DNA from: Chitinispirillales bacterium
GTDB taxonomy: Bacteria; Fibrobacterota; Chitinivibrionia; Chitinivibrionales; Chitinispirillaceae
Length of the DNA stretch: 64,000 nt
Assembly (NCBI GenBank): GCA_031254105.1
Contig: JAIRVB010000031.1
Location: 1 to 64,000, forward strand
Direction of reading: 5' to 3'
Below are positions 1-64,000 of this stretch, piece after piece. The stretch's first letter is position 1. Each line of letters opens with the position of its first letter. Position numbers and translations under genes: made by a program. Under the pieces are notes generated by a model, which did no database searches, was not told the origin of the DNA, and saw only the letters and a program-made list of their open reading frames with translations.

Positions 1-132
1 AGAAACCCACACATTTTCGTGTAAAAGATACCAGCGGATGTTATCGTAATCCTCATTGTCTTGCGGAGTGTCAATGTGTACCGCTACGTGTCTACAGCAA
101 TAAGCGTCACAGCTTTTACGGAACCGGGCGTT
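1..132 (-). CDS. YkgJ-type cysteine-cluster protein, N-terminal part (possible remnant)
   Basis: The open frame runs off the left edge. It begins with Cys-x2-Cys-x3-Cys-Cys followed by an Ile-Asp-Thr-Pro segment and the string DNIRWYLLHENV, the N-terminal signature of small YkgJ-family putative zinc/iron-binding proteins. The usual spacing is Cx2Cx2CC, so one residue is extra. No ATG, GTG or TTG lies between the in-frame stop (133-135) and the first cysteine, and the frame overlaps the 3' end of the neighbouring AlbA_2 gene. It may be a 5'-truncated remnant or use an unusual start; the rest of the gene is outside the window. Confidence 0.5.
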
Positions 133-1276
133 TTATTGTAACAATAAATTGTTCCAGTTCCTGATTGTTTACAAAAGTTATCTCTTTGTAGGTTGAAACC
201 GCGCGCATTATACCTGTCCCTAATCCTTTGTATGGCAGAGTGTGCTGGGCTATTGTTTGCAGAATAGGGTTTCTGGGGATTGAAATTCCGCTGGTAATAT
301 TTTTTATAGTGAGGGAATTAGGCAGTTTTCCGGGACTGACTATCTCAATTCTGTCGCTGAAAATAAATATTTTGATCGTACTGTTGAGAAAATAGTCCCT
401 ATGTATCAACGCGTTTACAATCAATTCTTCAAAAACCGCATATGGGATTTCCCAAACGGTTTGACTGTTAAAAGTGTTTCCGGTGGGAACTTTTCTTAAA
501 TTTCTCTCAATGAAAGAGACCGCTTTTTCGAACACATCTTTCATGTTTCCTTCAAATGCCGGTTCATTGTCTGTAAATATGTTACCGGTCAGTGTAGTTG
601 TGCCTACCGATATGCACTGAATAGAAAACAGCGGCCTGAATTTGTGCCTGTTGGCGCTAAAAAAGAGCAGTCCCGCAAGCGTAAGGCTGCCGTCTTTTAC
701 CAAATTCAGATTCTCAAGTGATTGTGTGAGGTTAATTCCTAATTCATCGAGAGATTTATTATACTTTTTTACAAGGAATTTATTAAAATAGTCAACATCT
801 ATATCTGAAATTGACGTCCCTTGGACAAGCATTTCATCCGCAAACATCGCCTTGCTGCTCTGCAAAAGCCTCGATATTTCATCATTTGACAATACTCGTC
901 TTTTGTCGGAACCATTTTTTATCCATATAGCGCCGTTTTTATCTTTATACGGTTTTGAGATTCCCTGATTTACATCAACTACAATCAAACTTTGATCATT
1001 TACAGAAACGGTTTGCGAGATTACAATTACCGGAGGTTTTACATTGTTGGTTGAAGAGTCAACTAAAAGCCTGTTTGTATCTCTTATCTCCTCAAATGAG
1101 AGCCCGTTCAATTCTCCTGTTTTATCATTTACGCCGATAACAATAATTCCGCCGTTTGTATTGGAAAACGCGGCTAACTCCTGGCTAAGCTTATGCGCGT
1201 CATTTATCCGTTCTTTAAATTGAACGGAACTGCTCTCACCATTTTTTATCAGTTTAAGTAATTCAGATGCTTCCAT
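116..1276 (-). CDS. AlbA_2 (Schlafen-like) domain ATP-binding regulator
   Basis: This 386-residue protein has the two-part build of the COG2865 family. The N-terminal AlbA_2 fold (about residues 5-130) contains the typical VQFKE start and a NTNGGIIVIGV core. The C-terminal GHKL-type ATPase-like half (about 260-375) contains the VNALIHRDY motif and IEIVSPGKLP. Members are usually annotated as transcriptional regulators or helicase-like proteins; target and ligand are unknown. The gene is complete, with an ATG at 1276. Its stop lies inside the YkgJ-like frame downstream. Upstream is a 250-bp AT-rich gap with a dispersed inverted repeat. Family assignment is solid, role is not. Confidence 0.85.
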   Translation of the reverse strand: MEASELLKLIKNGESSSVQFKERINDAHKLSQELAAFSNTNGGIIVIGVNDKTGELNGLSFEEIRDTNRLLVDSSTNNVKPPVIVISQTVSVNDQSLIVVDVNQGISKPYKDKNGAIWIKNGSDKRRVLSNDEISRLLQSSKAMFADEMLVQGTSISDIDVDYFNKFLVKKYNKSLDELGINLTQSLENLNLVKDGSLTLAGLLFFSANRHKFRPLFSIQCISVGTTTLTGNIFTDNEPAFEGNMKDVFEKAVSFIERNLRKVPTGNTFNSQTVWEIPYAVFEELIVNALIHRDYFLNSTIKIFIFSDRIEIVSPGKLPNSLTIKNITSGISIPRNPILQTIAQHTLPYKGLGTGIMRAVSTYKEITFVNNQELEQFIVTIKRPVP

Positions 1277-1384
1277 AACGCATACCCGGATTTTAATTAA
1301 GACTGCTTATCACTTTATAATATAATTTACTTTGCGACGCATCTATTTAGAGAGTGTAAATTATTTTCTGTAATTTAGTTTGTT

Positions 1385-1477
1385 TAATGCAGAAATAAAG
1401 CAACTAATATTATAGGATAAATCTATTTTTACTAGGGTTTTTCTATTTTTGCATTCTGCCATTTTATTTCTGCATTA
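1385..1477. repeat. Dispersed inverted repeat, family A, copy 1
   Basis: The left end TAATGCAGAAATAAA (1385-1399) is matched by its reverse complement at 1462-1477, giving a 93-bp element with 15-16-bp inverted ends. It lies 50 bp beyond the 3' end of the minus-strand lipoprotein gene (stop at 1529). Further copies lie near 11.5, 13.1, 60.9 and 63.6 kb, plus a half-copy at 22.9 kb. It may act as an AU-rich 3' hairpin or be a miniature mobile element; the sequence does not decide. Confidence 0.8.
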
Positions 1478-1528
1478 TCTTTGTATGATTGAAAGATTAA
1501 TTTTTACAGAAAAAATCTTACACGCATC

Positions 1529-3862
1529 TTATTTATCCTCTATAATCTTGAGAATCCGTTCAAGATCTTTCAAACTTGAAACCGTAACCTTGACGCGGTT
1601 ATCCACCATAAGCATCACCGGTTCATTTGCGGAAATTTGAGAAAAATCTTTCCAGTAACCGGCAAGCATTGTGCTGGCGGCGTCAACGCGATTCGTAAAC
1701 ATTCTCTGATTTATGCCGACTTTATCAAGCCACCTGAACCAGTAACTTGTGGCGGGATTCTCACTGTACGCTTTAAGATACCCGGGATAATTAAGGGGAA
1801 AATGCGCTTCAAGTACAAGCCACCTGTGAGCTTCCTCAAAACGCATCCTGTCTTCATTATTAAGTCCGCCGGCGCCGGGGTCTTTTAAAAGAGAGGGCCT
1901 GAAAGTTATACGTTTCTCAAGCGCCGGATTTGACATTACAGAATTTATGATTTTGCCCGCGTCAGACATCAGAGGGTCTATGTAAAGCGCAAAACTCCCG
2001 CGTTTTTCTTCGCGATTCGGAAAATAATTCTTTTTTACGGCATCATCCTTAAGTATAAAACCATCTTCCGTTTCCTTAAGAAGATTACTCATGGATGAGA
2101 ACCGGAAAGCGTTGGCTGCCGCCTTTTCAAAGAAAAAGAAAGGAAGATCTGGGCGCGCGTGCTTCTCCATAATACGTTTGCCCGCGTCAGTTGAAACGCG
2201 CACTATCTCTATTTGCGCGCCGGGAAGCGTCTCCTCTACCCTGTTAATCATAACATTTTGAGGATTATCCCAGGCGCTGTCGGCAATCAGAACAGTAAGC
2301 TTAAAAGCGGCGTCATCTCTGAATTCGCAAGACGCGCTTCCGGTCTTTGTATCTTTAATACACCTGCCAAGCTTACCCTTTTGCGCGCAGTCACTGTCAT
2401 CAATACATTCAGGAAGCGAAGCGCAGACAGATGGCTTAAATTCTTCAATACGGCATTCATCCCTGACTGCCTTACCGCTGCCAAGCGCTTTTTTATATGG
2501 ATTGTTATTTATCATAAATGTAGGTGAACTACGGACATTAAGCCTTGCGCTGCGCTGATAGTGCCGGCTCAGCTCGTTTTTCCCAAACTCATCAACCCAC
2601 AGCCGTATCTTATTAACATCAAGCCCCATCCGTTTGATTACATTTAATGTAGCGGCAGATGAAGAGGCTGGAGGCGAAGCCGCTATTATTGATAAAAATT
2701 CCAGATAACGGGCGGGATACAGCGCTTTTACACCAAGCCACAACATCTCATCGAATATCTCCTCATCTCCGCGAAGCGATGAAAGCCTGCCGCCGTTCAC
2801 TGATCCTATAAACCATACATTCCACTCTCTTTGCGGAAACGCGTTGGCAACCTCTACAAGATCTTTCAGACCTCTGACACCATAAGGACACAGACTCATT
2901 ACGTACAGATCGTAATTTCTGACCTTCTCCGCCCTCTCCACCTGTGGGGGCGTATCCGCAAGCATTACGGATACCGCGCTGTCAGCGCTCATGCCCTCAT
3001 GGATCATGTGCCATCCGCTTTTCTTAAGCTCGTAAGAGTGATCCCGCAAACCGTATACTGCATACGCCATAGACCTGCCTTGAAAACCAAAATTGAGCAT
3101 AGGCGTACCATCAACGCCCAGGAGCGGCTCTGAAGAGACTTTTTTGTGTCCGTTGGCAGCTAAAAACAGCCCGGGGAAATGGGTTAGAAGGTTTACGGTC
3201 TCATCCTCGCCAAGGTGCGAAAGCAATATCTGATGATCACTTTTCTCCTCAAGCTCCTGCCAGATCTTCATAAGGCTTTCAAGAGGAGGTTTTATTATTA
3301 CATTTGTATCGGCGGGAAACAATTTCTCTTCAGTAAGCACAGAGGTAATACCAAAAGTAAAATCACCCCTGCTTACTAAAATATAAGGCGCAGTCAGATA
3401 TTCTCCATTCTTACTAAAACTGTTTGCGCTCACAAGAGGAAGATTCGCTTCTTTTGCCCTTGCTGCAAGCCACTCTCCGCCGTACTGCAAATCATCATCA
3501 CCCACCGCAACAGCATCGTACCCCATAAGCCCCATAGCCGATATGGTCTGAAGAGTGCGCAACGAATCGTGAGACCGGCCCATGGAATAATTATCGTGGA
3601 TGCTGCCCGCTGCGAAAGCGCCGCCGTCAATTAAAAGGCGCTTTTGCGCCTCAATTTTTTTGAGGAAATAAGCCCTCTGCGCAAGCCCGCCGCCGGGATC
3701 AAGCGGACAATCGCAAGGATGAAGCATACCGTGAGTCTCACCGGTAAAAACAACGGCGATCTCTGTTTCGTTAACCCCGGTTGAGGGACCGCACCCGCAT
3801 GCCGCTGCAAGGAGGGCTGCGGCAACAAGATAATTCTTGAGATGTTTTTTAGTCTTTTCCAT
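1529..3862 (-). CDS. Lipoprotein with metallophosphatase-like and thioredoxin-like domains (paralogue 1)
   Basis: The start is taken at the internal ATG at 3862, giving 777 residues; this leaves a short basic N-terminus, a hydrophobic stretch and a lipobox ending LAAAC, so an envelope lipoprotein is expected. About residues 35-320 resemble 5'-nucleotidase/SoxB-type metallophosphatases (FTGETHG, then a PCDC cysteine pair and GGGLAQRA, VGDDDLQYGG, LLSHLG, NGHKK). The expected metal ligands are altered: DxH is ExH, GNH is GDD and GHxH is GHKK. Next comes a thioredoxin/DsbA-like fold with a lone MSLCPYG cysteine and a SSPT loop, then a Cys-rich insert and an unrecognised C-terminal third. A close paralogue lies at 51.2-53.5 kb. 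Function unknown; redox or surface role is only an inference. Confidence 0.75.
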   Translation of the reverse strand: MEKTKKHLKNYLVAAALLAAACGCGPSTGVNETEIAVVFTGETHGMLHPCDCPLDPGGGLAQRAYFLKKIEAQKRLLIDGGAFAAGSIHDNYSMGRSHDSLRTLQTISAMGLMGYDAVAVGDDDLQYGGEWLAARAKEANLPLVSANSFSKNGEYLTAPYILVSRGDFTFGITSVLTEEKLFPADTNVIIKPPLESLMKIWQELEEKSDHQILLSHLGEDETVNLLTHFPGLFLAANGHKKVSSEPLLGVDGTPMLNFGFQGRSMAYAVYGLRDHSYELKKSGWHMIHEGMSADSAVSVMLADTPPQVERAEKVRNYDLYVMSLCPYGVRGLKDLVEVANAFPQREWNVWFIGSVNGGRLSSLRGDEEIFDEMLWLGVKALYPARYLEFLSIIAASPPASSSAATLNVIKRMGLDVNKIRLWVDEFGKNELSRHYQRSARLNVRSSPTFMINNNPYKKALGSGKAVRDECRIEEFKPSVCASLPECIDDSDCAQKGKLGRCIKDTKTGSASCEFRDDAAFKLTVLIADSAWDNPQNVMINRVEETLPGAQIEIVRVSTDAGKRIMEKHARPDLPFFFFEKAAANAFRFSSMSNLLKETEDGFILKDDAVKKNYFPNREEKRGSFALYIDPLMSDAGKIINSVMSNPALEKRITFRPSLLKDPGAGGLNNEDRMRFEEAHRWLVLEAHFPLNYPGYLKAYSENPATSYWFRWLDKVGINQRMFTNRVDAASTMLAGYWKDFSQISANEPVMLMVDNRVKVTVSSLKDLERILKIIEDK

Positions 3863-4133
3863 ACCATGAAAATAATTTTTGACTTCGGTAATACACCACC
3901 CCAAACGGTTTTTATCCTGAAAACTTTCTTCCTCTCCGACAGTATTGACATTTTTAGTAAAATATTATATAATAAGTATAAAAATTGACACTGCCAACAT
4001 TCACATCTAAAAAAACATATTTATGGTTATACTGAAATTTTTATTTATTATGCATAATGATGATATATATTAACAGTTAACTAAACTAAAAATGTTGTAA
4101 TTGATCTACTTGAAAATGTCTGCCATTTATATT

Positions 4134-4580
4134 GGCTGGACAGGCTATGACTGTGACCGAGAACAGCAGTGCCTAGCGCACATTTACGGTATACAGCAAA
4201 CTGTTTGACGCAGGTGAGACCGCAGTGCTTGGGAAACAACTCAAACGATGATACTACCTCATCGTTGATGTATATTGCTGCGGCAGGGGCAGGCACAACC
4301 CCGGTGATGACCGGCAAAGCGGCGCGGCCCGCAAACTACGCGATGAACGTGGTCCGCGCTCCTAACGGCAGTGCGTTGCGCATAAACTATTCTATATAAG
4401 AGCAGAGGAACGGTGCGGATTGACCTGTTCAATATAAAGGACAACAGGGTTAGAACGATTGTCAACTCATCAAAAGACACGTGAGCGTATCAGGAGGATG
4501 GCCTGGCGGCCGGAATGTATATGGTGAAACTGCGCGCCGACAGTCATGTGATGCAGGAGAAAATTATAATCAACAAGTAG
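4134..4580 (+). pseudogene. Decayed 3' end of a pectate-lyase-like secreted enzyme
   Basis: The DNA closely matches 9478-9930, the 3' end of the intact pectate lyase, including VTE-motif, SSLMYI and RAPNG segments and the sorting-domain core. Here the frame is broken by in-frame stops (for example TAG near 4174, TAA near 4398, TGA near 4482) and small indels. A terminal ATAATCAACAAGTAG keeps the original end of the frame. No 5' part is present, so this is the tail of a third paralogue, left by deletion or failed recombination directly upstream of the PL11 gene. Confidence 0.85.
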
Positions 4581-4604
4581 AATTTACATACAGCAACGAC
4601 TTTA

Positions 4605-4613
4605 CAAAAGGAG
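4605..4613 (+). promoter_or_regulatory. Ribosome binding site deciding the PL11 start
   Basis: AAAAGGAG lies six bases before the ATG at 4619. This chooses the internal ATG over the longer open frame that begins at 4481 inside the pseudogene, and the signal peptide starts directly at this ATG. Confidence 0.8.
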
Positions 4614-4618
4614 AAAAA

Positions 4619-7582
4619 ATGAATTTACCGGCTTTAAAACGGATTAATCCGGCCGCAATTACAGCGCTTTTATTAGTCTGCCTTTTTTCAGAGGGTTTTG
4701 CGGGGCCCATGCAGGTAGAAAAACTGAACCGCGGGCTAATCGCGGTGCGCTCAGGCAGCGGGTACTATCTTTCGTGGCGGCTTTTGGCTAATGAGCCTTA
4801 TAATACCGGTTTCAATGTATACCGCGGTACGACAAAACTTAACAATACGCCGTTAACCGGAGCGACGATATATACCGACGCGAACACGGGGGCAAACAAC
4901 GTTTATACTGTGCGGGCTGTAATTGACGGCGTTGAGCGGGAGGCGAGCGAAAACGCGCTTGTAATGACCGCCGCCGACGGGGCGAACGCAGCGTATCTGC
5001 ATATTGATTTGCAGAGGCCTCCGACAGGTTCGCGCCATAATGGAACATATTCCCCAAACGATGGCAGCGCTGCCGACCTTGACGGCGACGGGGTTTATGA
5101 AATGGTTATCAAATGGGATCCGAACAACGCGCAGGATAACGCGAACGAGGGATTTACCGACAATGTACTCATTGACGCGTATAAGCTCGATGGTACGCGA
5201 ATATGGCGGATTGACCTGGGGCCTAATATCCGGGCGGGGGCGCATTATACACAGTTTATGGTTTACGATTTCGACGGCGACGGCAAAGCCGAAATGATGG
5301 TTAAGACCGCCCCCGGTACAAGGGACGGTACGAACAAGTTAATCAATATGGGGCCTGCGGCTAACGCGGATCACAACAAAACTTACATCCAGGATGAACG
5401 TCCGTCAGGGGGAACCCGATATGGCCGTGTACTTGACGGGCCGGAGTATTTGACGGTTTTCTGCGGTCAGACGGGGGCGGAGCTTGCCACGACTGATTAC
5501 TGGCCGTCACGCGGCACGGTGAACGGCTGGGGCGACCCCTACGGCAACCGCGTGGACCGCTTTAACGCCGCTGTAGCGTATTTTGACGGCGAACGGCCAA
5601 GCGCTGTATTCCAAAGAGGTTACTACAGCCGCATGACCATCGCCGCATGGGACTGGCGCAGTGGTCAGTTGACGCGCCGTTGGACGTTTGACTCCAATTC
5701 GTCCGGCAACAGCGCCTACGCCGGTCAGGGTAATCATCAGTTAAGTGTTGCCGACGTCAACAACGACGGCAGGCACGAAGTCATCACCGGCGCGGCGGTT
5801 ATAGGCAGCGACGGGCGCGGGATGCACACGACAGGCTGGGGACATGGCGACGCGCTCCACGTAGCGCACATGATAAAGGGCCACCCGACGCCGCAAATTT
5901 TTATGCCGCACGAAAGCGGAAACCGCGGGATACTTCTCAGGCAGGCGAGCGACGGTCAGCATATAGCCCATATCCAATACAACGGCGACGTAGGCCGCGG
6001 AGTTGCCGCACCGCTCGCGCCTGGTGGATGGTATTTTTGGAGTTCCGCTTCCCGCGACCTCTTTAATACAAACGGAGAGCGTGTTGGCAGACATCCCGAT
6101 AACGGAAACACCATACTCATGTATAATCACCTCATTTGGTGGGATGGCGACCTGTCACGCGAAACCCTCACCCGCAATATGATAGCTTCGTGGAACGTGA
6201 CCAATGACGCCGGCAGCCGGCTGTTGACCGCTGCCGGCGCCGAGTGGAATAACGGTTCTAAGGAAAATCCCGTCCTAACCGCCGACCTGTTCGGCGACTG
6301 GCGCGAGGAAGTTATATGGAGGGTCGGCAGCGACGCGATTCGAATTTGGACTACCACGATGACGACGACGCACCGTTTGGTCACAATGATGCACGACCCG
6401 ACATACCGCGTAGCCGTAGCGTGGCAGAACTCATCTTACAACCAGCCGCCTCACCCGGGATACTATATCGCAAGCGATATGAACTTCCCGCCGCCGGTTC
6501 TTGATGTGGCTGTTGTGGGCGGCACTGCAGCCCAGTCTCCGGTGGTAACAGTATCTTCCCCTACTAACAATGCTTTATTTGCGCCTGGACAGACCATCAC
6601 TATTACCGCGGCCGCTTCCGTTTCCGGCGGTACTATCTCAAACGTAGAATTTTTTAACGGCACAACAAAACTTGGAGAAAAAGCAGCCTCGCCATTTACA
6701 TTTACATGGACAAACGCTCCTTCCGGAACCCATTCCGTTACCGTGCGGGCGGCAAGCGCGGCAGGCATGGTTACCACATCATCGCCCGTAAGTTTGACAG
6801 TTGGAGCGTTTATCGGAAGCGGTGAATTTATTGACAGCCTTATTCTTTTTGACGTACAGAACGCGGCCAGCTGGTCTGTTCAAAACAGTTTAACGTCTTC
6901 AACAGCGGCTTTCGGCGACCGCGTTGGTGACCGCGAGCACACAATTACCTCCGTACCAGCGCAACTCTCCGGCGCGGAGTGGGTACGTACCGCCATGGAA
7001 ACAAGAACGCGCACAGCGCCCGCGGCAATAGCCCAGTTCAAGATGAAGAAAGCTGGAACTGTATACATCGCCTATGAAGACAGAGTTACAACGAAACCCG
7101 AATGGCTTGCTTCCGGCGGATTCACATCGACCACTCAAACAATGACGGTTACAGAATCTGGCGGAACAGCGCGTACATTTACAATATATAGTCACGCGTT
7201 CACGCAAGGCCAAACCGTAACATTGGGGGTAAACTCAAACGATGGCCTTACACAGTCGATGATGTATCTTGTGGCGGTGAGAGACTCGCAAACAGTTTCT
7301 GTTGTCAACAAAACACGCCCGCTGGATTACTCACTTAACATCGCGCAATCCGGCGGCGCAAGAACGCTCAAAATCAGCTATTCGATAAAGAACAGCGGCC
7401 CTGTACGGATTGATCTGTTTGACATTAAGGGGAACAGGGTCAGTACGGTTGTCAACTCGGTAAAAAACGCCGGGGTATATCAGGAACAGCTTTCATCAGG
7501 CAAGATCGCGGCAGGAACATACTTGATCAAGTTAAGAACAGGAAAACAGACGCTGCAAGAAAAATTTATAGTTACAAAGTAG
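4619..7582 (+). CDS. Rhamnogalacturonan lyase, PL11 family, secreted
   Basis: Predicted to cleave the rhamnose-galacturonic acid backbone of pectin by beta-elimination outside the cell. The 987-residue product has a signal peptide (cleavage near residue 29, after FAG), a PL11 catalytic beta-propeller (about 30-620; opening MQVEKLNRGLIAV, several Ca-binding-like DxDGDG repeats such as DLDGDGVYE and DFDGDGKAE), a bacterial Ig-like domain (about 640-730), a 150-residue module beginning FIDSL shared with the next gene, and a C-terminal sorting-like domain (about 895-987). The sorting domain resembles type IX secretion signals. The next gene, a pectate lyase in the same orientation, makes a pectin cluster. 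Confidence 0.93.
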   Translation: MNLPALKRINPAAITALLLVCLFSEGFAGPMQVEKLNRGLIAVRSGSGYYLSWRLLANEPYNTGFNVYRGTTKLNNTPLTGATIYTDANTGANNVYTVRAVIDGVEREASENALVMTAADGANAAYLHIDLQRPPTGSRHNGTYSPNDGSAADLDGDGVYEMVIKWDPNNAQDNANEGFTDNVLIDAYKLDGTRIWRIDLGPNIRAGAHYTQFMVYDFDGDGKAEMMVKTAPGTRDGTNKLINMGPAANADHNKTYIQDERPSGGTRYGRVLDGPEYLTVFCGQTGAELATTDYWPSRGTVNGWGDPYGNRVDRFNAAVAYFDGERPSAVFQRGYYSRMTIAAWDWRSGQLTRRWTFDSNSSGNSAYAGQGNHQLSVADVNNDGRHEVITGAAVIGSDGRGMHTTGWGHGDALHVAHMIKGHPTPQIFMPHESGNRGILLRQASDGQHIAHIQYNGDVGRGVAAPLAPGGWYFWSSASRDLFNTNGERVGRHPDNGNTILMYNHLIWWDGDLSRETLTRNMIASWNVTNDAGSRLLTAAGAEWNNGSKENPVLTADLFGDWREEVIWRVGSDAIRIWTTTMTTTHRLVTMMHDPTYRVAVAWQNSSYNQPPHPGYYIASDMNFPPPVLDVAVVGGTAAQSPVVTVSSPTNNALFAPGQTITITAAASVSGGTISNVEFFNGTTKLGEKAASPFTFTWTNAPSGTHSVTVRAASAAGMVTTSSPVSLTVGAFIGSGEFIDSLILFDVQNAASWSVQNSLTSSTAAFGDRVGDREHTITSVPAQLSGAEWVRTAMETRTRTAPAAIAQFKMKKAGTVYIAYEDRVTTKPEWLASGGFTSTTQTMTVTESGGTARTFTIYSHAFTQGQTVTLGVNSNDGLTQSMMYLVAVRDSQTVSVVNKTRPLDYSLNIAQSGGARTLKISYSIKNSGPVRIDLFDIKGNRVSTVVNSVKNAGVYQEQLSSGKIAAGTYLIKLRTGKQTLQEKFIVTK

Positions 7583-7695
7583 ATATTTTTGATTAACAGG
7601 AGATGATTCGTACTTAAAAGCCATAAAAAAGCAGTGTTAGATAAAATAAGTCTTTCGAAAATATAAATTTTACCGGATAAGGAAGGAGCGTTTAT

Positions 7696-9930
7696 ATGAA
7701 GTCCAACCGTTTCATTATTTCTTTATTGGCGATTGCCGCTTGTGTTTCAATCGCTTTGGGGCAAACCGCCTGGTCGGCCGACCCCAACCTCCAGACGCTC
7801 CGCGCGTTTCCAGGAGCCGAAGGTTTCGGCGCGAACGTGACCGGCGGGCGCGGCGGTAAGGTGCTTTACGTAACCAATCTGAACAACAGCGGAGAGGGGT
7901 CATTGCGCTGGGCTATCGAGCAAACCGGAGCCCGTATTATTATGTTTAAAGTGGCGGGAGAGATCAAACTCACGAGCGCAATTAATATCCGAAACGGCGA
8001 CCTGACCATCGCGGGGCACAGCGCTCCAGGCGATGGTATATGTATAAGCGGCAACACCGTTCAGATAAGCGCCAGCAACATCATTATCCGCCATATGCGA
8101 TTTCGCATGGGGGATCTAAATGCTGTTGAGGGCGACGCTCTCTGGGGACGCAACCAAAGCAACATAATTATAGACCATTGCAGCATGAGCTGGGCGACAG
8201 ATGAGGTCGCTTCGTTTTACGATAACGAGAACTTTACCTTGCAGTGGAGCATGCTTTACGAAAGTCTGCGCGTATCGGTGCACGATAAAGGCAGCCACGG
8301 ATACTTAGGTATCTGGGGCGGACGCAAAGCGTCTTTTCATCATAACCTGATAGCGCACCACGACAGCCGCAACCCGCGCTTTAACGGCGCGCGTTACTCA
8401 AATAGGGCAAGCGAGGAATTAGTTGATTTCCGGAATAACGTTATTTACAACTGGGGAAGCAACAGCGGCTACGCCGGCGAGGGCGGAAGCTATAATATGG
8501 TAAACAATTACTATCAACCCGGGCCTGAGTCCGGCAACGCGGCGCGCATATTTCAGCCCAACGCCGATAACGGTTCCAACAGTCAGGCGGCGGGCGTATG
8601 GGGAAAGTTTTATATATCGGGCAACGTTATGATGAACGCCAACGGAACAACGAACACATCCGTTACAAACGACAACTGGGCGGGCGTTCATCCCAATCCG
8701 AGTTCACAGAGCAAGAGCGATCTGCGGTCGAACACTGAGTTTGAAAAGGGTACAATAACCACGCACACCGCACAGCAGGCTTATGATCTGGTGCTTGCGG
8801 GGGCCGGCGCCAGTTTCAAGCGCGACTCTACGGACGCGCGGGTCGTGAATGAGGTCAGGAACCGCACGGCTCCCAAACGCGCGTCGGGCGGCGGCGGCAC
8901 TAAAGCAGGGCTGATTGACACGCAAAAAGATGTGGGCGGATGGGCTGCTTATACTTTTAAATCGACGGACATTCCCGTTGATACCGACGGCGACGGTATG
9001 CCCGACGCGTGGGAGAGCGCCTACGGACTCAACCCGAACAGCGCCGCGGACGGTTCCTCAACAAGCCTTATGGGCGGCGGCAGCGGCAAATATACGAATT
9101 TAGAAGTTTATCTCTACTCTATTCTGGCTGGTACGCAGCCTCCCCCTCCTCCCGCGTGGACGCTTGTCGGCAGCGGCGCAGAGTTTATTGACAGCCTGAG
9201 AATCACCGATGCTGAAAACGCCGCCGACTGGTCGGTTCAGAATAACTTTGTGACATCGGTCAATGCCTACGGCGACCGCGAGCACAAAATCACATCCGTC
9301 CCCGCCGCCATGCAGGGCGCGGAGTGGATAAAGGCGGCGATGGATTCCAGAGTAAAAACGTCGCCCGACACGCTCGCCAGTTTTACTATGAAGAAAGCGG
9401 GTACGGTGTATATCGCCCATGAAAACAGGGTGAGTCCAAAGCCCTCATGGCTGGCGGAGCGCGGATTCACAGCGACCGGGCAGACTCTGACTGTGACCGA
9501 GAGCAGCGACCCGGTGCGCACATTTTCGATATACAGCAAGCAGTTTAACGCGAGCGAGACCGTCGCGCTTGGAAACAACTCAAACAACGGCACTACCTCA
9601 TCACTGATGTATATTGTTGCGGCAGGGGCGGGTACAACCTCGGTGATGACCGGCAAAGCGGCGCAGCAGGCAAACTACGCGATGAACGTAGTCCGCGCTC
9701 CTAACGGGAACGCGCTGCGCGTCAACTATTCTGTTAAGGACAGAGGAACGGTGCGGATTTACCTGTTTAATATAAAGGGCAACAGGGTTAGAACGCTTGT
9801 CAACTCATCAAAAGACGCGGGCGTATATCAGGAACATCTCAATACAGAGGGACTCGCCGCAGGAATGTATATAGCGAAGCTGAAAGCAGGAACGCATGTT
9901 CTACAGCAGAGGATTATGGTTTCGAGGTAA
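7696..9930 (+). CDS. Pectate lyase, PL1 family, secreted
   Basis: Expected to depolymerise polygalacturonate extracellularly with Ca2+. The 744 residues carry a signal peptide (about 1-22), a right-handed beta-helix of PL1 type (about 30-400; opening GAEGFGANVTGGRGG, then DHCSMSWATDE and SRNPRF), a thrombospondin-3-like Ca-binding strip DTDGDGMPDAWE near 428, the FIDSL module (about 490-640) and a type IX-like sorting tail. A strong GGAAGGAG precedes the ATG. It follows the PL11 gene by 113 bp, so co-expression is likely. Its stop is only four bases from the stop of the convergent nnr gene. The pseudogene at 4.1-4.6 kb is a broken relative of its 3' end. Confidence 0.92.
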   Translation: MKSNRFIISLLAIAACVSIALGQTAWSADPNLQTLRAFPGAEGFGANVTGGRGGKVLYVTNLNNSGEGSLRWAIEQTGARIIMFKVAGEIKLTSAINIRNGDLTIAGHSAPGDGICISGNTVQISASNIIIRHMRFRMGDLNAVEGDALWGRNQSNIIIDHCSMSWATDEVASFYDNENFTLQWSMLYESLRVSVHDKGSHGYLGIWGGRKASFHHNLIAHHDSRNPRFNGARYSNRASEELVDFRNNVIYNWGSNSGYAGEGGSYNMVNNYYQPGPESGNAARIFQPNADNGSNSQAAGVWGKFYISGNVMMNANGTTNTSVTNDNWAGVHPNPSSQSKSDLRSNTEFEKGTITTHTAQQAYDLVLAGAGASFKRDSTDARVVNEVRNRTAPKRASGGGGTKAGLIDTQKDVGGWAAYTFKSTDIPVDTDGDGMPDAWESAYGLNPNSAADGSSTSLMGGGSGKYTNLEVYLYSILAGTQPPPPPAWTLVGSGAEFIDSLRITDAENAADWSVQNNFVTSVNAYGDREHKITSVPAAMQGAEWIKAAMDSRVKTSPDTLASFTMKKAGTVYIAHENRVSPKPSWLAERGFTATGQTLTVTESSDPVRTFSIYSKQFNASETVALGNNSNNGTTSSLMYIVAAGAGTTSVMTGKAAQQANYAMNVVRAPNGNALRVNYSVKDRGTVRIYLFNIKGNRVRTLVNSSKDAGVYQEHLNTEGLAAGMYIAKLKAGTHVLQQRIMVSR

Positions 9931-9934
9931 GAAT

Positions 9935-11494
9935 TTATGAGTATGTAAATGATTTCCGCGTTATCCCTCTTATCGCCTTGGGAATATATCCCATTAAATC
10001 GCCCGCCAGTACGCAATACCGCGTAAGTTCAATGCCAGCAAGCCTTCCAGCTTCGCCGTGCAGATACGCGCCTGAGATTGCGGCTTCAAAGCAGGGGCAG
10101 CCTTGGGCGATGAGTGAAGCGATAATGCCGCTCAACACATCTCCTGTTCCGGCTTTGGCAAGAGAGGAATCACCAAAAGGAAGTATCACAGCTTTACCTT
10201 TTGGGTTGACAGCGATTGATGGATTTCCCTTAAGTAAAATATTTACATTAAAGCGCGCGGCACGCTCTCTGAGCGCTTCTATACGGGCAAGAGGATTTTC
10301 ATCAAGCTGCCCGAAAAGCCGTTTCCACTCCCCCATATGCGGCGTCAATACAAGTTCTCCGGCATGCCTTTCAAGCTCCGGCAGATGTCCTTCAAACGCG
10401 TTGAGGCCATCGGCATCAAGAACAGCTGGTTTTTCCGTTTTGCAAACAAGCTCCCGCGCAAGAAGCGCGGTCTGCGGATCTCTTGACAGCCCGCAGCCTA
10501 TACACAGGCTGTCCATCCGCTCCGAAAGCGATAAAACATCATGTAAGGCAGCAACGGAGGAAGTTCCGGAAACCGTTTCCGTAAGCGGATGCATAACAGG
10601 TTCCGTAATCTTGACGGACAAGCTATCGGCAATAGATTCCGGTACAGCGAGATGAACCATACCGCACCCGCAGCGCAGCGCGGCCATGGACGCAAGCGCG
10701 GCCGCGCCGCTCATGCCCCGCGATCCGCAGACAAGAAGCGCAAGACCGTGATCCATTTTTGATCCATACTCTTTACGGACAGGCAGATTGTCCGCTAAAA
10801 ATTTATTATCCGGCAAGAAAACGCCGCCGGACTGCTCTTTAACAATATTTTGCGGATAACCTAAATCCGCAATTTCCAATCTTCCTATAAAAGCGCGGCC
10901 CGGATAAAAAAACTGGCCTAATTTGGGAAATCCCGCAGCCACCGTACGGTCAGCTTTTATACATGGGGATGATGGAACGGCATTGTCACTGTCAAGCCCC
11001 GAAGGGGTATCAACCGCTAAACAAGCCGCTTTCGAAAGGTTTACAGCATCAATTACATCCGCGTACAGTCCGCGGGGAGCTCCCTTTGTCCCTGTTCCAA
11101 GCATCGCGTCGATTATCAAGTTATAACGGTTTAAGTCAGGTAAATCCTTTATAGAACTGAGCGTTGAAGTACTGCCGCCGTAAGAGCGGTAATCTTTAAA
11201 AGCTAAAAGCGCCTCACCGCTTAAATCTTTTGACTCACAGAGGGAGAAGCAGTCAACGCTAAATCCTGCTTCATGAAGCATGCGGGCAGCTATATACCCA
11301 TCCCCGCCATTGTTACCCCCGCCGCAAATTACCGCGACATTTTTAGCGCCCCCGTTGGCCCGTAACATCTCAAGAGCCGCCTCAAAAACACGCCTGCCTG
11401 CAGCGGCCATATAAGAAAATCCGGTATTAATATTGCCGGCTATTGACAATTGGTCAATACGCCTCATCTGCTCGATGGTCAGTATGGGGATCAT
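9935..11494 (-). CDS. nnr: Bifunctional NAD(P)H-hydrate epimerase/dehydratase
   Basis: Repairs damaged NADHX/NADPHX. The 519-residue protein fuses the YjeF_N epimerase domain (about 1-215; CGGGNNGGDGYIAARML) to the ribokinase-like ADP-dependent dehydratase domain (about 225-510; LTPHMGEWKRLFG and KAGTGDVLSGIIASL). Length and domain order match the usual fused bacterial form. ATG at 11494 gives the expected N-terminus (IPILTIEQMRRID). It is probably transcribed alone; the next gene upstream on the same strand is separated by 137 bp holding a family A repeat. Confidence 0.96.
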   Translation of the reverse strand: MIPILTIEQMRRIDQLSIAGNINTGFSYMAAAGRRVFEAALEMLRANGGAKNVAVICGGGNNGGDGYIAARMLHEAGFSVDCFSLCESKDLSGEALLAFKDYRSYGGSTSTLSSIKDLPDLNRYNLIIDAMLGTGTKGAPRGLYADVIDAVNLSKAACLAVDTPSGLDSDNAVPSSPCIKADRTVAAGFPKLGQFFYPGRAFIGRLEIADLGYPQNIVKEQSGGVFLPDNKFLADNLPVRKEYGSKMDHGLALLVCGSRGMSGAAALASMAALRCGCGMVHLAVPESIADSLSVKITEPVMHPLTETVSGTSSVAALHDVLSLSERMDSLCIGCGLSRDPQTALLARELVCKTEKPAVLDADGLNAFEGHLPELERHAGELVLTPHMGEWKRLFGQLDENPLARIEALRERAARFNVNILLKGNPSIAVNPKGKAVILPFGDSSLAKAGTGDVLSGIIASLIAQGCPCFEAAISGAYLHGEAGRLAGIELTRYCVLAGDLMGYIPKAIRGITRKSFTYS

Positions 11495-11528
11495 ATATAA
11501 TCATTTCCGCTTGAAAAAGGAGCCTTAT

Positions 11529-11615
11529 TAATGCAGAAATAAAATGTCCGAATGCAGAAATGTTAAAACGGTAATAATACAGCAAAAACCTTGCCGCGTC
11601 TTTATTCCTGTATTA
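11529..11615. repeat. Dispersed inverted repeat, family A, copy 2
   Basis: TAATGCAGAAATAAAA at 11529-11544 is followed by a second partial end (11550-11562) and a degenerate inverted end TTTATTCCTGTATTA at 11601-11615. An internal GCCGCGTC is shared with copy 3. It lies just beyond the 3' end of the histidine kinase gene. Confidence 0.75.
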
Positions 11616-11631
11616 TTATTTATAATTCAAA

Positions 11632-12933
11632 TTAAACTCTAGGTAGATAAATATCGAATCTCGATCCCTTACCAGGATCGCTTTGCACATTTATAACTCC
11701 ACCGTGATTCCTTATGCACTCGCGGATACTCAACATACCAAGACCAAGGCCGCTGTCTGAATTGGTAGTAAAAAACGGTTCAAAAAGCCTGCTTTTTACA
11801 TAATCCCCCATACCCACTCCTGTATCTTGTACCGATACTAAAAGGTATTCACCAGGTCTGACAGATGAAGGGAAAGTTGATTTATGCATGCTTTCAACGG
11901 CAACATCGCCTGTTTCGATCGTGAGCACCCCGCCGCCCTTTCTCATAGCTTCAAACGCGTTGACCACAAGATTTAACAGCGCGCTCTGCAGAAGAGTCTG
12001 GGAACCAAGAATTACAGGATTCTTCGAGAGCAAAATTTTATTAATGCTTACGCTATCGCTAACTATCGATCTGACAAATTCCATTACTTTTTCAAGCATT
12101 TCATGGAAATTGAAGGTAGCATAACCGGTATCGCCCCTGCGGCTGAACTCCGAGAGCCGGTTAGAAAGTTCGGTAGCGTGACGCGAGGCGCTGAGAATGG
12201 TGTCTAAATAGGCGGCAAGGATATCAGGGTTTATAGTATTAAGATCCTGCTTGAGTATCTCCGCAGTACCTATTATGCTCCCGAGTTTATTATTAAGATC
12301 ATGAGCAACCTTACCCGCGAGTTTGCCTATCGCATCCATCTTCTGAAGCTGAAAAAGCCGCCTGTGGAGCTCAAGACGTTCGGCTTCAGCTTTTTTATAC
12401 TTTGTTATATCAAATATTACACCTTGACTGCCTAAAAACACCTCCTTTCCGCTATCGTCATTTGTGCCGTCTTCAAGGCTGTAAGCGCCCTCAACTTCAA
12501 CAATTCCGGTAACATCGCCGACAAGGATGCGAAAATCATCACGCTTGCGGGTTAGAAGCTTTACTTCCATATTTTTTGTCCGCCGGTCGCCGCTGCGGCG
12601 CTCATCAAACAGTTTCGGAGCGTTATCAGCACCTGTTATATGGCCTAATATCTTGGGAAGAGCTATTTTACGGCTTACACGCTCATACTCTTCAGGAGGC
12701 AAAATAATAGAAAAATGCTTCCCGATAAGTTCTTCGGGAGTAAAATTGAGAATCTCCTCAACGGCTCTGTTTACGAATGTAAAACAGCCCTCAGGATCAA
12801 GAATGTATATAACAGCGGAGGAGATTCCAAAAATCCGGTCAAGATGCTCCTGCAAACGGTTGTTTTGCTCACGCAACAACTGTACTTCATCAAATATTCC
12901 ATCAATACTGACGCTTTCAGAATACGACTGCAT
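11632..12933 (-). CDS. PAS-domain sensor histidine kinase
   Basis: Cytoplasmic sensor kinase without a membrane segment. The start at 12933 is preferred because AAGGTG lies eight bases upstream; an earlier ATG at 12966 overlaps a TATACAAT-like promoter element. In about 433 residues there is a coiled N-terminus, a PAS domain (about 35-150; IYILDPEGCFTFVNRAVEEI), a second weaker PAS/linker region, a phosphoacceptor helix with VAHDLNNKLGSI (His near 211) and a HATPase_c domain (DTGVGMGD and GLGLGMLSI). The HDLNNKL variant is typical of hybrid-like/NtrB-type kinases. No response regulator is adjacent; the sigma-54 regulator at 17.9 kb is the nearest candidate partner. Confidence 0.9.
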   Translation of the reverse strand: MQSYSESVSIDGIFDEVQLLREQNNRLQEHLDRIFGISSAVIYILDPEGCFTFVNRAVEEILNFTPEELIGKHFSIILPPEEYERVSRKIALPKILGHITGADNAPKLFDERRSGDRRTKNMEVKLLTRKRDDFRILVGDVTGIVEVEGAYSLEDGTNDDSGKEVFLGSQGVIFDITKYKKAEAERLELHRRLFQLQKMDAIGKLAGKVAHDLNNKLGSIIGTAEILKQDLNTINPDILAAYLDTILSASRHATELSNRLSEFSRRGDTGYATFNFHEMLEKVMEFVRSIVSDSVSINKILLSKNPVILGSQTLLQSALLNLVVNAFEAMRKGGGVLTIETGDVAVESMHKSTFPSSVRPGEYLLVSVQDTGVGMGDYVKSRLFEPFFTTNSDSGLGLGMLSIRECIRNHGGVINVQSDPGKGSRFDIYLPRV

Positions 12934-13103
12934 AATTGAACACCTTTTTTGTAAGGTTAAGTTCATCCATTGTATACTATAACAAGGTTTCAGGGAAATT
13001 GCAAGGAGAAAATCAGAGGCTGAAGATCACCGAATTTCAGGAATAAAACATCAAGACTCAATCATTTCTGTAATGTGTAAATAATATTTGTAATTTTGCT
13101 GAT

Positions 13104-13173
13104 TAATACAGAAATAAAAACAGTAGAAATACAGACAGGCCGCGTCATATCTATCCTGTTTTATTTCTGCATT
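13104..13173. repeat. Dispersed inverted repeat, family A, copy 3
   Basis: TAATACAGAAATAAAA (13104-13119) is paired with its inverted form at 13159-13173, with GGCCGCGTC in the middle. It lies 110 bp past the 3' end of the GH3 gene. The rest of the 316-bp gap (12967-13282) is AT-rich and holds no recognisable gene; TATAGTATACAAT near 12970 on the minus strand could be the kinase promoter. Confidence 0.75.
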
Positions 13174-13282
13174 CTGAATTCCGCGCTATAATTTATTTAC
13201 GCATTAAATCAAGTATAAATTACACAAATATATAATATTTAAAGAATTATCCGAATAAAATATTCGCAGGGAAACCTTACAA

Positions 13283-15793
13283 TTACCTCACTACCCCAAG
13301 GATCAGCGATATTTTCTCTTTTTTCCCATTTAATGATGTGACTGTTCCTTTTACCACATAATTGCCCTCTGAAACAGAGCGTCCTTTTGAATCGGTAAAA
13401 TACCATTTACCAACTACGCGCCTGTCGGATTTACCTGTTGAGTTATCTCTTATATCGATCTTCTTTATAAAATTACCTGATTGGTCATAAATGTAAAGCT
13501 TGCCGTTCTTTATCCCACTGCCCTGCCAGAAAAAATCCACACTGCCGGAATGTTTAGAAACCGGATTTGGCCCGGCGGTAAATTCATTTATTGTTACGCC
13601 GGATGGCCCCGTGTCATCACTACCGTCAAACTTTTGGGTGGATGGAATCTCGCGGTCACGACTTGCCACAGAGGTTTCTTCATTACCATAATTCAACCCA
13701 AACCCATAAGCAAACTGTACTCCGCCGGTATTGTTGGGCCAGCTCATTGGCAATTTACCGGCGATAGGATGATCGCCGAAAATTACATCCGCTACTCCGC
13801 CCCCTTCGGTACCCGGCAGCCATGCTACAAGAAAAGCGTCGCTTGCAGCTAAAAGCTCAGGCACAACACGCGGACGTCCGGTAACGAATACTGTGACAAT
13901 CTTCTTTCCCTGGTTGCGGTAATTTGCAAGAGAAGTCATATCCGCGCTTGATGGAGTAAATACTAACGAAGTGAGGTCTCCGAGCCACTCGGAATATGGA
14001 GTCTCACCGGTTACATAAATGATCGCACCGGCATCGGCTGCCGAACCGGTTGTTCCGGGCGACATTACTTCCTGTATACCCTGAGAGATGGAAGTTCCAA
14101 CGCCGGAAAAGTTTGTGTTGCCGTTTACGCCCTGCCAGCTGACAGTCCATCCGCCGCATTGGTAACCGATGTTGTCAGCGTGACTGCCTAACACGTGAAT
14201 CGCACCGGTTTTTGAGAGCGGCAGAACGGACGCTTCATTTTTGAGCAGCACCTGACTTTTGCGAACCGCCTCCCGGGCGATGGCACGGTGGTCGGCGGGG
14301 GCCCGGTTGACGGTGTTACGAACGTATCCTTCGGGGCCGTTTACATTGTCCATACGGCCCGCGCGGAACTTGGCGCGCAGAATGCGGCGCACCGCGTCAT
14401 CGATGCGGGCTTGGGGAACAGAACCGTTATTCGCCAGTGCAGTCAGGTGGTTTATAAAGCTTGTGTGAGCGGCCACGGCTGAAAAGCCGCTTCCGTAAGT
14501 TCCGGGCTCCATCGCAAGATCGATCCCGGCATTAATCGCGGCGGCTACGGCTTGCGCTGTCAGTGAATGACTTTGCCCGCTGGCGTAATCATCGGTAAAT
14601 CCGGGGACTCTGGAATTGGCAATCCCCTGCCAGTCACTTATTATATAGCCGTCAAAACCAAGCTCCGTCTTTAACCATCCGGTCATGCGAAGGGAGTCAA
14701 TATGCTGGTGCTTGCCGTGTATCTGGTTAAAACTCGCCATGATGCTGAGCACTCCCTGTTCTACAACAGCCTCGTAACCGGGCAGATGAATTTCGCGAAG
14801 CTGCATATCTGTGAGAGTGGTGTTTCCACGGTCTTTGCCATTTGTAGTTCCGCCATCGCCCAAGTAATGTTTGGCGGTTGCGGTTACGCGCCAGGGAGCG
14901 TTAAAACGGTCTCCCTGCAGACCACGCACCATCGCCGCTCCCATTTGTACCGAAAGTTCGGCGGTTTCACCATAACTTTCATAGGTACGGCCCCAGCGCG
15001 CGTCCTGCGCTACTGAGATGGCAGGTGAAAAGTTAAGATCTATTGCCGCCGCCCAGAGTTCTTTAGCGGTCGTTTCGCCGATCCGCCTGACCAGAGCGGA
15101 GTCACGGGAGGCGCCTAAACCGATATTGTGAGGAAATACCGTATAGCCGGATATTCCAGCGTTGCCATGCACCGCGTCTTTGCCATAATATGTGGGAATT
15201 CCAGCGCGGCCCGCGGGCCAGGTATTCAGAGTAGTTGTTACAGTATTCAGGAACGCGGCGGTATAACCGTCTCCACCATTGAGAACGCTGCCGTAAAGAT
15301 AGGAGGAACCGCTTGCGCTGGGCGAAGAGACGCTTCCCGTAGAACCGGTACCAAGCTGAGGCTGAGTCATCTGACCTATTTTTTCCGCCATAGTCATCAT
15401 AGCCATAACGCTGTCGATACGGTCTTCCAAGGGATCGCGTTGGAGAACGATTGTTCCAAGGTCTCCGGAGAAACTGTCAAGATTACGGGTGTGCGGCAAA
15501 TATCCGGTTCTGCGGACAATTAAAACAGCCTGTCCGCCGTTCTCAACCTCAATAGCTGAATTATTGAACTGCCCAAAATTTCCCTGCGCATTTGTTAATG
15601 CGCGGGCATGCGCGAGTAAATTGCCGCCAGTCTTGACCATTACCACAGCGTTTTGCAAATTGCCGCCGTTGGTATCGGTAACTTTTCCAGTTAACGTGAT
15701 TGTTGATGGTATCTGCGCAATCGCGTTTAATGAAATCATCAAAACCGCAAATCCAAAAACCTGTAATCTGAATCTGAGAGTAATGCGTGTCAT
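13283..15793 (-). CDS. GH3 family beta-glycosidase, secreted
   Basis: Likely a beta-glucosidase or related exo-glycosidase acting on cell-wall oligosaccharides. The 836 residues comprise a signal peptide (about 1-26), a carboxypeptidase-regulatory-like beta sandwich (about 30-115; TLTGKVTDTNG), a GH3 N-terminal barrel (about 120-490; KDAVHG, KHYLGDGG and IISDWQG whose Asp near 386 is the expected nucleophile), a GH3 C-terminal alpha/beta domain (about 510-700) and a FlgD-like C-terminal domain (about 735-836; FTAGPNP). The usual fibronectin-III domain of many GH3 proteins is absent. AAGG lies upstream of the ATG. The tail closely resembles that of the LRR protein at 34-36 kb, suggesting common export. 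Confidence 0.92.
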   Translation of the reverse strand: MTRITLRFRLQVFGFAVLMISLNAIAQIPSTITLTGKVTDTNGGNLQNAVVMVKTGGNLLAHARALTNAQGNFGQFNNSAIEVENGGQAVLIVRRTGYLPHTRNLDSFSGDLGTIVLQRDPLEDRIDSVMAMMTMAEKIGQMTQPQLGTGSTGSVSSPSASGSSYLYGSVLNGGDGYTAAFLNTVTTTLNTWPAGRAGIPTYYGKDAVHGNAGISGYTVFPHNIGLGASRDSALVRRIGETTAKELWAAAIDLNFSPAISVAQDARWGRTYESYGETAELSVQMGAAMVRGLQGDRFNAPWRVTATAKHYLGDGGTTNGKDRGNTTLTDMQLREIHLPGYEAVVEQGVLSIMASFNQIHGKHQHIDSLRMTGWLKTELGFDGYIISDWQGIANSRVPGFTDDYASGQSHSLTAQAVAAAINAGIDLAMEPGTYGSGFSAVAAHTSFINHLTALANNGSVPQARIDDAVRRILRAKFRAGRMDNVNGPEGYVRNTVNRAPADHRAIAREAVRKSQVLLKNEASVLPLSKTGAIHVLGSHADNIGYQCGGWTVSWQGVNGNTNFSGVGTSISQGIQEVMSPGTTGSAADAGAIIYVTGETPYSEWLGDLTSLVFTPSSADMTSLANYRNQGKKIVTVFVTGRPRVVPELLAASDAFLVAWLPGTEGGGVADVIFGDHPIAGKLPMSWPNNTGGVQFAYGFGLNYGNEETSVASRDREIPSTQKFDGSDDTGPSGVTINEFTAGPNPVSKHSGSVDFFWQGSGIKNGKLYIYDQSGNFIKKIDIRDNSTGKSDRRVVGKWYFTDSKGRSVSEGNYVVKGTVTSLNGKKEKISLILGVVR

Positions 15794-15958
15794 TCATTTT
15801 CCTTGTTAATTTTTGATTCTGTATTTACTTCATGATACTATAAAATAAGGCGGATCAGGCAAAATGTCAACTCATAATTAAGAATTCAAAAAACATATTT
15901 TATCCTGAATTTCGCAGTTGACTTTTTATCCCTAATAATACTGTTCTTCCGCGCCCTG

Positions 15959-16250
15959 GATGGCCGCACAGCCGCTTCGGCTGTCTTTATAGCCCCGTGT
16001 TTTAACGCGGGGTGGAATGTGTCATCTCCAAACATCCTTACCTCACATACCATGCGTAAAATGTTTTTCGCGTTCATGCATCCATACGCGCATCACACAC
16101 TAACGTTCACACCATGCTCGCTCTCCCTGCGTACATTGGCCCTATCCTATACAGCCCGCCCCCATGGGTTTGGCGGTAAAGGCGCCTTTCGAGCGGGCGC
16201 CCTTTCAGGGCTTACAAAAAACGGCAGATACTCCTTTTAAAAACCAACCG
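15959..16250. other. Gene-free GC-rich segment with tandem hairpins
   Basis: The 559-bp gap 15794-16352 has no convincing gene. It contains two adjacent perfect or near-perfect hairpins: ACAGCCG-CTT-CGGCTGT (15968-15984) and CCCCGTG with CGCGGGG around TTTTAA (15993-16012). A second GC-rich, self-complementary patch lies around 16155-16215 (GCGCC and GGGCGCC runs). Such segments can be structured RNA, a repeat, or an old mobile-element end. It is unlike the AT-rich intergenic DNA elsewhere in the window. Confidence 0.45.
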
Positions 16251-16352
16251 CGGAATTTAGGTTTAGGCGGTAAGACAAGTTAACAGCAAGTGATTTATAT
16301 TGTTTTTAAGGTCTTTACCGAGTTCTGAGCTCGGAGTCCTCTCTTATAACTA

Positions 16353-17639
16353 CTATCTGAACAGATTTCGCAAAGCTCTGCTGTACACACTTCTATCCAC
16401 CTCAACACGCGGTTTCTTAAACCGGCCGCCGATCCTACACTTAAAACGCCGCCCGCCGTCATCGGTCACTTCAAGCGATGATCTTGCAAACCCCGAAAGC
16501 GTGGAAGCGAACTCTTTGCTGAACACTCCCTCAAACTCATAATCAAGCTGCGCGTCAAATCCAACCCACCCGGAAGACTTAAAACTCATAATATCTCCTC
16601 TGCCGATAAGTTCTTTAAAGCGGAATTTTCCTTTGGAAACCGTAAAATCACCTTTAACTTCAGAGAATTGAAGTGATTTGAGTTCCGGGGAGACAAAATT
16701 AGCAATAAATGTTGTCTGCAATGGTAAATTCTCTACTCTTAAGTCTGTTACTAATGCGCTCCCCCTTGCTTTAAGGGAATCGAAAGTACCGGCTAAAGAC
16801 CCAACGCCGCTATGTTCAAGAATGGCTTCCATACTGAACAGGCCGCTCATACGGCCGGGTGAAAAACTGGTCTGTACACAAAACTTCTCAAGATCAAATT
16901 TATCTATATTGACTTTACCATCAATTAAAGATGCGCTGTTTAGATCAATAGCGGCTTTTACGCTCAGCTTTCCGCCAAACAGCGCACCCTTGCCGTCCAA
17001 TAAATTCATATGAGCTCCATCTGCGGAAATCCTGATGCTGAAGTCTTCTACATGAGCGGTGCTAGGAATTTTTATCTCCCGCGCACCGATTCTTCCATGC
17101 AGCTTTTTACTTTTTCTGCCAAGCTTTACACTAACCCCCCGGGCGCTTATTCCAACTTTTTTCCTTTCAAAAAAACGGATATCCGCATTATTAATAACGA
17201 GCTTTTTACACGGCCAGGCTGAAATCATCTGAACGCACCCATCCCCAATAATTTCAAATGGGGTTTGATACACTTCCAGAAACAGGTCTCTTCTTTGAGG
17301 CTGAGGATTAAACAAAGACGGTTTAGTTAATACCCAAACAGCGGCTAAAAACAGATTACATGAAACATCAATACTGGAAATATTTGCGCGGTACTCCTCA
17401 CGGCCGCTTATACGCTTGTACGTTTTTACCTCCTCAACGCGCAGCCCTCCAAAAAGTTTAACCGACACTCCCCCAACAGAAACCGAATCCGCTCCCGCCT
17501 CAAGAAGCGCGTTCTCTGCAATACCATTGAGCGCGCTTAGACGAACAGGAACAAATCCGGCCAGAACAGCAAGCGCAATAACAAATAGAACAAGTGTCAA
17601 AAGTTTTTCTTTTTTTAAGCAGTGATTATGCCTGTTCAT
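16353..17639 (-). CDS. AsmA-like inner-membrane-anchored protein
   Basis: The 428-residue product starts with a basic N-terminus and one transmembrane helix (about 12-33), followed by a long periplasmic region rich in alternating beta strands. Segments such as LRVEEVKTYKR, SSIDVSCNL and the closing ELIGRGDIMSF...SGWVGFDAQLDYEFEG type pattern are typical of AsmA/TamB-related proteins, which bridge the envelope and are linked to phospholipid or outer-membrane protein traffic. The exact substrate cannot be stated. AGGA precedes the ATG. It is divergent from the sigma-54 regulator, with a repeat-containing promoter region between them. Confidence 0.7.
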   Translation of the reverse strand: MNRHNHCLKKEKLLTLVLFVIALAVLAGFVPVRLSALNGIAENALLEAGADSVSVGGVSVKLFGGLRVEEVKTYKRISGREEYRANISSIDVSCNLFLAAVWVLTKPSLFNPQPQRRDLFLEVYQTPFEIIGDGCVQMISAWPCKKLVINNADIRFFERKKVGISARGVSVKLGRKSKKLHGRIGAREIKIPSTAHVEDFSIRISADGAHMNLLDGKGALFGGKLSVKAAIDLNSASLIDGKVNIDKFDLEKFCVQTSFSPGRMSGLFSMEAILEHSGVGSLAGTFDSLKARGSALVTDLRVENLPLQTTFIANFVSPELKSLQFSEVKGDFTVSKGKFRFKELIGRGDIMSFKSSGWVGFDAQLDYEFEGVFSKEFASTLSGFARSSLEVTDDGGRRFKCRIGGRFKKPRVEVDRSVYSRALRNLFR

Positions 17640-17666
17640 GATACATCCTGATATTCTTTTTTTGAC

Positions 17667-17820
17667 AGTGATTTTTAGTAGTGATTATGCTTATGCTAGA
17701 TATATATGTCTCACCCAAACGCGCGATAGATTCAAGTGATTTTTAGTAGTGATTATACTTATGCCAGATATACCCATGTCCACAACTTTTTTGTTAGTGA
17801 TTACACTTGCGCCGGACGTA
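17667..17820. promoter_or_regulatory. Direct repeats in a divergent promoter region
   Basis: Two 38-bp direct repeats (17667-17704 and 17735-17772) differ at only two positions and begin AGTGATTTTTAGTAGTG. A third, partial copy starts near 17796 (AGTGATTACACTTGCGCC). They fill the space between the AsmA-like gene and the response regulator, so binding sites for a regulator are plausible. Related sequence occurs near 29.15 kb and 54.46 kb, so a dispersed repeat is the alternative. Confidence 0.55.
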
Positions 17821-17875
17821 TTTTATTTATTCTGTACTAAAATAACTTTTCCACTACCAACTATCACTACTAAAA

Positions 17876-19279
17876 ATGTCTACGATAAATAAAAATATTC
17901 AGAGTGTTAAGACGGTGCTTATAGTATCGGCGGATTTCTCTTTCAGAGCGAAGCTCAGGGAGAGTTTGACGGTTGAAGGGTACAAGGTCGTAGATGCCGC
18001 CAATCAGAGTGAAACTATAGCCCTACTCGACAAAACAGCAGTAGATGCGGCGTTTGTCGATATGGAGGGGATGGCGGCTTTAGAGCTTGATCTTATAAGC
18101 TACATCCGCACAAGTCATGGCGCGGAAGTTGTGGCGCTCACATCAATTAACAAGCTTGAAAACGCGGCTAACGCGCTTAAAAGCGGCGCGTTTTTTTATT
18201 TAGTAAAACCGGTGCAGCTAAGCGACCTGTCTGTAGCTCTTGACAAGATGCTTCACCGTAAGGAACAGGGACGAAACCAGATAGAGCTTGAGCAGCGCGT
18301 GCTTAACGATCTAATGGCCGCAAGTCCATCTATGCAAAAGGTGCTGCGTTTCGCGATGAAAATCGCGCCGACATCATCAACTGTATTAATCGGCGGGGAG
18401 AGCGGAACCGGTAAGGAGTTCTTTGCACGCATCATTCACCGCATGTCACAGCGTAATGAAGGACGTTTTGTCGCGGTAAACTGCGGCGCGATACCTGATA
18501 CTCTTTTTGAGAGCGAATTTTTCGGACACAAAAAGGGAGCGTTTACAGGGGCGGACCGGGATAAACCCGGCCTTGTGGAGGAAGCGCACACAGGAACTCT
18601 TTTTTTAGATGAAGTAGGCGAACTCACTCAGAGCGCGCAGGTAAAACTGCTGCGTTTTTTACAGGAAAGGGAGTTCAGGCGTGTGGGAGACACGCTTCAG
18701 CGTTCGGTTGACGTGCGCGTAATAGCCGCTACAAATAAGGATCTGAAAAAACTGACCGAAAAAGGTGTTTTCAGGGAGGATCTCTACTACCGCCTTAATG
18801 TGTTTTATTTATATCAACCGCCATTGAGGGAACGCAAGGAGACTATACCTAACATGGTGCGTCTTTTCGTGCATAAGTTTAACCAGATTTTTGATAAAAA
18901 TATTTACCATCTATCAAACGTTGCCGAAAACATACTTGCAACTTACAACTATCCAGGTAACGTCAGGGAACTTGAAAACATTATTGAACACGCTGTTGTA
19001 CTTGCGGACGGCGATGAAATTACAGAGAAAGATCTTCCCGAATTCATGCTGCAAAACCGTCTGCTGCTCTCCGGCCCGCAGCAGCAGCAGCAGCAAGGCG
19101 TTTCTCAAACTTTCACAAACGGCAACTGCATCCCTACATTAGTTGATGTGGAGCGGGAGCACATAAATTTTGTACTTGGGCTGACTACTCACAACTATAC
19201 CGACGCCGCGAAAAAGCTTGGGATCTCCCGCTCTACCCTGTGGCGCAAAATGAAGGAGTACAACCTTGAAGAAAAGTAA
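17876..19279 (+). CDS. Sigma-54-dependent response regulator (NtrC family)
   Basis: Phosphorylation-controlled activator of RNA polymerase sigma-54. In 467 residues: a receiver domain (about 10-125, candidate phosphoacceptor in FVDMEG, conserved LVKPVQ), an AAA+ domain (about 145-385) with Walker A GESGTGKE near 175, the sigma-54 contact loop GAFTGA near 221 and Walker B TLFLDEVGE, then a Gln-rich linker (PQQQQQQG) and a Fis-type helix-turn-helix (about 438-465). The ATG is preceded by ACTAAAA rather than a Shine-Dalgarno sequence. It overlaps the YbgC gene by 14 bp. The cognate kinase is not adjacent. Confidence 0.95.
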   Translation: MSTINKNIQSVKTVLIVSADFSFRAKLRESLTVEGYKVVDAANQSETIALLDKTAVDAAFVDMEGMAALELDLISYIRTSHGAEVVALTSINKLENAANALKSGAFFYLVKPVQLSDLSVALDKMLHRKEQGRNQIELEQRVLNDLMAASPSMQKVLRFAMKIAPTSSTVLIGGESGTGKEFFARIIHRMSQRNEGRFVAVNCGAIPDTLFESEFFGHKKGAFTGADRDKPGLVEEAHTGTLFLDEVGELTQSAQVKLLRFLQEREFRRVGDTLQRSVDVRVIAATNKDLKKLTEKGVFREDLYYRLNVFYLYQPPLRERKETIPNMVRLFVHKFNQIFDKNIYHLSNVAENILATYNYPGNVRELENIIEHAVVLADGDEITEKDLPEFMLQNRLLLSGPQQQQQQGVSQTFTNGNCIPTLVDVEREHINFVLGLTTHNYTDAAKKLGISRSTLWRKMKEYNLEEK

Positions 19280-19664
19280 CGAACTGAGAATAAGAGTTTA
19301 CTATGAAGACACAGACTGCGGAAATGTCGTCTATTATGCAAATTATCTGCGCTACATGGAACGCGGGCGTACTGAGCTTTTGAGGGAGCTTGGGGTGGAT
19401 TTTTCAAGCTATCATGAGAAGGATACTGTTTTTTCTGTAATTGAAGCAAATGTAAAGTACAAACAGCCCGCCCGCTATAATGATCTGCTCACTGTGGTTA
19501 CGAATATTAAAGAAGTGAGCGGCGCGTCTTTGATATTTGAAACTCAAGTGCGCAGGGGTGAAACGCTTTTGGTTTATGGTGAGGTGAAGCTTGCGTGTGT
19601 AAAGTTATCGACAGGTATGCCCAAGCGGATTCCGGGGGAGATTGTCTCAGCGTTAAAAAGTTAG
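19266..19664 (+). CDS. ybgC: YbgC-type acyl-CoA thioesterase
   Basis: Hot-dog-fold 4HBT thioesterase of 132 residues. The motif YYEDTDCGNVVYYANYLRY contains the catalytic Asp of the family, followed by MERGRTE. Members hydrolyse short-chain acyl-CoA or acyl-ACP; in proteobacteria the gene usually travels with tol-pal, but no tol genes are seen here. Translation is probably coupled to the response regulator, whose last codons it overlaps. Family certain; physiological substrate unknown. Confidence 0.9.
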   Translation: MKKSNELRIRVYYEDTDCGNVVYYANYLRYMERGRTELLRELGVDFSSYHEKDTVFSVIEANVKYKQPARYNDLLTVVTNIKEVSGASLIFETQVRRGETLLVYGEVKLACVKLSTGMPKRIPGEIVSALKS

Positions 19665-19764
19665 TAATGTACAAATTATAATGTACAAATAGATCAAAAC
19701 ATTACACTCTTCGATTTTTTATTCTCACAATTTGTTTTATTTATACATTATACATTACAATTTG
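19665..19764. repeat. Dispersed inverted repeat, family B, copy 1
   Basis: TAATGTACAAATTATA (19665-19680) is repeated in part at 19679-19690 and matched in inverted form by the ATACATTATACATTACAATTTG region up to 19764. The element starts exactly at the ybgC stop codon. A second copy lies at 36.68-36.82 kb. Confidence 0.6.
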
Positions 19765-19773
19765 CTTTTTCTT

Positions 19774-19802
19774 TTGACTTTGCACGTTATTTGCGTTATA
19801 TT
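19774..19802 (+). promoter_or_regulatory. Sigma-70-type promoter of the toxin-antitoxin pair
   Basis: TTGACT (19774-19779) and TATATT (19797-19802) are separated by exactly 17 bp, the best consensus-like promoter seen in the window. It lies 44 bp before the GTG start of the MqsR-like gene. Confidence 0.7.
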
Positions 19803-19810
19803 AATAAATA

Positions 19811-19827
19811 GTACGTGATGGCCGTAC
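19811..19827. promoter_or_regulatory. Candidate operator palindrome
   Basis: GTACG-N7-CGTAC lies just downstream of the predicted -10 box, where an autoregulating antitoxin would bind. Antitoxins of the MqsA type bind palindromes in their own promoter; binding here is inferred. Confidence 0.5.
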
Positions 19828-19845
19828 ATTATATGAGGGTTATAC

Positions 19846-20148
19846 GTGGCGTTCAATGAAGTTAAAGTTAAGGCCATTGATTGCATTAAAAACGGCCATG
19901 TCCGTCATATAGAAAGGGATATAGGCAAAAACATGTTCGCAGTGGGCGATTTTACCCCTGAGGAGATGATTTTGATAATCGGCGCGTGCAGGGGAGATTG
20001 GTACAACTCCCGCAAGCACCATTTTCTTGAGGTTGACGTGCATATTTTAAAACCTCGCGGGAAATACGATGGGCTTTACATAAAATTCTTTTTCATAGAG
20101 CCTGATATATTATTTATCAGCGTACACGAAAGCGATTACAAAGGATAG
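19846..20148 (+). CDS. MqsR-like toxin (putative mRNA interferase)
   Basis: A 100-residue protein with the layout of the MqsR/RelE-fold toxins: a basic N-terminal helix (VKAIDCIKNGHVRHIERD), then FTPEEMILIIGACRGDWYNS, which aligns by eye with the DFDGMCNVIIGLSESDFYKS region of E. coli MqsR, and a late strand GLYIKFFFIEPDILFISV matching VYLKITVIHDVLIVSF. The Tyr in this strand is retained; some other active-site positions appear changed. GTG start with GAGGGT upstream. The antitoxin-like gene follows after 4 bp, in the toxin-first order of mqsRA. Activity is inferred from similarity and context. Confidence 0.7.
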   Translation: MAFNEVKVKAIDCIKNGHVRHIERDIGKNMFAVGDFTPEEMILIIGACRGDWYNSRKHHFLEVDVHILKPRGKYDGLYIKFFFIEPDILFISVHESDYKG

Positions 20149-20152
20149 AATC

Positions 20153-20758
20153 ATGCACATATACAAAGATGGTGAAAAATCCAAAGGTCCATGCGAAACG
20201 TGCCGCAAGCTTGTTTCCACCACTTTCAGGTACGCTCCGCTGAACTATGGCGGTCGTGTCATTCCGGATGTACTTCAGGATTTTTGTGATGCGTGCGGCT
20301 CCTCTGTGAGTATTCCGCAGCAAAGTTCCTTCGTAGTGCGGGAATACCGGCGGGCGCAGTACAACCATTCCCTTGAGTTCAGAATCCCGCCTCATCACAG
20401 GGATATTCTTATCGCAATAGGAATGACTCATAACATAAGTCATAAACCTAATACGCTCTTTAGAATAATTTCCGAATTGTATCTTTCAAAAATATCTTTG
20501 CCACAGGGTCAGAAGGTCAAAAAAAAGATTCTCTCCGCCATGGGTGATGACCTGGCCAAAGGAGCGTCTAAAAGCAGGCTCTCCTGCCTGTTCCCAGATA
20601 CAGCATACTCAGCGCTGAGAGATATCTCTGAAGAGGCAAATGTTAAAACATCTTCAATAGCTAAAGGTATTATTGTTACGGCTAAATATGATATTTTAGA
20701 TAATTTGGATAAAGAACTGGCAAAGGAGTTTGAGGAGTTGGCGGCTGAGAGGTTATAG
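20153..20758 (+). CDS. MqsA-like antitoxin with N-terminal zinc finger
   Basis: The 201-residue protein opens with two CxxC pairs (CETC near residue 14 and CDAC near 46) flanking YGGRVIPDVLQDFC, like the YgiT-type zinc finger of MqsA that binds the toxin. The remainder is not the usual Xre-type helix-turn-helix of MqsA; it is helix-rich with two similar stretches (ILIAIGMTHNISHKPNTLFR and LRDISEEANVKTSSIAKG), possibly a divergent ribbon-helix-helix or helix-turn-helix pair. AAAGGA precedes the ATG. Pairing with the toxin gene is the main support. Confidence 0.65.
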   Translation: MHIYKDGEKSKGPCETCRKLVSTTFRYAPLNYGGRVIPDVLQDFCDACGSSVSIPQQSSFVVREYRRAQYNHSLEFRIPPHHRDILIAIGMTHNISHKPNTLFRIISELYLSKISLPQGQKVKKKILSAMGDDLAKGASKSRLSCLFPDTAYSALRDISEEANVKTSSIAKGIIVTAKYDILDNLDKELAKEFEELAAERL

Positions 20759-20967
20759 CGGTAATACAATAAATAAAAAGACTACCCCTGAAATAGTCAG
20801 CCTCTTTAATAATACGAAATACTCTTACTGCGGGTATGGCTTTCCCGTAGACTTCACAATTGTATTCAGGCCTCCCGGTAAATTCGCTGAAGAAATTCAT
20901 TATCCCAATTATCCGAACTTTAAAGTCTCTGTCGTGCGTGAGAGACACAAAATTATCGGTGATATAA

Positions 20968-22752
20968 TCAAGAGAATTTATTATCTTTCTTCCTCAACCG
21001 TATATTCTTCGGAGTAATCTCCACAAGCTCATCCTCATTTATATACGCAATGCACTCCTCAAGGCTCATTTCATGAGGCGGGGTGAGAAGTACGTTATCA
21101 TCTGAGCCAGCGGCGCGCATGTTTGTAAGTTTTTTCTCTTTGCCGGGATTTACCACAAGATCGTTTGAGCGGCAGTGCTCCCCTACTATCATTCCCCTGT
21201 AAAGCTTTACGCCCGGGCCTACAAACATTTTTCCCCGATCCTGCAAACTAAAGAGGGCATAAGCTACAGAGTTACACGGCTCCTTTGCGATAAGCACACC
21301 GTTTTGACGGGTGCGTATCTCCCCTGCAAAAGGCGCGTACTCCAGAAACACATAATTCATGATACCCATGCCTTTGGTGTCTGTCATGAACTCCGATTTG
21401 TAACCAAGAAGTCCGCGTGTGGGTATCTTAAAGACAATGCGGGTCATACCGTTATCCTGAACCATGTCAAGCATTATCCCTTTTCTCGGCCCGATTTTTT
21501 CGATCACTGCCCCGGTATAGTTTTCATCAACATCTACCGTAAGTTCCTCATAGGGTTCTAAGAGTTTTCCATCCGCTTCACGCATGATAACCTGAGGACT
21601 TGTAACCTGAAACTCATATCCCTCGCGGCGCATCCGTTCGATTAGTATAGACAAATGCAATTCACCGCGTCCCGAAACCTTATAACCTATCGCATCCTGA
21701 AGCGGCTCAACGTTAAGCGCGACATCTGAGAGTATCTCACGCTGTAAACGCTCCTGTATGTGGCGTGATGTAACAAATTTCCCTTCAGTTCCCGCAAAAG
21801 GGGAATCGTTAGGAATGAAGTTCATTGATATTGTAGGCGGATCAATCTCAATCGGAGGCAGCGGATTTGGATTTGCCGGGTCGGTAAACGTAACGCCCAC
21901 AGTCACCTCATCCATCCCCGCCACTGCCACGATATGACCGACAGAGGCGATCTCAATGGGAACTTTCTGCATCCCTTCAAAGCCGAATACTTTTGAGATT
22001 CTTGCGGGAATCATGCTGCCGTCACGCATACTTACAGAGATCTCTTTGTTGACATTTAAGGTTCCGGCGGTGATTTTCCCAACGCCAAGCCTGCCCATGT
22101 AAGGCGAATAGTCAATTGAGCTTACAAGCATTTGAAGCGGAGCCTGCGGGTCGCCTTTTGGCGCGGGGATATGTTTTACTATCATCTCATAAATCGGAAC
22201 AAAATCACTGCTGTCATCAGCCGGGTCATTTTTAGCGTATCCGTTTTTCGCTGACGTATAGATAACGGGAAAGTCAAGCACATTGTCGGGAGCCTCAAGT
22301 TTCACAAGGAGATCAAACACCTGATCAAGCACCCAAACAGGACGCGCGGCGGGTTTGTCTATTTTGTTAATTACTACAATAATCGGCAGAGAGAGAAAAA
22401 GCGCTTTCTTAAGCACAAAATAGGTTTGAGGCATCGGTCCTTCCTGCGCGTCAACTACAAGCAACGCTCCGTCGGCCATCTTCAGAACACGCTCCACCTG
22501 ACCGCCGAAATCAGCGTGTCCCGGGGTATCAATCACGTTTATATGGTGTCCGCGGTAGCGAAAAGAGCCATTCTTCGCGGCGATAGTTATCCCGCGTTCG
22601 CGCTCCAGGTCCATTGAGTCCATCATCCGCTCGGCAACCTGCTGGTTGTCGCGAAACATGCCGCTTTGGCGGAAGAGTTCATCTACTAAAGTTGTTTTAC
22701 CGTGGTCAACGTGGGCGATAATAGCGATATTTCTGATTTTGTACTGATTCAT
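20968..22752 (-). CDS. typA: Ribosome-associated GTPase TypA/BipA
   Basis: Translational GTPase that assists 50S assembly and stress adaptation. The start is placed at the ATG at 22752 ([19 protein letters not shown]), the usual N-terminus; the longer frame would need a TTG. About 594 residues with G1 [10 protein letters not shown]2 region [11 protein letters not shown]3 [11 protein letters not shown]4 NKIDKP, EF-G-like domains, and the TypA-specific C-terminal domain ([15 protein letters not shown], then MRAAGSDDN). Complete and of normal length. It is convergent with the toxin-antitoxin pair, leaving about 210 bp without a supported gene. Confidence 0.98.
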
Positions 22753-22922
22753 AATAAAAATGTGAGCGATCCCTCTGTGAAAAGTCAAACCGTAAATCCA
22801 TACAAGGGCATTTCGTTCCTGTACGCGTGGGTATTGCGCCTAAGCTTCAAAACGCTTTTTACGGGGAAAGATAAATTATATAGTGGGAGAGGAAAAAGCA
22901 ATGCGGAAATAATATTAGTTGC

Positions 22923-22954
22923 AGTAGGGACGGCTGACAGCCGTCCGCACATCA
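22923..22954. repeat. REP palindrome, GGACGGCTG type
   Basis: A GTAGG head is followed by the palindrome GGACGGCTGACAGCCGTCC (22928-22946) and CGCACATCAC. A near-identical copy lies 126 bp further on. A half-copy of family A (GCAATGCGGAAATAATA, from 22898) is immediately upstream. Confidence 0.8.
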
Positions 22955-23011
22955 CGCGTGGGTGTATATAAGTGATATATAAAAAATGCTGCAAAAAGTT
23001 ACACTTAAAAT

Positions 23012-23039
23012 AAAAAAAGGGCAGCCTTAAAGGCCGCCC
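23012..23039 (-). terminator. Intrinsic terminator of the NmrA-like gene
   Basis: Read on the minus strand, GGGCGGCCTT and AAGGCTGCCC form a 10-bp stem (one G-U pair) followed by seven T residues. It lies about 75 bp after the stop of the NmrA-like gene. Confidence 0.8.
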
Positions 23040-23050
23040 CAACCATCTGC

Positions 23051-23082
23051 GTAGGAACGGCTGCCAGCCGTCCACACATCAC
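23051..23082. repeat. REP palindrome, GGACGGCTG type, second copy
   Basis: GTAGG head, palindrome around 23054-23073 (GGAACGGCTGCCAGCCGTCC) and ACACATCAC tail. Direct repeat of the element at 22923; together they bracket the terminator. Confidence 0.8.
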
Positions 23083-23111
23083 ATCTCCCAGCGTAAAACA
23101 AGAATACCGCG

Positions 23112-23981
23112 TTAAGCCGCAGCCCTGTGCCATCCAGACCTGTCTGTCCAATCCCTGAAAGTCTCCACATCAGGCATTATTTTCCGTACACTTTTTACAT
23201 CGACCGAGTAACCTTTCAGGTTAAACCACTCGTACATCATCGCCATATCCGCGCTTGATCTTTCTATCTCATCATAAGACTGCGCTTCAAATACAACTTT
23301 ACGGCCAATAGCTTTACCAAGCAGCTCCGCCATCTGGGGGCCTGTAAGCTCATCTCCGGCGATCTCAATTGTGCGGCCTATCCAGTTTTCAGGTTCACTG
23401 AAAGCAAGCGCGACAAATCTTCCTATGTCATAAACAGAGATCATTTGAAGCGGCACATCCGCCTCTATCCCAAGCCGCAGTCTTCCGTCATAAATCGAAT
23501 CTCTCATGTCAATAAGATTATCCATAAAAAACACAGGTCTTATCACCGTGTAGTCAAGCCCGCTGTTTCTCAAATATTCTTCAATTTTCGCCTTGCTGTC
23601 AAATAACGGGACTCCGGTATTCATATCCGCGCTTGCTACGCTGTTATAAACAAAACGCTTTACACCCGCGCGTTTGGCCGCGTCAATAAGCGTTATTCCC
23701 TGATTTACTTCGCCTATGACCCCATAGGTACGCGGCTGTTGAACGCTGAACACGCCATAGCAACCCTTAAGCGGTTCTTCAAGCGATAAAGCTTCCGTCA
23801 TATCGCCCGCTGCCACCTCTGCGCCAAGGCTCCTAAGTTCATTAGCCGCCCGCGAATCTAAGTGTCTTGTCAAAGCCCTCACTTTCCAACCATCCGCCAA
23901 AAGAGCTCTTGCCACGCTTCCACCCTGATGACCTGTGGCGCCTGTCACGAGTATAATTTTTCCTTTTATATCCATGCCCAT
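23112..23981 (-). CDS. NmrA-like NAD(P)-binding protein
   Basis: A 289-residue atypical short-chain dehydrogenase. The Rossmann fold begins at once (KIILVTGATGHQGGSVARAL), with VRALTR for the NADP-side loop, FVYNSVASADM, and DYTVIRPVFFMDNLIDM, all typical of the NmrA/HSCARG group. These proteins are redox sensors or NAD(P)H-dependent reductases; the substrate cannot be read here. AAAAGGAG lies eight bases before the ATG at 23981. Monocistronic, with a clear terminator downstream. Confidence 0.88.
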   Translation of the reverse strand: MGMDIKGKIILVTGATGHQGGSVARALLADGWKVRALTRHLDSRAANELRSLGAEVAAGDMTEALSLEEPLKGCYGVFSVQQPRTYGVIGEVNQGITLIDAAKRAGVKRFVYNSVASADMNTGVPLFDSKAKIEEYLRNSGLDYTVIRPVFFMDNLIDMRDSIYDGRLRLGIEADVPLQMISVYDIGRFVALAFSEPENWIGRTIEIAGDELTGPQMAELLGKAIGRKVVFEAQSYDEIERSSADMAMMYEWFNLKGYSVDVKSVRKIMPDVETFRDWTDRSGWHRAAA

Positions 23982-24112
23982 AATATTTTCTCCTTTTAAA
24001 AGCAGCTTTAAGCAATGCCCTGGAGAGTACGGTTATGCCGTCCGCAAGCTGCTTTGTGACCGAAGCTGCCTACCCATTAGATATTACGGATAAAAACATA
24101 TAAAACATCTCC

Positions 24113-24940
24113 TTATCGTGTTGGCACATAAAAACAATCATTAACCCATTTTAACGGGTTATTATCAATATATTTTGCAATCCGGCGATAATCATCATGG
24201 TCACGAATAATACGATCATGAAATGATTTTTGCCAAATCGGAAACCCCGTTTTTTTGGTAATTATACCCTTCCATTGTTGAATAACCCGCGAAACCGTCC
24301 CCGTACGGGCGATCATCGGTCGCCCGTTCCCCTCCACAATAACGTTTTTAAAAAACAATATCATATGAACATGATTTGGCATAATCACGTATTTATCAAC
24401 AGATATGTACGGGTATTTGAAAGGGATATTTTTTATTGCGACATTTGCCATTTGTCCAATATTTGATAAATTGATGTATACCATTTCCTCCGTAGGGGCG
24501 ACCATTGGTCGCCCGTCCCCATTCCCATCCCCATTCCCGTCCCCATTCCCATCCCCATTCCCATCCCCATTTCCATCCCCATTTCCATTCCCATTTCCAT
24601 TCCCATCCCCATTTCCATTCCCATCCTCATTTCCATTCCCGTCCCCATTTCCGTCCCCATCCCCATTTCCGTCCCCGTCCCCATTTCCGTCCCCGTCCCC
24701 ATTTCCATCCCCATCCTCATTTACCGAAACCATCATTGACGGATACATCGAATCTTTCGTTGACGGATACAGCGGGCGACCAATGGTCGCCCCTACGGCG
24801 GTGATGGGGGGAATATTTGTTACAATCCGTCCGAATAATTTTTCATGATTTTTGGCGCAAACGGTTATGAAATACGCACCATCCTGGCTGTAATCGTAAT
24901 CTTTTAAACGGTTAGGCTTGCGAATCGGTAAATTATTCAT
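24113..24940 (-). CDS. REP-associated tyrosine transposase (RAYT) with repeat-rich insertion
   Basis: Y1/HUH-type transposase of the IS200-like RAYT group, which act on REP palindromes. The core is recognisable at both ends: N-terminal NRLKDYDYSQDGAYFITVCAKN, HUH motif MPNHVHMILF (near residue 188) and the C-terminal SFHDRIIRDHDDYRRIAKYIDNNPLKW containing the likely catalytic Tyr. Between them, about residues 45-150 are foreign: translated REP palindromes (GATIGRP, GRPMVAPT, later GRPMIART) bracket about 70 residues of alternating Gly with Asp or Asn. The frame stays open in 275 residues against about 150-200 in typical relatives. Function may be retained if the insert loops out. Confidence 0.88.
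   Translation of the reverse strand: MNNLPIRKPNRLKDYDYSQDGAYFITVCAKNHEKLFGRIVTNIPPITAVGATIGRPLYPSTKDSMYPSMMVSVNEDGDGNGDGDGNGDGDGNGDGDGNGDGNGNEDGNGNGDGNGNGNGNGDGNGDGNGDGNGDGNGDGNGDGRPMVAPTEEMVYINLSNIGQMANVAIKNIPFKYPYISVDKYVIMPNHVHMILFFKNVIVEGNGRPMIARTGTVSRVIQQWKGIITKKTGFPIWQKSFHDRIIRDHDDYRRIAKYIDNNPLKWVNDCFYVPTR
24305..24327. repeat. REP palindrome inside the RAYT gene, copy 1
   Basis: ACGGGCGA and TCGCCCGT arms flank TCATCGG. On the coding strand it is read as GRPMIART-like sequence. Imperfect version of the GGGCGACC type. Confidence 0.75.
24492..24520. repeat. REP palindrome inside the RAYT gene, copy 2
   Basis: GTAGG head followed by GGGCGACCATTGGTCGCCC (24496-24514). It marks the left edge of the hexanucleotide tandem repeat. 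Confidence 0.85.
24515..24720. repeat. Hexanucleotide tandem repeat within the RAYT gene
   Basis: About 200 bp made of ATTCCC, ATCCCC, GTCCCC, ATTTCC and related hexamers. Because the unit is six bases, every length change of whole units keeps the RAYT frame, coding for alternating Gly-Asp and Gly-Asn dipeptides. Likely variable in length between strains. Confidence 0.9.
24770..24799. repeat. REP palindrome inside the RAYT gene, copy 3 (inverted)
   Basis: GGGCGACCAATGGTCGCCC (24774-24792) followed by CTAC, that is, the GTAGG-headed repeat in the orientation opposite to the copy at 24492. The pair forms an inverted REP couple around the tandem repeat. Confidence 0.85.
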
Positions 24941-25430
24941 GGCATGGCTGTCTCCATGAAAATTTTTGTGGATGATTATCTGTTTTATGAAATATATGGG
25001 AATTTAATTAGATGAGAGAAATAAAAATATTGTTAGACATTACCGTTGTCCAACGCAGGATAAAAATTAAAACCATCAATGAAAACCGATACTCTTGTCA
25101 TGTTTAGTCCACAGGTTTACGCTCTTACTGGGAAACGCCGCATTTACGTTGATATTTCTACTTACCGGAATTGGACGAAATATGAGATAAGCACGAGAGG
25201 AGAAAAAAACCGGTCGCACAAGCTCCCGGGCACGCCGCATGAAGGCAGCGTAGATCTCTATAGATCTCTGTTAATAATATAACCAATTTTTAGACCATTC
25301 ACAATAACTTTTTTAATTATTTTTAGTAAGAGGTAATTTTTGACGCCCTATCGCATCCAAACCAGCGGCTGCGATTAGATACGAGCGCGATAAAATCGCT
25401 CTCAACAACCCAAAAAGGAATTAAGTCGCC
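24941..25430. other. Gap without a supported gene
   Basis: About 490 bp of mostly AT-rich DNA. A 67-codon frame at 25079-25282 lacks similarity I recognise and has no convincing ribosome site. No terminator or repeat stands out apart from a small AGATCTCTATAGATCTCT repeat near 25253. Confidence 0.4.
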
Positions 25431-26237
25431 ATGAGCATAATTGACTTCCATACCCATGTTTTCCCTGATGAACTTGCCCCCCGCGCGGTAGCTAAACTAA
25501 TTGAAAACGCTATGGCTACAGGCGTGAGTATGAAAAACCACACGAACGCTACAATAAACGGGCTTGAAGAGAGTATGCGTAAAAATGGTATCAATGCCTC
25601 AGTCACTCTGGCAATCGCCACAAAGCCCGCTCAGGTATCACCAATAAACATGGCTTGCGCTGAAAGCATACGCCAAAATATAATCCCATTCGGCTCCTTA
25701 CATCCGGATATGGAAAACTTTGAAGCTGAAATTGACTTTTTAGTCAATCACAAGATAAAAGGGATAAAACTGCATCCTGAGTATCAATACTTTTATGTGG
25801 ATGATAAAAGACTCTATCCTATGTACGAAAAGCTCTCCTCATCAGGCCTGATTGTGGTATTCCACACAGGAAAAGATCCCGGCCCCTTTACCTGCGATCA
25901 TGCGCTTGCGCCCGCGATCCGTCAAATTCATCTCGATTTCCCCAAATTAAAAATTGTCGGGGCTCACATGGGCGGATGGATGTTGTGGGACGAGGCGGAA
26001 GAGACGCTTGCCGGACTTGATATTTTTCTTGACACATCCGCTATTTATTATCTGATGGCTAAAGAAGATTTTGCGCGGCTGTGCAGAAAACACGGCTGCG
26101 AAAAAATAGTGTTCGGGAGCGATTCTCCCTGGTATGATCAGGGAGAGTGCGTAAAGTGGATAATGGAGACATCTTTGACCGATCATGAGAAGGAGATTAT
26201 ACTGAGGACTAACGCGACGCGTTTGCTTGATTTGTAA
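25431..26237 (+). CDS. Amidohydrolase (Amidohydro_2/ACMSD-like)
   Basis: A 268-residue TIM-barrel metal-dependent hydrolase or decarboxylase. Metal and catalytic positions are in order: DFHTHVFP at the N-terminus (HxH), GIKLHPEYQ, FHTGKDP (His near 144), GAHMGG (His near 177) and FGSDSPW (Asp near 229). The pattern fits the COG2159 group, whose members act on varied ring or amide substrates; the actual substrate is unknown. A GGAATTAAGTCGCC stretch precedes the ATG. Followed closely by the AAA-like/PD-(D/E)XK gene, but co-function is not suggested. Confidence 0.88.
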   Translation: MSIIDFHTHVFPDELAPRAVAKLIENAMATGVSMKNHTNATINGLEESMRKNGINASVTLAIATKPAQVSPINMACAESIRQNIIPFGSLHPDMENFEAEIDFLVNHKIKGIKLHPEYQYFYVDDKRLYPMYEKLSSSGLIVVFHTGKDPGPFTCDHALAPAIRQIHLDFPKLKIVGAHMGGWMLWDEAEETLAGLDIFLDTSAIYYLMAKEDFARLCRKHGCEKIVFGSDSPWYDQGECVKWIMETSLTDHEKEIILRTNATRLLDL

Positions 26238-26327
26238 TAGTCCTCTAATGACATTTTGATTGACGCGCGAAACGGGATATTGAAATTTATTGAACAATGT
26301 GGAGATGAACAAATATATATTAATACT

Positions 26328-28028
26328 ATGGATAAAAAAATTCCTACCCCGCTGCCTATAGGAGAATCCATTTTTGACAGACTTATAGAGAGCGGCTCCT
26401 ATTATGTTGACAAAACGCTGTTCATCAAGGATATTTTAGACAGTAACGCCAAATTCCTTCTCTGCACCCGTCCGCGCCGTTTCGGTAAGACGCTCAACCA
26501 AACGATGCTCAAATGTTTTTTTGAGGATACGGCGCAAATCGGCGGCAAGAACACGCGCGTTTTGTTTAATGGTATGAACATAGAAAAAGCGGGCGAAAAG
26601 TATTTAGAACATCAGGGAAAATATCCGGTTATCTTTTTGAGTTTTAAGGACGCTAAGAAAGAAACTTTTGAGGATTCATTCGGTATACTCAAATATACAA
26701 TTGCGGAAGAACTGCGGCGCCATAGTTATATAAAAGAGAAAATCACCAACAAAAATGAACTGGAACTGTTCGATAAGATAGATTCCGGTGAAGGGACTGT
26801 TAACGATTATTCCGTTTCCTTTAAGTTTCTTTGTAAACATTTGGAAAATTACTACAATAGGCCCCCAATCGTCTTAATCGATGAATATGACGTACCTTTA
26901 GAAAACGCCTACGTTCGCGGCTATTATGAAAGAATGGTCGATTTTATCCGTTCTCTTCTAAGTATGGGGCTTAAAGACAATCCTCATTTGCAATTTGCCG
27001 TTATTACAGGCTGTCTGCGAATTTCTAAAGAGAGCATATTCACAGGGCTTAATAATCTTGAAATCGTCTCCATACTTAGTAAGGATTACGCCGAACATTT
27101 CGGTTTTACGCAAAGCGAAATGGATACAACGCTCTCTCATTATGGTATGGAAAGCAAGTCCGCTATTGTAAAAAAGTGGTATGACGGTTATCTGTTCGGG
27201 GATACGGAAGTGTATAACCCCTGGAGTTCTATATGTGTGGTAAAGAGCTGGCTTACCGATATAAACGAACTTCCAAAACCTTATTGGGCAAACACCAGCG
27301 GCAACGTTATAGTCCGTAAATTGATTGATAAGGCAAGCGGCGAAACAAAAACGGAACTCGAAACCTTAATGCTTGACGGGACAATATCTAAAGTAATCCA
27401 CGAAGATATTACATACGCTGAAATAGAAAATGACACAGACAATATATGGAACTTCCTGTTTTTTACCGGATACCTTAAAAAAGTTGCCGAACGCTCAGAT
27501 GAAAACGGTATACTAACCTTAGACTTATCAATTCCCAACACTGAATTAATGTACATCTATAAAACCAAAATACAGGAATGGTTCAAGCTGCGAGTCAGAC
27601 AAAAAGATTTCGGGCCGCTTTACGATGCGATTCTGAAAGGGAATGCTGAGTTCGTTCAAAATGAACTGAGCGCTTTACTTTTAGACACTATAAGCTATTT
27701 AAACAGCCAGGAGGATTTTTATCATGGCTTTATGCTTGGTATTCTTGCCTCGTTACAAAACTTTTCGGCCAAGTCTAACCGCGAAATGGGTATTGGCCGC
27801 AGTGATATTATTCTGAGACACAACAGCAAACGCGGACAGGCGGTAATTTTAGAGTTTAAATGGACAGACGATATAAGAAAAATTACCGCAAAGTGTGAAG
27901 ATGCGCTGCGGCAGATAGAAGAAAAACAGTATGGCCGTGAATTGGAAAATGAAGGCTATGAGGCTAAAAAGATATTGAAATACGGGATTGCTTTTTGCGG
28001 GAAAGATTGTGAAGTGAGAAAAGGATAA
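26328..28028 (+). CDS. AAA-ATPase-like/PD-(D/E)XK nuclease family protein
   Basis: Member of the large, often multicopy family that couples an N-terminal AAA-ATPase-like domain to a C-terminal PDDEXK_9 nuclease-like domain. From the ATG at 26328 the product has 566 residues and opens with the family hallmark PTPLPIGESIFDRLIESG and YYVDKT, then a P-loop variant RPRRFGKT near 47, PIVLIDEYDVPL as Walker B, and near 490 the nuclease signature GRSDIIL with LEFKW. The longer frame starts at a TTG (26256). Biological role is unknown; mobile-element or defence links have been suggested for the family. Confidence 0.85.
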   Translation: MDKKIPTPLPIGESIFDRLIESGSYYVDKTLFIKDILDSNAKFLLCTRPRRFGKTLNQTMLKCFFEDTAQIGGKNTRVLFNGMNIEKAGEKYLEHQGKYPVIFLSFKDAKKETFEDSFGILKYTIAEELRRHSYIKEKITNKNELELFDKIDSGEGTVNDYSVSFKFLCKHLENYYNRPPIVLIDEYDVPLENAYVRGYYERMVDFIRSLLSMGLKDNPHLQFAVITGCLRISKESIFTGLNNLEIVSILSKDYAEHFGFTQSEMDTTLSHYGMESKSAIVKKWYDGYLFGDTEVYNPWSSICVVKSWLTDINELPKPYWANTSGNVIVRKLIDKASGETKTELETLMLDGTISKVIHEDITYAEIENDTDNIWNFLFFTGYLKKVAERSDENGILTLDLSIPNTELMYIYKTKIQEWFKLRVRQKDFGPLYDAILKGNAEFVQNELSALLLDTISYLNSQEDFYHGFMLGILASLQNFSAKSNREMGIGRSDIILRHNSKRGQAVILEFKWTDDIRKITAKCEDALRQIEEKQYGRELENEGYEAKKILKYGIAFCGKDCEVRKG

Positions 28029-28200
28029 ATTACGCCAACCCCGTCCGGATATTTTTGAGCTATGGGGAAACAGCAAGGCGAAAATTCGTATTGCCATGGC
28101 GTCCATCTTTTGATTATGATATGCACACTGCCATTTTCACTATTTTCAAACAGATTGCGGACGAACAATCATTTCCTGCCGCTGCGGTGTATTGCCGCGG

Positions 28201-28354
28201 TTAAAATTTTATGCCCGCGATGAGATAAGGCCCGATACCGCCCATCATGCCAAAGAAGTCCAAGTTTAAAAAGTAATCGTTGAACGGAAAACGATATATT
28301 TTCGGATTCAGATTCAAACCGCCTAAGATATAAAATATTGCGCTATCTTTTATT
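28201..28354 (-). pseudogene. C-terminal remnant of an outer-membrane-type protein
   Basis: On the minus strand an open frame of about 50 codons ends in GMMGGIGPYLIAGIKF and a stop. A final strand ending in Phe is typical of beta-barrel proteins. There is no start codon in place and a stop lies directly upstream, so only the tail survives. The rest of the 28029-28466 gap shows no gene. Confidence 0.4.
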
Positions 28355-28466
28355 TATATAATCAAAATTCGAGATGTTAGTTGTGATAGCTGTAAGTACT
28401 CAATAAAAATTACTTCTTAAATAAAATATTAACAAAAAGCCGCGAACGCAATACTTAAACGCGAAA

Positions 28467-28961
28467 TTATTTTTTTCTCTCCCTCATCTTGCGTCCGTAA
28501 TGCAATAAAATCTCATCCGTATGGTGCAGCCGTCTTGCGATCTCGCGGGCGATATTCAGTATAAGGAGTGAAAATAAGCGGCTGTCCGACTCGAAAATAT
28601 CCATAAGCACCTTGCGGCTAAGGATCAGTAATGATGCTTCCTGCATTACAACCGCACTGGCGCTGTGATTTTGAATTCCAATAACAGACGCTTCTCCGAT
28701 ACAGTACCCAGGGCCAAACTCAAATATCTCAAGGGGGTTATCATGTATATTAAGCAGCAGATTGATACGTCCCTGCAAGATGACAAAAATTTCTGTAGCG
28801 GCCTTTCCCTCTTCAAGAAGCACATCGCCGACAGAAGCGTCCATGATATCGCAATTATTTGAGATGGCGTTTATCTCATGTTCCGTGAGTCCGGAAAAAA
28901 TAGTTACGTTTCTAAGAATCGGCAGCAAGATTCCGGGCGGAATTTTTTTATATTTAATCAT
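28467..28961 (-). CDS. Cyclic nucleotide-binding domain protein, no DNA-binding domain
   Basis: A 164-residue protein consisting mainly of one cNMP-binding beta roll (about 15-135): TIFSGLTEHEINAISNNC, GKAATEIFVILQGRINLLL, GPGYCIGEASVIG and SASAVVMQEASLLILSR. The helix-turn-helix of Crp/Fnr regulators is missing; the C-terminal helix (LLILNIAREIARRLHHTDE) ends shortly after. It may be a stand-alone sensor or interact with a partner. Transcribed toward the 28.2-kb remnant, with heptamer-type repeats directly upstream. Confidence 0.85.
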   Translation of the reverse strand: MIKYKKIPPGILLPILRNVTIFSGLTEHEINAISNNCDIMDASVGDVLLEEGKAATEIFVILQGRINLLLNIHDNPLEIFEFGPGYCIGEASVIGIQNHSASAVVMQEASLLILSRKVLMDIFESDSRLFSLLILNIAREIARRLHHTDEILLHYGRKMRERKK

Positions 28962-28968
28962 TAATACT

Positions 28969-29001
28969 CCAGTGGCTAATGATTAGTGGTCAGTAATTAG
29001 C
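28969..29001. repeat. Heptamer-periodic tract 1
   Basis: On the minus strand the sequence divides into consecutive seven-base units such as ACTGACC, ACTAATC, ATTAGCC and ACTGGAG, sharing A-C/T-T-A/G patterns. It abuts the start of the cNMP-binding gene. Similar tracts are at 33.2 kb and 54.6 kb. Confidence 0.55.
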
Positions 29002-29246
29002 GAAAAACCTAAAACCGATACCGCCTTGTCGCACTTTAACATATCAGACACTTAACCCTTTCAACCATTATGAAATCAGTAATCAAAAAAAATTGCGCAA
29101 AAATCGAACCATGAGGAATAACGTATTGTATTTTTAACACAGAACCATTTTTAGTAATGATTCCCTAAGCGCGAAACGAATTACGGTACACATCACGCGT
29201 ACAGATAACCACCACTAAAAACTGTTCCTTACATAATAAACGAATA

Positions 29247-29267
29247 CGGTATGCATGATGCATACCG
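29247..29267. promoter_or_regulatory. Palindrome upstream of ychF
   Basis: GGTATGCAT-G-ATGCATACC is a perfect 9-bp inverted repeat 27 bp before the ychF start. It could be an operator; no regulator is known. Confidence 0.45.
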
Positions 29268-29292
29268 GTAATCACTACCCAAAAGGATGATC

Positions 29293-30390
29293 ATGGGACT
29301 TGCAGCAGGAATTATTGGATTGCCCAATGTGGGTAAGTCTACAATCTTTAACGCGCTGTGCTCCGGCTCAGGCAGGGCGGAAGCGGCCAACTACCCTTTT
29401 TGCACCATTGACCCCAACCACGGCATTGTAGCGGTACCTGACAACCGTTTAGCCCAAATCACCGCTCTTATCCCCACAGAAAAAGTGGTGCCTGCCTTTT
29501 TAGAACTGATCGATATCGCGGGCCTTGTACGCGGAGCAAGCCAGGGGGAGGGGTTGGGAAACCAGTTTTTGGGACATATCAAAAGCGTGGACGCTGTCGT
29601 ACATGTGGTGCGCTGTTTTGATGATGGTGATGTGGTACATGTAGACGGCTCGGTTGATCCTCTCAGAGATATATCCACTATCGATACTGAGCTCATGTTC
29701 AAGGATTTGGAGACTGCGGAAAAAGGTGTAACGCGGGTGTCAAAGGGAGCCAAATCCGGTGATAAAGATATGAAAGCCAAACTTGCGGTGTATGAAAAGG
29801 TTCACGCAAAACTTTCGCAAGGAGTCCCCGCAAGAAAAGCGCTCGATCCTGAGGAGCTGCAAATTATTTCTGATATGCATCTGCTCTCCTCAAAGCCGGT
29901 TCTCTATGTTGCTAATGTAAGCGAGGAGGATCTTTTGGAAGGTAACCGCTATGTGCAGTTAGTAACTGAACATGCCGCGGGTGAAAACGCGGGTGTTGTA
30001 AAAATAAGCGGCAAAGCGGAATCAGAAATCGCGGAACTTCCCCCTCAGGAACGCGCCGAATTCCTTGACAGCCTGGGACTTGCCGAACCCGGCCTTACTA
30101 CGCTTGCCCGTTCAATTTACAAACTTCTGGGACTTGAGACATTCTTTACCGCCGGAGAGAAAGAGAACCGCGCGTGGACAATTAACTCAGGATCAACCGC
30201 TCCGCAGGCAGCGGGAGTGATACACAGCGACTTTGAAAAGGGGTTCATCAAAGCGGATGTTTACACATTGGCGGATCTGGAGACTTACAAAACAGAAACC
30301 GCGATACGGGCTGCGGGTAAAATACGATCCGAGGGACGGGAATATATTGTAAAAGACGGCGATATCATGTTTTTTAAATTCAATGTGTGA
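29293..30390 (+). CDS. ychF: Ribosome-binding ATPase YchF
   Basis: Obg-like P-loop NTPase that prefers ATP and binds ribosomes. The ATG at 29293 is chosen because AAAAGG sits at the proper distance; an ATG at 29287 directly abuts it. The 365 residues contain G1 GLPNVGKST, the family-typical NYPFCTIDPN switch, G3 DIAGLVRGAS, a coiled insertion and the C-terminal TGS-like domain ending KDGDIMFFKFNV. All features match bacterial YchF. The stop overlaps the next gene by 4 bp. Confidence 0.98.
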   Translation: MGLAAGIIGLPNVGKSTIFNALCSGSGRAEAANYPFCTIDPNHGIVAVPDNRLAQITALIPTEKVVPAFLELIDIAGLVRGASQGEGLGNQFLGHIKSVDAVVHVVRCFDDGDVVHVDGSVDPLRDISTIDTELMFKDLETAEKGVTRVSKGAKSGDKDMKAKLAVYEKVHAKLSQGVPARKALDPEELQIISDMHLLSSKPVLYVANVSEEDLLEGNRYVQLVTEHAAGENAGVVKISGKAESEIAELPPQERAEFLDSLGLAEPGLTTLARSIYKLLGLETFFTAGEKENRAWTINSGSTAPQAAGVIHSDFEKGFIKADVYTLADLETYKTETAIRAAGKIRSEGREYIVKDGDIMFFKFNV

Positions 30391-31604
30391 TTATTATGAT
30401 TATCAATACAATTATTAGTTTTATGTTGATTTGCGTCTGCGCGTTACCCAGTCTCGCCAAAGACAAAAAGCAGATCGAACAGCGGATGATGAGACTTGTC
30501 ACAAACGGCTCAGTTCTTCTGCTTGACGAAGAGGGAACTCCCCTTATCTCTCACAGGGCGGATGAACTTTTTGTTCCCGCATCAATAATTAAAATTCTTA
30601 CCTCCGCTATAGCTTATGATGTACTTGGGGCGGATTACAGGTTCAAGACAGAAATATTTGTCAATAATGACGGCGATATCGCGATAAAAGGCTGGGGTGA
30701 TCCATATTTAATTTCCGAGGAGATTGATCTGATCGCGAAAGCCCTGAGCGCCAAAGGTATCACTAAGATTAAAAGAATCTACCTTGACCACTCGAACTTC
30801 GCGGATCAATTGCATATTCCCGGGATCTCCTACACCGCCAACCCCTACAACGCGCTTAACGGAGCGCTTGTTGTAAACTTTAACACTTTGAATCTTCAAA
30901 AAAACGCTCAAGGGCAGATCTTTTCCGCTGAAGAGGCAACGCCTCTTACGCCGCTTGCGGTAGTCAAAGCGGTAAATATTAAATCAGGGGCGGCGCAGAG
31001 AATCAATCTCAGCGCAAATCCGCAGGATTGCAGACGTTACGCCGGCGAACTCTTTATTGCGATATTTGAAAAAAACGGTATTAACGCGGAGGATAAAACT
31101 GCAGGCCTTGTCAAAACAGATGAGAACTGGAACCTTATTTACACGCACCTTAACTCAAACGACATGGCGGCCATAAATACCGGTCTTCAGAAGTATTCTA
31201 ACAATTTTATCGCTAATCAACTCTTTCTGACAGTAGGCGCGGCCCAAAAAGGTTACCCCGCGTCTCTGGAAAAAAGCAAAAACGTCTTCGAGGAACATAT
31301 AATTTCACACCTTAAAATCCCAAATGGACAACTTGTCATGGAGGAGGGCTCCGGCATCTCCAGAAACAACAGAGTCAGCGCAAATGTAATGGGGAAGATT
31401 CTGCGCGAACGTACTGAACTTGCGCCGCTTCTGCCGGAAAAAAGGGGTGCGCTTGCCAAATCGGGAACGCTCACAGGAGTATCAAACTACGCGGGCTATA
31501 TAAAAACTGAAAAAGGGTTACGCCCTTACGTTATAATGCTTAATCAAAGAGAACCTAACCGGGATAAAGTTCTTGATCTTTTGGTTCAATACAATAAGGA
31601 ATAA
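30387..31604 (+). CDS. dacB: D-alanyl-D-alanine carboxypeptidase, PBP4 (S13) type
   Basis: Periplasmic penicillin-binding protein that trims or cross-cleaves peptidoglycan peptides. The start is a GTG overlapping the ychF stop (GTGA); an ATG at 30396 is the alternative. In 405 residues: signal peptide (to about residue 25, LPSLAK), SxxK motif PASIIK near 63, SxN as YSNN near 270 and KTG-box variant KSGTLTG near 357. It is shorter than E. coli PBP4, so the inserted accessory domain appears reduced. Likely an operon with ychF and the MBL gene. Confidence 0.9.
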   Translation: MIIMIINTIISFMLICVCALPSLAKDKKQIEQRMMRLVTNGSVLLLDEEGTPLISHRADELFVPASIIKILTSAIAYDVLGADYRFKTEIFVNNDGDIAIKGWGDPYLISEEIDLIAKALSAKGITKIKRIYLDHSNFADQLHIPGISYTANPYNALNGALVVNFNTLNLQKNAQGQIFSAEEATPLTPLAVVKAVNIKSGAAQRINLSANPQDCRRYAGELFIAIFEKNGINAEDKTAGLVKTDENWNLIYTHLNSNDMAAINTGLQKYSNNFIANQLFLTVGAAQKGYPASLEKSKNVFEEHIISHLKIPNGQLVMEEGSGISRNNRVSANVMGKILRERTELAPLLPEKRGALAKSGTLTGVSNYAGYIKTEKGLRPYVIMLNQREPNRDKVLDLLVQYNKE

Positions 31605-31607
31605 TCT

Positions 31608-32321
31608 GTGAAAAAAATCATTAAAAAAACAGCGTTGATTATTGTTGCGTCTTTCATTCTTTTAACGGGGATTAACTGCTTTCCCATGCTGACAATGAAA
31701 CCCGCCAAAACAGGTCAGATTGAAGATACAAACATTTACGCCGTCAAAAACGGCATAAGTACAGTGTACTTCATTAAAACCGGCAGCGGTTATATAATGA
31801 TTGACGCGGGATCAAATCTCAAAAAATTAGAAAGCTCCTTAAAGGAAGTCAACATCGGGATAGATGATGTAAAGTGGATACTTCTCACCCATTCCGATAA
31901 TGACCACGTTGCGGGATTAACTTTATTCCCCAATGCTGAAATTTATATGAGCGAAGATGAATTCCCGATGATCAACGGGGCGATTAAGCGTAGTTTTTTA
32001 TTTGGCAAAAACACCATGCCGGAGAGAATTGATATTGACAGCATAACCCTTTTGACGGACTATGAAGAGTTGTCATTTGGCGAAACGGAAATCAAATGTA
32101 TAAAAGCGCCCGGTCACACAAACGGCTCTATGCTGTATTTGGCCGATGGAAAATATCTCTTTACAGGCGACGCATTCAGAATCAACAACGGAAATATAAA
32201 AGTTCATCCTTTTACAATGGATACAAAGTTGGCAAAATTAACGATTGAACAGTTGTACGAGACCATTCACATGAGTTCTATTATTTTGACATCTCATTAC
32301 GGCGCTGTAATTTATAAATAA
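31608..32321 (+). CDS. Metallo-beta-lactamase-fold hydrolase, membrane-anchored
   Basis: The 237 residues begin with a basic N-terminus and hydrophobic helix ending in INCF, a possible lipobox-like cysteine, so an envelope location is likely. The MBL core has LLTHSDNDHVAG (HxxxDH zinc motif), APGHTNGSM and FTGDAF, with a final TSHYGAV. This is the glyoxalase II-like subgroup; the substrate is unknown. GTG start three bases after the dacB stop suggests co-transcription. Confidence 0.85.
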   Translation: MKKIIKKTALIIVASFILLTGINCFPMLTMKPAKTGQIEDTNIYAVKNGISTVYFIKTGSGYIMIDAGSNLKKLESSLKEVNIGIDDVKWILLTHSDNDHVAGLTLFPNAEIYMSEDEFPMINGAIKRSFLFGKNTMPERIDIDSITLLTDYEELSFGETEIKCIKAPGHTNGSMLYLADGKYLFTGDAFRINNGNIKVHPFTMDTKLAKLTIEQLYETIHMSSIILTSHYGAVIYK

Positions 32322-32780
32322 TAAATGCTTGACAAGATTTGGATAATACTCAAGAGTCTTTTGCTATCAGTCAAAAATGGGGGCAGGATCTGGCGCAGGA
32401 GATTGTAAAAGAACTAATGAAGGTTCAGGAATAGGAGAGAATACCATTCAAAATCAAATTATGCGCGGAGGGGCCGGACTTTGCCGGCCCCGACTGGAGA
32501 CACTTCCAGGATTATGTTAAAACTCAAAGCGGACAACATTGGCAAAGGATAAAACACAGCTTTTGAGCTAATTCAGCAACTAATTTATAAATTAAACTTG
32601 ACAAGAGTGTAGTTTTCGACAAGGTTTCGATAGTTTTGACACAAGCTGTCCCACAACGCCTCCGGCAAAACCACATCTTCGATGAGCCTGTAAAAGATTT
32701 TCTGCGTTTAAGGAGTTATGAATTATTATATTTATATGTTTGCGGCATCTAATTTGAATTAAACAAGGAGCAGCCAGCCA
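32322..32780. other. Gap with a strong hairpin and a short frame remnant
   Basis: No complete gene is seen. A perfect hairpin GGGGCCGG-ACTTTG-CCGGCCCC lies at 32470-32491 without a T-run, so it resembles a REP more than a terminator. A short open tail ending KELMKVQE and a stop (to about 32433) could be a gene remnant. Confidence 0.4.
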
Positions 32781-33101
32781 ATGCCTACTTATGAATATGA
32801 ATGCAAAAAGTGCGGATATATCTTCGATGAATTCCAGAGCATAAGCGCCCCGCACCTTACAGCCTGCCCCAAAGAGGAATGCCGCGGAGAGGTGTACAGG
32901 CGCTTTTCCCCCGGAGCCGGTTTTATTTTCAAAGGCAGCGGTTTTTATATCACCGATTACCGTTCAGACTCGTATAAAAAACGCGCTCAGGCAGACAGCG
33001 GCTCAAACAGCAACGCTTCCGATACCTCTTCAGGAGCGCCGTCTTCGGGAACTTCGTCTTCAGGTAATTCTTCCACAAATACATCATCAACGAAGACATA
33101 A
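32781..33101 (+). CDS. FmdB-family zinc ribbon protein
   Basis: Small putative regulatory protein of 106 residues. MPTYEYECKKCGYIFDEFQS with a second pair in CPKEEC gives the FmdB/CxxC-CxxC zinc ribbon (about 1-45), followed by RRFSPGAGFIFKGSGFYITDY, the conserved second half. The tail (about 75-106) is low complexity, rich in Ser, Thr, Gly and Asn. AAGGAG precedes the ATG. It lies 141 bp before obg, but the heptamer tract between them argues against a tight operon. Confidence 0.88.
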   Translation: MPTYEYECKKCGYIFDEFQSISAPHLTACPKEECRGEVYRRFSPGAGFIFKGSGFYITDYRSDSYKKRAQADSGSNSNASDTSSGAPSSGTSSSGNSSTNTSSTKT

Positions 33102-33180
33102 ATATATATTTAATACTGAAGAACCGGACAAACGCGATGAAACAGCCGCTGTTCCAATACCAAACCTCCACAATACCTGT

Positions 33181-33235
33181 CTTCAGTTAACTGTCCTCTG
33201 TTAACTGACAACTGGTAACTAACCATTAACCGCTG
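33181..33235. repeat. Heptamer-periodic tract 2
   Basis: Seven-base units follow one another without gaps from 33187: TTAACTG, then TCCTCTG, TTAACTG again, ACAACTG, GTAACTA, ACCATTA and ACCGCTG. The tract ends seven bases before the obg start codon and replaces the normal ribosome-binding region. Resembles short tandem heptamer repeats known from cyanobacteria and other genomes. Confidence 0.7.
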
Positions 33236-33242
33236 GTTTTCC

Positions 33243-34265
33243 ATGTTTATAGATGAAACAATTATCGAAGTAAAAGCGGGAGACGGCGGTAATGGCTGTC
33301 ACTCCTATGAGCGTATGAAGTATAAGCCTAAGGGCAAACCCGACGGAGGTAACGGAGGTAACGGAGGTAATATTTATCTTGCCGGTTCAAGCCAGATTCA
33401 CACTCTTCAGGACACTGCTTACCGCCGCCGTTACAAAGCGGAGCGCGGAGTTCATGGCATGGGTAAAAACATGATCGGCAGACGGGGTGAAGATGTGTTG
33501 ATACCGGTCCCCCTGGGTACCATAGTCTATGATGAAACAACCGGCGAGATAGTTCTTGACTGTCTCACAGATGGTCAGAAAGAGCTCATCGCAAATGGGG
33601 GCAGAGGCGGCAAAGGCAACGCGAGTTTAGTGACGCGCAGCAACCCAAATCCCGAATTTTGCGAACCGGGCAAACCCGGTGAGGAGAAACGGCTGAGACT
33701 TGTTCTTAAAGTATTGGCGGATGTGGGGCTCGTAGGCCGTCCAAATGCCGGAAAGTCAACATTTTTATCACGCGTATCGCGGGCGCGTCCAAAAATTGCA
33801 GACTATCCATTTACCACAAAAGAGCCGCACCTTGGTATTGTCAAAAATCAAAACGGCCCTTTCGGTTCATCTTATGTTGTAGCGGATATCCCCGGCCTTA
33901 TTGAAGATTGTCATAAGGGCAAAGGTATGGGAATTCGTTTTTTACGTCACATTGAACGCACAAGTATCCTGGTTATAATGGTGGAAGCCACCTCCGAAGA
34001 TCCTGTCGGCGACGCGAAAGTACTCATCACAGAACTTGAACACTATAGCGTTCTCCTGGCCGCAAAACCCAAATGCTTTTTGTTGACAAAAACAGACGTT
34101 TTATCCGGTGATGAGTTAAATAAAATTCCCGAAGGATGGCTCGGCGTTTCAGCGGTAACAGGCGAAGGGGTTGAGCTTGCGCTCAGGAAACTTGAAGAGC
34201 AGCTAAAAACCGCAAATTACAAAGAGATGGAAGCCCTGAAGTCAAACGAGAGCGCAGCAGACTGA
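33243..34265 (+). CDS. obg: GTPase Obg/CgtA
   Basis: Ribosome-assembly and stringent-response GTPase. The 340 residues contain the Gly-rich Obg fold (about 1-158; IEVKAGDGGNGCHSYERMKY, GKPDGGNGGNGGN), then the G domain with G1 GRPNAGKST near 166, switch DYPFTTKEPHLG, G3 DIPGLIEDCHKGKG and G4 LTKTD. The optional C-terminal OCT domain is absent, as in many phyla. The start codon is preceded by heptamer repeats rather than a Shine-Dalgarno sequence. Confidence 0.97.
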   Translation: MFIDETIIEVKAGDGGNGCHSYERMKYKPKGKPDGGNGGNGGNIYLAGSSQIHTLQDTAYRRRYKAERGVHGMGKNMIGRRGEDVLIPVPLGTIVYDETTGEIVLDCLTDGQKELIANGGRGGKGNASLVTRSNPNPEFCEPGKPGEEKRLRLVLKVLADVGLVGRPNAGKSTFLSRVSRARPKIADYPFTTKEPHLGIVKNQNGPFGSSYVVADIPGLIEDCHKGKGMGIRFLRHIERTSILVIMVEATSEDPVGDAKVLITELEHYSVLLAAKPKCFLLTKTDVLSGDELNKIPEGWLGVSAVTGEGVELALRKLEEQLKTANYKEMEALKSNESAAD

Positions 34266-34375
34266 TATTGCGTACAAAAATTATTATTTGCGAAGCAAGG
34301 AAAATAATATCTTGATCTTATTAAAGACTACTGTTAATCTGCGGTTATGGTGATATTTACTTTGGAAAGGAGATA

Positions 34376-36103
34376 ATGTTGTCTATCCGGCAAGCTGCAG
34401 TTTGTCCTTTTATAAAAATCGTATGTTTTACTCTGCTGGCAGCGAATACTGCGGTATTTGCGCAAACGTGGGAATGCGGAACAGATTTATCCGCTGTCTT
34501 GGCTGATGGTACGCTTACAATAAGCGGTTCAGGGTATATGGATAGTTACTTTGTCAATGATATTCCCTGGAATGATTACAGAAATTCCATCATCAGCGTA
34601 GTCATTGAATACGGAGTAAATTCTGTCGGGAACTACGCGTTTTATGATTGTAACAACTTAGCGTCAGTAACCATTCCCAATAGTGTAATTTATATCGGAA
34701 ACAATGCGTTCCACGGATGCAGTAAACTAACATCCATAACTGTTCCCGGCAGCGTAATTTATATTGGAAACAGCGCGTTTCAGGGCTGCGGGCATCTAAC
34801 ATCCATAACCGTTCCCGGCAGTGTAAGTTATATAAGAGACAGTACTTTCAGAGACTGCATCGGCCTGACAGATATAATCATAGGAGATGGTGTGGGTTTT
34901 ATAGGAAACGGCGCGTTTTCCGGTTGCGCCAGCCTAACCGCTGTAACCATTCCCAACGGTGTGACTTCCATAAGACACGATATTTTTGACGGCTGCAGCA
35001 AACTTGAAACTATAAATGTTACTTCAGGTAATTTAAAATACAGCTCAATAGATGGCATAGTATACAATAAAAATCTTGATACTTTAATTATGTGTCCGCA
35101 AGGAAAAACTACTGTTAACATTCCAGAAAACGTAATTTCTATCGGAAACAGCGCGTTTCACGGCTGCAATAAACTAACTTCCATAACCATCCCCAATAAG
35201 ATGAGTACTGTCGGAAACGGCGCGTTTTCCGGTTGCAACGCGTTGAGCTCCTTAACTGTCAGCGGTACGGGAGCTATGATAGATTACTCTTACGCTTCCA
35301 CAAATGCCCCCTGGCATAGTTTAAGAAATAACATTACCAACATAGTCATAGATGGTGGACTGACCTCTGTCGGAAACTCCGCGTTTCGTGATTTCAGACG
35401 CCTGAAATCCGTAACTGTTTCCGGTAACGCGGCCTATATCGGAAGCGGCGCGTTTGATGGCTGCGACAGCTTGACTTCCATAACCATTCCGGCCAGCGTA
35501 ACAGAAATCGGCGAGATGGCGTTTTATAATTGCAGCGGCTTAACTTCCATAATAAGTTTAAATCCTGTACCGCCTGAAGTAACAGGACGATTCAGCACAT
35601 TCTACAATGTAAGCAAGAGCGCGTGTACCCTGTTTATACCGGCAAACAGTACTATTGCCTACAGCTCAGCTGCTGGATGGAAATATTTCTGGAACATAGA
35701 AGCCGCGGGTTTATTATCTATCTCATCAGACGGCCGCGTAATCCCGCAGCCCAAGCCGGACACAGGATCAGGGGCAGTCATGGATGCCAACCCTGTCTCC
35801 GCTGAGTTCACTGCCGGCCCCAATCCGGTTGCTAAGTTTGCGGAAACTATCAATTTCTACCGTCAGGGCAAACGTGCAGAGAGCGCCGCCATGACAATTT
35901 TCAGCGCATCAGGTAATTTTATCAATAAGGTTAAAATAAGTGACAATTCTTTTGGAGATCAGTCCAGACGTCAAGTTGGCTCATGGAACCTCAAAGACTC
36001 TAAGAACCGAACGGTATCTGAAGGTACTTATTTGATCAAGGGAACAATCAAAACCTCAGACGGCAAGAGTGAGAAAGTGTCGTTGATTTTGGGTGTATGG
36101 TGA
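34376..36103 (+). CDS. BspA-type leucine-rich repeat surface protein
   Basis: Secreted 575-residue protein with a signal peptide (to about residue 30, VFAQ), then about ten LRR_5 units of the pattern SIGNSAFxGCxxLTSITIP (about 60-440). This repeat type is common in gut and oral anaerobes, where it mediates adhesion; the ligand is unknown here. The C-terminal about 100 residues (from FTAGPNPVAKF) are FlgD-like and closely match the tail of the GH3 enzyme at 13.3 kb, implying the same export or anchoring route. AAAGGAG precedes the ATG. Two variant units carry long inserts (NKNLDTLIMCPQGK and around PWHSLRNNIT). Confidence 0.9.
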   Translation: MLSIRQAAVCPFIKIVCFTLLAANTAVFAQTWECGTDLSAVLADGTLTISGSGYMDSYFVNDIPWNDYRNSIISVVIEYGVNSVGNYAFYDCNNLASVTIPNSVIYIGNNAFHGCSKLTSITVPGSVIYIGNSAFQGCGHLTSITVPGSVSYIRDSTFRDCIGLTDIIIGDGVGFIGNGAFSGCASLTAVTIPNGVTSIRHDIFDGCSKLETINVTSGNLKYSSIDGIVYNKNLDTLIMCPQGKTTVNIPENVISIGNSAFHGCNKLTSITIPNKMSTVGNGAFSGCNALSSLTVSGTGAMIDYSYASTNAPWHSLRNNITNIVIDGGLTSVGNSAFRDFRRLKSVTVSGNAAYIGSGAFDGCDSLTSITIPASVTEIGEMAFYNCSGLTSIISLNPVPPEVTGRFSTFYNVSKSACTLFIPANSTIAYSSAAGWKYFWNIEAAGLLSISSDGRVIPQPKPDTGSGAVMDANPVSAEFTAGPNPVAKFAETINFYRQGKRAESAAMTIFSASGNFINKVKISDNSFGDQSRRQVGSWNLKDSKNRTVSEGTYLIKGTIKTSDGKSEKVSLILGVW

Positions 36104-36104
36104 A

Positions 36105-36132
36105 GTACGGGCGCGATAAACCGCGCCCGTAC
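36105..36132. repeat. Perfect palindrome after the LRR gene
   Basis: GTACGGGCGCG and CGCGCCCGTAC form an 11-bp stem around ATAAAC, two bases past the stop codon. There is no T-run on either strand, so it fits the GTA-headed REP family better than an intrinsic terminator, though it may still protect the 3' end. Confidence 0.65.
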
Positions 36133-36147
36133 AAAAATTATGAGGCG

Positions 36148-36669
36148 TTATTCGGTCTCTCCCGCCAGATCTGACCGCGCAGTTTTTAAAAATTCCAGAA
36201 AAGTCGGCTCCTGATAATCGGGATAAGTCCACGAAAAATATCTGAATATCCCTTTACGAAAATGCAATGTAACCTCGCCGAAGATACCGTCACCAAGGTA
36301 AAGGCGATGATAAAAATCTTTGGTGGACGCAAGTACGAGCTTGTCTTTGGCTAAGTATCCTGGATCTATGTTCACCACCCGTTTACCGTCTTGCGAAAAT
36401 ATTTTCTCCAACTCGTTCGTATGGTTTTTAACAGCCGCAAGGCGTGAGCGGTCAAACGGTTCCTTAAAGACAGCATAATATTTAAGCAGATTACATCCCA
36501 TCTCCCCTTCATAATAATCTGACCAGGAGAAGAACAGCGGCCCGTAGAACCGCTCTATCTCTCCATATGATGAAACTAACTGCCTAAGGCAGCTCTGCAA
36601 ATCAAACGGCTGCGCGTACATCACTGCCGCAAAGAGCTTTGTTTCCAACGGTTTTTGAATGATACCCAT
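36148..36669 (-). CDS. DUF4416 family protein
   Basis: A 173-residue conserved protein of unknown function, often mis-annotated as GTP-binding. Recognised by KLFAAVMYAQPFDL, YGPLFFSWSDYYEGEMG, the long INIDPGYL-like VNIDPGYLAKDKLVLASTKD (split here) and FSWTYPDYQEP. The ATG at 36669 gives the normal start; the 14 extra codons upstream come from a family B repeat. Convergent with the LRR gene. Confidence 0.88.
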   Translation of the reverse strand: MGIIQKPLETKLFAAVMYAQPFDLQSCLRQLVSSYGEIERFYGPLFFSWSDYYEGEMGCNLLKYYAVFKEPFDRSRLAAVKNHTNELEKIFSQDGKRVVNIDPGYLAKDKLVLASTKDFYHRLYLGDGIFGEVTLHFRKGIFRYFSWTYPDYQEPTFLEFLKTARSDLAGETE

Positions 36670-36683
36670 AGTAAAAGCAAACT

Positions 36684-36823
36684 TAAATGTACAAATTATA
36701 AATAAAAACACAGATGACGGATAATGACCTCTTACTATATATAATTAATGGCTGCTGAACAATTACATTTTTTCAAACCATATTTTGTTTTATTTGTACA
36801 TTGTACATTGTAATTTGTACATT
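36684..36823. repeat. Dispersed inverted repeat, family B, copy 2
   Basis: TAAATGTACAAATTATA (36684-36700) is matched in inverted orientation by the TTTGTACATTGTACATT region and TAATTTGTACATT ending at 36823. It fills the divergent gap between DUF4416 and rnfC. The rest of the gap to 36945 shows no gene. Confidence 0.6.
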
Positions 36824-36945
36824 AAATTGATTCTTAGGGGTGTTTCTTAGTATTTTAATTAGTTGTTGATATTCTATTGTATTTTGGAGTGTAACTGCCG
36901 CACTATCCAAAAACACTTGCGAAGCGCAGATGCTTTGCATAATCT

Positions 36946-38292
36946 ATGGAGTTCTATTTGCCTAAAAAATTTACGTTCAGAGGCGGGGTTCACCCAAGCC
37001 ACGAAAAATCGCAGACTGAACAGTTAGAAACGGAAAGATTCCCGGCCCCATCGAAAGTGGTTATACCGCTTGCTCAGAGCATAGGAGCGCCCGCAAACGC
37101 TTTGGTAAAAAAGGGCGACCGAGTTCGTATCGGCCAGCTTATCGGCGAAGCGTCAGGGAACGTATCCGCGGCCGTACATTCTTCGGTTGCGGGAACTATA
37201 ATATCCGTACAGCCATTCGGCCACCCAAGCGGCAAGCAGATAACGGCCGTTGAAATTGAAAATGACGGTTCCGAAGAAAAGATCGACTTCGAGCCTCTTA
37301 AAAAGAGCTGGCGCGAAGCAGCTCCGGGAGAACTTGTTCAAAAAATCGCAACTTGCGGTATAGTAGGAATGGGCGGCGCAAGCTTCCCTACTCATGTAAA
37401 GCTTTCGCCGCCAAGCTCAAAACCTATTGATACGCTCATAATTAACGGAGCGGAGTGCGAACCGTTTCTCACAACCGATCACCGGCTGATGATTGAGCGC
37501 ACCGAAGAGCTTCTTACAGGCGTACTTATCCTAAAAAAAATCCTTCACGCGAAAAACGTTTATATAGGTATAGAGGATAATAAACCTGATGCTATAACCG
37601 AGATTAACAAGTGGCTTGTCAACTCTAATTTTAGTGATATCTCTCTTGCGGTGCTTAAGTCAAAATATCCGCAGGGCGGAGAGAAGCAGCTTATTACAGC
37701 TATTACCGGCCGTAAAGTTCCTTCGGGCGGTTTGCCCATGGACGTTGGCTGTGTGGTACAGAACGCCCATACCGCCTCTGTTATCCGTGACGCGGTGATT
37801 AAAGGTTTTCCGCTTTTTCAGCGCGTAATTACTGTAACGGGTCCTGCCGTAAAGTCTCCGAAGAACTTACTCGTAAGAATCGGAACTTCCGTGAGAACTA
37901 TTCTTGAGGCGTGTGATACGGATTTTTCATCAGCGAAAAAAATTATTATGGGCGGCCCAATGATGGGGCTTGCTCTCTCCGGCCTGGAAATTCCGGTGAT
38001 AAAGTCAACTTCCGGGCTTTTGGCCTATGACAAGATCACTTCAGCTGAGAAAAAATATCCCTGTATAAACTGCGGGTTTTGCGTGTCAGCGTGTCCCGTT
38101 GGGCTTGTTCCGTCAAGAATTGCAAAATATGTCTCAAAAAATTTGATCGAGGAAGCTGCCGGTTGGCATTTAATGGACTGTGTGGAGTGTGGATCATGCG
38201 CGTATAACTGTCCGGCAAAAAATAATCTTGTACACTATATGAAACTTGGCAAGTACACAGTTCATGCCGCACGCGCAGCCAGCACAAAATAA
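36946..38292 (+). CDS. rnfC: Rnf electron transport complex subunit C
   Basis: Peripheral subunit of the ferredoxin:NAD+ oxidoreductase that pumps H+ or Na+. The 448 residues have the N-terminal RnfC fold (FTFRGGVHPSHEK), an NADH/FMN-binding region (GMGGASFPTHVK and NGAECEPFLTTDHRLM), an SLBB-like domain, and two C-terminal 4Fe-4S motifs, CINCGFCVSACPVG and CVECGSCAYNCP. First gene of the six-gene cluster. Upstream 100 bp has no strong ribosome site. Confidence 0.96.
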   Translation: MEFYLPKKFTFRGGVHPSHEKSQTEQLETERFPAPSKVVIPLAQSIGAPANALVKKGDRVRIGQLIGEASGNVSAAVHSSVAGTIISVQPFGHPSGKQITAVEIENDGSEEKIDFEPLKKSWREAAPGELVQKIATCGIVGMGGASFPTHVKLSPPSSKPIDTLIINGAECEPFLTTDHRLMIERTEELLTGVLILKKILHAKNVYIGIEDNKPDAITEINKWLVNSNFSDISLAVLKSKYPQGGEKQLITAITGRKVPSGGLPMDVGCVVQNAHTASVIRDAVIKGFPLFQRVITVTGPAVKSPKNLLVRIGTSVRTILEACDTDFSSAKKIIMGGPMMGLALSGLEIPVIKSTSGLLAYDKITSAEKKYPCINCGFCVSACPVGLVPSRIAKYVSKNLIEEAAGWHLMDCVECGSCAYNCPAKNNLVHYMKLGKYTVHAARAASTK

Positions 38293-38408
38293 ATTTATAC
38301 TATAGCATAGTTGAGGTGAATAAAATTAGCCCCAACTATTGACAGGAAACAATAATTGCTAATAAAATCAGCCCAAACCTTGATATAAGGGAATCAATCT
38401 AACTAAAA

Positions 38409-39491
38409 ATGATAACTCTTAATACTTTAACAGATTCCGAAAAACCCGCTATAACTGCACAAACGGCGGCGGCTAAAGAGGTAAATCTGCCGCCGCTTCA
38501 TATGTCCAGCTCTCCGCATGTGCGCAGCGCTATTACCGTACCTATGATAATGCTTTTCGCTATCATTGCGATGGTGCCTTCCCTTGCAGCTTCAGTCGTT
38601 TTCTTTGGTGTTAACGCTCTTATACTTACAGCAGCCTGTGTAGGCGCGGCGGTTGGAACAGAATGGATTATCAACAAAGCGCTCAAAAAAGAGCAGTCTA
38701 TCGGTGATTTAAGCGCGGTTGTTACGGGAATCCTTGTAGCCTTTAACCTGCCTCCATCGCTTCCTGTTTGGATGGCTGTGATAGGATCAGTGTTTGCCAT
38801 AGGGGTCGCCAAAATGGTTTTTGGCGGTCTTGGGGCAAACTTCATTAACCCGGCGCTTGCGGGACGCGCTTTTCTTATGGCAAACTATCCCGCAGAAATG
38901 ACAAATTTTCCCGCCACTGTTTTTGGCAGCATAAACGCCTTGCCGGATGGTATCTCAAGCGCCACGCCGTTAGAAGCGATAAAGACAGCTTTCAGTCAGG
39001 GAAGTTTTCAAGTTTCGGAATTTGCAAACGCGCTCCCGCAGCTCTTCTTCGGCAATGTTGGCGGTACTATAGGAGAAACCTCCGCGCTCGCGCTTCTTAT
39101 AGGCGGAATATTTCTTATTGCGGGAAGAATTATTGACTTTCGTATACCTCTCACCTATATCGGGACGGTATTCTTTCTGTTTTGGATAGCAAACGGTACA
39201 GGAACATATTTTACGCTTGAATCTATAATCACACCCGTTTTTCATGTTCTGGCTGGCGGGCTCATGCTTGGCGCTTTTTTTATGGCGACAGATATGGCGA
39301 CATCTCCGATAACCCCTAAAGGGCGGATAATATTTGGCATAGGGTGCGGAGTTTTGACTTTTTTGATTAGAAAATACGGAGGATACCCCGAGGGTGTCTC
39401 CTACTCTATTCTTCTTATGAATCTGGTGGTTCCGCTTATTGACCGCTGCACCAGACCAACAATTTACGGTGAGGTAAGAGGCCGTGGGTGA
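38409..39491 (+). CDS. rnfD: Rnf complex subunit D
   Basis: Integral membrane subunit with covalently bound FMN. The 360 residues show SSSPHVRS near the start, about nine hydrophobic segments, GLGANFINPALAGRAFL, and SATPLEAIK containing the expected flavinylated Thr (SGATP-like motif here SSATPLE). The ATG follows AACTAAAA rather than a Shine-Dalgarno sequence. It overlaps rnfG by 8 bp. Confidence 0.96.
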   Translation: MITLNTLTDSEKPAITAQTAAAKEVNLPPLHMSSSPHVRSAITVPMIMLFAIIAMVPSLAASVVFFGVNALILTAACVGAAVGTEWIINKALKKEQSIGDLSAVVTGILVAFNLPPSLPVWMAVIGSVFAIGVAKMVFGGLGANFINPALAGRAFLMANYPAEMTNFPATVFGSINALPDGISSATPLEAIKTAFSQGSFQVSEFANALPQLFFGNVGGTIGETSALALLIGGIFLIAGRIIDFRIPLTYIGTVFFLFWIANGTGTYFTLESIITPVFHVLAGGLMLGAFFMATDMATSPITPKGRIIFGIGCGVLTFLIRKYGGYPEGVSYSILLMNLVVPLIDRCTRPTIYGEVRGRG

Positions 39492-40143
39492 AATAATAAA
39501 ACTAACTGCAGCGCTTGTCGTGATTTCGATGGTCATTGGTTTAGCGGTAGCCGTAACCAACAACAAGACAAAAGATAGAATTAAAGAACAGCAGCTTCAT
39601 ATTCAGCAATCAGCCGTAGAAGCGGTTTTTCCCAGCGGCGTTGCAATAAGCGAACATGAAGGCGACGGCGGTCTGCCCTACAAATACTGGAGCGCTTCCG
39701 ACAATGGAGAACTGATCGGTTATGCTTTTAAAATAACCGGTCAGGGGTACGCGGGCGACATATTATTTATGATAAGTGCTGATACTGCCGGAAAAATACT
39801 TGGTATGACCGTTCTTGAGCACAACGAAACCCCTGGGCTTGGTTCAAGAGTTACGGAAGTGGCGTCAAACAAATATATCTGGTATCCCGTAGGGTCCTCT
39901 GAAAAAGTAAAACCCTGGTTTACAGAGCAGTTTGAAGGGCTCTCCTGCTTTAAACCGATAGGTATTGACAAAAGCGGCGAATGGCACAAGTTCGATGCGC
40001 AAAGGCGCGCGCAACTGCAAAGCAGAAACACTGTTACCGCAATCACAGGTTCGACAATTACCACGGCAGCGTTTACAAAGAGTATTGAGCGAAAGGCAGC
40101 GGTTTACGTAGCAAGTTTAAAAGAGAAGTATTTGGAGAAATGA
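39484..40143 (+). CDS. rnfG: Rnf complex subunit G
   Basis: Periplasm-facing flavoprotein of 219 residues with one N-terminal helix (KLTAALVVISMVIGLAVAV). The FMN-binding domain includes GYAGDILFMIS, ETPGLGSRV and the flavin-attachment segment TAITGSTITTAA, with Thr or Ser in the S(T)GAT-type motif. GTG start inside the end of rnfD. An unusually large inverted repeat separates it from rnfE. Confidence 0.95.
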   Translation: MGEIIKLTAALVVISMVIGLAVAVTNNKTKDRIKEQQLHIQQSAVEAVFPSGVAISEHEGDGGLPYKYWSASDNGELIGYAFKITGQGYAGDILFMISADTAGKILGMTVLEHNETPGLGSRVTEVASNKYIWYPVGSSEKVKPWFTEQFEGLSCFKPIGIDKSGEWHKFDAQRRAQLQSRNTVTAITGSTITTAAFTKSIERKAAVYVASLKEKYLEK

Positions 40144-40160
40144 AAGAGGGTTTGATATTA

Positions 40161-40252
40161 CATCCTTGCGCGAAGGCGGGAATCCAATGTTCTTACTTCC
40201 GTTATTTGGCTAAAGAAATGGGACAATAGATTCCCGCCTCCGCGCAAGGATG
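40161..40252. repeat. Large inverted repeat splitting the rnf operon
   Basis: Two 24-bp arms (40161-40184 and 40229-40252) are reverse complements except for one base, with a 44-bp spacer. Each arm contains a GCGCGAAGGCGGGAATC-type REP sequence. It lies between rnfG and rnfE, the only long gap in the cluster, so it may affect expression or mRNA stability of rnfEAB. Confidence 0.85.
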
Positions 40253-40300
40253 AACGTACTATAGAACTGTACACTATGCAAGAAGGAAACGTAACTAAAA

Positions 40301-40897
40301 ATGCTTAAGGAAGAAGTTAAGCGTGGTGTTATTACCGAGAACCCCATATTGATACTTGCTTTGGGGCTATGCCCCTCTTTGGCTGTGAGTACATCGGTTA
40401 CAAACGGGCTTGGGATGGGGCTTGCCACGATGTTTGTGCTGGTGTGTTCCAATATTATCATCTCCATTATTAAAGGATGGGTTCCCGATAAGGTCAGGAT
40501 TCCCTGCTTTATTATGGTGAGTGCGGCTTTTGTTTCGATACTGCATCTTTTTATCAAAGCCTACATGCCGCTTCTTGACCAGCGGCTGGGGATTTTTATT
40601 CCGCTCATTACTGTCAACTGCATAATCCTGGGCCGCGCTGAAGCGTTCGCTTCAAAAAACAGCCTTTCGCGTTCATTTACTGATGGTATCGTTATGGGGT
40701 TGGGGTTTACAGTATCGCTTCTCATCCTCAGCGCCATAAGAGAGTTCTTAGGCAGCAACAAGCTTTTTGATCTGATGGTTATACCAAAATTCCAACCATT
40801 AACAGCGTTCGCGCTTGCGCCAGGCGGCTTTTTTACCATCGCCTTTGTAATGGGGGTCGTGAGTTTTCTCCGTAGTAGAAAGGAAGCCCGCGCATGA
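40301..40897 (+). CDS. rnfE: Rnf complex subunit E
   Basis: Membrane subunit of 198 residues and six hydrophobic segments, paralogous to RnfA. It opens with RGVITENPILILALGLCPSLAV, and has PLITVNCIILGRAEAFAS, the paired half-channel cysteine region that helps hold the membrane 2Fe-2S centre. The ATG follows AACTAAAA. It overlaps rnfA by 4 bp (ATGA). Confidence 0.95.
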   Translation: MLKEEVKRGVITENPILILALGLCPSLAVSTSVTNGLGMGLATMFVLVCSNIIISIIKGWVPDKVRIPCFIMVSAAFVSILHLFIKAYMPLLDQRLGIFIPLITVNCIILGRAEAFASKNSLSRSFTDGIVMGLGFTVSLLILSAIREFLGSNKLFDLMVIPKFQPLTAFALAPGGFFTIAFVMGVVSFLRSRKEARA

Positions 40898-41520
40898 ACA
40901 GCTTCATGAGTATTGTTCAAATCGCTTTAGCCGCGGTACTGATTCAGAATTTTGTTTTAGCCCGGTTTCTTGGACTCTGTCCGTTTTTCGGAGTGTCAAA
41001 AAAACTCTCAAGCGCCACAGGAATGGGTATGGCCGTAGTGTTTGTAATGACCATAGCATCGATGTTTACCTGGGTGGTTGAAAGATATATACTCGTTCCC
41101 TTTGATATCCGGTACCTTGAAATAATAGTTTTTATTTTAATTATCGCTTCTTTAGTGCAGCTTCTTGAGTTGATAATGCGCAAGTTTACCCCCAGCCTCT
41201 ACGAGTCGCTCGGGATTTACTTGCCTCTTATCTCCACTAACTGCGCGCTTTTTGCGGTAGTGATTATTAACACCGGAACAAATCAGTTTACAGGTCGGCC
41301 GTTTACCTTTATAGAAAGCACAATCAACGGAACCGCATCCGGTATCGGATTTCTCATTGCGCTTGTACTGATGGCGGGAATCAGGGAAAAACTTGAACTT
41401 GCCGACGTCCCCAAAACACTTGACGGGCTGCCAATAGCGTTTATCAGCGCGGGGCTCATGGCGCTTGCGTTTCTTGGCTTTTCGGGACTCTCCTTTTTTG
41501 CGGCCAGCGGAGGACAATAG
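40894..41520 (+). CDS. rnfA: Rnf complex subunit A
   Basis: Membrane subunit of 208 residues with six hydrophobic segments. Family signatures: QNFVLARFLGLCPFFGVS near the start and LPLISTNCALFAVVI, mirrored in inverted topology by RnfE. Slightly longer than typical (about 190), with a Gly-rich end. Two bases separate it from rnfB. Confidence 0.95.
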   Translation: MNSFMSIVQIALAAVLIQNFVLARFLGLCPFFGVSKKLSSATGMGMAVVFVMTIASMFTWVVERYILVPFDIRYLEIIVFILIIASLVQLLELIMRKFTPSLYESLGIYLPLISTNCALFAVVIINTGTNQFTGRPFTFIESTINGTASGIGFLIALVLMAGIREKLELADVPKTLDGLPIAFISAGLMALAFLGFSGLSFFAASGGQ

Positions 41521-41522
41521 CA

Positions 41523-42548
41523 GTGGAAATTTTGATACCCATATTAGTTCTAGGTCTCGTTGGGCTGTTTTTCGGACTTGGGCTTGGAATTGCCTCAAAG
41601 AAACTTCATGTATTCGTTGATCCAAAAATATCACGAATTCAGGAGACGCTCCCCGGCGCAAACTGCGGGGCATGCGGTTTTCCCGGGTGCGGCGGATTTG
41701 CTAAAGCCGCCGCTGAAGGTAAAGCTGCCGCAAACGCCTGTACTCCAGGAGGAGAAAAAATTGCCCACGCCGTAGCGGACATAATGGGTGTGAGCGCCTC
41801 TGTAAGCGATCCTCTTATGGCTGTAGTACACTGTAAAGGCGGACAAAAGGAAGCCCTTGAGCGCTCCATTTACGATGGGATAAAGGACTGTCACGCCGCG
41901 ATACTCATAGGAAACGGTTCGAAAGTGTGCCTTGACGGCTGTCTTGGTCTTGGCAGCTGCGTAAAGGCGTGTCTCTTTGACGCCCTTAGCGTCAATGAAA
42001 ACGATGTCGCTGTTGTAAACCCTGAAAAATGCAGCGGATGCGGAAAATGCGTAACAGCATGTCCGCGAAATATTATCTCCATTATCCCGCAGGTACACAA
42101 AATATTCTTAGCCTGCTCTAATCATGATAAGGGCGCCAAAATTAAAAAATACTGTTCCGTAGGATGCACCGCTTGCACACTGTGCATAAAAGCGACTCCT
42201 TCGGGAACAATAACAATAGAAAAAAATCTTCCTGTTCTTGACTACAGCAAAGATGAGAACTTTATTACCGCCAACGCAAAATGTCCCTCAAAGTGTTTTG
42301 TAGATCTTGTAAAAGCGCGTCCCCGCGCGAACATCGACACCAAATGCGTAGGCTGCGGTGAATGTGTAAAACTCTGCCCTATTGCCGGAACCATTAAAGG
42401 GGAGCAGGATAAGCGTCATGTTATTGATAAAGATAAGTGCATTGGTTGTGGTATATGCCTGAACGCATGCTCAAAAAGGGCGATTGCGCTTTGGGGAGGG
42501 TTGGGATATGAGTCTGTGGAGAACAACAGCAGATTGAGGAATACTTAA
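41523..42548 (+). CDS. rnfB: Rnf complex subunit B
   Basis: Ferredoxin-accepting subunit. GTG start, one N-terminal membrane helix, then the 4Fe-4S (Fe-S) domain ANCGACGFPGCGGFA and several ferredoxin-type motifs: CLGLGSCVKACLFDAL, CSGCGKCVTACP, CSVGCTACTLCIKA, CVGCGECVKLCP and CIGCGICLNACSKRA. At 341 residues it is of the long, cluster-rich form found in strict anaerobes rather than the short E. coli RsxB form. Last gene of the operon. Confidence 0.96.
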   Translation: MEILIPILVLGLVGLFFGLGLGIASKKLHVFVDPKISRIQETLPGANCGACGFPGCGGFAKAAAEGKAAANACTPGGEKIAHAVADIMGVSASVSDPLMAVVHCKGGQKEALERSIYDGIKDCHAAILIGNGSKVCLDGCLGLGSCVKACLFDALSVNENDVAVVNPEKCSGCGKCVTACPRNIISIIPQVHKIFLACSNHDKGAKIKKYCSVGCTACTLCIKATPSGTITIEKNLPVLDYSKDENFITANAKCPSKCFVDLVKARPRANIDTKCVGCGECVKLCPIAGTIKGEQDKRHVIDKDKCIGCGICLNACSKRAIALWGGLGYESVENNSRLRNT

Positions 42549-42964
42549 CAAATTAAAATTTTCAATTTACAAATTACAACTAAGGCAAGATACAAAAAAT
42601 TCACAATAATGATCAATGGCTCGCAGTTACACCCGTAAACCTATTTATTTCATCCATAAGCTTGCGGCAGGGATAGCAATCATGTCATTTTCAAACCGTA
42701 AGACATACTTCACCGGCATATATTGAAACAATTTACACTAGCTACTTTAGGTTACTTTTTTATGAGGCAATTCGGCATTTGTAGGTATTAAGTGACAAAA
42801 CAATCCTGATAAAGCCGCGTTAAGCAATAAATTGAATCCCTCCACTAAATCAACATAAACAGCGTGGAGGGCAATCAATTTTACAACCCAAATCATTGTA
42901 ATTGAACGCGTTGTCTGATTAGTTTAATTCTCCAACTATCCTTGGCAAGTATTATCTTAAACTC
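42549..42964. other. Gap without a supported gene
   Basis: 416 bp, AT-rich. A 37-codon frame beginning ATGGCTCGC near 42616 has no similarity I recognise. AATTTACAAATTACAA near 42565 recalls a family B end but is too short to call. No terminator was found after rnfB. Confidence 0.4.
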
Positions 42965-43900
42965 ATGATCATAGCCAACCCGATATACGACGCGACATTC
43001 AAGCGGTTACTCGAAAACGACCGCGCCGCGAAATTTTTCATTGGAACTATTCTTAACTGCAAGGTACTCTCTCTTGAGCCGACGGTGCGTGAGCACACCG
43101 AGTATGACGATAAAACGGGGAAACTTACTCTTTTCCGCATGGATTTCGCCGCGACTATACAAACCGGAAATGAGGGTGAAAAGCGGGTAATTATCGAGCT
43201 TCAGAAAGCGAAGCATCTTGGCGATGTTTACCGTTTCAGAAAATATCCTGGCAAAGAATACGTCAGGTCAAAGCTGCCTATAATTTCAATCTACATTCTT
43301 GGCTTTAATCTGTCGGTGGAATCTCCCGCGTTCGGCAATGTTCCTGTTTACCGTGATCTCCGCACTAATGAAGAGCTTCATTTCTACGACTCTTTTGTTG
43401 AACAGCTGACCCACAGCGCGTATTTTGTGCAGGCAAAGAGAATAAAACGCAGTCCAGACTCAAAGCTTGACAAACTGCTTTCGGTATTTGAGCAGGATAA
43501 TTTCGTGGGAGATGACAGGACTACAAAAAACTATCCTCTTGAGGTTGACGATCCTGAGATCAAAACGGTAATTGATGTTTTGCGTCATGTGGCCGCCGAT
43601 CCAAAGGCGCGGGAGGAGTTAGACCGTGAGGAGTATTATCAGGAAGCGATGGATGAGATGTTTGGGGAAAAAGACCGTGAACTTGTTCAAACCAAACTGA
43701 AATATGAGGACGCGATACAGCGCGAAGAGGAAGCTAATAAAACAATAGAGCGGCAAAACCATGAGCTTGCCGAAACAAGGCAGCGCGAAGAAGAGGCAAA
43801 CAACCGTCAAAAAACATCAATAAAAAATCTTATTGACAAAGGATTTTCGCCGGAAGAGGTTTCTCATCTCTTAAATATCCCTATTCAGTTGATACAATAA
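42965..43900 (+). CDS. Rpn/PD-(D/E)XK family nuclease-transposase-like protein
   Basis: A 311-residue member of the PDDEXK_2 (Rpn-like) family. It opens with the typical NPIYDATFKRLLEND, then has MDFAATIQT and IIELQKAKH, the D and ExQ parts of the nuclease core, and a middle HFYDSFVEQLTHSAYF region. The C-terminal 90 residues form a charged coiled coil with repeated QREEEAN segments and a small terminal helix unit (GFSPEEVSHLL). Members promote recombination or occur as defence-like or mobile genes; the role here is not known. Confidence 0.85.
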   Translation: MIIANPIYDATFKRLLENDRAAKFFIGTILNCKVLSLEPTVREHTEYDDKTGKLTLFRMDFAATIQTGNEGEKRVIIELQKAKHLGDVYRFRKYPGKEYVRSKLPIISIYILGFNLSVESPAFGNVPVYRDLRTNEELHFYDSFVEQLTHSAYFVQAKRIKRSPDSKLDKLLSVFEQDNFVGDDRTTKNYPLEVDDPEIKTVIDVLRHVAADPKAREELDREEYYQEAMDEMFGEKDRELVQTKLKYEDAIQREEEANKTIERQNHELAETRQREEEANNRQKTSIKNLIDKGFSPEEVSHLLNIPIQLIQ

Positions 43901-43915
43901 TTTAAAACCTCTCCG

Positions 43916-45202
43916 CTATCCCTCAGCGATATTCCGCGCCAGTTTTTCCAACCTGTTTCTGTAATCATTTAAACAAAACGCCCTTGCCTGCGCAACCCCG
44001 GTATCTATCGCCGCCTTTGCCACCGCAACGCTCTCCTCAACTAGTACACGGGGATCAAGCGGTTTTGGGATAATATATTCCGGCCCGAATTTCAGCGAAT
44101 CAACGCCGTATGCGTCAAGTACCATCTCAGGAACATCGGGACGTATCGCAATATCAGCAAGCGCGCGCGTAGCCGCCACTTTCATCTCCTCATTTATCGT
44201 CGAAGCCCTTACGTCAAGCGCGCCCCTGAAAATAAAGGGGAAACCAAGCACATTATTCACCTGATTTGGGAAATCGCTTCTTCCGGTCGCCATAACCAGA
44301 TCGCTTCTCACCGCGCGCGCGGCATCATAACCGATTTCAGGATCGGGGTTTGCCATAGCAAAGATTATGGGACGGCTTGCCATGCTCTCAACCATCGCGG
44401 GAGATACAAGACCGGCGGTACTGAGGCCCGCGAACAGATCCGCTCCCTCAAGCGCCTGCGACAGAGTGCGCTTTGGGGTATCAACAGCAAACGGCTCTTT
44501 ATATTTGTTCATTCCATCTGTACGCCCCTTGTAAACCACGCCTTTAGAATCTACAAGCATGATATTTTCCATCTTCACGCCCAAACGAACATACAGATAA
44601 GCGCAGGAAACGGCAGCCGCTCCGGCTCCGGAAAAAACAACTTTCAACTCGTCAAGAGCCTTATCCTGCAGCCGCGCCGCGTTTATCAGCGCGGCGCCGG
44701 AGATTATCGCCGTTCCATGCTGATCATCATGAAACACCGGAATGTTCATCCGCTTTTTTAACTCTTCTTCGATGTAGAAACATTCGGGCGCTTTGATATC
44801 TTCAAGATTAATGCCGCCAAAGGTCGGCTCCATAGACTTGACGATGCTAATAAACTCATCTGGGTTTGAAACATTAAGCTCAAGATCAAAAACATCAATA
44901 TCCGCAAACCGCTTGAATAAAATCCCCTTGCCCTCCATAACCGGTTTTCCGGCTAATGGGCCGATATTGCCAAGACCTAAAACCGCGCTGCCGTCTGTGA
45001 TCACAGCGACAAGGTTTCCTTTGGACGTGTAGCGGTACGCGGCTGCCGGGTCTTTATGAATTTCGCGGCACGGTTCCGCCACTCCGGGAGTGTAGGCCAG
45101 CGACAAATCCTTTTGAGTGCGGCACGGCTTTGTAGAAATTACCTCTATTTTACCGGGCCTGTTTTTTTCGTGATAATCTAAAGCATCCTGACGTGTAATC
45201 AT
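43916..45202 (-). CDS. NAD(P)-dependent malic enzyme
   Basis: Oxidatively decarboxylates malate to pyruvate in the cytoplasm. The 428 residues are the short bacterial form without a C-terminal phosphotransacetylase domain. Seen: [36 protein letters not shown], the catalytic-Lys segment [32 protein letters not shown] and the nucleotide-binding [12 protein letters not shown]. Links fermentation and NAD(P)H supply; cofactor preference cannot be read by eye. It is convergent with the Rpn-type gene, 15 bp apart. Confidence 0.95.
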
Positions 45203-45341
45203 CTGAAACCTGTCTGCCTTGTGGGAGAACGAAATTGTTATTACCTGAAATAATATATATTATTACGATGGCGGGGGGTAGCGTCAATACAATTGCCGGA
45301 CAGGGTTTTGATTGTGAAATGATGAAAGCGTTTGCTTAAAT

Positions 45342-45366
45342 GACAGGGGGCTTTTGCCCCCTTGTC
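45342..45366 (-). terminator. Terminator-like hairpin after the GH5 gene
   Basis: On the minus strand GGGGGC-AAAA-GCCCCC lies just past the GH5 stop, extended by ACAA and TGTC pairing. The T-run behind it is poor, so termination is probable but not certain. Confidence 0.55.
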
Positions 45367-45374
45367 TAAGTATA

Positions 45375-46922
45375 TCAATTAACTATCGCGAGTTTTGTTT
45401 TGTAAACTTGTTTTCCTGATGATATATTTCTTACGACCAGAAAATAGTTTCCTTTGGAAATTTTTTGATTATTCATGATTACAGGCTGATTGTTAACGTA
45501 ATTGTATTTGCCTGCCTGCCTGCCCCTGATATCATAAAGAAATACTCGCGCAGACTCTACTGACGCCGGACCGCGCAGGTATACACCGCCGTTCGCTCGG
45601 CTGATTGACCATTGCGCATTTTGGACGGCGGCAGCCGTTGGGCGAGTTTTGATTGATGTGATGTCTGCCAGTTCCGTCATCATTTCGTCTAAAACTTCCG
45701 CGGCAAATCCTCCGGGCAGCGGTTTACCGGCCGTAGTCCCAGCCGGGGTAGTTGATCTTTCGAGTATCTTGAAATTGCCGCCATCGTCCCAAAAGACAGG
45801 TATGATGCTGTTTGTACGCATTGTCTTAGCGACGGAACTCATATAATCAATATGGTTTTCCTGGTGCTCTCGGGTAATGGCTACGCCGCCCACGTTTACG
45901 CCCAAGGTCGCGCGGCGATTGGTAGGCGCGCCGCATTCGCCTATATATACGGCTATTCCCTCATCAATGAAAAGGGTTTTCAGTATATTCATGTTAGTAT
46001 TTAGTTGGTCGATGTCGGTTTGAGCGCCCCATGTATGTCTTGCGTTTGTCGCCGCAATATTTACCGTATAAGGTTTCGGCGTGTAGAAATGAGCTTTAAC
46101 AATCAGCTTGTCCGTACCGTTGCCGCCGTCATTAGGGATTAATTTTCCACGGTTATGGGCGCGCTGCACTACATTAGGCTCCGTACCGCCTAATCCGGGA
46201 ACCGCCACGAAACGGGCAATATTATTACCGCCCGTTGCGCGTATCGCGTTTAACGCCGCCTGACTCCAGTCAAAAAGTACGTCCTGTTCATTCTGGTAAG
46301 AAGCGGAAGAAGCATCGTCCCCCCAACCGCCTGCATGGACTTCGTTCATCACCTCGAAAATAAGGTAGTCTCCGTAATCCTTGAAATACTCGGCTATTTG
46401 CGTCCACACCTTACTCAGTTTGTCTTGCAGTTCATTCTTAACCGCAGTGTTGACATTAGTCGTACCTCTGGTAATGACGTTCGACATCCTGAGCCAACTC
46501 GCGTGATTGTTTCCATGACCATCGTGGTGGACGTTGATGATTACCGCCTTGGCTCCAGCTGTTTTTGCGTAGCCTACTATTTCAGCGACACGCGCAAGCC
46601 GTTCTTCTGAAAGTTTATAATCGGGCGCAGGGCCTATGTGCCCTGTCCAGGTTACCGGAATGCGAGCGAGATCGAAGCCCGATTCAATAACGCCGTTGAA
46701 CAACTCCTGCGTTGCCGGCGGCCTACCCCATGCTGTTTCCAATGCCACGGTATCCTGACCGCTCAACTGACGCAACGCATCCATGGTATTACCCAGATTC
46801 CAGCCGATCTTAACATCCGACAAAAATTGCAAAGCGGTTTTGCCCGACATCGGTTCCGGCTGCGCCCACGCAGTAAAAACCGCGAGAGTCATTACAAGTA
46901 AACATTGTCTGATGCGATTCAT
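45375..46922 (-). CDS. GH5 family endoglucanase (cellulase), secreted
   Basis: Expected to cut beta-1,4-glucan. The start at 46922 is supported by AGAGGTG; the upstream ATG at 46952 adds ten residues. About 515 residues: signal peptide (to about 20), GH5 barrel (about 30-400) with KIGWNLGNTMD, the acid/base Glu in FEVMNEVHAGG near 194 and the nucleophile Glu in YIGECGAP near 328, then a C-terminal sorting-like domain (about 425-515; YDIRGRQ and KGNYFLVV). Together with GH3 and pectinases it completes a plant-wall set. Confidence 0.94.
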   Translation of the reverse strand: MNRIRQCLLVMTLAVFTAWAQPEPMSGKTALQFLSDVKIGWNLGNTMDALRQLSGQDTVALETAWGRPPATQELFNGVIESGFDLARIPVTWTGHIGPAPDYKLSEERLARVAEIVGYAKTAGAKAVIINVHHDGHGNNHASWLRMSNVITRGTTNVNTAVKNELQDKLSKVWTQIAEYFKDYGDYLIFEVMNEVHAGGWGDDASSASYQNEQDVLFDWSQAALNAIRATGGNNIARFVAVPGLGGTEPNVVQRAHNRGKLIPNDGGNGTDKLIVKAHFYTPKPYTVNIAATNARHTWGAQTDIDQLNTNMNILKTLFIDEGIAVYIGECGAPTNRRATLGVNVGGVAITREHQENHIDYMSSVAKTMRTNSIIPVFWDDGGNFKILERSTTPAGTTAGKPLPGGFAAEVLDEMMTELADITSIKTRPTAAAVQNAQWSISRANGGVYLRGPASVESARVFLYDIRGRQAGKYNYVNNQPVIMNNQKISKGNYFLVVRNISSGKQVYKTKLAIVN

Positions 46923-47113
46923 AGCGCACCTCTTTCTATTAGATTGTTTCACTACTATCCCAAAGATTTCTTAAACCCAATCTACCCGCTAAGGAAGTAA
47001 AGTTAAAAAATCATACCAGCTCTCTTAATAGGAATACATATTATATCATAATATAATTCAGGAATATGTCAAATAGTTCATTTTTTGGGAAGGCCAAATA
47101 TACACGTTTTATG

Positions 47114-48439
47114 CTAACCTAACCGCTTCCTCAGCATATCCCCTACCCGCAGTTTTTCACTGCACCCTTCAAGGATAAAAAGGCGGTTTGGAACGGCCTT
47201 TTCACGCGCCTGTCCGTCAAGTTCCTCAATATGAGAAAATGTGAATTCGAACGGTGCGAGGCTGTTCTTTACAGAAAGAACATTAAGCGGCTCAGAAGCG
47301 GTAAAACTGTTTTTGACATCTACGACAGGACGGCCGTTTAAGACCGCTTTTACTGTTGCGGCAAGGCGAAAACCAGCCTGCGCTTTTGACGCGAATACCT
47401 CCTGTTTTACCGGTTCTCCAATATAAAAACCGGTTGTGTAGGTTCTATGATCAAGAGCCTCAAGCTCCCGCGTCCACCAATCCCTTACCTTATAATTTTG
47501 TGGATCAGCCGTGTACATGTCAAGCGCTTCACGGTACACCTTTACAACTGACGCTACGTAGTGAGCGCTCTTGTTACGCCCCTCAATTTTCAGGGACGAC
47601 ACCCCGCTTTCCACTATTTGGGGTAATATTTGAATTGTACAGAGATCTTTTGAATTGAGTAGATAGACTCCTTCCCCTGATCCTTTCAGGGCTAAAGATT
47701 CTTCGCCCTTACATTTCGCTCCCGGCTCTTCCGTACAGGCGAAAAATCTTTCGCCCTCCGTCGGCCCTTCAACAATAAATCCCTCATGCGGCAAATTGAT
47801 TGTCGGATCATCGGGAGTAATACGGTACTGTAACCTGCATGGCTGAGAGCAATCCCCAAGATTAGGATGCCGCCCGTTAAAATAGGTTCCCAAAAGACAA
47901 CGGCCCGAAACCGACACACACATCGCTCCATGCACAAACACCTCTGTCTCCATTATGCCAAGCGATGATAAATTGCGGATCTGTTCAAGATTTAACTCTC
48001 TGGGAAGGATAACGCGGCTTACCCCCTGACTTTTCCAAAACCGCATTGAGGCTGAATTAAACACTCCTGCCTGAGTGCTTAAGTGAACTTGCGCGTCCGG
48101 ACAGTTCGTTTTGACTAACAAAAAAACCCCGGGATCACTGATGATAAAAGCATGCGGCATACATCCACTGTCAGCAATCTGTTTAATTGTACCGCTTAAG
48201 GAAGAAAGCATCTCCTCTGAAGGCATAATATTCAACACGGCGTAAACCCGTTTACCGCCCCCTGAGGCTAACCTAAAAAGCTCATCGAACTCTTCGACTG
48301 TAAAATTAGGGGAATGCGCTCTAAGGTTAAATCCGCCGATACCCGCGTACACCGCGTCCGCGCCATGTGTAAAGGCCGCCTCCGCACACGCAATTGATCC
48401 GGCTGGAGCGAGAAGTTCAGGTTTTTTAATCGTGATCAT
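47114..48439 (-). CDS. Peptidase U32 family protein
   Basis: The start at 48439 (ITIKKPELLAPAGSIACAEAA) gives the canonical U32 N-terminus; it overlaps the thioredoxin gene by 14 bp. About 441 residues with ADAVYAGIGGFNLRAHSPNFT, HLSTQAGVFNS, VFVHGAMCVSVSGRCLLGTYFNGR, and the cysteine cluster DCSQPC further supported by two more Cys. Family members include tRNA-hydroxylation factors (TrhP) and collagenase-like proteins; which one this is cannot be settled. Probably co-transcribed with the thioredoxin gene. Confidence 0.88.
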   Translation of the reverse strand: MITIKKPELLAPAGSIACAEAAFTHGADAVYAGIGGFNLRAHSPNFTVEEFDELFRLASGGGKRVYAVLNIMPSEEMLSSLSGTIKQIADSGCMPHAFIISDPGVFLLVKTNCPDAQVHLSTQAGVFNSASMRFWKSQGVSRVILPRELNLEQIRNLSSLGIMETEVFVHGAMCVSVSGRCLLGTYFNGRHPNLGDCSQPCRLQYRITPDDPTINLPHEGFIVEGPTEGERFFACTEEPGAKCKGEESLALKGSGEGVYLLNSKDLCTIQILPQIVESGVSSLKIEGRNKSAHYVASVVKVYREALDMYTADPQNYKVRDWWTRELEALDHRTYTTGFYIGEPVKQEVFASKAQAGFRLAATVKAVLNGRPVVDVKNSFTASEPLNVLSVKNSLAPFEFTFSHIEELDGQAREKAVPNRLFILEGCSEKLRVGDMLRKRLG

Positions 48440-48899
48440 CGGAGCGTGCGGGTTTACCGTCAGCATTTTCAGAAGTTCTGGCGTTAGAAAGCTTTATCGC
48501 CTCTTCAATAGCGCGCACATAGTCACCCTTCCCCCTAACGCCAGGAAACGCGCTGCGTACGGTTTTATCCTCAATAATATATACTGTAGGGACTGAACTG
48601 ACCTTAAAATACTGAGTTATAGCTCTGTGGATATCGATATCGACTTTTATGAACAGCACCCGCCCCTTATACTCTTTTTCAAGCTGTTCTATAATAGGAT
48701 CAAGTATTCTGCACGGCATGCACCACCCAGCCCAGAAGTCAACCAAAACAGGTATTTTCGATTCAACTATACGGTCAGCGATCTGCTGAGAGGAATCAAC
48801 CGGAGCTGTCTTTTTAGCCGCAACACTACCCGGGGCGATTAAAATAAACGCAAAAAACAAAACTATTAAAAGAAAATATCTTTTTACGATGATCATCAA
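48426..48899 (-). CDS. Membrane-anchored or exported thioredoxin-like protein
   Basis: The 157-residue product has an N-terminal hydrophobic segment (about 7-27, ending GSVAA) and a thioredoxin fold with LVDFWAGWCMPCR, KVDIDIH and the cis-Pro loop VSSVPTVYI. The CxxC (CMPC) is intact, so it is likely a periplasmic reductant or electron carrier. The C-terminus is hydrophilic. It could serve the thioredoxin-like lipoproteins of this window, but that is speculation. Confidence 0.88.
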   Translation of the reverse strand: MMIIVKRYFLLIVLFFAFILIAPGSVAAKKTAPVDSSQQIADRIVESKIPVLVDFWAGWCMPCRILDPIIEQLEKEYKGRVLFIKVDIDIHRAITQYFKVSSVPTVYIIEDKTVRSAFPGVRGKGDYVRAIEEAIKLSNARTSENADGKPARSDDHD

Positions 48900-48920
48900 A
48901 AAACATGCCCCATCATTCTT

Positions 48921-48951
48921 GTACGGGCAGCTCTTGCGGCTGCCCTTTTTT
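48921..48951 (+). repeat. GTACGGGC-headed hairpin
   Basis: GGGCAGC-loop-GCTGCCC (48925-48945) followed by six T on the plus strand. No plus-strand gene ends here, so a REP-type element with terminator-like form is the better reading. A second small palindrome, CCCGC-ACGAAA-GCGGG type, lies at 49021-49036. Confidence 0.5.
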
Positions 48952-49127
48952 ATAGCACTGCTAACTTACAGTTACATCAGGCATTGTTTGATCCACTTGA
49001 AAAAAGCCTGCCTAACGTCACCCGCACGAAAGCGGGAGGACAACGCATGAAACTACGCTGCCATGAAACCAGAGATTTTCAAATGAATCAACTATATCCC
49101 GCGCCCCAGGCATCACAACCTAAAAAA

Positions 49128-49970
49128 TTAAAACTGAGAATAATAAAGGACTTTGAGTTCTCTGCTCCAGCCGTTTTTAACTCTTACAGGTACAGGTTCT
49201 CCTGTATCCATATTATCTCCTATGCGGCGCATTTTATTTTCAAAAATATCCTTTACATCAAATTCAAGATGGAAATTGGGAGAAAACGCCCAACGCAGAC
49301 CGGCGTTCAAAAATCCCGGAGAATGATATTTCCATTTTTTGCCGGTACGGTCGTTTAACGCGAAATCGTACTCCATAACAAACGCGAGTTCTTCGTTTAT
49401 GGTAATGTCAAAACCTGTCATAAAATTGGGCCAGTTTACATTTTTACGATCCTCAAGAGAGTAGTTTGAGGTTCCATGCAGACCGATCTGGACAATACTG
49501 AGCATGATATAATTTTTACTCAAAGCCGCAAAAAAACCGGGCGATTTAAAAATATACCCATCATAACCGAATTCATACGCGCCGGCGGTTCCCCCAAGCC
49601 CCTGGTGATCATAACCGACAGCAAGCGCGGGGGTAACATAGCGTTCCTCGAACAGGCGGTACTTTATAAGAACACCCGGCTGGTCATTCCAGTTCACATC
49701 GCTGCGGCGGCCTATTATCCCCTCTCCGCCGTAAGAGAGCCCAACCGTAAAGCGGTCTGTGAGTCCGACGCTAACCCCTGTCATCATACCGCTCTCATAG
49801 TCGCGGTCTCCGGCGGCATAAAACCGGCACTCAAGATCGTAGTGCCCTCTGGGAAGAACGCCCGCTGTGTGCATGTCGACAAGACGGCGCGGCTGCAAAT
49901 TTTCCTGAGCGCCTGTGTAAGACGCTGTTACCGCAATACAAAGGGTGATAATTCTTACTAAAATTTTCAC
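49128..49970 (-). CDS. Predicted outer-membrane beta-barrel protein
   Basis: The 280-residue protein has a signal peptide (to about residue 21, TGAQ) and many amphipathic strands with alternating aromatic residues (VGLTDRFTVGLSYGGEG, PGVLIKYRL, AFVMEYDFAL, NAGLRWAFSPNFHLEFDVKD), ending in YYSQF, a terminal aromatic as in barrel proteins. No family name can be given with confidence. Its start overlaps the mltG stop by 4 bp, so the two are translated together, linking it to envelope biogenesis. Confidence 0.7.
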   Translation of the reverse strand: MKILVRIITLCIAVTASYTGAQENLQPRRLVDMHTAGVLPRGHYDLECRFYAAGDRDYESGMMTGVSVGLTDRFTVGLSYGGEGIIGRRSDVNWNDQPGVLIKYRLFEERYVTPALAVGYDHQGLGGTAGAYEFGYDGYIFKSPGFFAALSKNYIMLSIVQIGLHGTSNYSLEDRKNVNWPNFMTGFDITINEELAFVMEYDFALNDRTGKKWKYHSPGFLNAGLRWAFSPNFHLEFDVKDIFENKMRRIGDNMDTGEPVPVRVKNGWSRELKVLYYSQF

Positions 49971-51112
49971 TTGGCGGAACCTTTCTTCTTATTGCGCAAC
50001 TCGTTTTCTCTGCGGATCTGGTATTTTTTTCTGTCATGTTCCTCATTTGTTACTGAAAAATCATGCGCTCCGCTGCCATCCCATCGCGCGACGAAAAACA
50101 TATCTTCTGTAGAATCGGGCTTTGCGCTTGCCGCAACCGCTCCAAGTCCCGGCGAACAGATCGGTCCCGGAGGCAGCCCCTTAAAACGTCTTGTATTATA
50201 AGGCGAAGGAGAGTTAAGCTCCGATACGTAAAGAGGCCCGTCAAATTTACGAAAAATATACCTTACGGTAGGGTCGGCTCCAAGCGGCCAGCCAAGACGC
50301 AGCCTGTTATGGAAAACTCCCGCTATACGTCCGCGCTCAGAGGCAAGAGTCGCCTCCTTTTCGACAATGGAAGCAAGCGTTATTATCTGATGACAGTTAT
50401 ATTTTGCCATAACCGCGCTGTCGCCCGTAACCGAAGCCCAAATCTCTTTAAAGCGGGAGGTCATTATATTAATGATAATTTTGGCGTTTGAGTTTTCCGG
50501 GAAACGGTAGGTATCCGGAAAAAGATAGCCCTCAAGTGTTTGGGCCTCAATACCCGTTGACTTGACAAATTCAGGATCAGTACACAAATTTACAAATTCC
50601 ACGGAATCAATTCCCATCTCAGCGGCTAATCTGCCCGCTGTCTGCTCTGCGGTGAGCCCTTCCTTAATAAATACCGTCTTATCAAAGGTTTCGGATTTAA
50701 GAAGTTTTTTAGACGCGCTAAGCGCTCCCTCACCTTTAGTAAATGTAAACTGCCCGGCCTGCACCTTTGCGGATATACCGGTAAGCCTCATCCACAAATA
50801 AAGCGCTTTACCGGATGTGACGATATCATTTGCCTTAAGCGAATCGGCCACAGCCTGACTGCCTGTTCCCCGCTCTATGGTGATCCGCACCGTCTCATTA
50901 CCCGGGCCCATGGGCATGAAAGCGTAATAAAACACCGCTGCGCCAACCCCGGCAATACAAAGCAGCAGCAGCGCAAACAGTAATATTAATTTTTTTATCA
51001 ACCGCGCCACCCATATAATGCTATACAGGCAATAACCAACCAGAGCAAGCAGCAAAATAACTCCGGTAAACCACAGCCTGTATATAGATGAAACAAACGA
51101 GCGTATTGTCAT
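49967..51112 (-). CDS. mltG: Endolytic murein transglycosylase MltG
   Basis: Cuts nascent glycan strands in the periplasm and sets their length. The 381 residues include an N-terminal membrane region (two close hydrophobic stretches, about 12-62), a LysM-like part (GTGSQAVADSLKANDIV) and the YceG/MltG domain with LEGYLFPDTYRF, the catalytic Glu in LASIVEKEAT near 249, and LGWPLGADPTVRY, then SPYNTRRFKGLPPGPICSPG (split across the text). Complete. It lies 76 bp after the paralogous lipoprotein gene, on the same strand. Confidence 0.95.
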   Translation of the reverse strand: MTIRSFVSSIYRLWFTGVILLLALVGYCLYSIIWVARLIKKLILLFALLLLCIAGVGAAVFYYAFMPMGPGNETVRITIERGTGSQAVADSLKANDIVTSGKALYLWMRLTGISAKVQAGQFTFTKGEGALSASKKLLKSETFDKTVFIKEGLTAEQTAGRLAAEMGIDSVEFVNLCTDPEFVKSTGIEAQTLEGYLFPDTYRFPENSNAKIIINIMTSRFKEIWASVTGDSAVMAKYNCHQIITLASIVEKEATLASERGRIAGVFHNRLRLGWPLGADPTVRYIFRKFDGPLYVSELNSPSPYNTRRFKGLPPGPICSPGLGAVAASAKPDSTEDMFFVARWDGSGAHDFSVTNEEHDRKKYQIRRENELRNKKKGSAK

Positions 51113-51188
51113 AAAAATATCGTATCATTAAAATAATCTCTGCGTTTAAGGACGGCAAATTACCGGCACATCTTCCATATACCGTACG

Positions 51189-53519
51189 CTACCTGTTTTC
51201 TATGGTTCTCAAAATCCTTTCAAAATCCATTATACCCGCAATCTTTACCTTTATCCGGTTATCAACCATTAATACCACCGGTTCGTTTCCTGATATTTGA
51301 GAGATATCTTCCCAATAACCAAAAAACGCTGTCCGGCCGGTTTCCAAGCTTGTCATAAATCTTTTCTGATTTACGCCGATTTTGTCAAGCCAGTTAAACC
51401 AGAAACTCGTCGCTCCATTTTCGCTGTATATCTTAAGATAATCAGGATAACTCTTTGGGAAATGACGCGAAAGCACAAACCACCTAAGAGCTTCCTCTGT
51501 ACGCATCTTCTCCTCTGTGTGAAGATTGCCGAGGGTTGGGTCTTTAAAAATTATGGGTTTTACCGTTATTCGTTCCGCAAGTTTTGGATTTGACAAAATC
51601 GTATTTATAATTTTCGCTCCGTCAGGCATCACAGGATCAACGTAAAATTCAAGGCTGCCGAGGTTCTCCGCGCGTTGAGGAAAATAGTTCTTCGGAACCG
51701 CCCCATCCCTGAACAAAAAACCATCCTCAACCGCCGCAAGAGCGTTGCCCACTGTAGCGGCAAAATTGGAAGCGTTCGCGGCGGACTTTTCAAAATGGAA
51801 AAATGGAAGCGAACGGGGCGCGTACTTTTGCATAAGCCGGCGGCCTTTTTCAGAAGAAAGAAGAACCGTTTCGACCTGTACGCCGGGCAAAACATCCTCT
51901 ACCGCGTTAATCACCCCTTTTTCAGGGGTGTCCCATGCGCTGTCCGCTGTAAGCACAGTAAGCGTGAAAGCCGCGTCATCGCGAAATTCGCAAACAGCGC
52001 GGGTTTTTTCGTTCGTTTTTACGCATTTACCAAGTTTGCCCTTTGTTTTGCAGTCGATGTCCTCAACGCATTCGGGATGCGAGGCGCACAGAGCGGGCTT
52101 CTCTTCCTCCCGGCGGCATTCATCCCTAACTAATTTACCGCCGCCAATCCCATTTCTACGCTCATTATTGTTTATGTAAAGTGTCGGCGATCCATGAATG
52201 TTAAGCCGCATGCTTCGCTGATAGTGCCGGGCCAGCTCGCTCTCTCCCATATCTTCAGTCCAGCTTCGTATCTTTTTAAGATCAAGCCCCATTCTTTCAA
52301 TAACGTTGAGCGTGGGAGTGTTTGAAGCGGCTTTCATAGATAGAAATTCCAGATACCTTGATGGATAAAGCGCTTTTACGGACAACCACAGTATCTCATC
52401 AAATATCTCCTCCTCTCCCCGCGTGGAGGAGAGTTTACCCTCATTATTTACAGATCCGATAAACCAGACATTCCACTCCCGCCGCGGAAACGCGCGCGCG
52501 ATTTCCGTCAGATCTTTCAAAGCGCCGGCGGAGTGAGGACACATGCTCATTATATACAGATCATAGCCCCTGGTTTTATTATCGGGCAGCGTATCAGCAA
52601 GCAGCGCGGCCACCGTACTGTCAACGCCCATCCCCTCATCTATCATATACCAGCCGCTTGCGTCAAGCTCGTGAGTTTTGTCCTTAAAACCAAAGCGCGC
52701 GTACGAAACCGATCTGCCCTGAAAACCGAAATTGAGCGCGGGCGTACCGCCAATATCAACAAGCGGCTGGTTAGAAACCTTGCGGTGGGCATTCGCGGCC
52801 AGAAAAAGTCCAGGGAAATTGGTCAAAAGCTCACCTGTCTCCCGCTCGCCAAGATGCGAAAGCAGAATCTGGTGATCGCTTTTCTGTTTAAGTTCCGGCC
52901 AAATCTTTACAAGACTCTCAAGAGGGTCTTTTATTATTATATCCGTATCTACAGGAAACAGTTTCTCAGTAGTAAGTACAGAGGTAATCCCGAAAGTAAC
53001 CCCATCTCTGCTAACCAAGATATAAGGTTCTGTGAGATACTCCCCATCCTTACCAAAACTGTTGGCGCTGACAAGCGGGAGACCGTGCGCTTTTGCCTGC
53101 TCTGTAAGCCACTCTCCGCCGTACTGCAAATCATCATCACCTACAGCTGCAGCGTCGTAACCCATAAGCCCCATAGCCGCTATAGTTTTAACCGTACGCA
53201 GCGAATCGTGAACGCGGCCGCGGGAATAATTATCATAGATACTGCCCGCGGAGAATGCGCCGCCATCAACTAAGACGCGGTTTCGGACTGTTGTCTTTTT
53301 TAAAAAGTCAGCCCGCTGCGCAAGCCCGCCGCCGGGATCAAGCGGACAGTCGCAAGGGTAAAGCATACCGTGGGTTTCGCCGGTAAAAATAACGGTGACC
53401 TCCGTTTTCCCGCCTGTCTCCGTAGAAGAGCCGCGCCCGCCGCACCCGAATGCCGTTAGAAGGATAACGGCTATAAGAAGATAACGCTTGTACTTCAGAT
53501 ATTTTTTTGTTGAGTTCAT
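51189..53519 (-). CDS. Lipoprotein with metallophosphatase-like and thioredoxin-like domains (paralogue 2)
   Basis: Paralogue of the gene at 1.5-3.9 kb along its whole length. From the ATG at 53519 it has about 776 residues: basic start, hydrophobic helix and a Cys after LLTAFG; FTGETHGMLYPCDCPLDPGG; VGDDDLQYGGEW; LLSHLGERE; ANAHRKVS; then MSMCPHSAGALKDL in the thioredoxin-like domain (single Cys), SPTLYINNN, a Cys-rich insert (CASHPECVEDIDC) and the shared C-terminal third ending FERILRTIENR. The metal-ligand changes are the same as in paralogue 1, so they are old and selected, not decay. It precedes mltG. Function unknown. Confidence 0.75.
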   Translation of the reverse strand: MNSTKKYLKYKRYLLIAVILLTAFGCGGRGSSTETGGKTEVTVIFTGETHGMLYPCDCPLDPGGGLAQRADFLKKTTVRNRVLVDGGAFSAGSIYDNYSRGRVHDSLRTVKTIAAMGLMGYDAAAVGDDDLQYGGEWLTEQAKAHGLPLVSANSFGKDGEYLTEPYILVSRDGVTFGITSVLTTEKLFPVDTDIIIKDPLESLVKIWPELKQKSDHQILLSHLGERETGELLTNFPGLFLAANAHRKVSNQPLVDIGGTPALNFGFQGRSVSYARFGFKDKTHELDASGWYMIDEGMGVDSTVAALLADTLPDNKTRGYDLYIMSMCPHSAGALKDLTEIARAFPRREWNVWFIGSVNNEGKLSSTRGEEEIFDEILWLSVKALYPSRYLEFLSMKAASNTPTLNVIERMGLDLKKIRSWTEDMGESELARHYQRSMRLNIHGSPTLYINNNERRNGIGGGKLVRDECRREEEKPALCASHPECVEDIDCKTKGKLGKCVKTNEKTRAVCEFRDDAAFTLTVLTADSAWDTPEKGVINAVEDVLPGVQVETVLLSSEKGRRLMQKYAPRSLPFFHFEKSAANASNFAATVGNALAAVEDGFLFRDGAVPKNYFPQRAENLGSLEFYVDPVMPDGAKIINTILSNPKLAERITVKPIIFKDPTLGNLHTEEKMRTEEALRWFVLSRHFPKSYPDYLKIYSENGATSFWFNWLDKIGVNQKRFMTSLETGRTAFFGYWEDISQISGNEPVVLMVDNRIKVKIAGIMDFERILRTIENR

Positions 53520-53750
53520 TCTATAAAAATAATTCAGGTTTTGGGAGTGAAGCATCTTAATGTGGATTAAAACTTGGCGTTATGCAGTTAGTTCCAAAAT
53601 GAAACATACTGAACTTTCATTTAACTCTTTGTTCTCAAAAATATTTTTCAAATGTTTTATTATAGCTTGATGTTTTGTATCTAATAAATCAATGATTCAG
53701 GCCTGTGTCGCCCAAACAGTATCATTACAGAAATCTATTGATTGCAAAAC

Positions 53751-54332
53751 TCAGCCATTAATTGTCTCAACCGGCTTTTCATCGGCTGACAACTCCATCT
53801 TACTGAGCAATGCCTCGATAGATTCGACATCCGGATCCTGAGGATATTTGTTTTGCAGAACATCTACCTTCTTTTTGATCGCGAGCAGTGTGGTACGGAA
53901 AGATGAGCTGAGTTCGTTACACTTTTGAGAGAGTTCTTTCATCTCCTCATGTTCGCGGAATTTTAAAACGGTTGTCATCTTTCCTTTTAAAAGCGATGCC
54001 GCCCAATGCTCCATTTTATAAATAGGAACAGCGTACTTTCTTGACGCGTAAAAACCGATTCCCAGCGCTACGACAAGCCCCGCGAAGGAACTTATAATAA
54101 GGGTCGGAAGGAGCAGATTAATAATATTTTCCCGCATAAGTTCATTGTTCACCTGATTCCACTGGTAAACAACTACCGTCTCATACCTCAAATAATAAAC
54201 AAGAAGAAGCACTCCGGAAGATACTACCGATGAAATAACAGCAACTGCCGCTACCCTCATGATAAGTCTTAACTGGAGGGCTTTTTTTATGAAAAAATTA
54301 CCCAACGGTTTACGCACAAATTTTTCGGCCAT
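53751..54332 (-). CDS. HAMP-like membrane protein without output domain
   Basis: The 193-residue product has two transmembrane segments (about 25-48 and 70-95) with a short outer loop, followed by a HAMP-like linker (SRKYAVPIYKMEHWAASLLKGKM and FREHEEMKELSQKCNEL) and a coiled-coil tail. It looks like the front of a chemoreceptor or sensor kinase that ends before any signalling domain. Such stubs may modulate partner receptors. It is followed on the same strand by nothing closer than the lipoprotein at 53.5 kb. Confidence 0.65.
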   Translation of the reverse strand: MAEKFVRKPLGNFFIKKALQLRLIMRVAAVAVISSVVSSGVLLLVYYLRYETVVVYQWNQVNNELMRENIINLLLPTLIISSFAGLVVALGIGFYASRKYAVPIYKMEHWAASLLKGKMTTVLKFREHEEMKELSQKCNELSSSFRTTLLAIKKKVDVLQNKYPQDPDVESIEALLSKMELSADEKPVETING

Positions 54333-54538
54333 GGTAACTGTCCTTTATACAAAATACACGCTTATCTGTAATTAATCCACTCAGCCGCAGCGCGCCGGCT
54401 TACCTTGCCATATCTATAACAGAATACATTAAACCCCAAAAAAAATCAAGTTTTTTAATAGTGATTATCACTGCGCATGTATTATCAGTGATGTTACTCG
54501 TTAGACTGCTATTTTCAATTATGTCATACCCCTTTTAA

Positions 54539-54566
54539 GACGGAACGATCGATGATCGTTCCCTAC
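54539..54566. repeat. REP palindrome, GGAACGATC type, copy 1
   Basis: GGAACGATC-GAT-GATCGTTCC (54542-54562) followed by CTAC, so the GTAGG-headed form is on the minus strand. The 305-bp gap 54333-54637 also holds TAGTGATTATCACT near 54460, akin to the 17.7-kb repeats. Confidence 0.8.
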
Positions 54567-54611
54567 GCCAGATTAATGCTTTCCGTCTTCGTCGGCAACG
54601 CCGGCGAAACT

Positions 54612-54640
54612 GACCGCTAATTACTAACTGCTAACCACTA
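54612..54640. repeat. Heptamer-periodic tract 3
   Basis: Consecutive units ACCGCTA, ATTACTA, ACTGCTA and ACCACTA, the last overlapping the stop codon of the VWA gene. Same family as the tracts at 28.97 and 33.2 kb. Confidence 0.6.
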
Positions 54641-57600
54641 TTTTGTCACACCCATCTTCTTCTGAACTTGAAACTTCTGCCCGTTATCCTGCACGCCGCT
54701 GATTCTCAAAAGATAGGTGCCCGGCCCTACGGTTCTGCCGCGGCTGTTTTTACCATCCCATACAAATCCGTAAGTGTTGCTGCCTGTCAGCTTGCCTTTT
54801 GTAGTGGTGCTAAGCACCACATTGCCAACCGCGTCATAAATCATCACTTTTGCGGTAGCGTTTCTTAAAGGGCGCGGAGACTCCACTGCTATCAATACGC
54901 CGGTGCCGCTTGAAGAACCGGAGCCTGAAGCGTTGTTGCTTGACAATATTATCTCTCTATAGTAGTCATAGGCTCTGGGCCCAAGATGCTCCTGCAGATT
55001 AGACTTACCGGGAATAAACGGATTTGGCCCTGCGGCAACAGAACTCTCCCCGATAACAATCACATTTATAGAATCCGGTGTAAGCGTACCATCGCTTACT
55101 GTTACGACCCCTTCGCCGGCTCCCCGTTTTCTTTCAATTACAGCCGAACTGCCCGATCCCTTCACATCAACATACTCACAGCTTTCCCACACTGCGTTTT
55201 CGGCAAACTCCACGAGATTACCAAACGCGTCTCTGCGCACCGCCCAAACCTTAACCGCGGCAGTCTCCCTTTCAAACGTAATTTCGTTGAAACCGCTTCT
55301 ATTGTTTCTATCTATATTTACCGAATCATTCACAATTTCAAGAGACACTGCCTGTGCAGGATCAACGGTGATATATGCTAAACTGGATACGGTAAGCCCC
55401 GGCAGGGTCAGAGTCGCTCTAACTACGTAAGTTCTGTACGCGACAGTACACTCAAATTTTGTAAAGTTGCCCTGAGCGGGCGTCAGCCTGGCATTGGCAT
55501 CGCTTACTGTCCAGGTAATATTTGCCCTCAGAGCCTCATCGTCCTCATAGCCGCTGAGCCAGTTACTGTCAGGATCAAAAAGCTTGGCGTAAATAAGCAT
55601 ATCATGGCCCGCTGTTATAGTAGTATCAAGAAGAGGAAGTTTGCCGCCGGGGTTTCCGCTCTGACTATAAAGAGCCATCCATATCGGATCAACTATCACA
55701 TGTATAGAACGGGAGAGAGTAAGCGCACCGTATCTGTAGGTCGCGGTAACAGTGTAAGCGTTATTTGCTGAAGTACTGTTAAATGTCGTGAAATTACCCT
55801 GAACAGGCGACAGCGACACATTGGCCGGATCGCTTATTGTCCATGTAATATTTGATATCAGAGCGGGGTCAGATTCGTATTCCTGAAGCCAGCTGCCTTC
55901 AGGGTCAAAGAACAGTGCGTAAATATTCTGCTGAACGCCCGCAACCACTCTGATGGTATCGGAAAGTTTGTTGGCAGATACAGGAGAGCCGCCCTGGCTG
56001 TAGAACTCTACATCCATAGATTTGAAAGAAACAGCAAGTCTAATCGTATCAAGCGGCATATCCGGATTGCGGAAAACAATTATTATGCTGTCCTTAGCCG
56101 TATGTTGGAGCCTGCCGTCGCCTAAATTCTCAGTTGAAGCCACAACCCTTTCGAAATCAAATGAATAAACATTACTGCCATCGGAAGCTCCGGTCAATGT
56201 AAAATTTTCTAAATCCGTAAACGTTCCATCCGCGTTCATCACCTGTACAGCAACACCGCTGCCGTAATCAAAAAGGCCGCCGGTGTTGTCAAACACAACT
56301 GTCAGGCGGTCCATGTGCCCTTTTGCTTCGCTTACGCTGTTATTTGATGATGACGCCAGCGTATCTCCCTGAAACATTAAACTGAGAGTAGGTTTGGCTC
56401 CGCAGAAATCCACTAAGTTCTGATTCTGCCGCCAGTCATTACCCGGATCCGCGGTGCGCCTGATAGTGAATTCATACGTAAACAAAGAGTCGGGCACAAT
56501 ACGGGTGACCGTTGTATCGGCGCCGGCAACAGGATCAAAATATGTAGAATCAATCTTCACCTCGTAACGTATACCCATAGACACTGTGGTAACTACGGAT
56601 GTATCAACAGGCAGTCTTTTGTTAAATGTAAACCCGCCGTCGACAGCTCCGGTCGAATCACTGGCTCCGGTGCTGCTTGAGATAACTATGGTTTTGGCGT
56701 TACCCTCAGCTGTAGAGAGCATCGGGGTGATGATGTTTTCCATCATCAGAGCAAGGAGGCTGTCATAATTTGACTGCAATATCCAAATGTCACTTTTGGT
56801 GTTTGATGATGAATATGCGTTTTGACGGATATTGTATGTCATGCCGGAAACAGTTGCGGGAGCGGAAATACCAGCGATGGAATCTAAGACTGAGTAAAAA
56901 TTATCAGGGAGTCCTGCGGCATTTCTGGGGATACTTAAAACAGTGTCCAACGTGATCGGAAGCGCATCGCGCGTACCGACATTGTTTAGAAAAACCGTAT
57001 ATGTGGTGGGGATACTGTTCCTACTGCTGCCTAACGAGTCGCGAACTTCTCCAAGAACATAGTCAAACCGCCTCGCAAGACGCATGGCGCCATTCGATGA
57101 CCGCACATTAGGCTCACCGTCGGAGAGGAAAATAATATACTGATTTTCCTTAGGAACGCTTGTCGACTGAAACGCCTGCACCGCCGCCTCAAACGCGAGT
57201 GAAATATCGGTGTAATTACCGTTGATTAAAGAAATCCCATTGTTTCCGCCGGTACGAATTGAAGCCGCATTATTAATGTTCGCCGGTATGTTAAACAGGC
57301 TGCGTAAAAGCCCGCGGTAAGTAGCTTCGGCATCTCCAGCCTGACCAGCGTTATAATATCCGTTAGCGGTTACAGATCCATTGAGCGGCCGAAGCGGCAT
57401 AAAAGATTGGTTCGAAGCGCTTGTAGTAGGCCCATTAAACCTCTCAAGCCTCGTATCACCCGTTGCGTTAAACTGAAGCACATCGCCAAACAGTACAATC
57501 CCCACCTCAGCGTCTTCATATACGCTGTAAATCGAATCAATAAGCGCGCGCGTAACCCTGAAGCGGTTTCCGTTTCTGTCATGGCCATTGTCACCGGTCA

Positions 57601-57895
57601 TACTCCCGGAATTATCAATGACAAACATAACTGCGGGCTTACCGGAACCGTCACCCCCGCTGCCGGTTATAGAATCAACAATCCCGCAAGCCCTAATATG
57701 CGTAGAGACAGCTATAACATCCAACGGAACAACAAGCTCCTTCCCGTCATACTCTTCAGGGCAGCCTGTCAAAGTAACTTCGCAATACTGCATTCCGGAA
57801 GCCTGCGCGCAAGCCGTTCCCGCCATCCCAAAACAGATGGCGATTGACCATGCAAGCACAGTCCCAAATGTCATAATTTGTCTGATCGGTTTCAT
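54638..57895 (-). CDS. VWA-domain surface protein with FlgD-like C-terminus
   Basis: Exported 1085-residue protein: signal peptide (to about 30, ACAQ), von Willebrand A domain (about 85-330) with intact MIDAS start VMFVIDNSGSM near 92 and FLSDGEPN, several beta domains, two tandem homologous modules of about 110 residues (starting near MDVEFYSQGGSP and MALYSQSGNPG, both containing TWTxSD and QGNFT), an Ig-like region, and a FlgD-like tail (AGPNPF, YDAVGNVV, VWDGKNSRGRTVGPGTYLLRI). AAGGAGG precedes the ATG. Likely an adhesin or cell-surface scaffold; the tail suggests the same export route as the glycanases. Confidence 0.88.
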   Translation of the reverse strand: MKPIRQIMTFGTVLAWSIAICFGMAGTACAQASGMQYCEVTLTGCPEEYDGKELVVPLDVIAVSTHIRACGIVDSITGSGGDGSGKPAVMFVIDNSGSMTGDNGHDRNGNRFRVTRALIDSIYSVYEDAEVGIVLFGDVLQFNATGDTRLERFNGPTTSASNQSFMPLRPLNGSVTANGYYNAGQAGDAEATYRGLLRSLFNIPANINNAASIRTGGNNGISLINGNYTDISLAFEAAVQAFQSTSVPKENQYIIFLSDGEPNVRSSNGAMRLARRFDYVLGEVRDSLGSSRNSIPTTYTVFLNNVGTRDALPITLDTVLSIPRNAAGLPDNFYSVLDSIAGISAPATVSGMTYNIRQNAYSSSNTKSDIWILQSNYDSLLALMMENIITPMLSTAEGNAKTIVISSSTGASDSTGAVDGGFTFNKRLPVDTSVVTTVSMGIRYEVKIDSTYFDPVAGADTTVTRIVPDSLFTYEFTIRRTADPGNDWRQNQNLVDFCGAKPTLSLMFQGDTLASSSNNSVSEAKGHMDRLTVVFDNTGGLFDYGSGVAVQVMNADGTFTDLENFTLTGASDGSNVYSFDFERVVASTENLGDGRLQHTAKDSIIIVFRNPDMPLDTIRLAVSFKSMDVEFYSQGGSPVSANKLSDTIRVVAGVQQNIYALFFDPEGSWLQEYESDPALISNITWTISDPANVSLSPVQGNFTTFNSTSANNAYTVTATYRYGALTLSRSIHVIVDPIWMALYSQSGNPGGKLPLLDTTITAGHDMLIYAKLFDPDSNWLSGYEDDEALRANITWTVSDANARLTPAQGNFTKFECTVAYRTYVVRATLTLPGLTVSSLAYITVDPAQAVSLEIVNDSVNIDRNNRSGFNEITFERETAAVKVWAVRRDAFGNLVEFAENAVWESCEYVDVKGSGSSAVIERKRGAGEGVVTVSDGTLTPDSINVIVIGESSVAAGPNPFIPGKSNLQEHLGPRAYDYYREIILSSNNASGSGSSSGTGVLIAVESPRPLRNATAKVMIYDAVGNVVLSTTTKGKLTGSNTYGFVWDGKNSRGRTVGPGTYLLRISGVQDNGQKFQVQKKMGVTK

Positions 57896-58407
57896 AATAA
57901 AACCTCCTTGAGTAAGATTTCAAAGCTTTATTTGCGGCAAAGCAAATATGATTTAAACGTATAAAAGCTCACAATAACGCTGCTTTATTTTTAAAGCAGC
58001 ACCTATTAAATATCTTATCACATTTTAGAGGAAATGTCTATAATTTTCTATATTATATAGTTCTATTTAATATATAATATAATCCGTTCAAAAGGAAAAA
58101 CCTACAACTTTTTGATAAAAAGATAAGTCAAAACAGATGTGATAATAGAAACCACTTAATTATACAACAAAAAGAACCAATCAATACCTCAATTTTGTAT
58201 TTCCGTATTAATCAGCATCCCTCTCTCAAGGTTTCGGGGTTATTATGTAACGCAAAACTCAAGCCGTTTTTCAGCCGCCACTCCCCATATTGTATTTTAT
58301 TCCAAATTGTCCATTATGATTTTACGTTACCGGACAATTGATACTGCTTGATAATTACTAAGAAAAAAACAATGGGTTCCCGTTTTCACGGGTGGATGGA
58401 GTCAGGC
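57896..58407. other. AT-rich divergent gap
   Basis: About 510 bp between the divergent VWA gene and ispG. Very AT-rich around 58010-58090 (runs of ATATAATATAAT type), consistent with promoters for both sides; no gene or repeat was found. Confidence 0.4.
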
Positions 58408-59466
58408 ATGACCGCTGATAGAAAAATTACACGGGTAATAAATGTAAACGGAGTCGCGATAGGCGGCGGCAACCCTGTTGTCATTCAGTCTATGACAAAC
58501 ACGAAAGCGCACGATGTGGAGGGTACGCTCAACCAAATCGAAAAGCTTGAGGCAGCCGGATGCGCGGCAGTGCGTTTAGCGGTTCCGGATATGGAAGCTG
58601 TAAGCGCGTTCAAAGCGGTGAGGGCAAAAACAAAGATTCCGTTAGTCGCCGATATCCACTTCGATTACAGGCTTGCCATAGCCGCAATTGAGGCGGGCGC
58701 CGGCAAAATCAGAATCAACCCAGGAAACATTGGCGGACAAGAACGGGTAAAAGCGGTTATTGACGCGGCAAGAAGCGCCGGCGTTCCCATTCGTATAGGC
58801 GTAAATTCCGGATCGCTTGAAAAGCATTTGATCGAAAAATACGGCTCCCCTAATGCCGACGCGCTTGCCGAAAGCGCGCTTTCCTGGATAGCTTATTTTG
58901 AAAAAGAAAATTTCGGCGATATCATTGTGTCTATAAAGGCAAGTGAAGTCCTTACTACCATTAAGGCGTGCAGACGGCTTTCGGAATCAACAGATGTTCC
59001 TCAACACATAGGCATCACCGAATCGGGTACGGTACGCAGCGGCTCCATACGGTCCGCTGTGGGCTTGGGCGCGCTTTTGGCCGAAGGAATCGGAGACACG
59101 CTGCGCGTTTCGCTTGCCGGAGATCCGGTGCAGGAGATTTTCGTTGCGAAAGAGATTCTCAAATCACTTGACCTCATGGAGGGCCCCGCTGTTATAGCCT
59201 GCCCCACCTGCGGCCGCACCCAGATAGATGTGGCCTCATTAGCTGAAAAGGTTGAGCAGTTTGTGGCTCCGTTGAAAAAACCACTAAAAGTCGCTGTGAT
59301 GGGATGTATCGTAAACGGCCCCGGCGAAGCGCGTGAAGCTGACATAGGGATTGCCGGCGGCAAAGGGGAAGGCCTCATATTTGTCAAAGGTAATCCACTT
59401 AAAAAAGTTCCTGAGGATAAGCTTTTGGAGGAGCTTAAAAAACAGATCTTTGAGATTTTAAATTAA
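58408..59466 (+). CDS. ispG: 4-hydroxy-3-methylbut-2-enyl diphosphate synthase IspG
   Basis: Fe-S enzyme of the MEP isoprenoid pathway. The ATG at 58408 is favoured: GGAG lies six bases upstream and TADRKITRVINVNGVAIGGG matches the normal N-terminus; in-frame ATGs at 58372 and 58393 are alternatives. About 352 residues, barrel domain with IQSMTNTKAHD, VADIHFDYRLA and KIRINPGNIGG, then the reductase-like domain with CPTCGRTQ near 264 and MGCIVNGPGEAREADIG near 300, giving the three cluster cysteines. Short two-domain bacterial form. Confidence 0.97.
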   Translation: MTADRKITRVINVNGVAIGGGNPVVIQSMTNTKAHDVEGTLNQIEKLEAAGCAAVRLAVPDMEAVSAFKAVRAKTKIPLVADIHFDYRLAIAAIEAGAGKIRINPGNIGGQERVKAVIDAARSAGVPIRIGVNSGSLEKHLIEKYGSPNADALAESALSWIAYFEKENFGDIIVSIKASEVLTTIKACRRLSESTDVPQHIGITESGTVRSGSIRSAVGLGALLAEGIGDTLRVSLAGDPVQEIFVAKEILKSLDLMEGPAVIACPTCGRTQIDVASLAEKVEQFVAPLKKPLKVAVMGCIVNGPGEAREADIGIAGGKGEGLIFVKGNPLKKVPEDKLLEELKKQIFEILN

Positions 59467-59685
59467 AACAGCCGCTACGGGAAAATTATTTAAGAGGATT
59501 GACCACGCTTGTATATCTTTATTATATTGTATATGTATATATGTATGGGCGCTGTTTAACAGAGAGTTTTTTGCTGTACCCCAAAACATCATCAATAAAC
59601 GGTTCATAAAAATTTTGGCGTTTGCTTGACAAAGCAAAAACTGCCCTGATAGAAACCTTCAAAAAACAAGAAAAGTACAAACGCT

Positions 59686-60918
59686 ATGGAAATATCAATG
59701 AACTCATTGTGCGTCATGTTCTCCAAAGCGTTTGATATCATAGAAGCTGAGCTTGCCGGCGCGAGCGAGTACCATAGTTTGCGGGTCGCGTCCCTGTGCT
59801 CCAGGATGGGAAAACACTTAGGCTATGACAGCGATTCACTCTGCGCGCTTGTTACCTGCGCTCTTTTTCACGACAACGCGCTGATCGAATACAACCTGAA
59901 CAAACAGACGGGCGGATACGATGGAATAGATCTTAAGCCGCACTGCGAATACGGGCAGCGTAATATTGACTGGCTGCCGTTTGCAAAGAGTGTAGACGGA
60001 TACATACTTCATCATCATTCGTGCGAAAACGGCAAAGGTCCTTTTGGCGCGGCGGAGTTCCCTCACGAAGCCGCGCTTATCAGCGCCGCGGATATCGCGG
60101 ATGTAACGTATCATCTGCAAAAAATTTCAAACAGCGAAATTAACGCCCTAAAGGATAAAATCGCCGCTAAAACAGGAACGTTCTCCACAAAGAGCGCTAT
60201 TGAAACGCTGTTAGACATAGTGGATGCCGAAATGTTAGAAAGCCTGCGCGATGAGAATATCCACGAGACGGTACGGCAGGCATATCCCGCGTGGAAAGCT
60301 GGGATTGAAGATGAGAGCGTTCTGCGCCTTGCTAAGTTTATCGCTTATATAATTGACTGCAAGTCGAAATACACGCGAAAGCATACGGAACAGATAGCGA
60401 ACCGCGCCTGGCTTATGGGTGAATATTATGGTTATTCAGGAGGCGAGAAAGCAAAATTGTATCTGGCGGCGTCGCTTCATGATATAGGAAAGATATCCAC
60501 TCCTTCCGCGGTTCTGGAAAAGCCGGGTAAACTTGACAAAGATGAGTACAGGACAATCATGGATCATGTACGCTGTACATACGACTGGCTTGGAGAAGTT
60601 GAGGGCCTTGGAAAGATAAGGAACTGGGCTTGCGAGCATCATGAGAAGTTAGACGGGACAGGGTATCCGTTAAACAAACGGGATACGGATCTTGATTTCA
60701 ATTCGCGGCTTATGGCGTGCATAGACATTTATCAGGCTGTCTGCGAGGAACGCCCATATCACTCTGCCCGAAGCCATGAAGAAACCATGCCGATATTGTA
60801 CGGCATGGCAGAGAAAGGCTTTATAGACGGCAAAACAGTAAAAGATCTAGATGATGTGATGGCTGAGTATTCCCTGCGTGATCTTGACGCGCCGGAATTA
60901 CAAGTAATGCAGAAATAA
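59686..60918 (+). CDS. HD-GYP domain phosphodiesterase
   Basis: Predicted c-di-GMP phosphodiesterase. The 410-residue protein has two HD-type halves: an N-terminal degenerate one (about 20-130; YHSLRVASLCSRMG, CALFHDNALIEYN) and a C-terminal HD-GYP domain (about 205-395) with SLHDIGKISTP near 263, HHEKLDGTGYPLN near 318 and the DIYQAVCEERPYH segment. No membrane segment or receiver domain. The last codons (ATG CAG AAA TAA) lie inside a family A repeat, so the C-terminal Met-Gln-Lys comes from that element. Confidence 0.9.
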   Translation: MEISMNSLCVMFSKAFDIIEAELAGASEYHSLRVASLCSRMGKHLGYDSDSLCALVTCALFHDNALIEYNLNKQTGGYDGIDLKPHCEYGQRNIDWLPFAKSVDGYILHHHSCENGKGPFGAAEFPHEAALISAADIADVTYHLQKISNSEINALKDKIAAKTGTFSTKSAIETLLDIVDAEMLESLRDENIHETVRQAYPAWKAGIEDESVLRLAKFIAYIIDCKSKYTRKHTEQIANRAWLMGEYYGYSGGEKAKLYLAASLHDIGKISTPSAVLEKPGKLDKDEYRTIMDHVRCTYDWLGEVEGLGKIRNWACEHHEKLDGTGYPLNKRDTDLDFNSRLMACIDIYQAVCEERPYHSARSHEETMPILYGMAEKGFIDGKTVKDLDDVMAEYSLRDLDAPELQVMQK

Positions 60919-60950
60919 AGATAAGGCATGCAGAGTTTTTTGTATTATTA
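60905..60950. repeat. Dispersed inverted repeat, family A, copy 4
   Basis: TAATGCAGAAATAAAG (60905-60920) supplies the stop codon of the HD-GYP gene. A degenerate inverted end (TTTTTTGTATTATTAA) closes the element near 60950. Confidence 0.7.
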
Positions 60951-60974
60951 ACTGATGTTACGCAGTTCATGTCA

Positions 60975-61039
60975 CTCCCGCGAAGGCGGGAGGCTATATG
61001 TCTCTTATTTGTAGTGACGGAACGATCGCTGATCGTTCC
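60975..61039. repeat. Two REP palindromes: GCGAAGGC and GGAACGATC types
   Basis: CTCCCGCGAAGGCGGGAG (60975-60992) is followed by GGAACGATCGCTGATCGTTCC (61019-61039) with a CTAC tail. They lie between the HD-GYP gene and the oxygen-defence operon. Confidence 0.8.
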
Positions 61040-61125
61040 CTACTGCGGAACAACGGATCTCCGTCGATGGGCGCAGGAGATACCATCCGGCGCGTAACAT
61101 CAATAACTAAAACAAGTAAATTCAC

Positions 61126-61170
61126 ATGCGCAAACCGATAACCTTACTAAAAACGAGTAAATTCACATGA
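61126..61170 (+). CDS. Short upstream reading frame overlapping the flavodiiron start
   Basis: Fourteen codons, ATG CGC AAA to ACA TGA; the TGA overlaps the flavodiiron ATG as ATGA. The frame exists because about 41 bp around the start codon are tandemly duplicated (both copies contain GAGTAAATTCACATG or AAGTAAATTCACATG). It could couple translation or act as a leader; expression is unproven. Confidence 0.4.
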   Translation: MRKPITLLKTSKFT

Positions 61171-63026
61171 GAACCGGGAATCTTACCAAAAAAATTACTG
61201 ACGATTTGATTTGGGTCGGAGCCAATGACAGGCGTTTGGCGATGTTTGAGGGCGTATATTCTGTTCCGCGCGGCGTTTCTTACAACTCGTATCTTTTGAT
61301 GGATGAGAAGACCGTGTTGTTTGACACTGTAGATAAGGCAGTACGGCATAAGTTGACGGATAACATAACTTACGCGCTTGACGGCAGGAAGCTGGATTAC
61401 CTTATTGTACAACACATGGAGCCCGACCATTCCGCAATTATAGCTGAACTGGCGGAGAAATATCCCGAATTGAAAATCGTATGCAACGCGAAAACGTTAT
61501 CCTTTATCAAGCAGTTCTATAATTTTGAAATTGACTCCCGCGCGATTATTGTCAAGGAAAACGACACGCTTGTTACCGGCAGACACACTCTGCGTTTTAT
61601 CATGGCGCCTATGGTTCACTGGCCTGAGGTTATGGTTACGTACGATTCTACAGATAAAATTCTTTTTTCCGCGGACGCGTTCGGCTGCTTCGGGGCGCTC
61701 AACGGCGCGATGTTCGCCGATGAAATTGATTTTAACAGAGATTACATGGATGAGGCGAGGCGCTATTATGCAAATATAGCAGGTAAATACGGAAGTCAGG
61801 TTCAGATGCTACTTAAAAAAGCGCAAGCCCTGGAAATCGAAATGATCTGCCCGCTTCACGGATTTATCTGGCGTAAGAACATAGACCGTATCATAGCAAA
61901 ATATAATTTATGGAGCTCGTATGAGCCGGAGGAACATGGCGTTATGATTGCGTACGCTTCGGTTTATGGAAATACGGAAACCGCGGCTGAGATACTTGCG
62001 CATCGCCTGCGCGACAGGGGCGTTAAGACGGAGATGTTTGACGTTTCGGTTACGCCGGCTTCGGAAATTATCGCGGCGGCGTTTAAATGGAGCCATCTGG
62101 CGTTTGCCTCCACCACTTACAACGCCGGGATTTTTATTACAATGGAGGCGCTTATAAACGATCTTACGGCTCACAATATACAAAACCGCGCAGTCGCTAT
62201 AATAGAAAACGGATCGTGGGCTCCGACAAGCGGCAATCTTATAGCGGAAAAATTAAGCGAATGCAAAAACATAAATATTCTCGGTGAAAAGATCACCTTA
62301 AAGTCAAGCCTGAAAGAGTGTCAGCTTGCTGAGATGGATGAACTCGCGAACGTGGCTGCCGCAAGCGTTAAAGCCGCCGCCGGTGTGGTTTCAAACTCCG
62401 ATCCCATGTTAAAGCTGCCTTACGGCTTGTTTGTTTTAACGGCTAAAGACGGAGACAAAGACAACGGCTGTATTATAAATACCGCGGCGCAGATAACCGT
62501 CTCTCCGGTAAAACTTTGCGTTACGGTAAACAAGAAAAATTTTACTCATGATATGATACTTAAAACGGGAGAATTCAACATCTCCGTTCTCAGCGAAAAC
62601 GCTCCGTTCAATGTTTTTGAACGGTTTGGTTTTCATAGCGGAAAAGATACAAATAAGTTTGCGGACGCGGCCCGTGATAAACGCGCGGCAAACGGTATTC
62701 AGTATATTCACGAACACGCTAACGCCGTAATCTGCGCTAAAGTTACAGCATCTCATGATTACGGAACGCACAGCATGTTTATCGCGGATGTTACCGAAAC
62801 TTTTATGCTCTGCGGCGAGCCAAGCATGACGTATCAGCACTACTTTGACAACGTTAAGCCTAAACCTAAAATTCCGGTATCGCAGAAGAAATGTTTTGTG
62901 TGCAAAATATGCGGATATGTATACGAAGGCAACAGTTTGCCGGAAGATTATATCTGTCCGCTGTGTAAACACGGCGCGCAGGATTTCGAGATAATAACCA
63001 CAACCTCAAAAGGAGGCAAGGCATGA
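61167..63026 (+). CDS. Flavodiiron protein fused to flavin reductase and rubredoxin domains
   Basis: Reduces O2 (or NO) to water in the cytoplasm. The 619 residues contain a metallo-beta-lactamase-like diiron domain (about 1-250) with ligands in HMEPDHS, MVHWPE, SADAFG and LHGFIW, a flavodoxin domain (about 256-395; [12 protein letters not shown]), a flavin-reductase-like FMN domain (about 417-565; [15 protein letters not shown]) and a C-terminal rubredoxin (near 573-610; [10 protein letters not shown] and CPLCKHG). The fusion packs most of the electron path into one chain. It overlaps the rubredoxin gene by 4 bp; no clear Shine-Dalgarno sequence. Confidence 0.95.
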
Positions 63027-63175
63027 AGTATGTTTGCGTATGCGGGTATGAGTACGATGAAGCCGCCGGAGACCCGGACAACGGAATAGCTCCGGGAACA
63101 AAATGGGAGGATATTCCTGAAGATTTTATATGCCCAGTGTGCGGGATGTCAAAAGATAATTTTTCAAAAGAGTAA
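63023..63175 (+). CDS. Rubredoxin with a shortened first cysteine pair
   Basis: A 50-residue electron carrier that fits the rubredoxin fold: [38 protein letters not shown] and a final DNFSKE. The second iron-binding knuckle is normal (CPVCG), but the first reads C-x-C instead of C-x2-C. The start ATG overlaps the flavodiiron stop (ATGA) and AGGAGG lies just upstream. It probably feeds electrons to the flavodiiron protein or superoxide reductase. Confidence 0.93.
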
Positions 63176-63193
63176 CTTACGGAGGCGGCGGTT

Positions 63194-63580
63194 ATGAAAG
63201 GAAGTCAAAAATTTTTTATCTGCAAACATTGCGGAAATATGACAGGCGTTATTTTCGACAAAGGTGTGCCGATGGTTTGCTGCGGCGAAAAAATGGCGGA
63301 GCTTACGCCTAATACCGTAGAAGCAAGCAGCGAGAAACACCTCCCCGTGGTGACTCTCACAGGCGGCCGGATAGATGCCGCGGTAGGAAGCGCGGCGCAT
63401 CCCATGGAAGAAGCGCACCATATCGAATTTGTATACGTCGAAACCGAGCGCGGCGGTCAACTTAAAAGCCTGAAAGCAGGCGAAAAACCAGCCGCTTCGT
63501 TTTGTTTCACTGAAGATAAACCGGCTGCGGTTTACGCATATTGCAATCTTCACGGGTTGTGGAAAACTGAGGTTTCATAG
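63194..63580 (+). CDS. dfx: Desulfoferrodoxin (superoxide reductase, two-iron type)
   Basis: Reduces superoxide to peroxide without making O2. In 128 residues: an N-terminal desulforedoxin centre (CKHCG and VCCGEK) and the catalytic domain with His ligands in KHLPVV, HPMEEAHHIEF, and the Cys-Asn-x-His motif YCNLHGLW. The conserved catalytic-loop Glu-Lys region is represented by SSEKHLP. GGAGG precedes the ATG 18 bp after rubredoxin, so the three genes form an operon. Confidence 0.96.
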   Translation: MKGSQKFFICKHCGNMTGVIFDKGVPMVCCGEKMAELTPNTVEASSEKHLPVVTLTGGRIDAAVGSAAHPMEEAHHIEFVYVETERGGQLKSLKAGEKPAASFCFTEDKPAAVYAYCNLHGLWKTEVS

Positions 63581-63588
63581 CTTTTGGT

Positions 63589-63674
63589 CAATGCGGAAAT
63601 AAAAAAGAAGATATGACAGATATTTTGTTGTATTATCAGGTGTTTTCTATTTCTGCATTATTATTTCTGCATTG
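63589..63674. repeat. Dispersed inverted repeat, family A, copy 5
   Basis: CAATGCGGAAATAAAA (63589-63604) opens the element; two inverted ends follow in tandem (63647-63660 and 63661-63674). It lies between two convergent genes and supplies the stop codon of the minus-strand one (ATG CAG AAA TAA). Confidence 0.8.
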
Positions 63675-64000
63675 ACAAATGGCTGAATCCATATTTAACA
63701 TTGTGGATAACGCTCAGTTCGCCTGATTTTATCTTCTCCAGATCAGCCAGGGCTTTCTCTTTGGAAAACCAGATGATGTTGATGAAACCCGTTTTTACCA
63801 GCGGAGACGGCCTGAAATCTTGGAGCTTATACTTGTATGGCGATTCGCCATTAAAATAATTACCCGCTCCTCTTTCAACCTGCCCATGCAAAATATTATC
63901 TTTATATAATAGTCGCGCCGGTGCGCCCCGTTCATCATTAGCAGTTCCGCAGGCTTTCTCCTCGGTATAATAATTGCGCGTTGATTTTGGGGTTCTTGCA
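63661..64000 (-). CDS. Unrecognised protein, C-terminal part (runs off the window)
   Basis: The open frame continues to the right edge, so the start is not seen; an in-window TTG is not the true start. The visible 112 residues include ERGAPARLLYKDNILHG, YKYKLQDFRPSPLVKTG and FINIIWFSKEKALADLEKI, then a final Met-Gln-Lys derived from the repeat. No family is recognised. The composition looks coding, with no internal stop. Confidence 0.6.
   Translation of the reverse strand, partial: ARTPKSTRNYYTEEKACGTANDERGAPARLLYKDNILHGQVERGAGNYFNGESPYKYKLQDFRPSPLVKTGFINIIWFSKEKALADLEKIKSGELSVIHNVKYGFSHLSMQK

Follow-up and report, generated by a model that had tools for sequence, protein, structure and literature searches.

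The window, by which we mean the whole 64,000-nt stretch of DNA that was analysed, contains on its minus strand a gene for a RAYT (TnpA-REP) protein whose reading frame holds three REP palindromes and an array of hexamers. The features are listed below (window coordinates; strand; description).

24113–24940; minus; RAYT/TnpA-REP ORF of 275 aa, matched by NCBIfam NF047646, with 4er8 as best Foldseek hit.
24774–24796; minus; site-1 REP, read as VGATIGRP, in the turn of the first beta-hairpin: foot CTAC at 24793–24796 (plus strand; GTAG on the coding strand), palindrome at 24774–24792.
24512–24722; minus; hexamer array of GGRRAY units coding (Gly-Asp/Asn)n, about 210 bp (TRF score 240).
24492–24514; plus; extra inverted REP, read as GRPMVAPT, with an intact GTAG foot at 24492–24495 and its palindrome at 24496–24514; common to the paralog on contig C27.
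24365–24379; minus; PNHVH (HUH motif), aa 188–192, near-invariant in alignments.
24303–24325; plus; site-2 REP, degenerate, read as GRPMIART, between HUH and Tyr: foot GTAC at 24303–24306, palindrome at 24307–24325 with one G.T pair.
24170–24172; minus; codon of the catalytic Tyr257 (YIDNNP); Y257, N261 and P262 are invariant in alignments.

The identification of the gene as a RAYT, made earlier in a sequence-only reading of this DNA, was confirmed. The protein matched NF047646, the model for REP-associated tyrosine transposases, with an E value of 9.9e-16 and 57.9 bits. This score does not reach the curated 80-bit cut-off of the model, which is an annotation threshold and not a biological definition; all 48 of 48 relatives matched the model at E ≤ 1e-3, L069 with 72.5 bits. 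The scope of NF047646 looks narrower than the RAYT group, and its match to the window protein is split by the insert. RAYTs combine an HUH motif with a single-Tyr Y1 fold bearing Y-x-x-x-NP, and the window protein has PNHVH, YIDNNP and the fold match to 4er8; this E. coli RAYT (4ER8) was the closest PDB structure both by sequence and by fold (Foldseek). The C-terminus extends 13 aa beyond NP. The Pfam Y1_Tnp match was weak, and matches to Pfam TrAA12 and NCBIfam MSCRAMM were discarded because they arise from the Gly/Asp/Asn repeat.

The reading frame is open from end to end, with zero internal stops. Over 128 core codons aligned with the paralog on contig C27 (L002), dN was 0.16 and dS 1.35; the dN/dS of about 0.12 in this sequence comparison indicates that the core is under purifying selection. 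In an AlphaFold2 model, pLDDT was 90–98 in the HUH core and below 50 over most of residues 64–130, and the prediction is therefore a folded core, outside which the insert forms a disordered linker. The sequence-only reading had proposed to check whether folding of the HUH core is compatible with the insert; by prediction, it is.

The three REP palindromes recognised earlier, at 24307–24325, 24496–24514 and 24774–24792, are of the type GGGCGACCnnnGGTCGCCC; 0.17 such palindromes were expected in the window, and none of 100 shuffles reached three. All three are translated in frame within the 275-aa ORF, as had been described. The REPs at 24774 and 24496 are inverted around the six-base repeats, with GTAG outward and 35-nt arms that are 91% complementary. 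Two inverted REPs with GTAG outward are a hallmark of a REPIN, and the segments 24492–24514 and 24774–24796 have this arrangement. We detected no dispersal of the whole inverted-pair unit (305 bp) across the window genome, in which the array is unique and the spacer of the paralog is different. The site-2 REP of the window gene is decaying. In TnpA-Sm, a change of the foot to GTAC abolished cleavage and kept binding (PMC8266576); by analogy with that enzyme, which belongs to a different group, the GTAC foot of the window site-2 REP would prevent cleavage, and binding might persist.

Dispersed genomic copies of the associated REP type, a further hallmark of RAYTs, are present in the window genome, and the claim that these REPs are of a type carried by that genome therefore stands: there are 28 palindromes at up to 2 mismatches, with 5 of the 10 best lying in two RAYT genes. 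Because this REP family is small, an active RAYT–REP cycle in the window genome is uncertain. The genome also encodes a second RAYT type (L005, C54:63.3–64.1k) with a different in-gene palindrome, of the GGGCGTTGC type, and a palindrome of that type likewise occurs in L032 of genome G023, in four or five copies. Short RAYT matches were found on contigs C33, C35 and C30 of the window genome (L004, L006 and L007, respectively); L004 and L006 resemble truncated C-terminal remnants and lack REPs of the window-gene type. On contig C2 (L019, around 1501; C2:7569), a riboflavin synthase-like ORF, which overlaps the rib gene that follows, includes close to its 3′ end a GGGCGGCC-type REP that is translated in frame.

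The Gly-Asp/Asn repeat linker, also described earlier, consists of 33 in-frame hexamers, 32 of them GGRRAY, and is disordered in the model. Its units are heterogeneous, with a homogeneous 12-mer end adjoining the REP at 24492–24514; the most uniform part, made up of GGGAATGGGGAT/C units, abuts this extra inverted REP, the one common to the paralog. The only G4-type motif of the window (24512–24568) lies inside the array. The array was absent elsewhere in the window genome and from 60 related genomes, save for one low-complexity hit at a contig end (G021), and among the REP-loop features of the gene it alone looks private to the window copy. A role as a phase-variation switch was ruled out because 6-base units cannot shift the frame; the length-variable regulation suggested in the sequence-only reading is not supported. 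Tandem expansions at REP sites were also found in L027 (same genus), L088, L100, L105 and L115, so that the window array, although its unit is unusual, exemplifies a general tendency to tandem expansion in these loops. The L027 gene (genome G001) carries, at CDS nt 217–466, tandem repeats of 21, 42 and 66 bp that include its own palindromes and code for a Pro/Thr/Ser-rich linker before HUH. Outside the RAYT gene, the window has a perfect 9-bp tandem repeat of ACGGAGGTA (3 copies, 33343–33370), a 41-bp repeat (2 copies, 61109–61192) and a 69-bp tandem repeat (34685–34833) that apparently codes for leucine-rich repeats of the BspA type.

The paralog on C27 contains an inverted REP pair at the same place as the site-1 pair of the window gene, with a short, different spacer that ends in a 12-bp GGGAATGGGGAC beside the second REP; it has no REP after HUH. 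Because the paralog holds GGGAATGGGGAC at this REP and the most uniform part of the array abuts the same REP, the array has probably grown by slippage from such a 12-bp seed, which the paralog still retains. We propose that loop 1 of the window gene gained the inverted REP no later than the split from the paralog, and thereafter the hexamer array, the outcome in the window copy being a disordered Gly-Asp/Asn linker outside a folded and constrained HUH core. The copy number of the array as assembled could be wrong. That the array as a whole is an assembly artefact, or the gene a pseudogene, might be suspected because the array is G-rich and of low complexity, because the assembly is a draft in 56 contigs and because the site-2 REP is degenerate, but this is very improbable given a frame that is open throughout, the low dN/dS against the paralog, and array units that are heterogeneous, lie in the interior of a 93.6-kb contig and have their seed in the paralog.

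Relatives were gathered without regard to REPs, giving a family sample of 88 distinct ORFs. At least one GTAG hairpin was present in 55 of these, and the 88 ORFs together hold 105, compared with 0.25 expected in codon shuffles. REP density was 2.24/kb in 86 family ORFs, 0.58 in the 500-nt flanks and 0.14 farther out. Site 1, with GTAG toward the gene start, lies 40–41 aa before HUH in 32 of 47 REPs, and site 2 holds one inverted REP, mostly 11–24 aa (about 14 aa) after HUH. In a model of L069, site 1 forms the turn between strands 36–40 and 49–53, and site 2 the loop that leads from the HUH strand to the long helix after it. Relatives in many gut bacteria carry an inverted pair of their own hairpins in these same two protein loops; in members from Bacteroidota and Chloroflexota, outside the Clostridia-rich part of the family, site-1 REPs are often absent. 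Because the two inverted copies bracket the HUH codons with GTAG outward, the core of the family gene has, at the level of its sequence, the layout of a REPIN. In a post hoc count, 30 of 36 genes with an in-gene pair had zero REPs in their 500-nt flanks. The idea that in-gene REPs replace flanking REPs was nevertheless rejected: the comparison of any in-gene with any flanking REP was not significant (Fisher p = 0.28), and that of full-pair genes among genes with any REP (p = 0.0025) was post hoc and is therefore not claimed.

The REPs had been taken for a one-off, recent absorption, and in this the sequence-only reading did not hold. The same two sites hold REPs in most relatives, and an inverted pair at site 1 is also present in the paralog, so that the two sites are old. 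In the comparison with relatives, the REP sites proved widespread and old, the REP sequences turn over, at both sites in concert, and the array looks private to the window copy. Closest to the earlier view is passive self-insertion, in which two loops able to tolerate insertions received mobile REPs, which then persist as relics without role or upkeep. The REPs do lie in loops that tolerate tandem expansion, other genes contain REPs too (Di Nocera 2013), and the site-2 copy of the window gene is decaying; a single fixed site, orientation and frame across the family speak against relics of this kind, as do the properties of the paired copies described below.

In 31 genes with both sites, arm identity was 0.96 within a gene, with identical arms in 24 of the 31, and 0.53 between genes; 10,000 permutations gave a maximum of 0.70. 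The result was replicated in 27 genes from 295 genomes of one order, of which 17 had both sites (0.96 within versus 0.58 between genes; permutation maximum 0.77). These permutations ignore relatedness, and a count over disjoint pairs and a test on fourfold sites are safer. Among 10 disjoint tree pairs whose REPs differ, own pairing exceeded cross pairing in 9, and over gene pairs, site-1 similarity correlated with site-2 similarity at r = 0.93.

For the fourfold-site test we used 36 gene pairs with 60–95% protein identity, in which mean fourfold identity was 0.40 versus REP identities of 0.84 and 0.85 at the two sites. REPs were often 95–100% identical in gene pairs whose fourfold sites were 14–67% identical, and in each pair they were either nearly identical at both sites (L085/L153: fourfold identity 0.14, REPs 1.00 and 0.95) or changed at both (L085/L104: 0.35, REPs 0.68 and 0.64). 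Six genes (L051, L054, L056, L072, L088 and L110) have stems that differ between their two sites, and in all six the differences preserve pairing. Imperfections are also shared: of 26 genes with long REPs, 17 retain a purine–purine mismatch at stem position 7 in both copies, and L155, L163 and L173 likewise retain a G.T at stem position 3 in both. In the E. coli system, recognition requires conserved stem mismatches (PMC8266576).

These data bear on two alternatives. A constraint on the protein, with VGxxxxxP and GxxxxxPT loops under selection and the palindromes a by-product of codon use, would fit the site-1 frame, which is the same in 41 of 47 REPs and almost always read as VG...P. Site-2 REPs, however, are read in three different frames across genes, and therefore the peptide is not what is conserved; synonymous positions within REPs are unchanged where fourfold sites outside them are saturated, and the same sequences are dispersed in the genome with GTAG feet. 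A protein-level constraint is thus extremely improbable. Passive insertion appears distinctly unlikely, since both copies are matched and hairpin-forming despite saturated fourfold sites and retain their stem mismatches at both sites.

For five of six REP types tested, the in-gene REP was most abundant in the genome of its own gene. Copy numbers in own genomes versus others were 33, 21 and 13 versus at most 9 for the ACAGGC type, 32 versus at most 9 for the L069 type, 56 and 38 versus at most 12 for the CGGGGGC type, 49 versus at most 16 for the L048 type, and 29, 39 and 90 versus at most 14 for the GCGCGC type. The L062 type (type C) failed this test, with 20 copies in its own genome versus 60 in G069. 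The copy numbers suggest that the in-gene REPs are putatively cognate to the encoded RAYT. Extragenic inverted REP pairs in genome G065 (L127–L136), several of them spaced about 156 bp from start to start, resemble a dispersed REPIN family, and the RAYT of this genome carries the same REP in frame. We also looked for RAYT fragments between the paired REPs of other inverted pairs in G065, G068 and G061; the extragenic pairs examined there had no RAYT-like frame, and the remaining pairs checked were further RAYT genes.

Because the in-gene REPs are matched, change together, are conserved beyond synonymous saturation and are mostly commonest in their own genome, we infer that they are maintained or homogenised as DNA and are not decaying relics. 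The window gene is probably a RAYT of the subclass 2.4 kind (Quentin et al. 2018, PMC6006769); two loops on the surface of such an enzyme would be encoded by REP-hairpin copies that are held as DNA. By homogenisation, in-gene copies could be renewed from dispersed REPs through RAYT-catalysed single-strand cleavage and strand transfer, or through gene conversion; by selection, they could be kept recognisable to the enzyme encoded by the same gene. One of these processes, or both, would hold the copies, and the data do not separate them.

More tentatively, and on our estimate somewhat unlikely, the in-gene inverted pair may be a functional cis element, with the RAYT acting on its own gene or transcript through the REPs that encode two of its loops and thereby keeping its specificity and the REP population in register. 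If so, the coding sequence itself would be an 'address label' for its nuclease. A narrower proposal is autoregulation, in which the RAYT would bind the in-gene REP hairpins in mRNA or single-stranded DNA and so limit its own synthesis, the window pair and G-rich array strengthening the block. Stable hairpins of cognate type within the gene of their presumed binder, an RNA fold in which the two REPs of the window pair join in a single long stem enclosing the array, and the position of the window's only G4 motif in that array are consistent with it; RAYTs, however, are known to act on single-stranded DNA and not on RNA, and hairpins in a coding region are unwound by ribosomes, and we consider autoregulation unlikely.

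The family bears on the open question of how a RAYT and its REPs keep matching each other as they evolve. Cognate pairs are mostly assigned by guesswork from the repeats that flank a RAYT gene, and a clade with the presumed target twice in frame lets the pairing be read from the gene. It offers dozens of natural specificity switches, both sites having changed together, for testing REP recognition, and its in-gene REPs clearly exemplify coding sequence in which the constraint falls on the DNA and not on the protein.

Among known systems, the REPIN (an inverted REP pair with GTAG outward; Bertels and Rainey 2011, PMC3116915) resembles the in-gene pair in orientation and feet; here, in contrast, the spacer is coding (the HUH codons, or the hexamer array in the window), and the 305-bp window unit is undispersed. 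As in a REPtron, a RAYT flanked by its REPs, one RAYT goes with its own REP type, but the REPs here lie mainly within the ORF. Rickettsial palindromic elements in ORFs, as cited in PMC3733652, are likewise translated palindromic repeats in tolerant loops; the elements described there are in unrelated genes, whereas here the host gene is the presumed mobiliser. E. coli 4ER8 shares the HUH/Y1 fold and, judged from the alignment and general knowledge of the protein, is without both REP-encoded loops. The Y-x-x-x-Q motif of IS200/IS605 TnpA is absent from the window protein, which has YIDNNP instead. The core observation of the sequence-only reading, REPs inside a RAYT gene, is already known, because Quentin et al. 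2018 (PMC6006769) reported in-frame REPs in tnpA-REP genes. In the part of that account considered here, subclass 2.4 genes, which correspond to Bertels group 4 in its table, hold in-frame REPs generally between HuH and Y and are repeat-rich and variable in length. The window gene agrees with the same part of the account in its motifs (NHVH, WQK and YIDNNP for NH[VIF]H, WQ and YIxNNP), in the absence of a C-terminal domain, and in its in-frame GTAG REPs and variable, repeat-bearing HuH–Tyr loop, where the site-2 REP at 24303–24325 lies. A literature search, with the supplements of Quentin et al. 2018 and Bertels 2017 outside its scope, found no description of a paired two-site arrangement, a matched inverted pair or concerted turnover, which as far as this search shows are new. 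Compared with the subclass 2.4 account, as far as that part of it extends, the family described here has one more fixed site, ahead of HUH; its two copies form a matched pair in inverted orientation and change in concert, and the window copy carries an additional inverted REP as well as the hexamer array.
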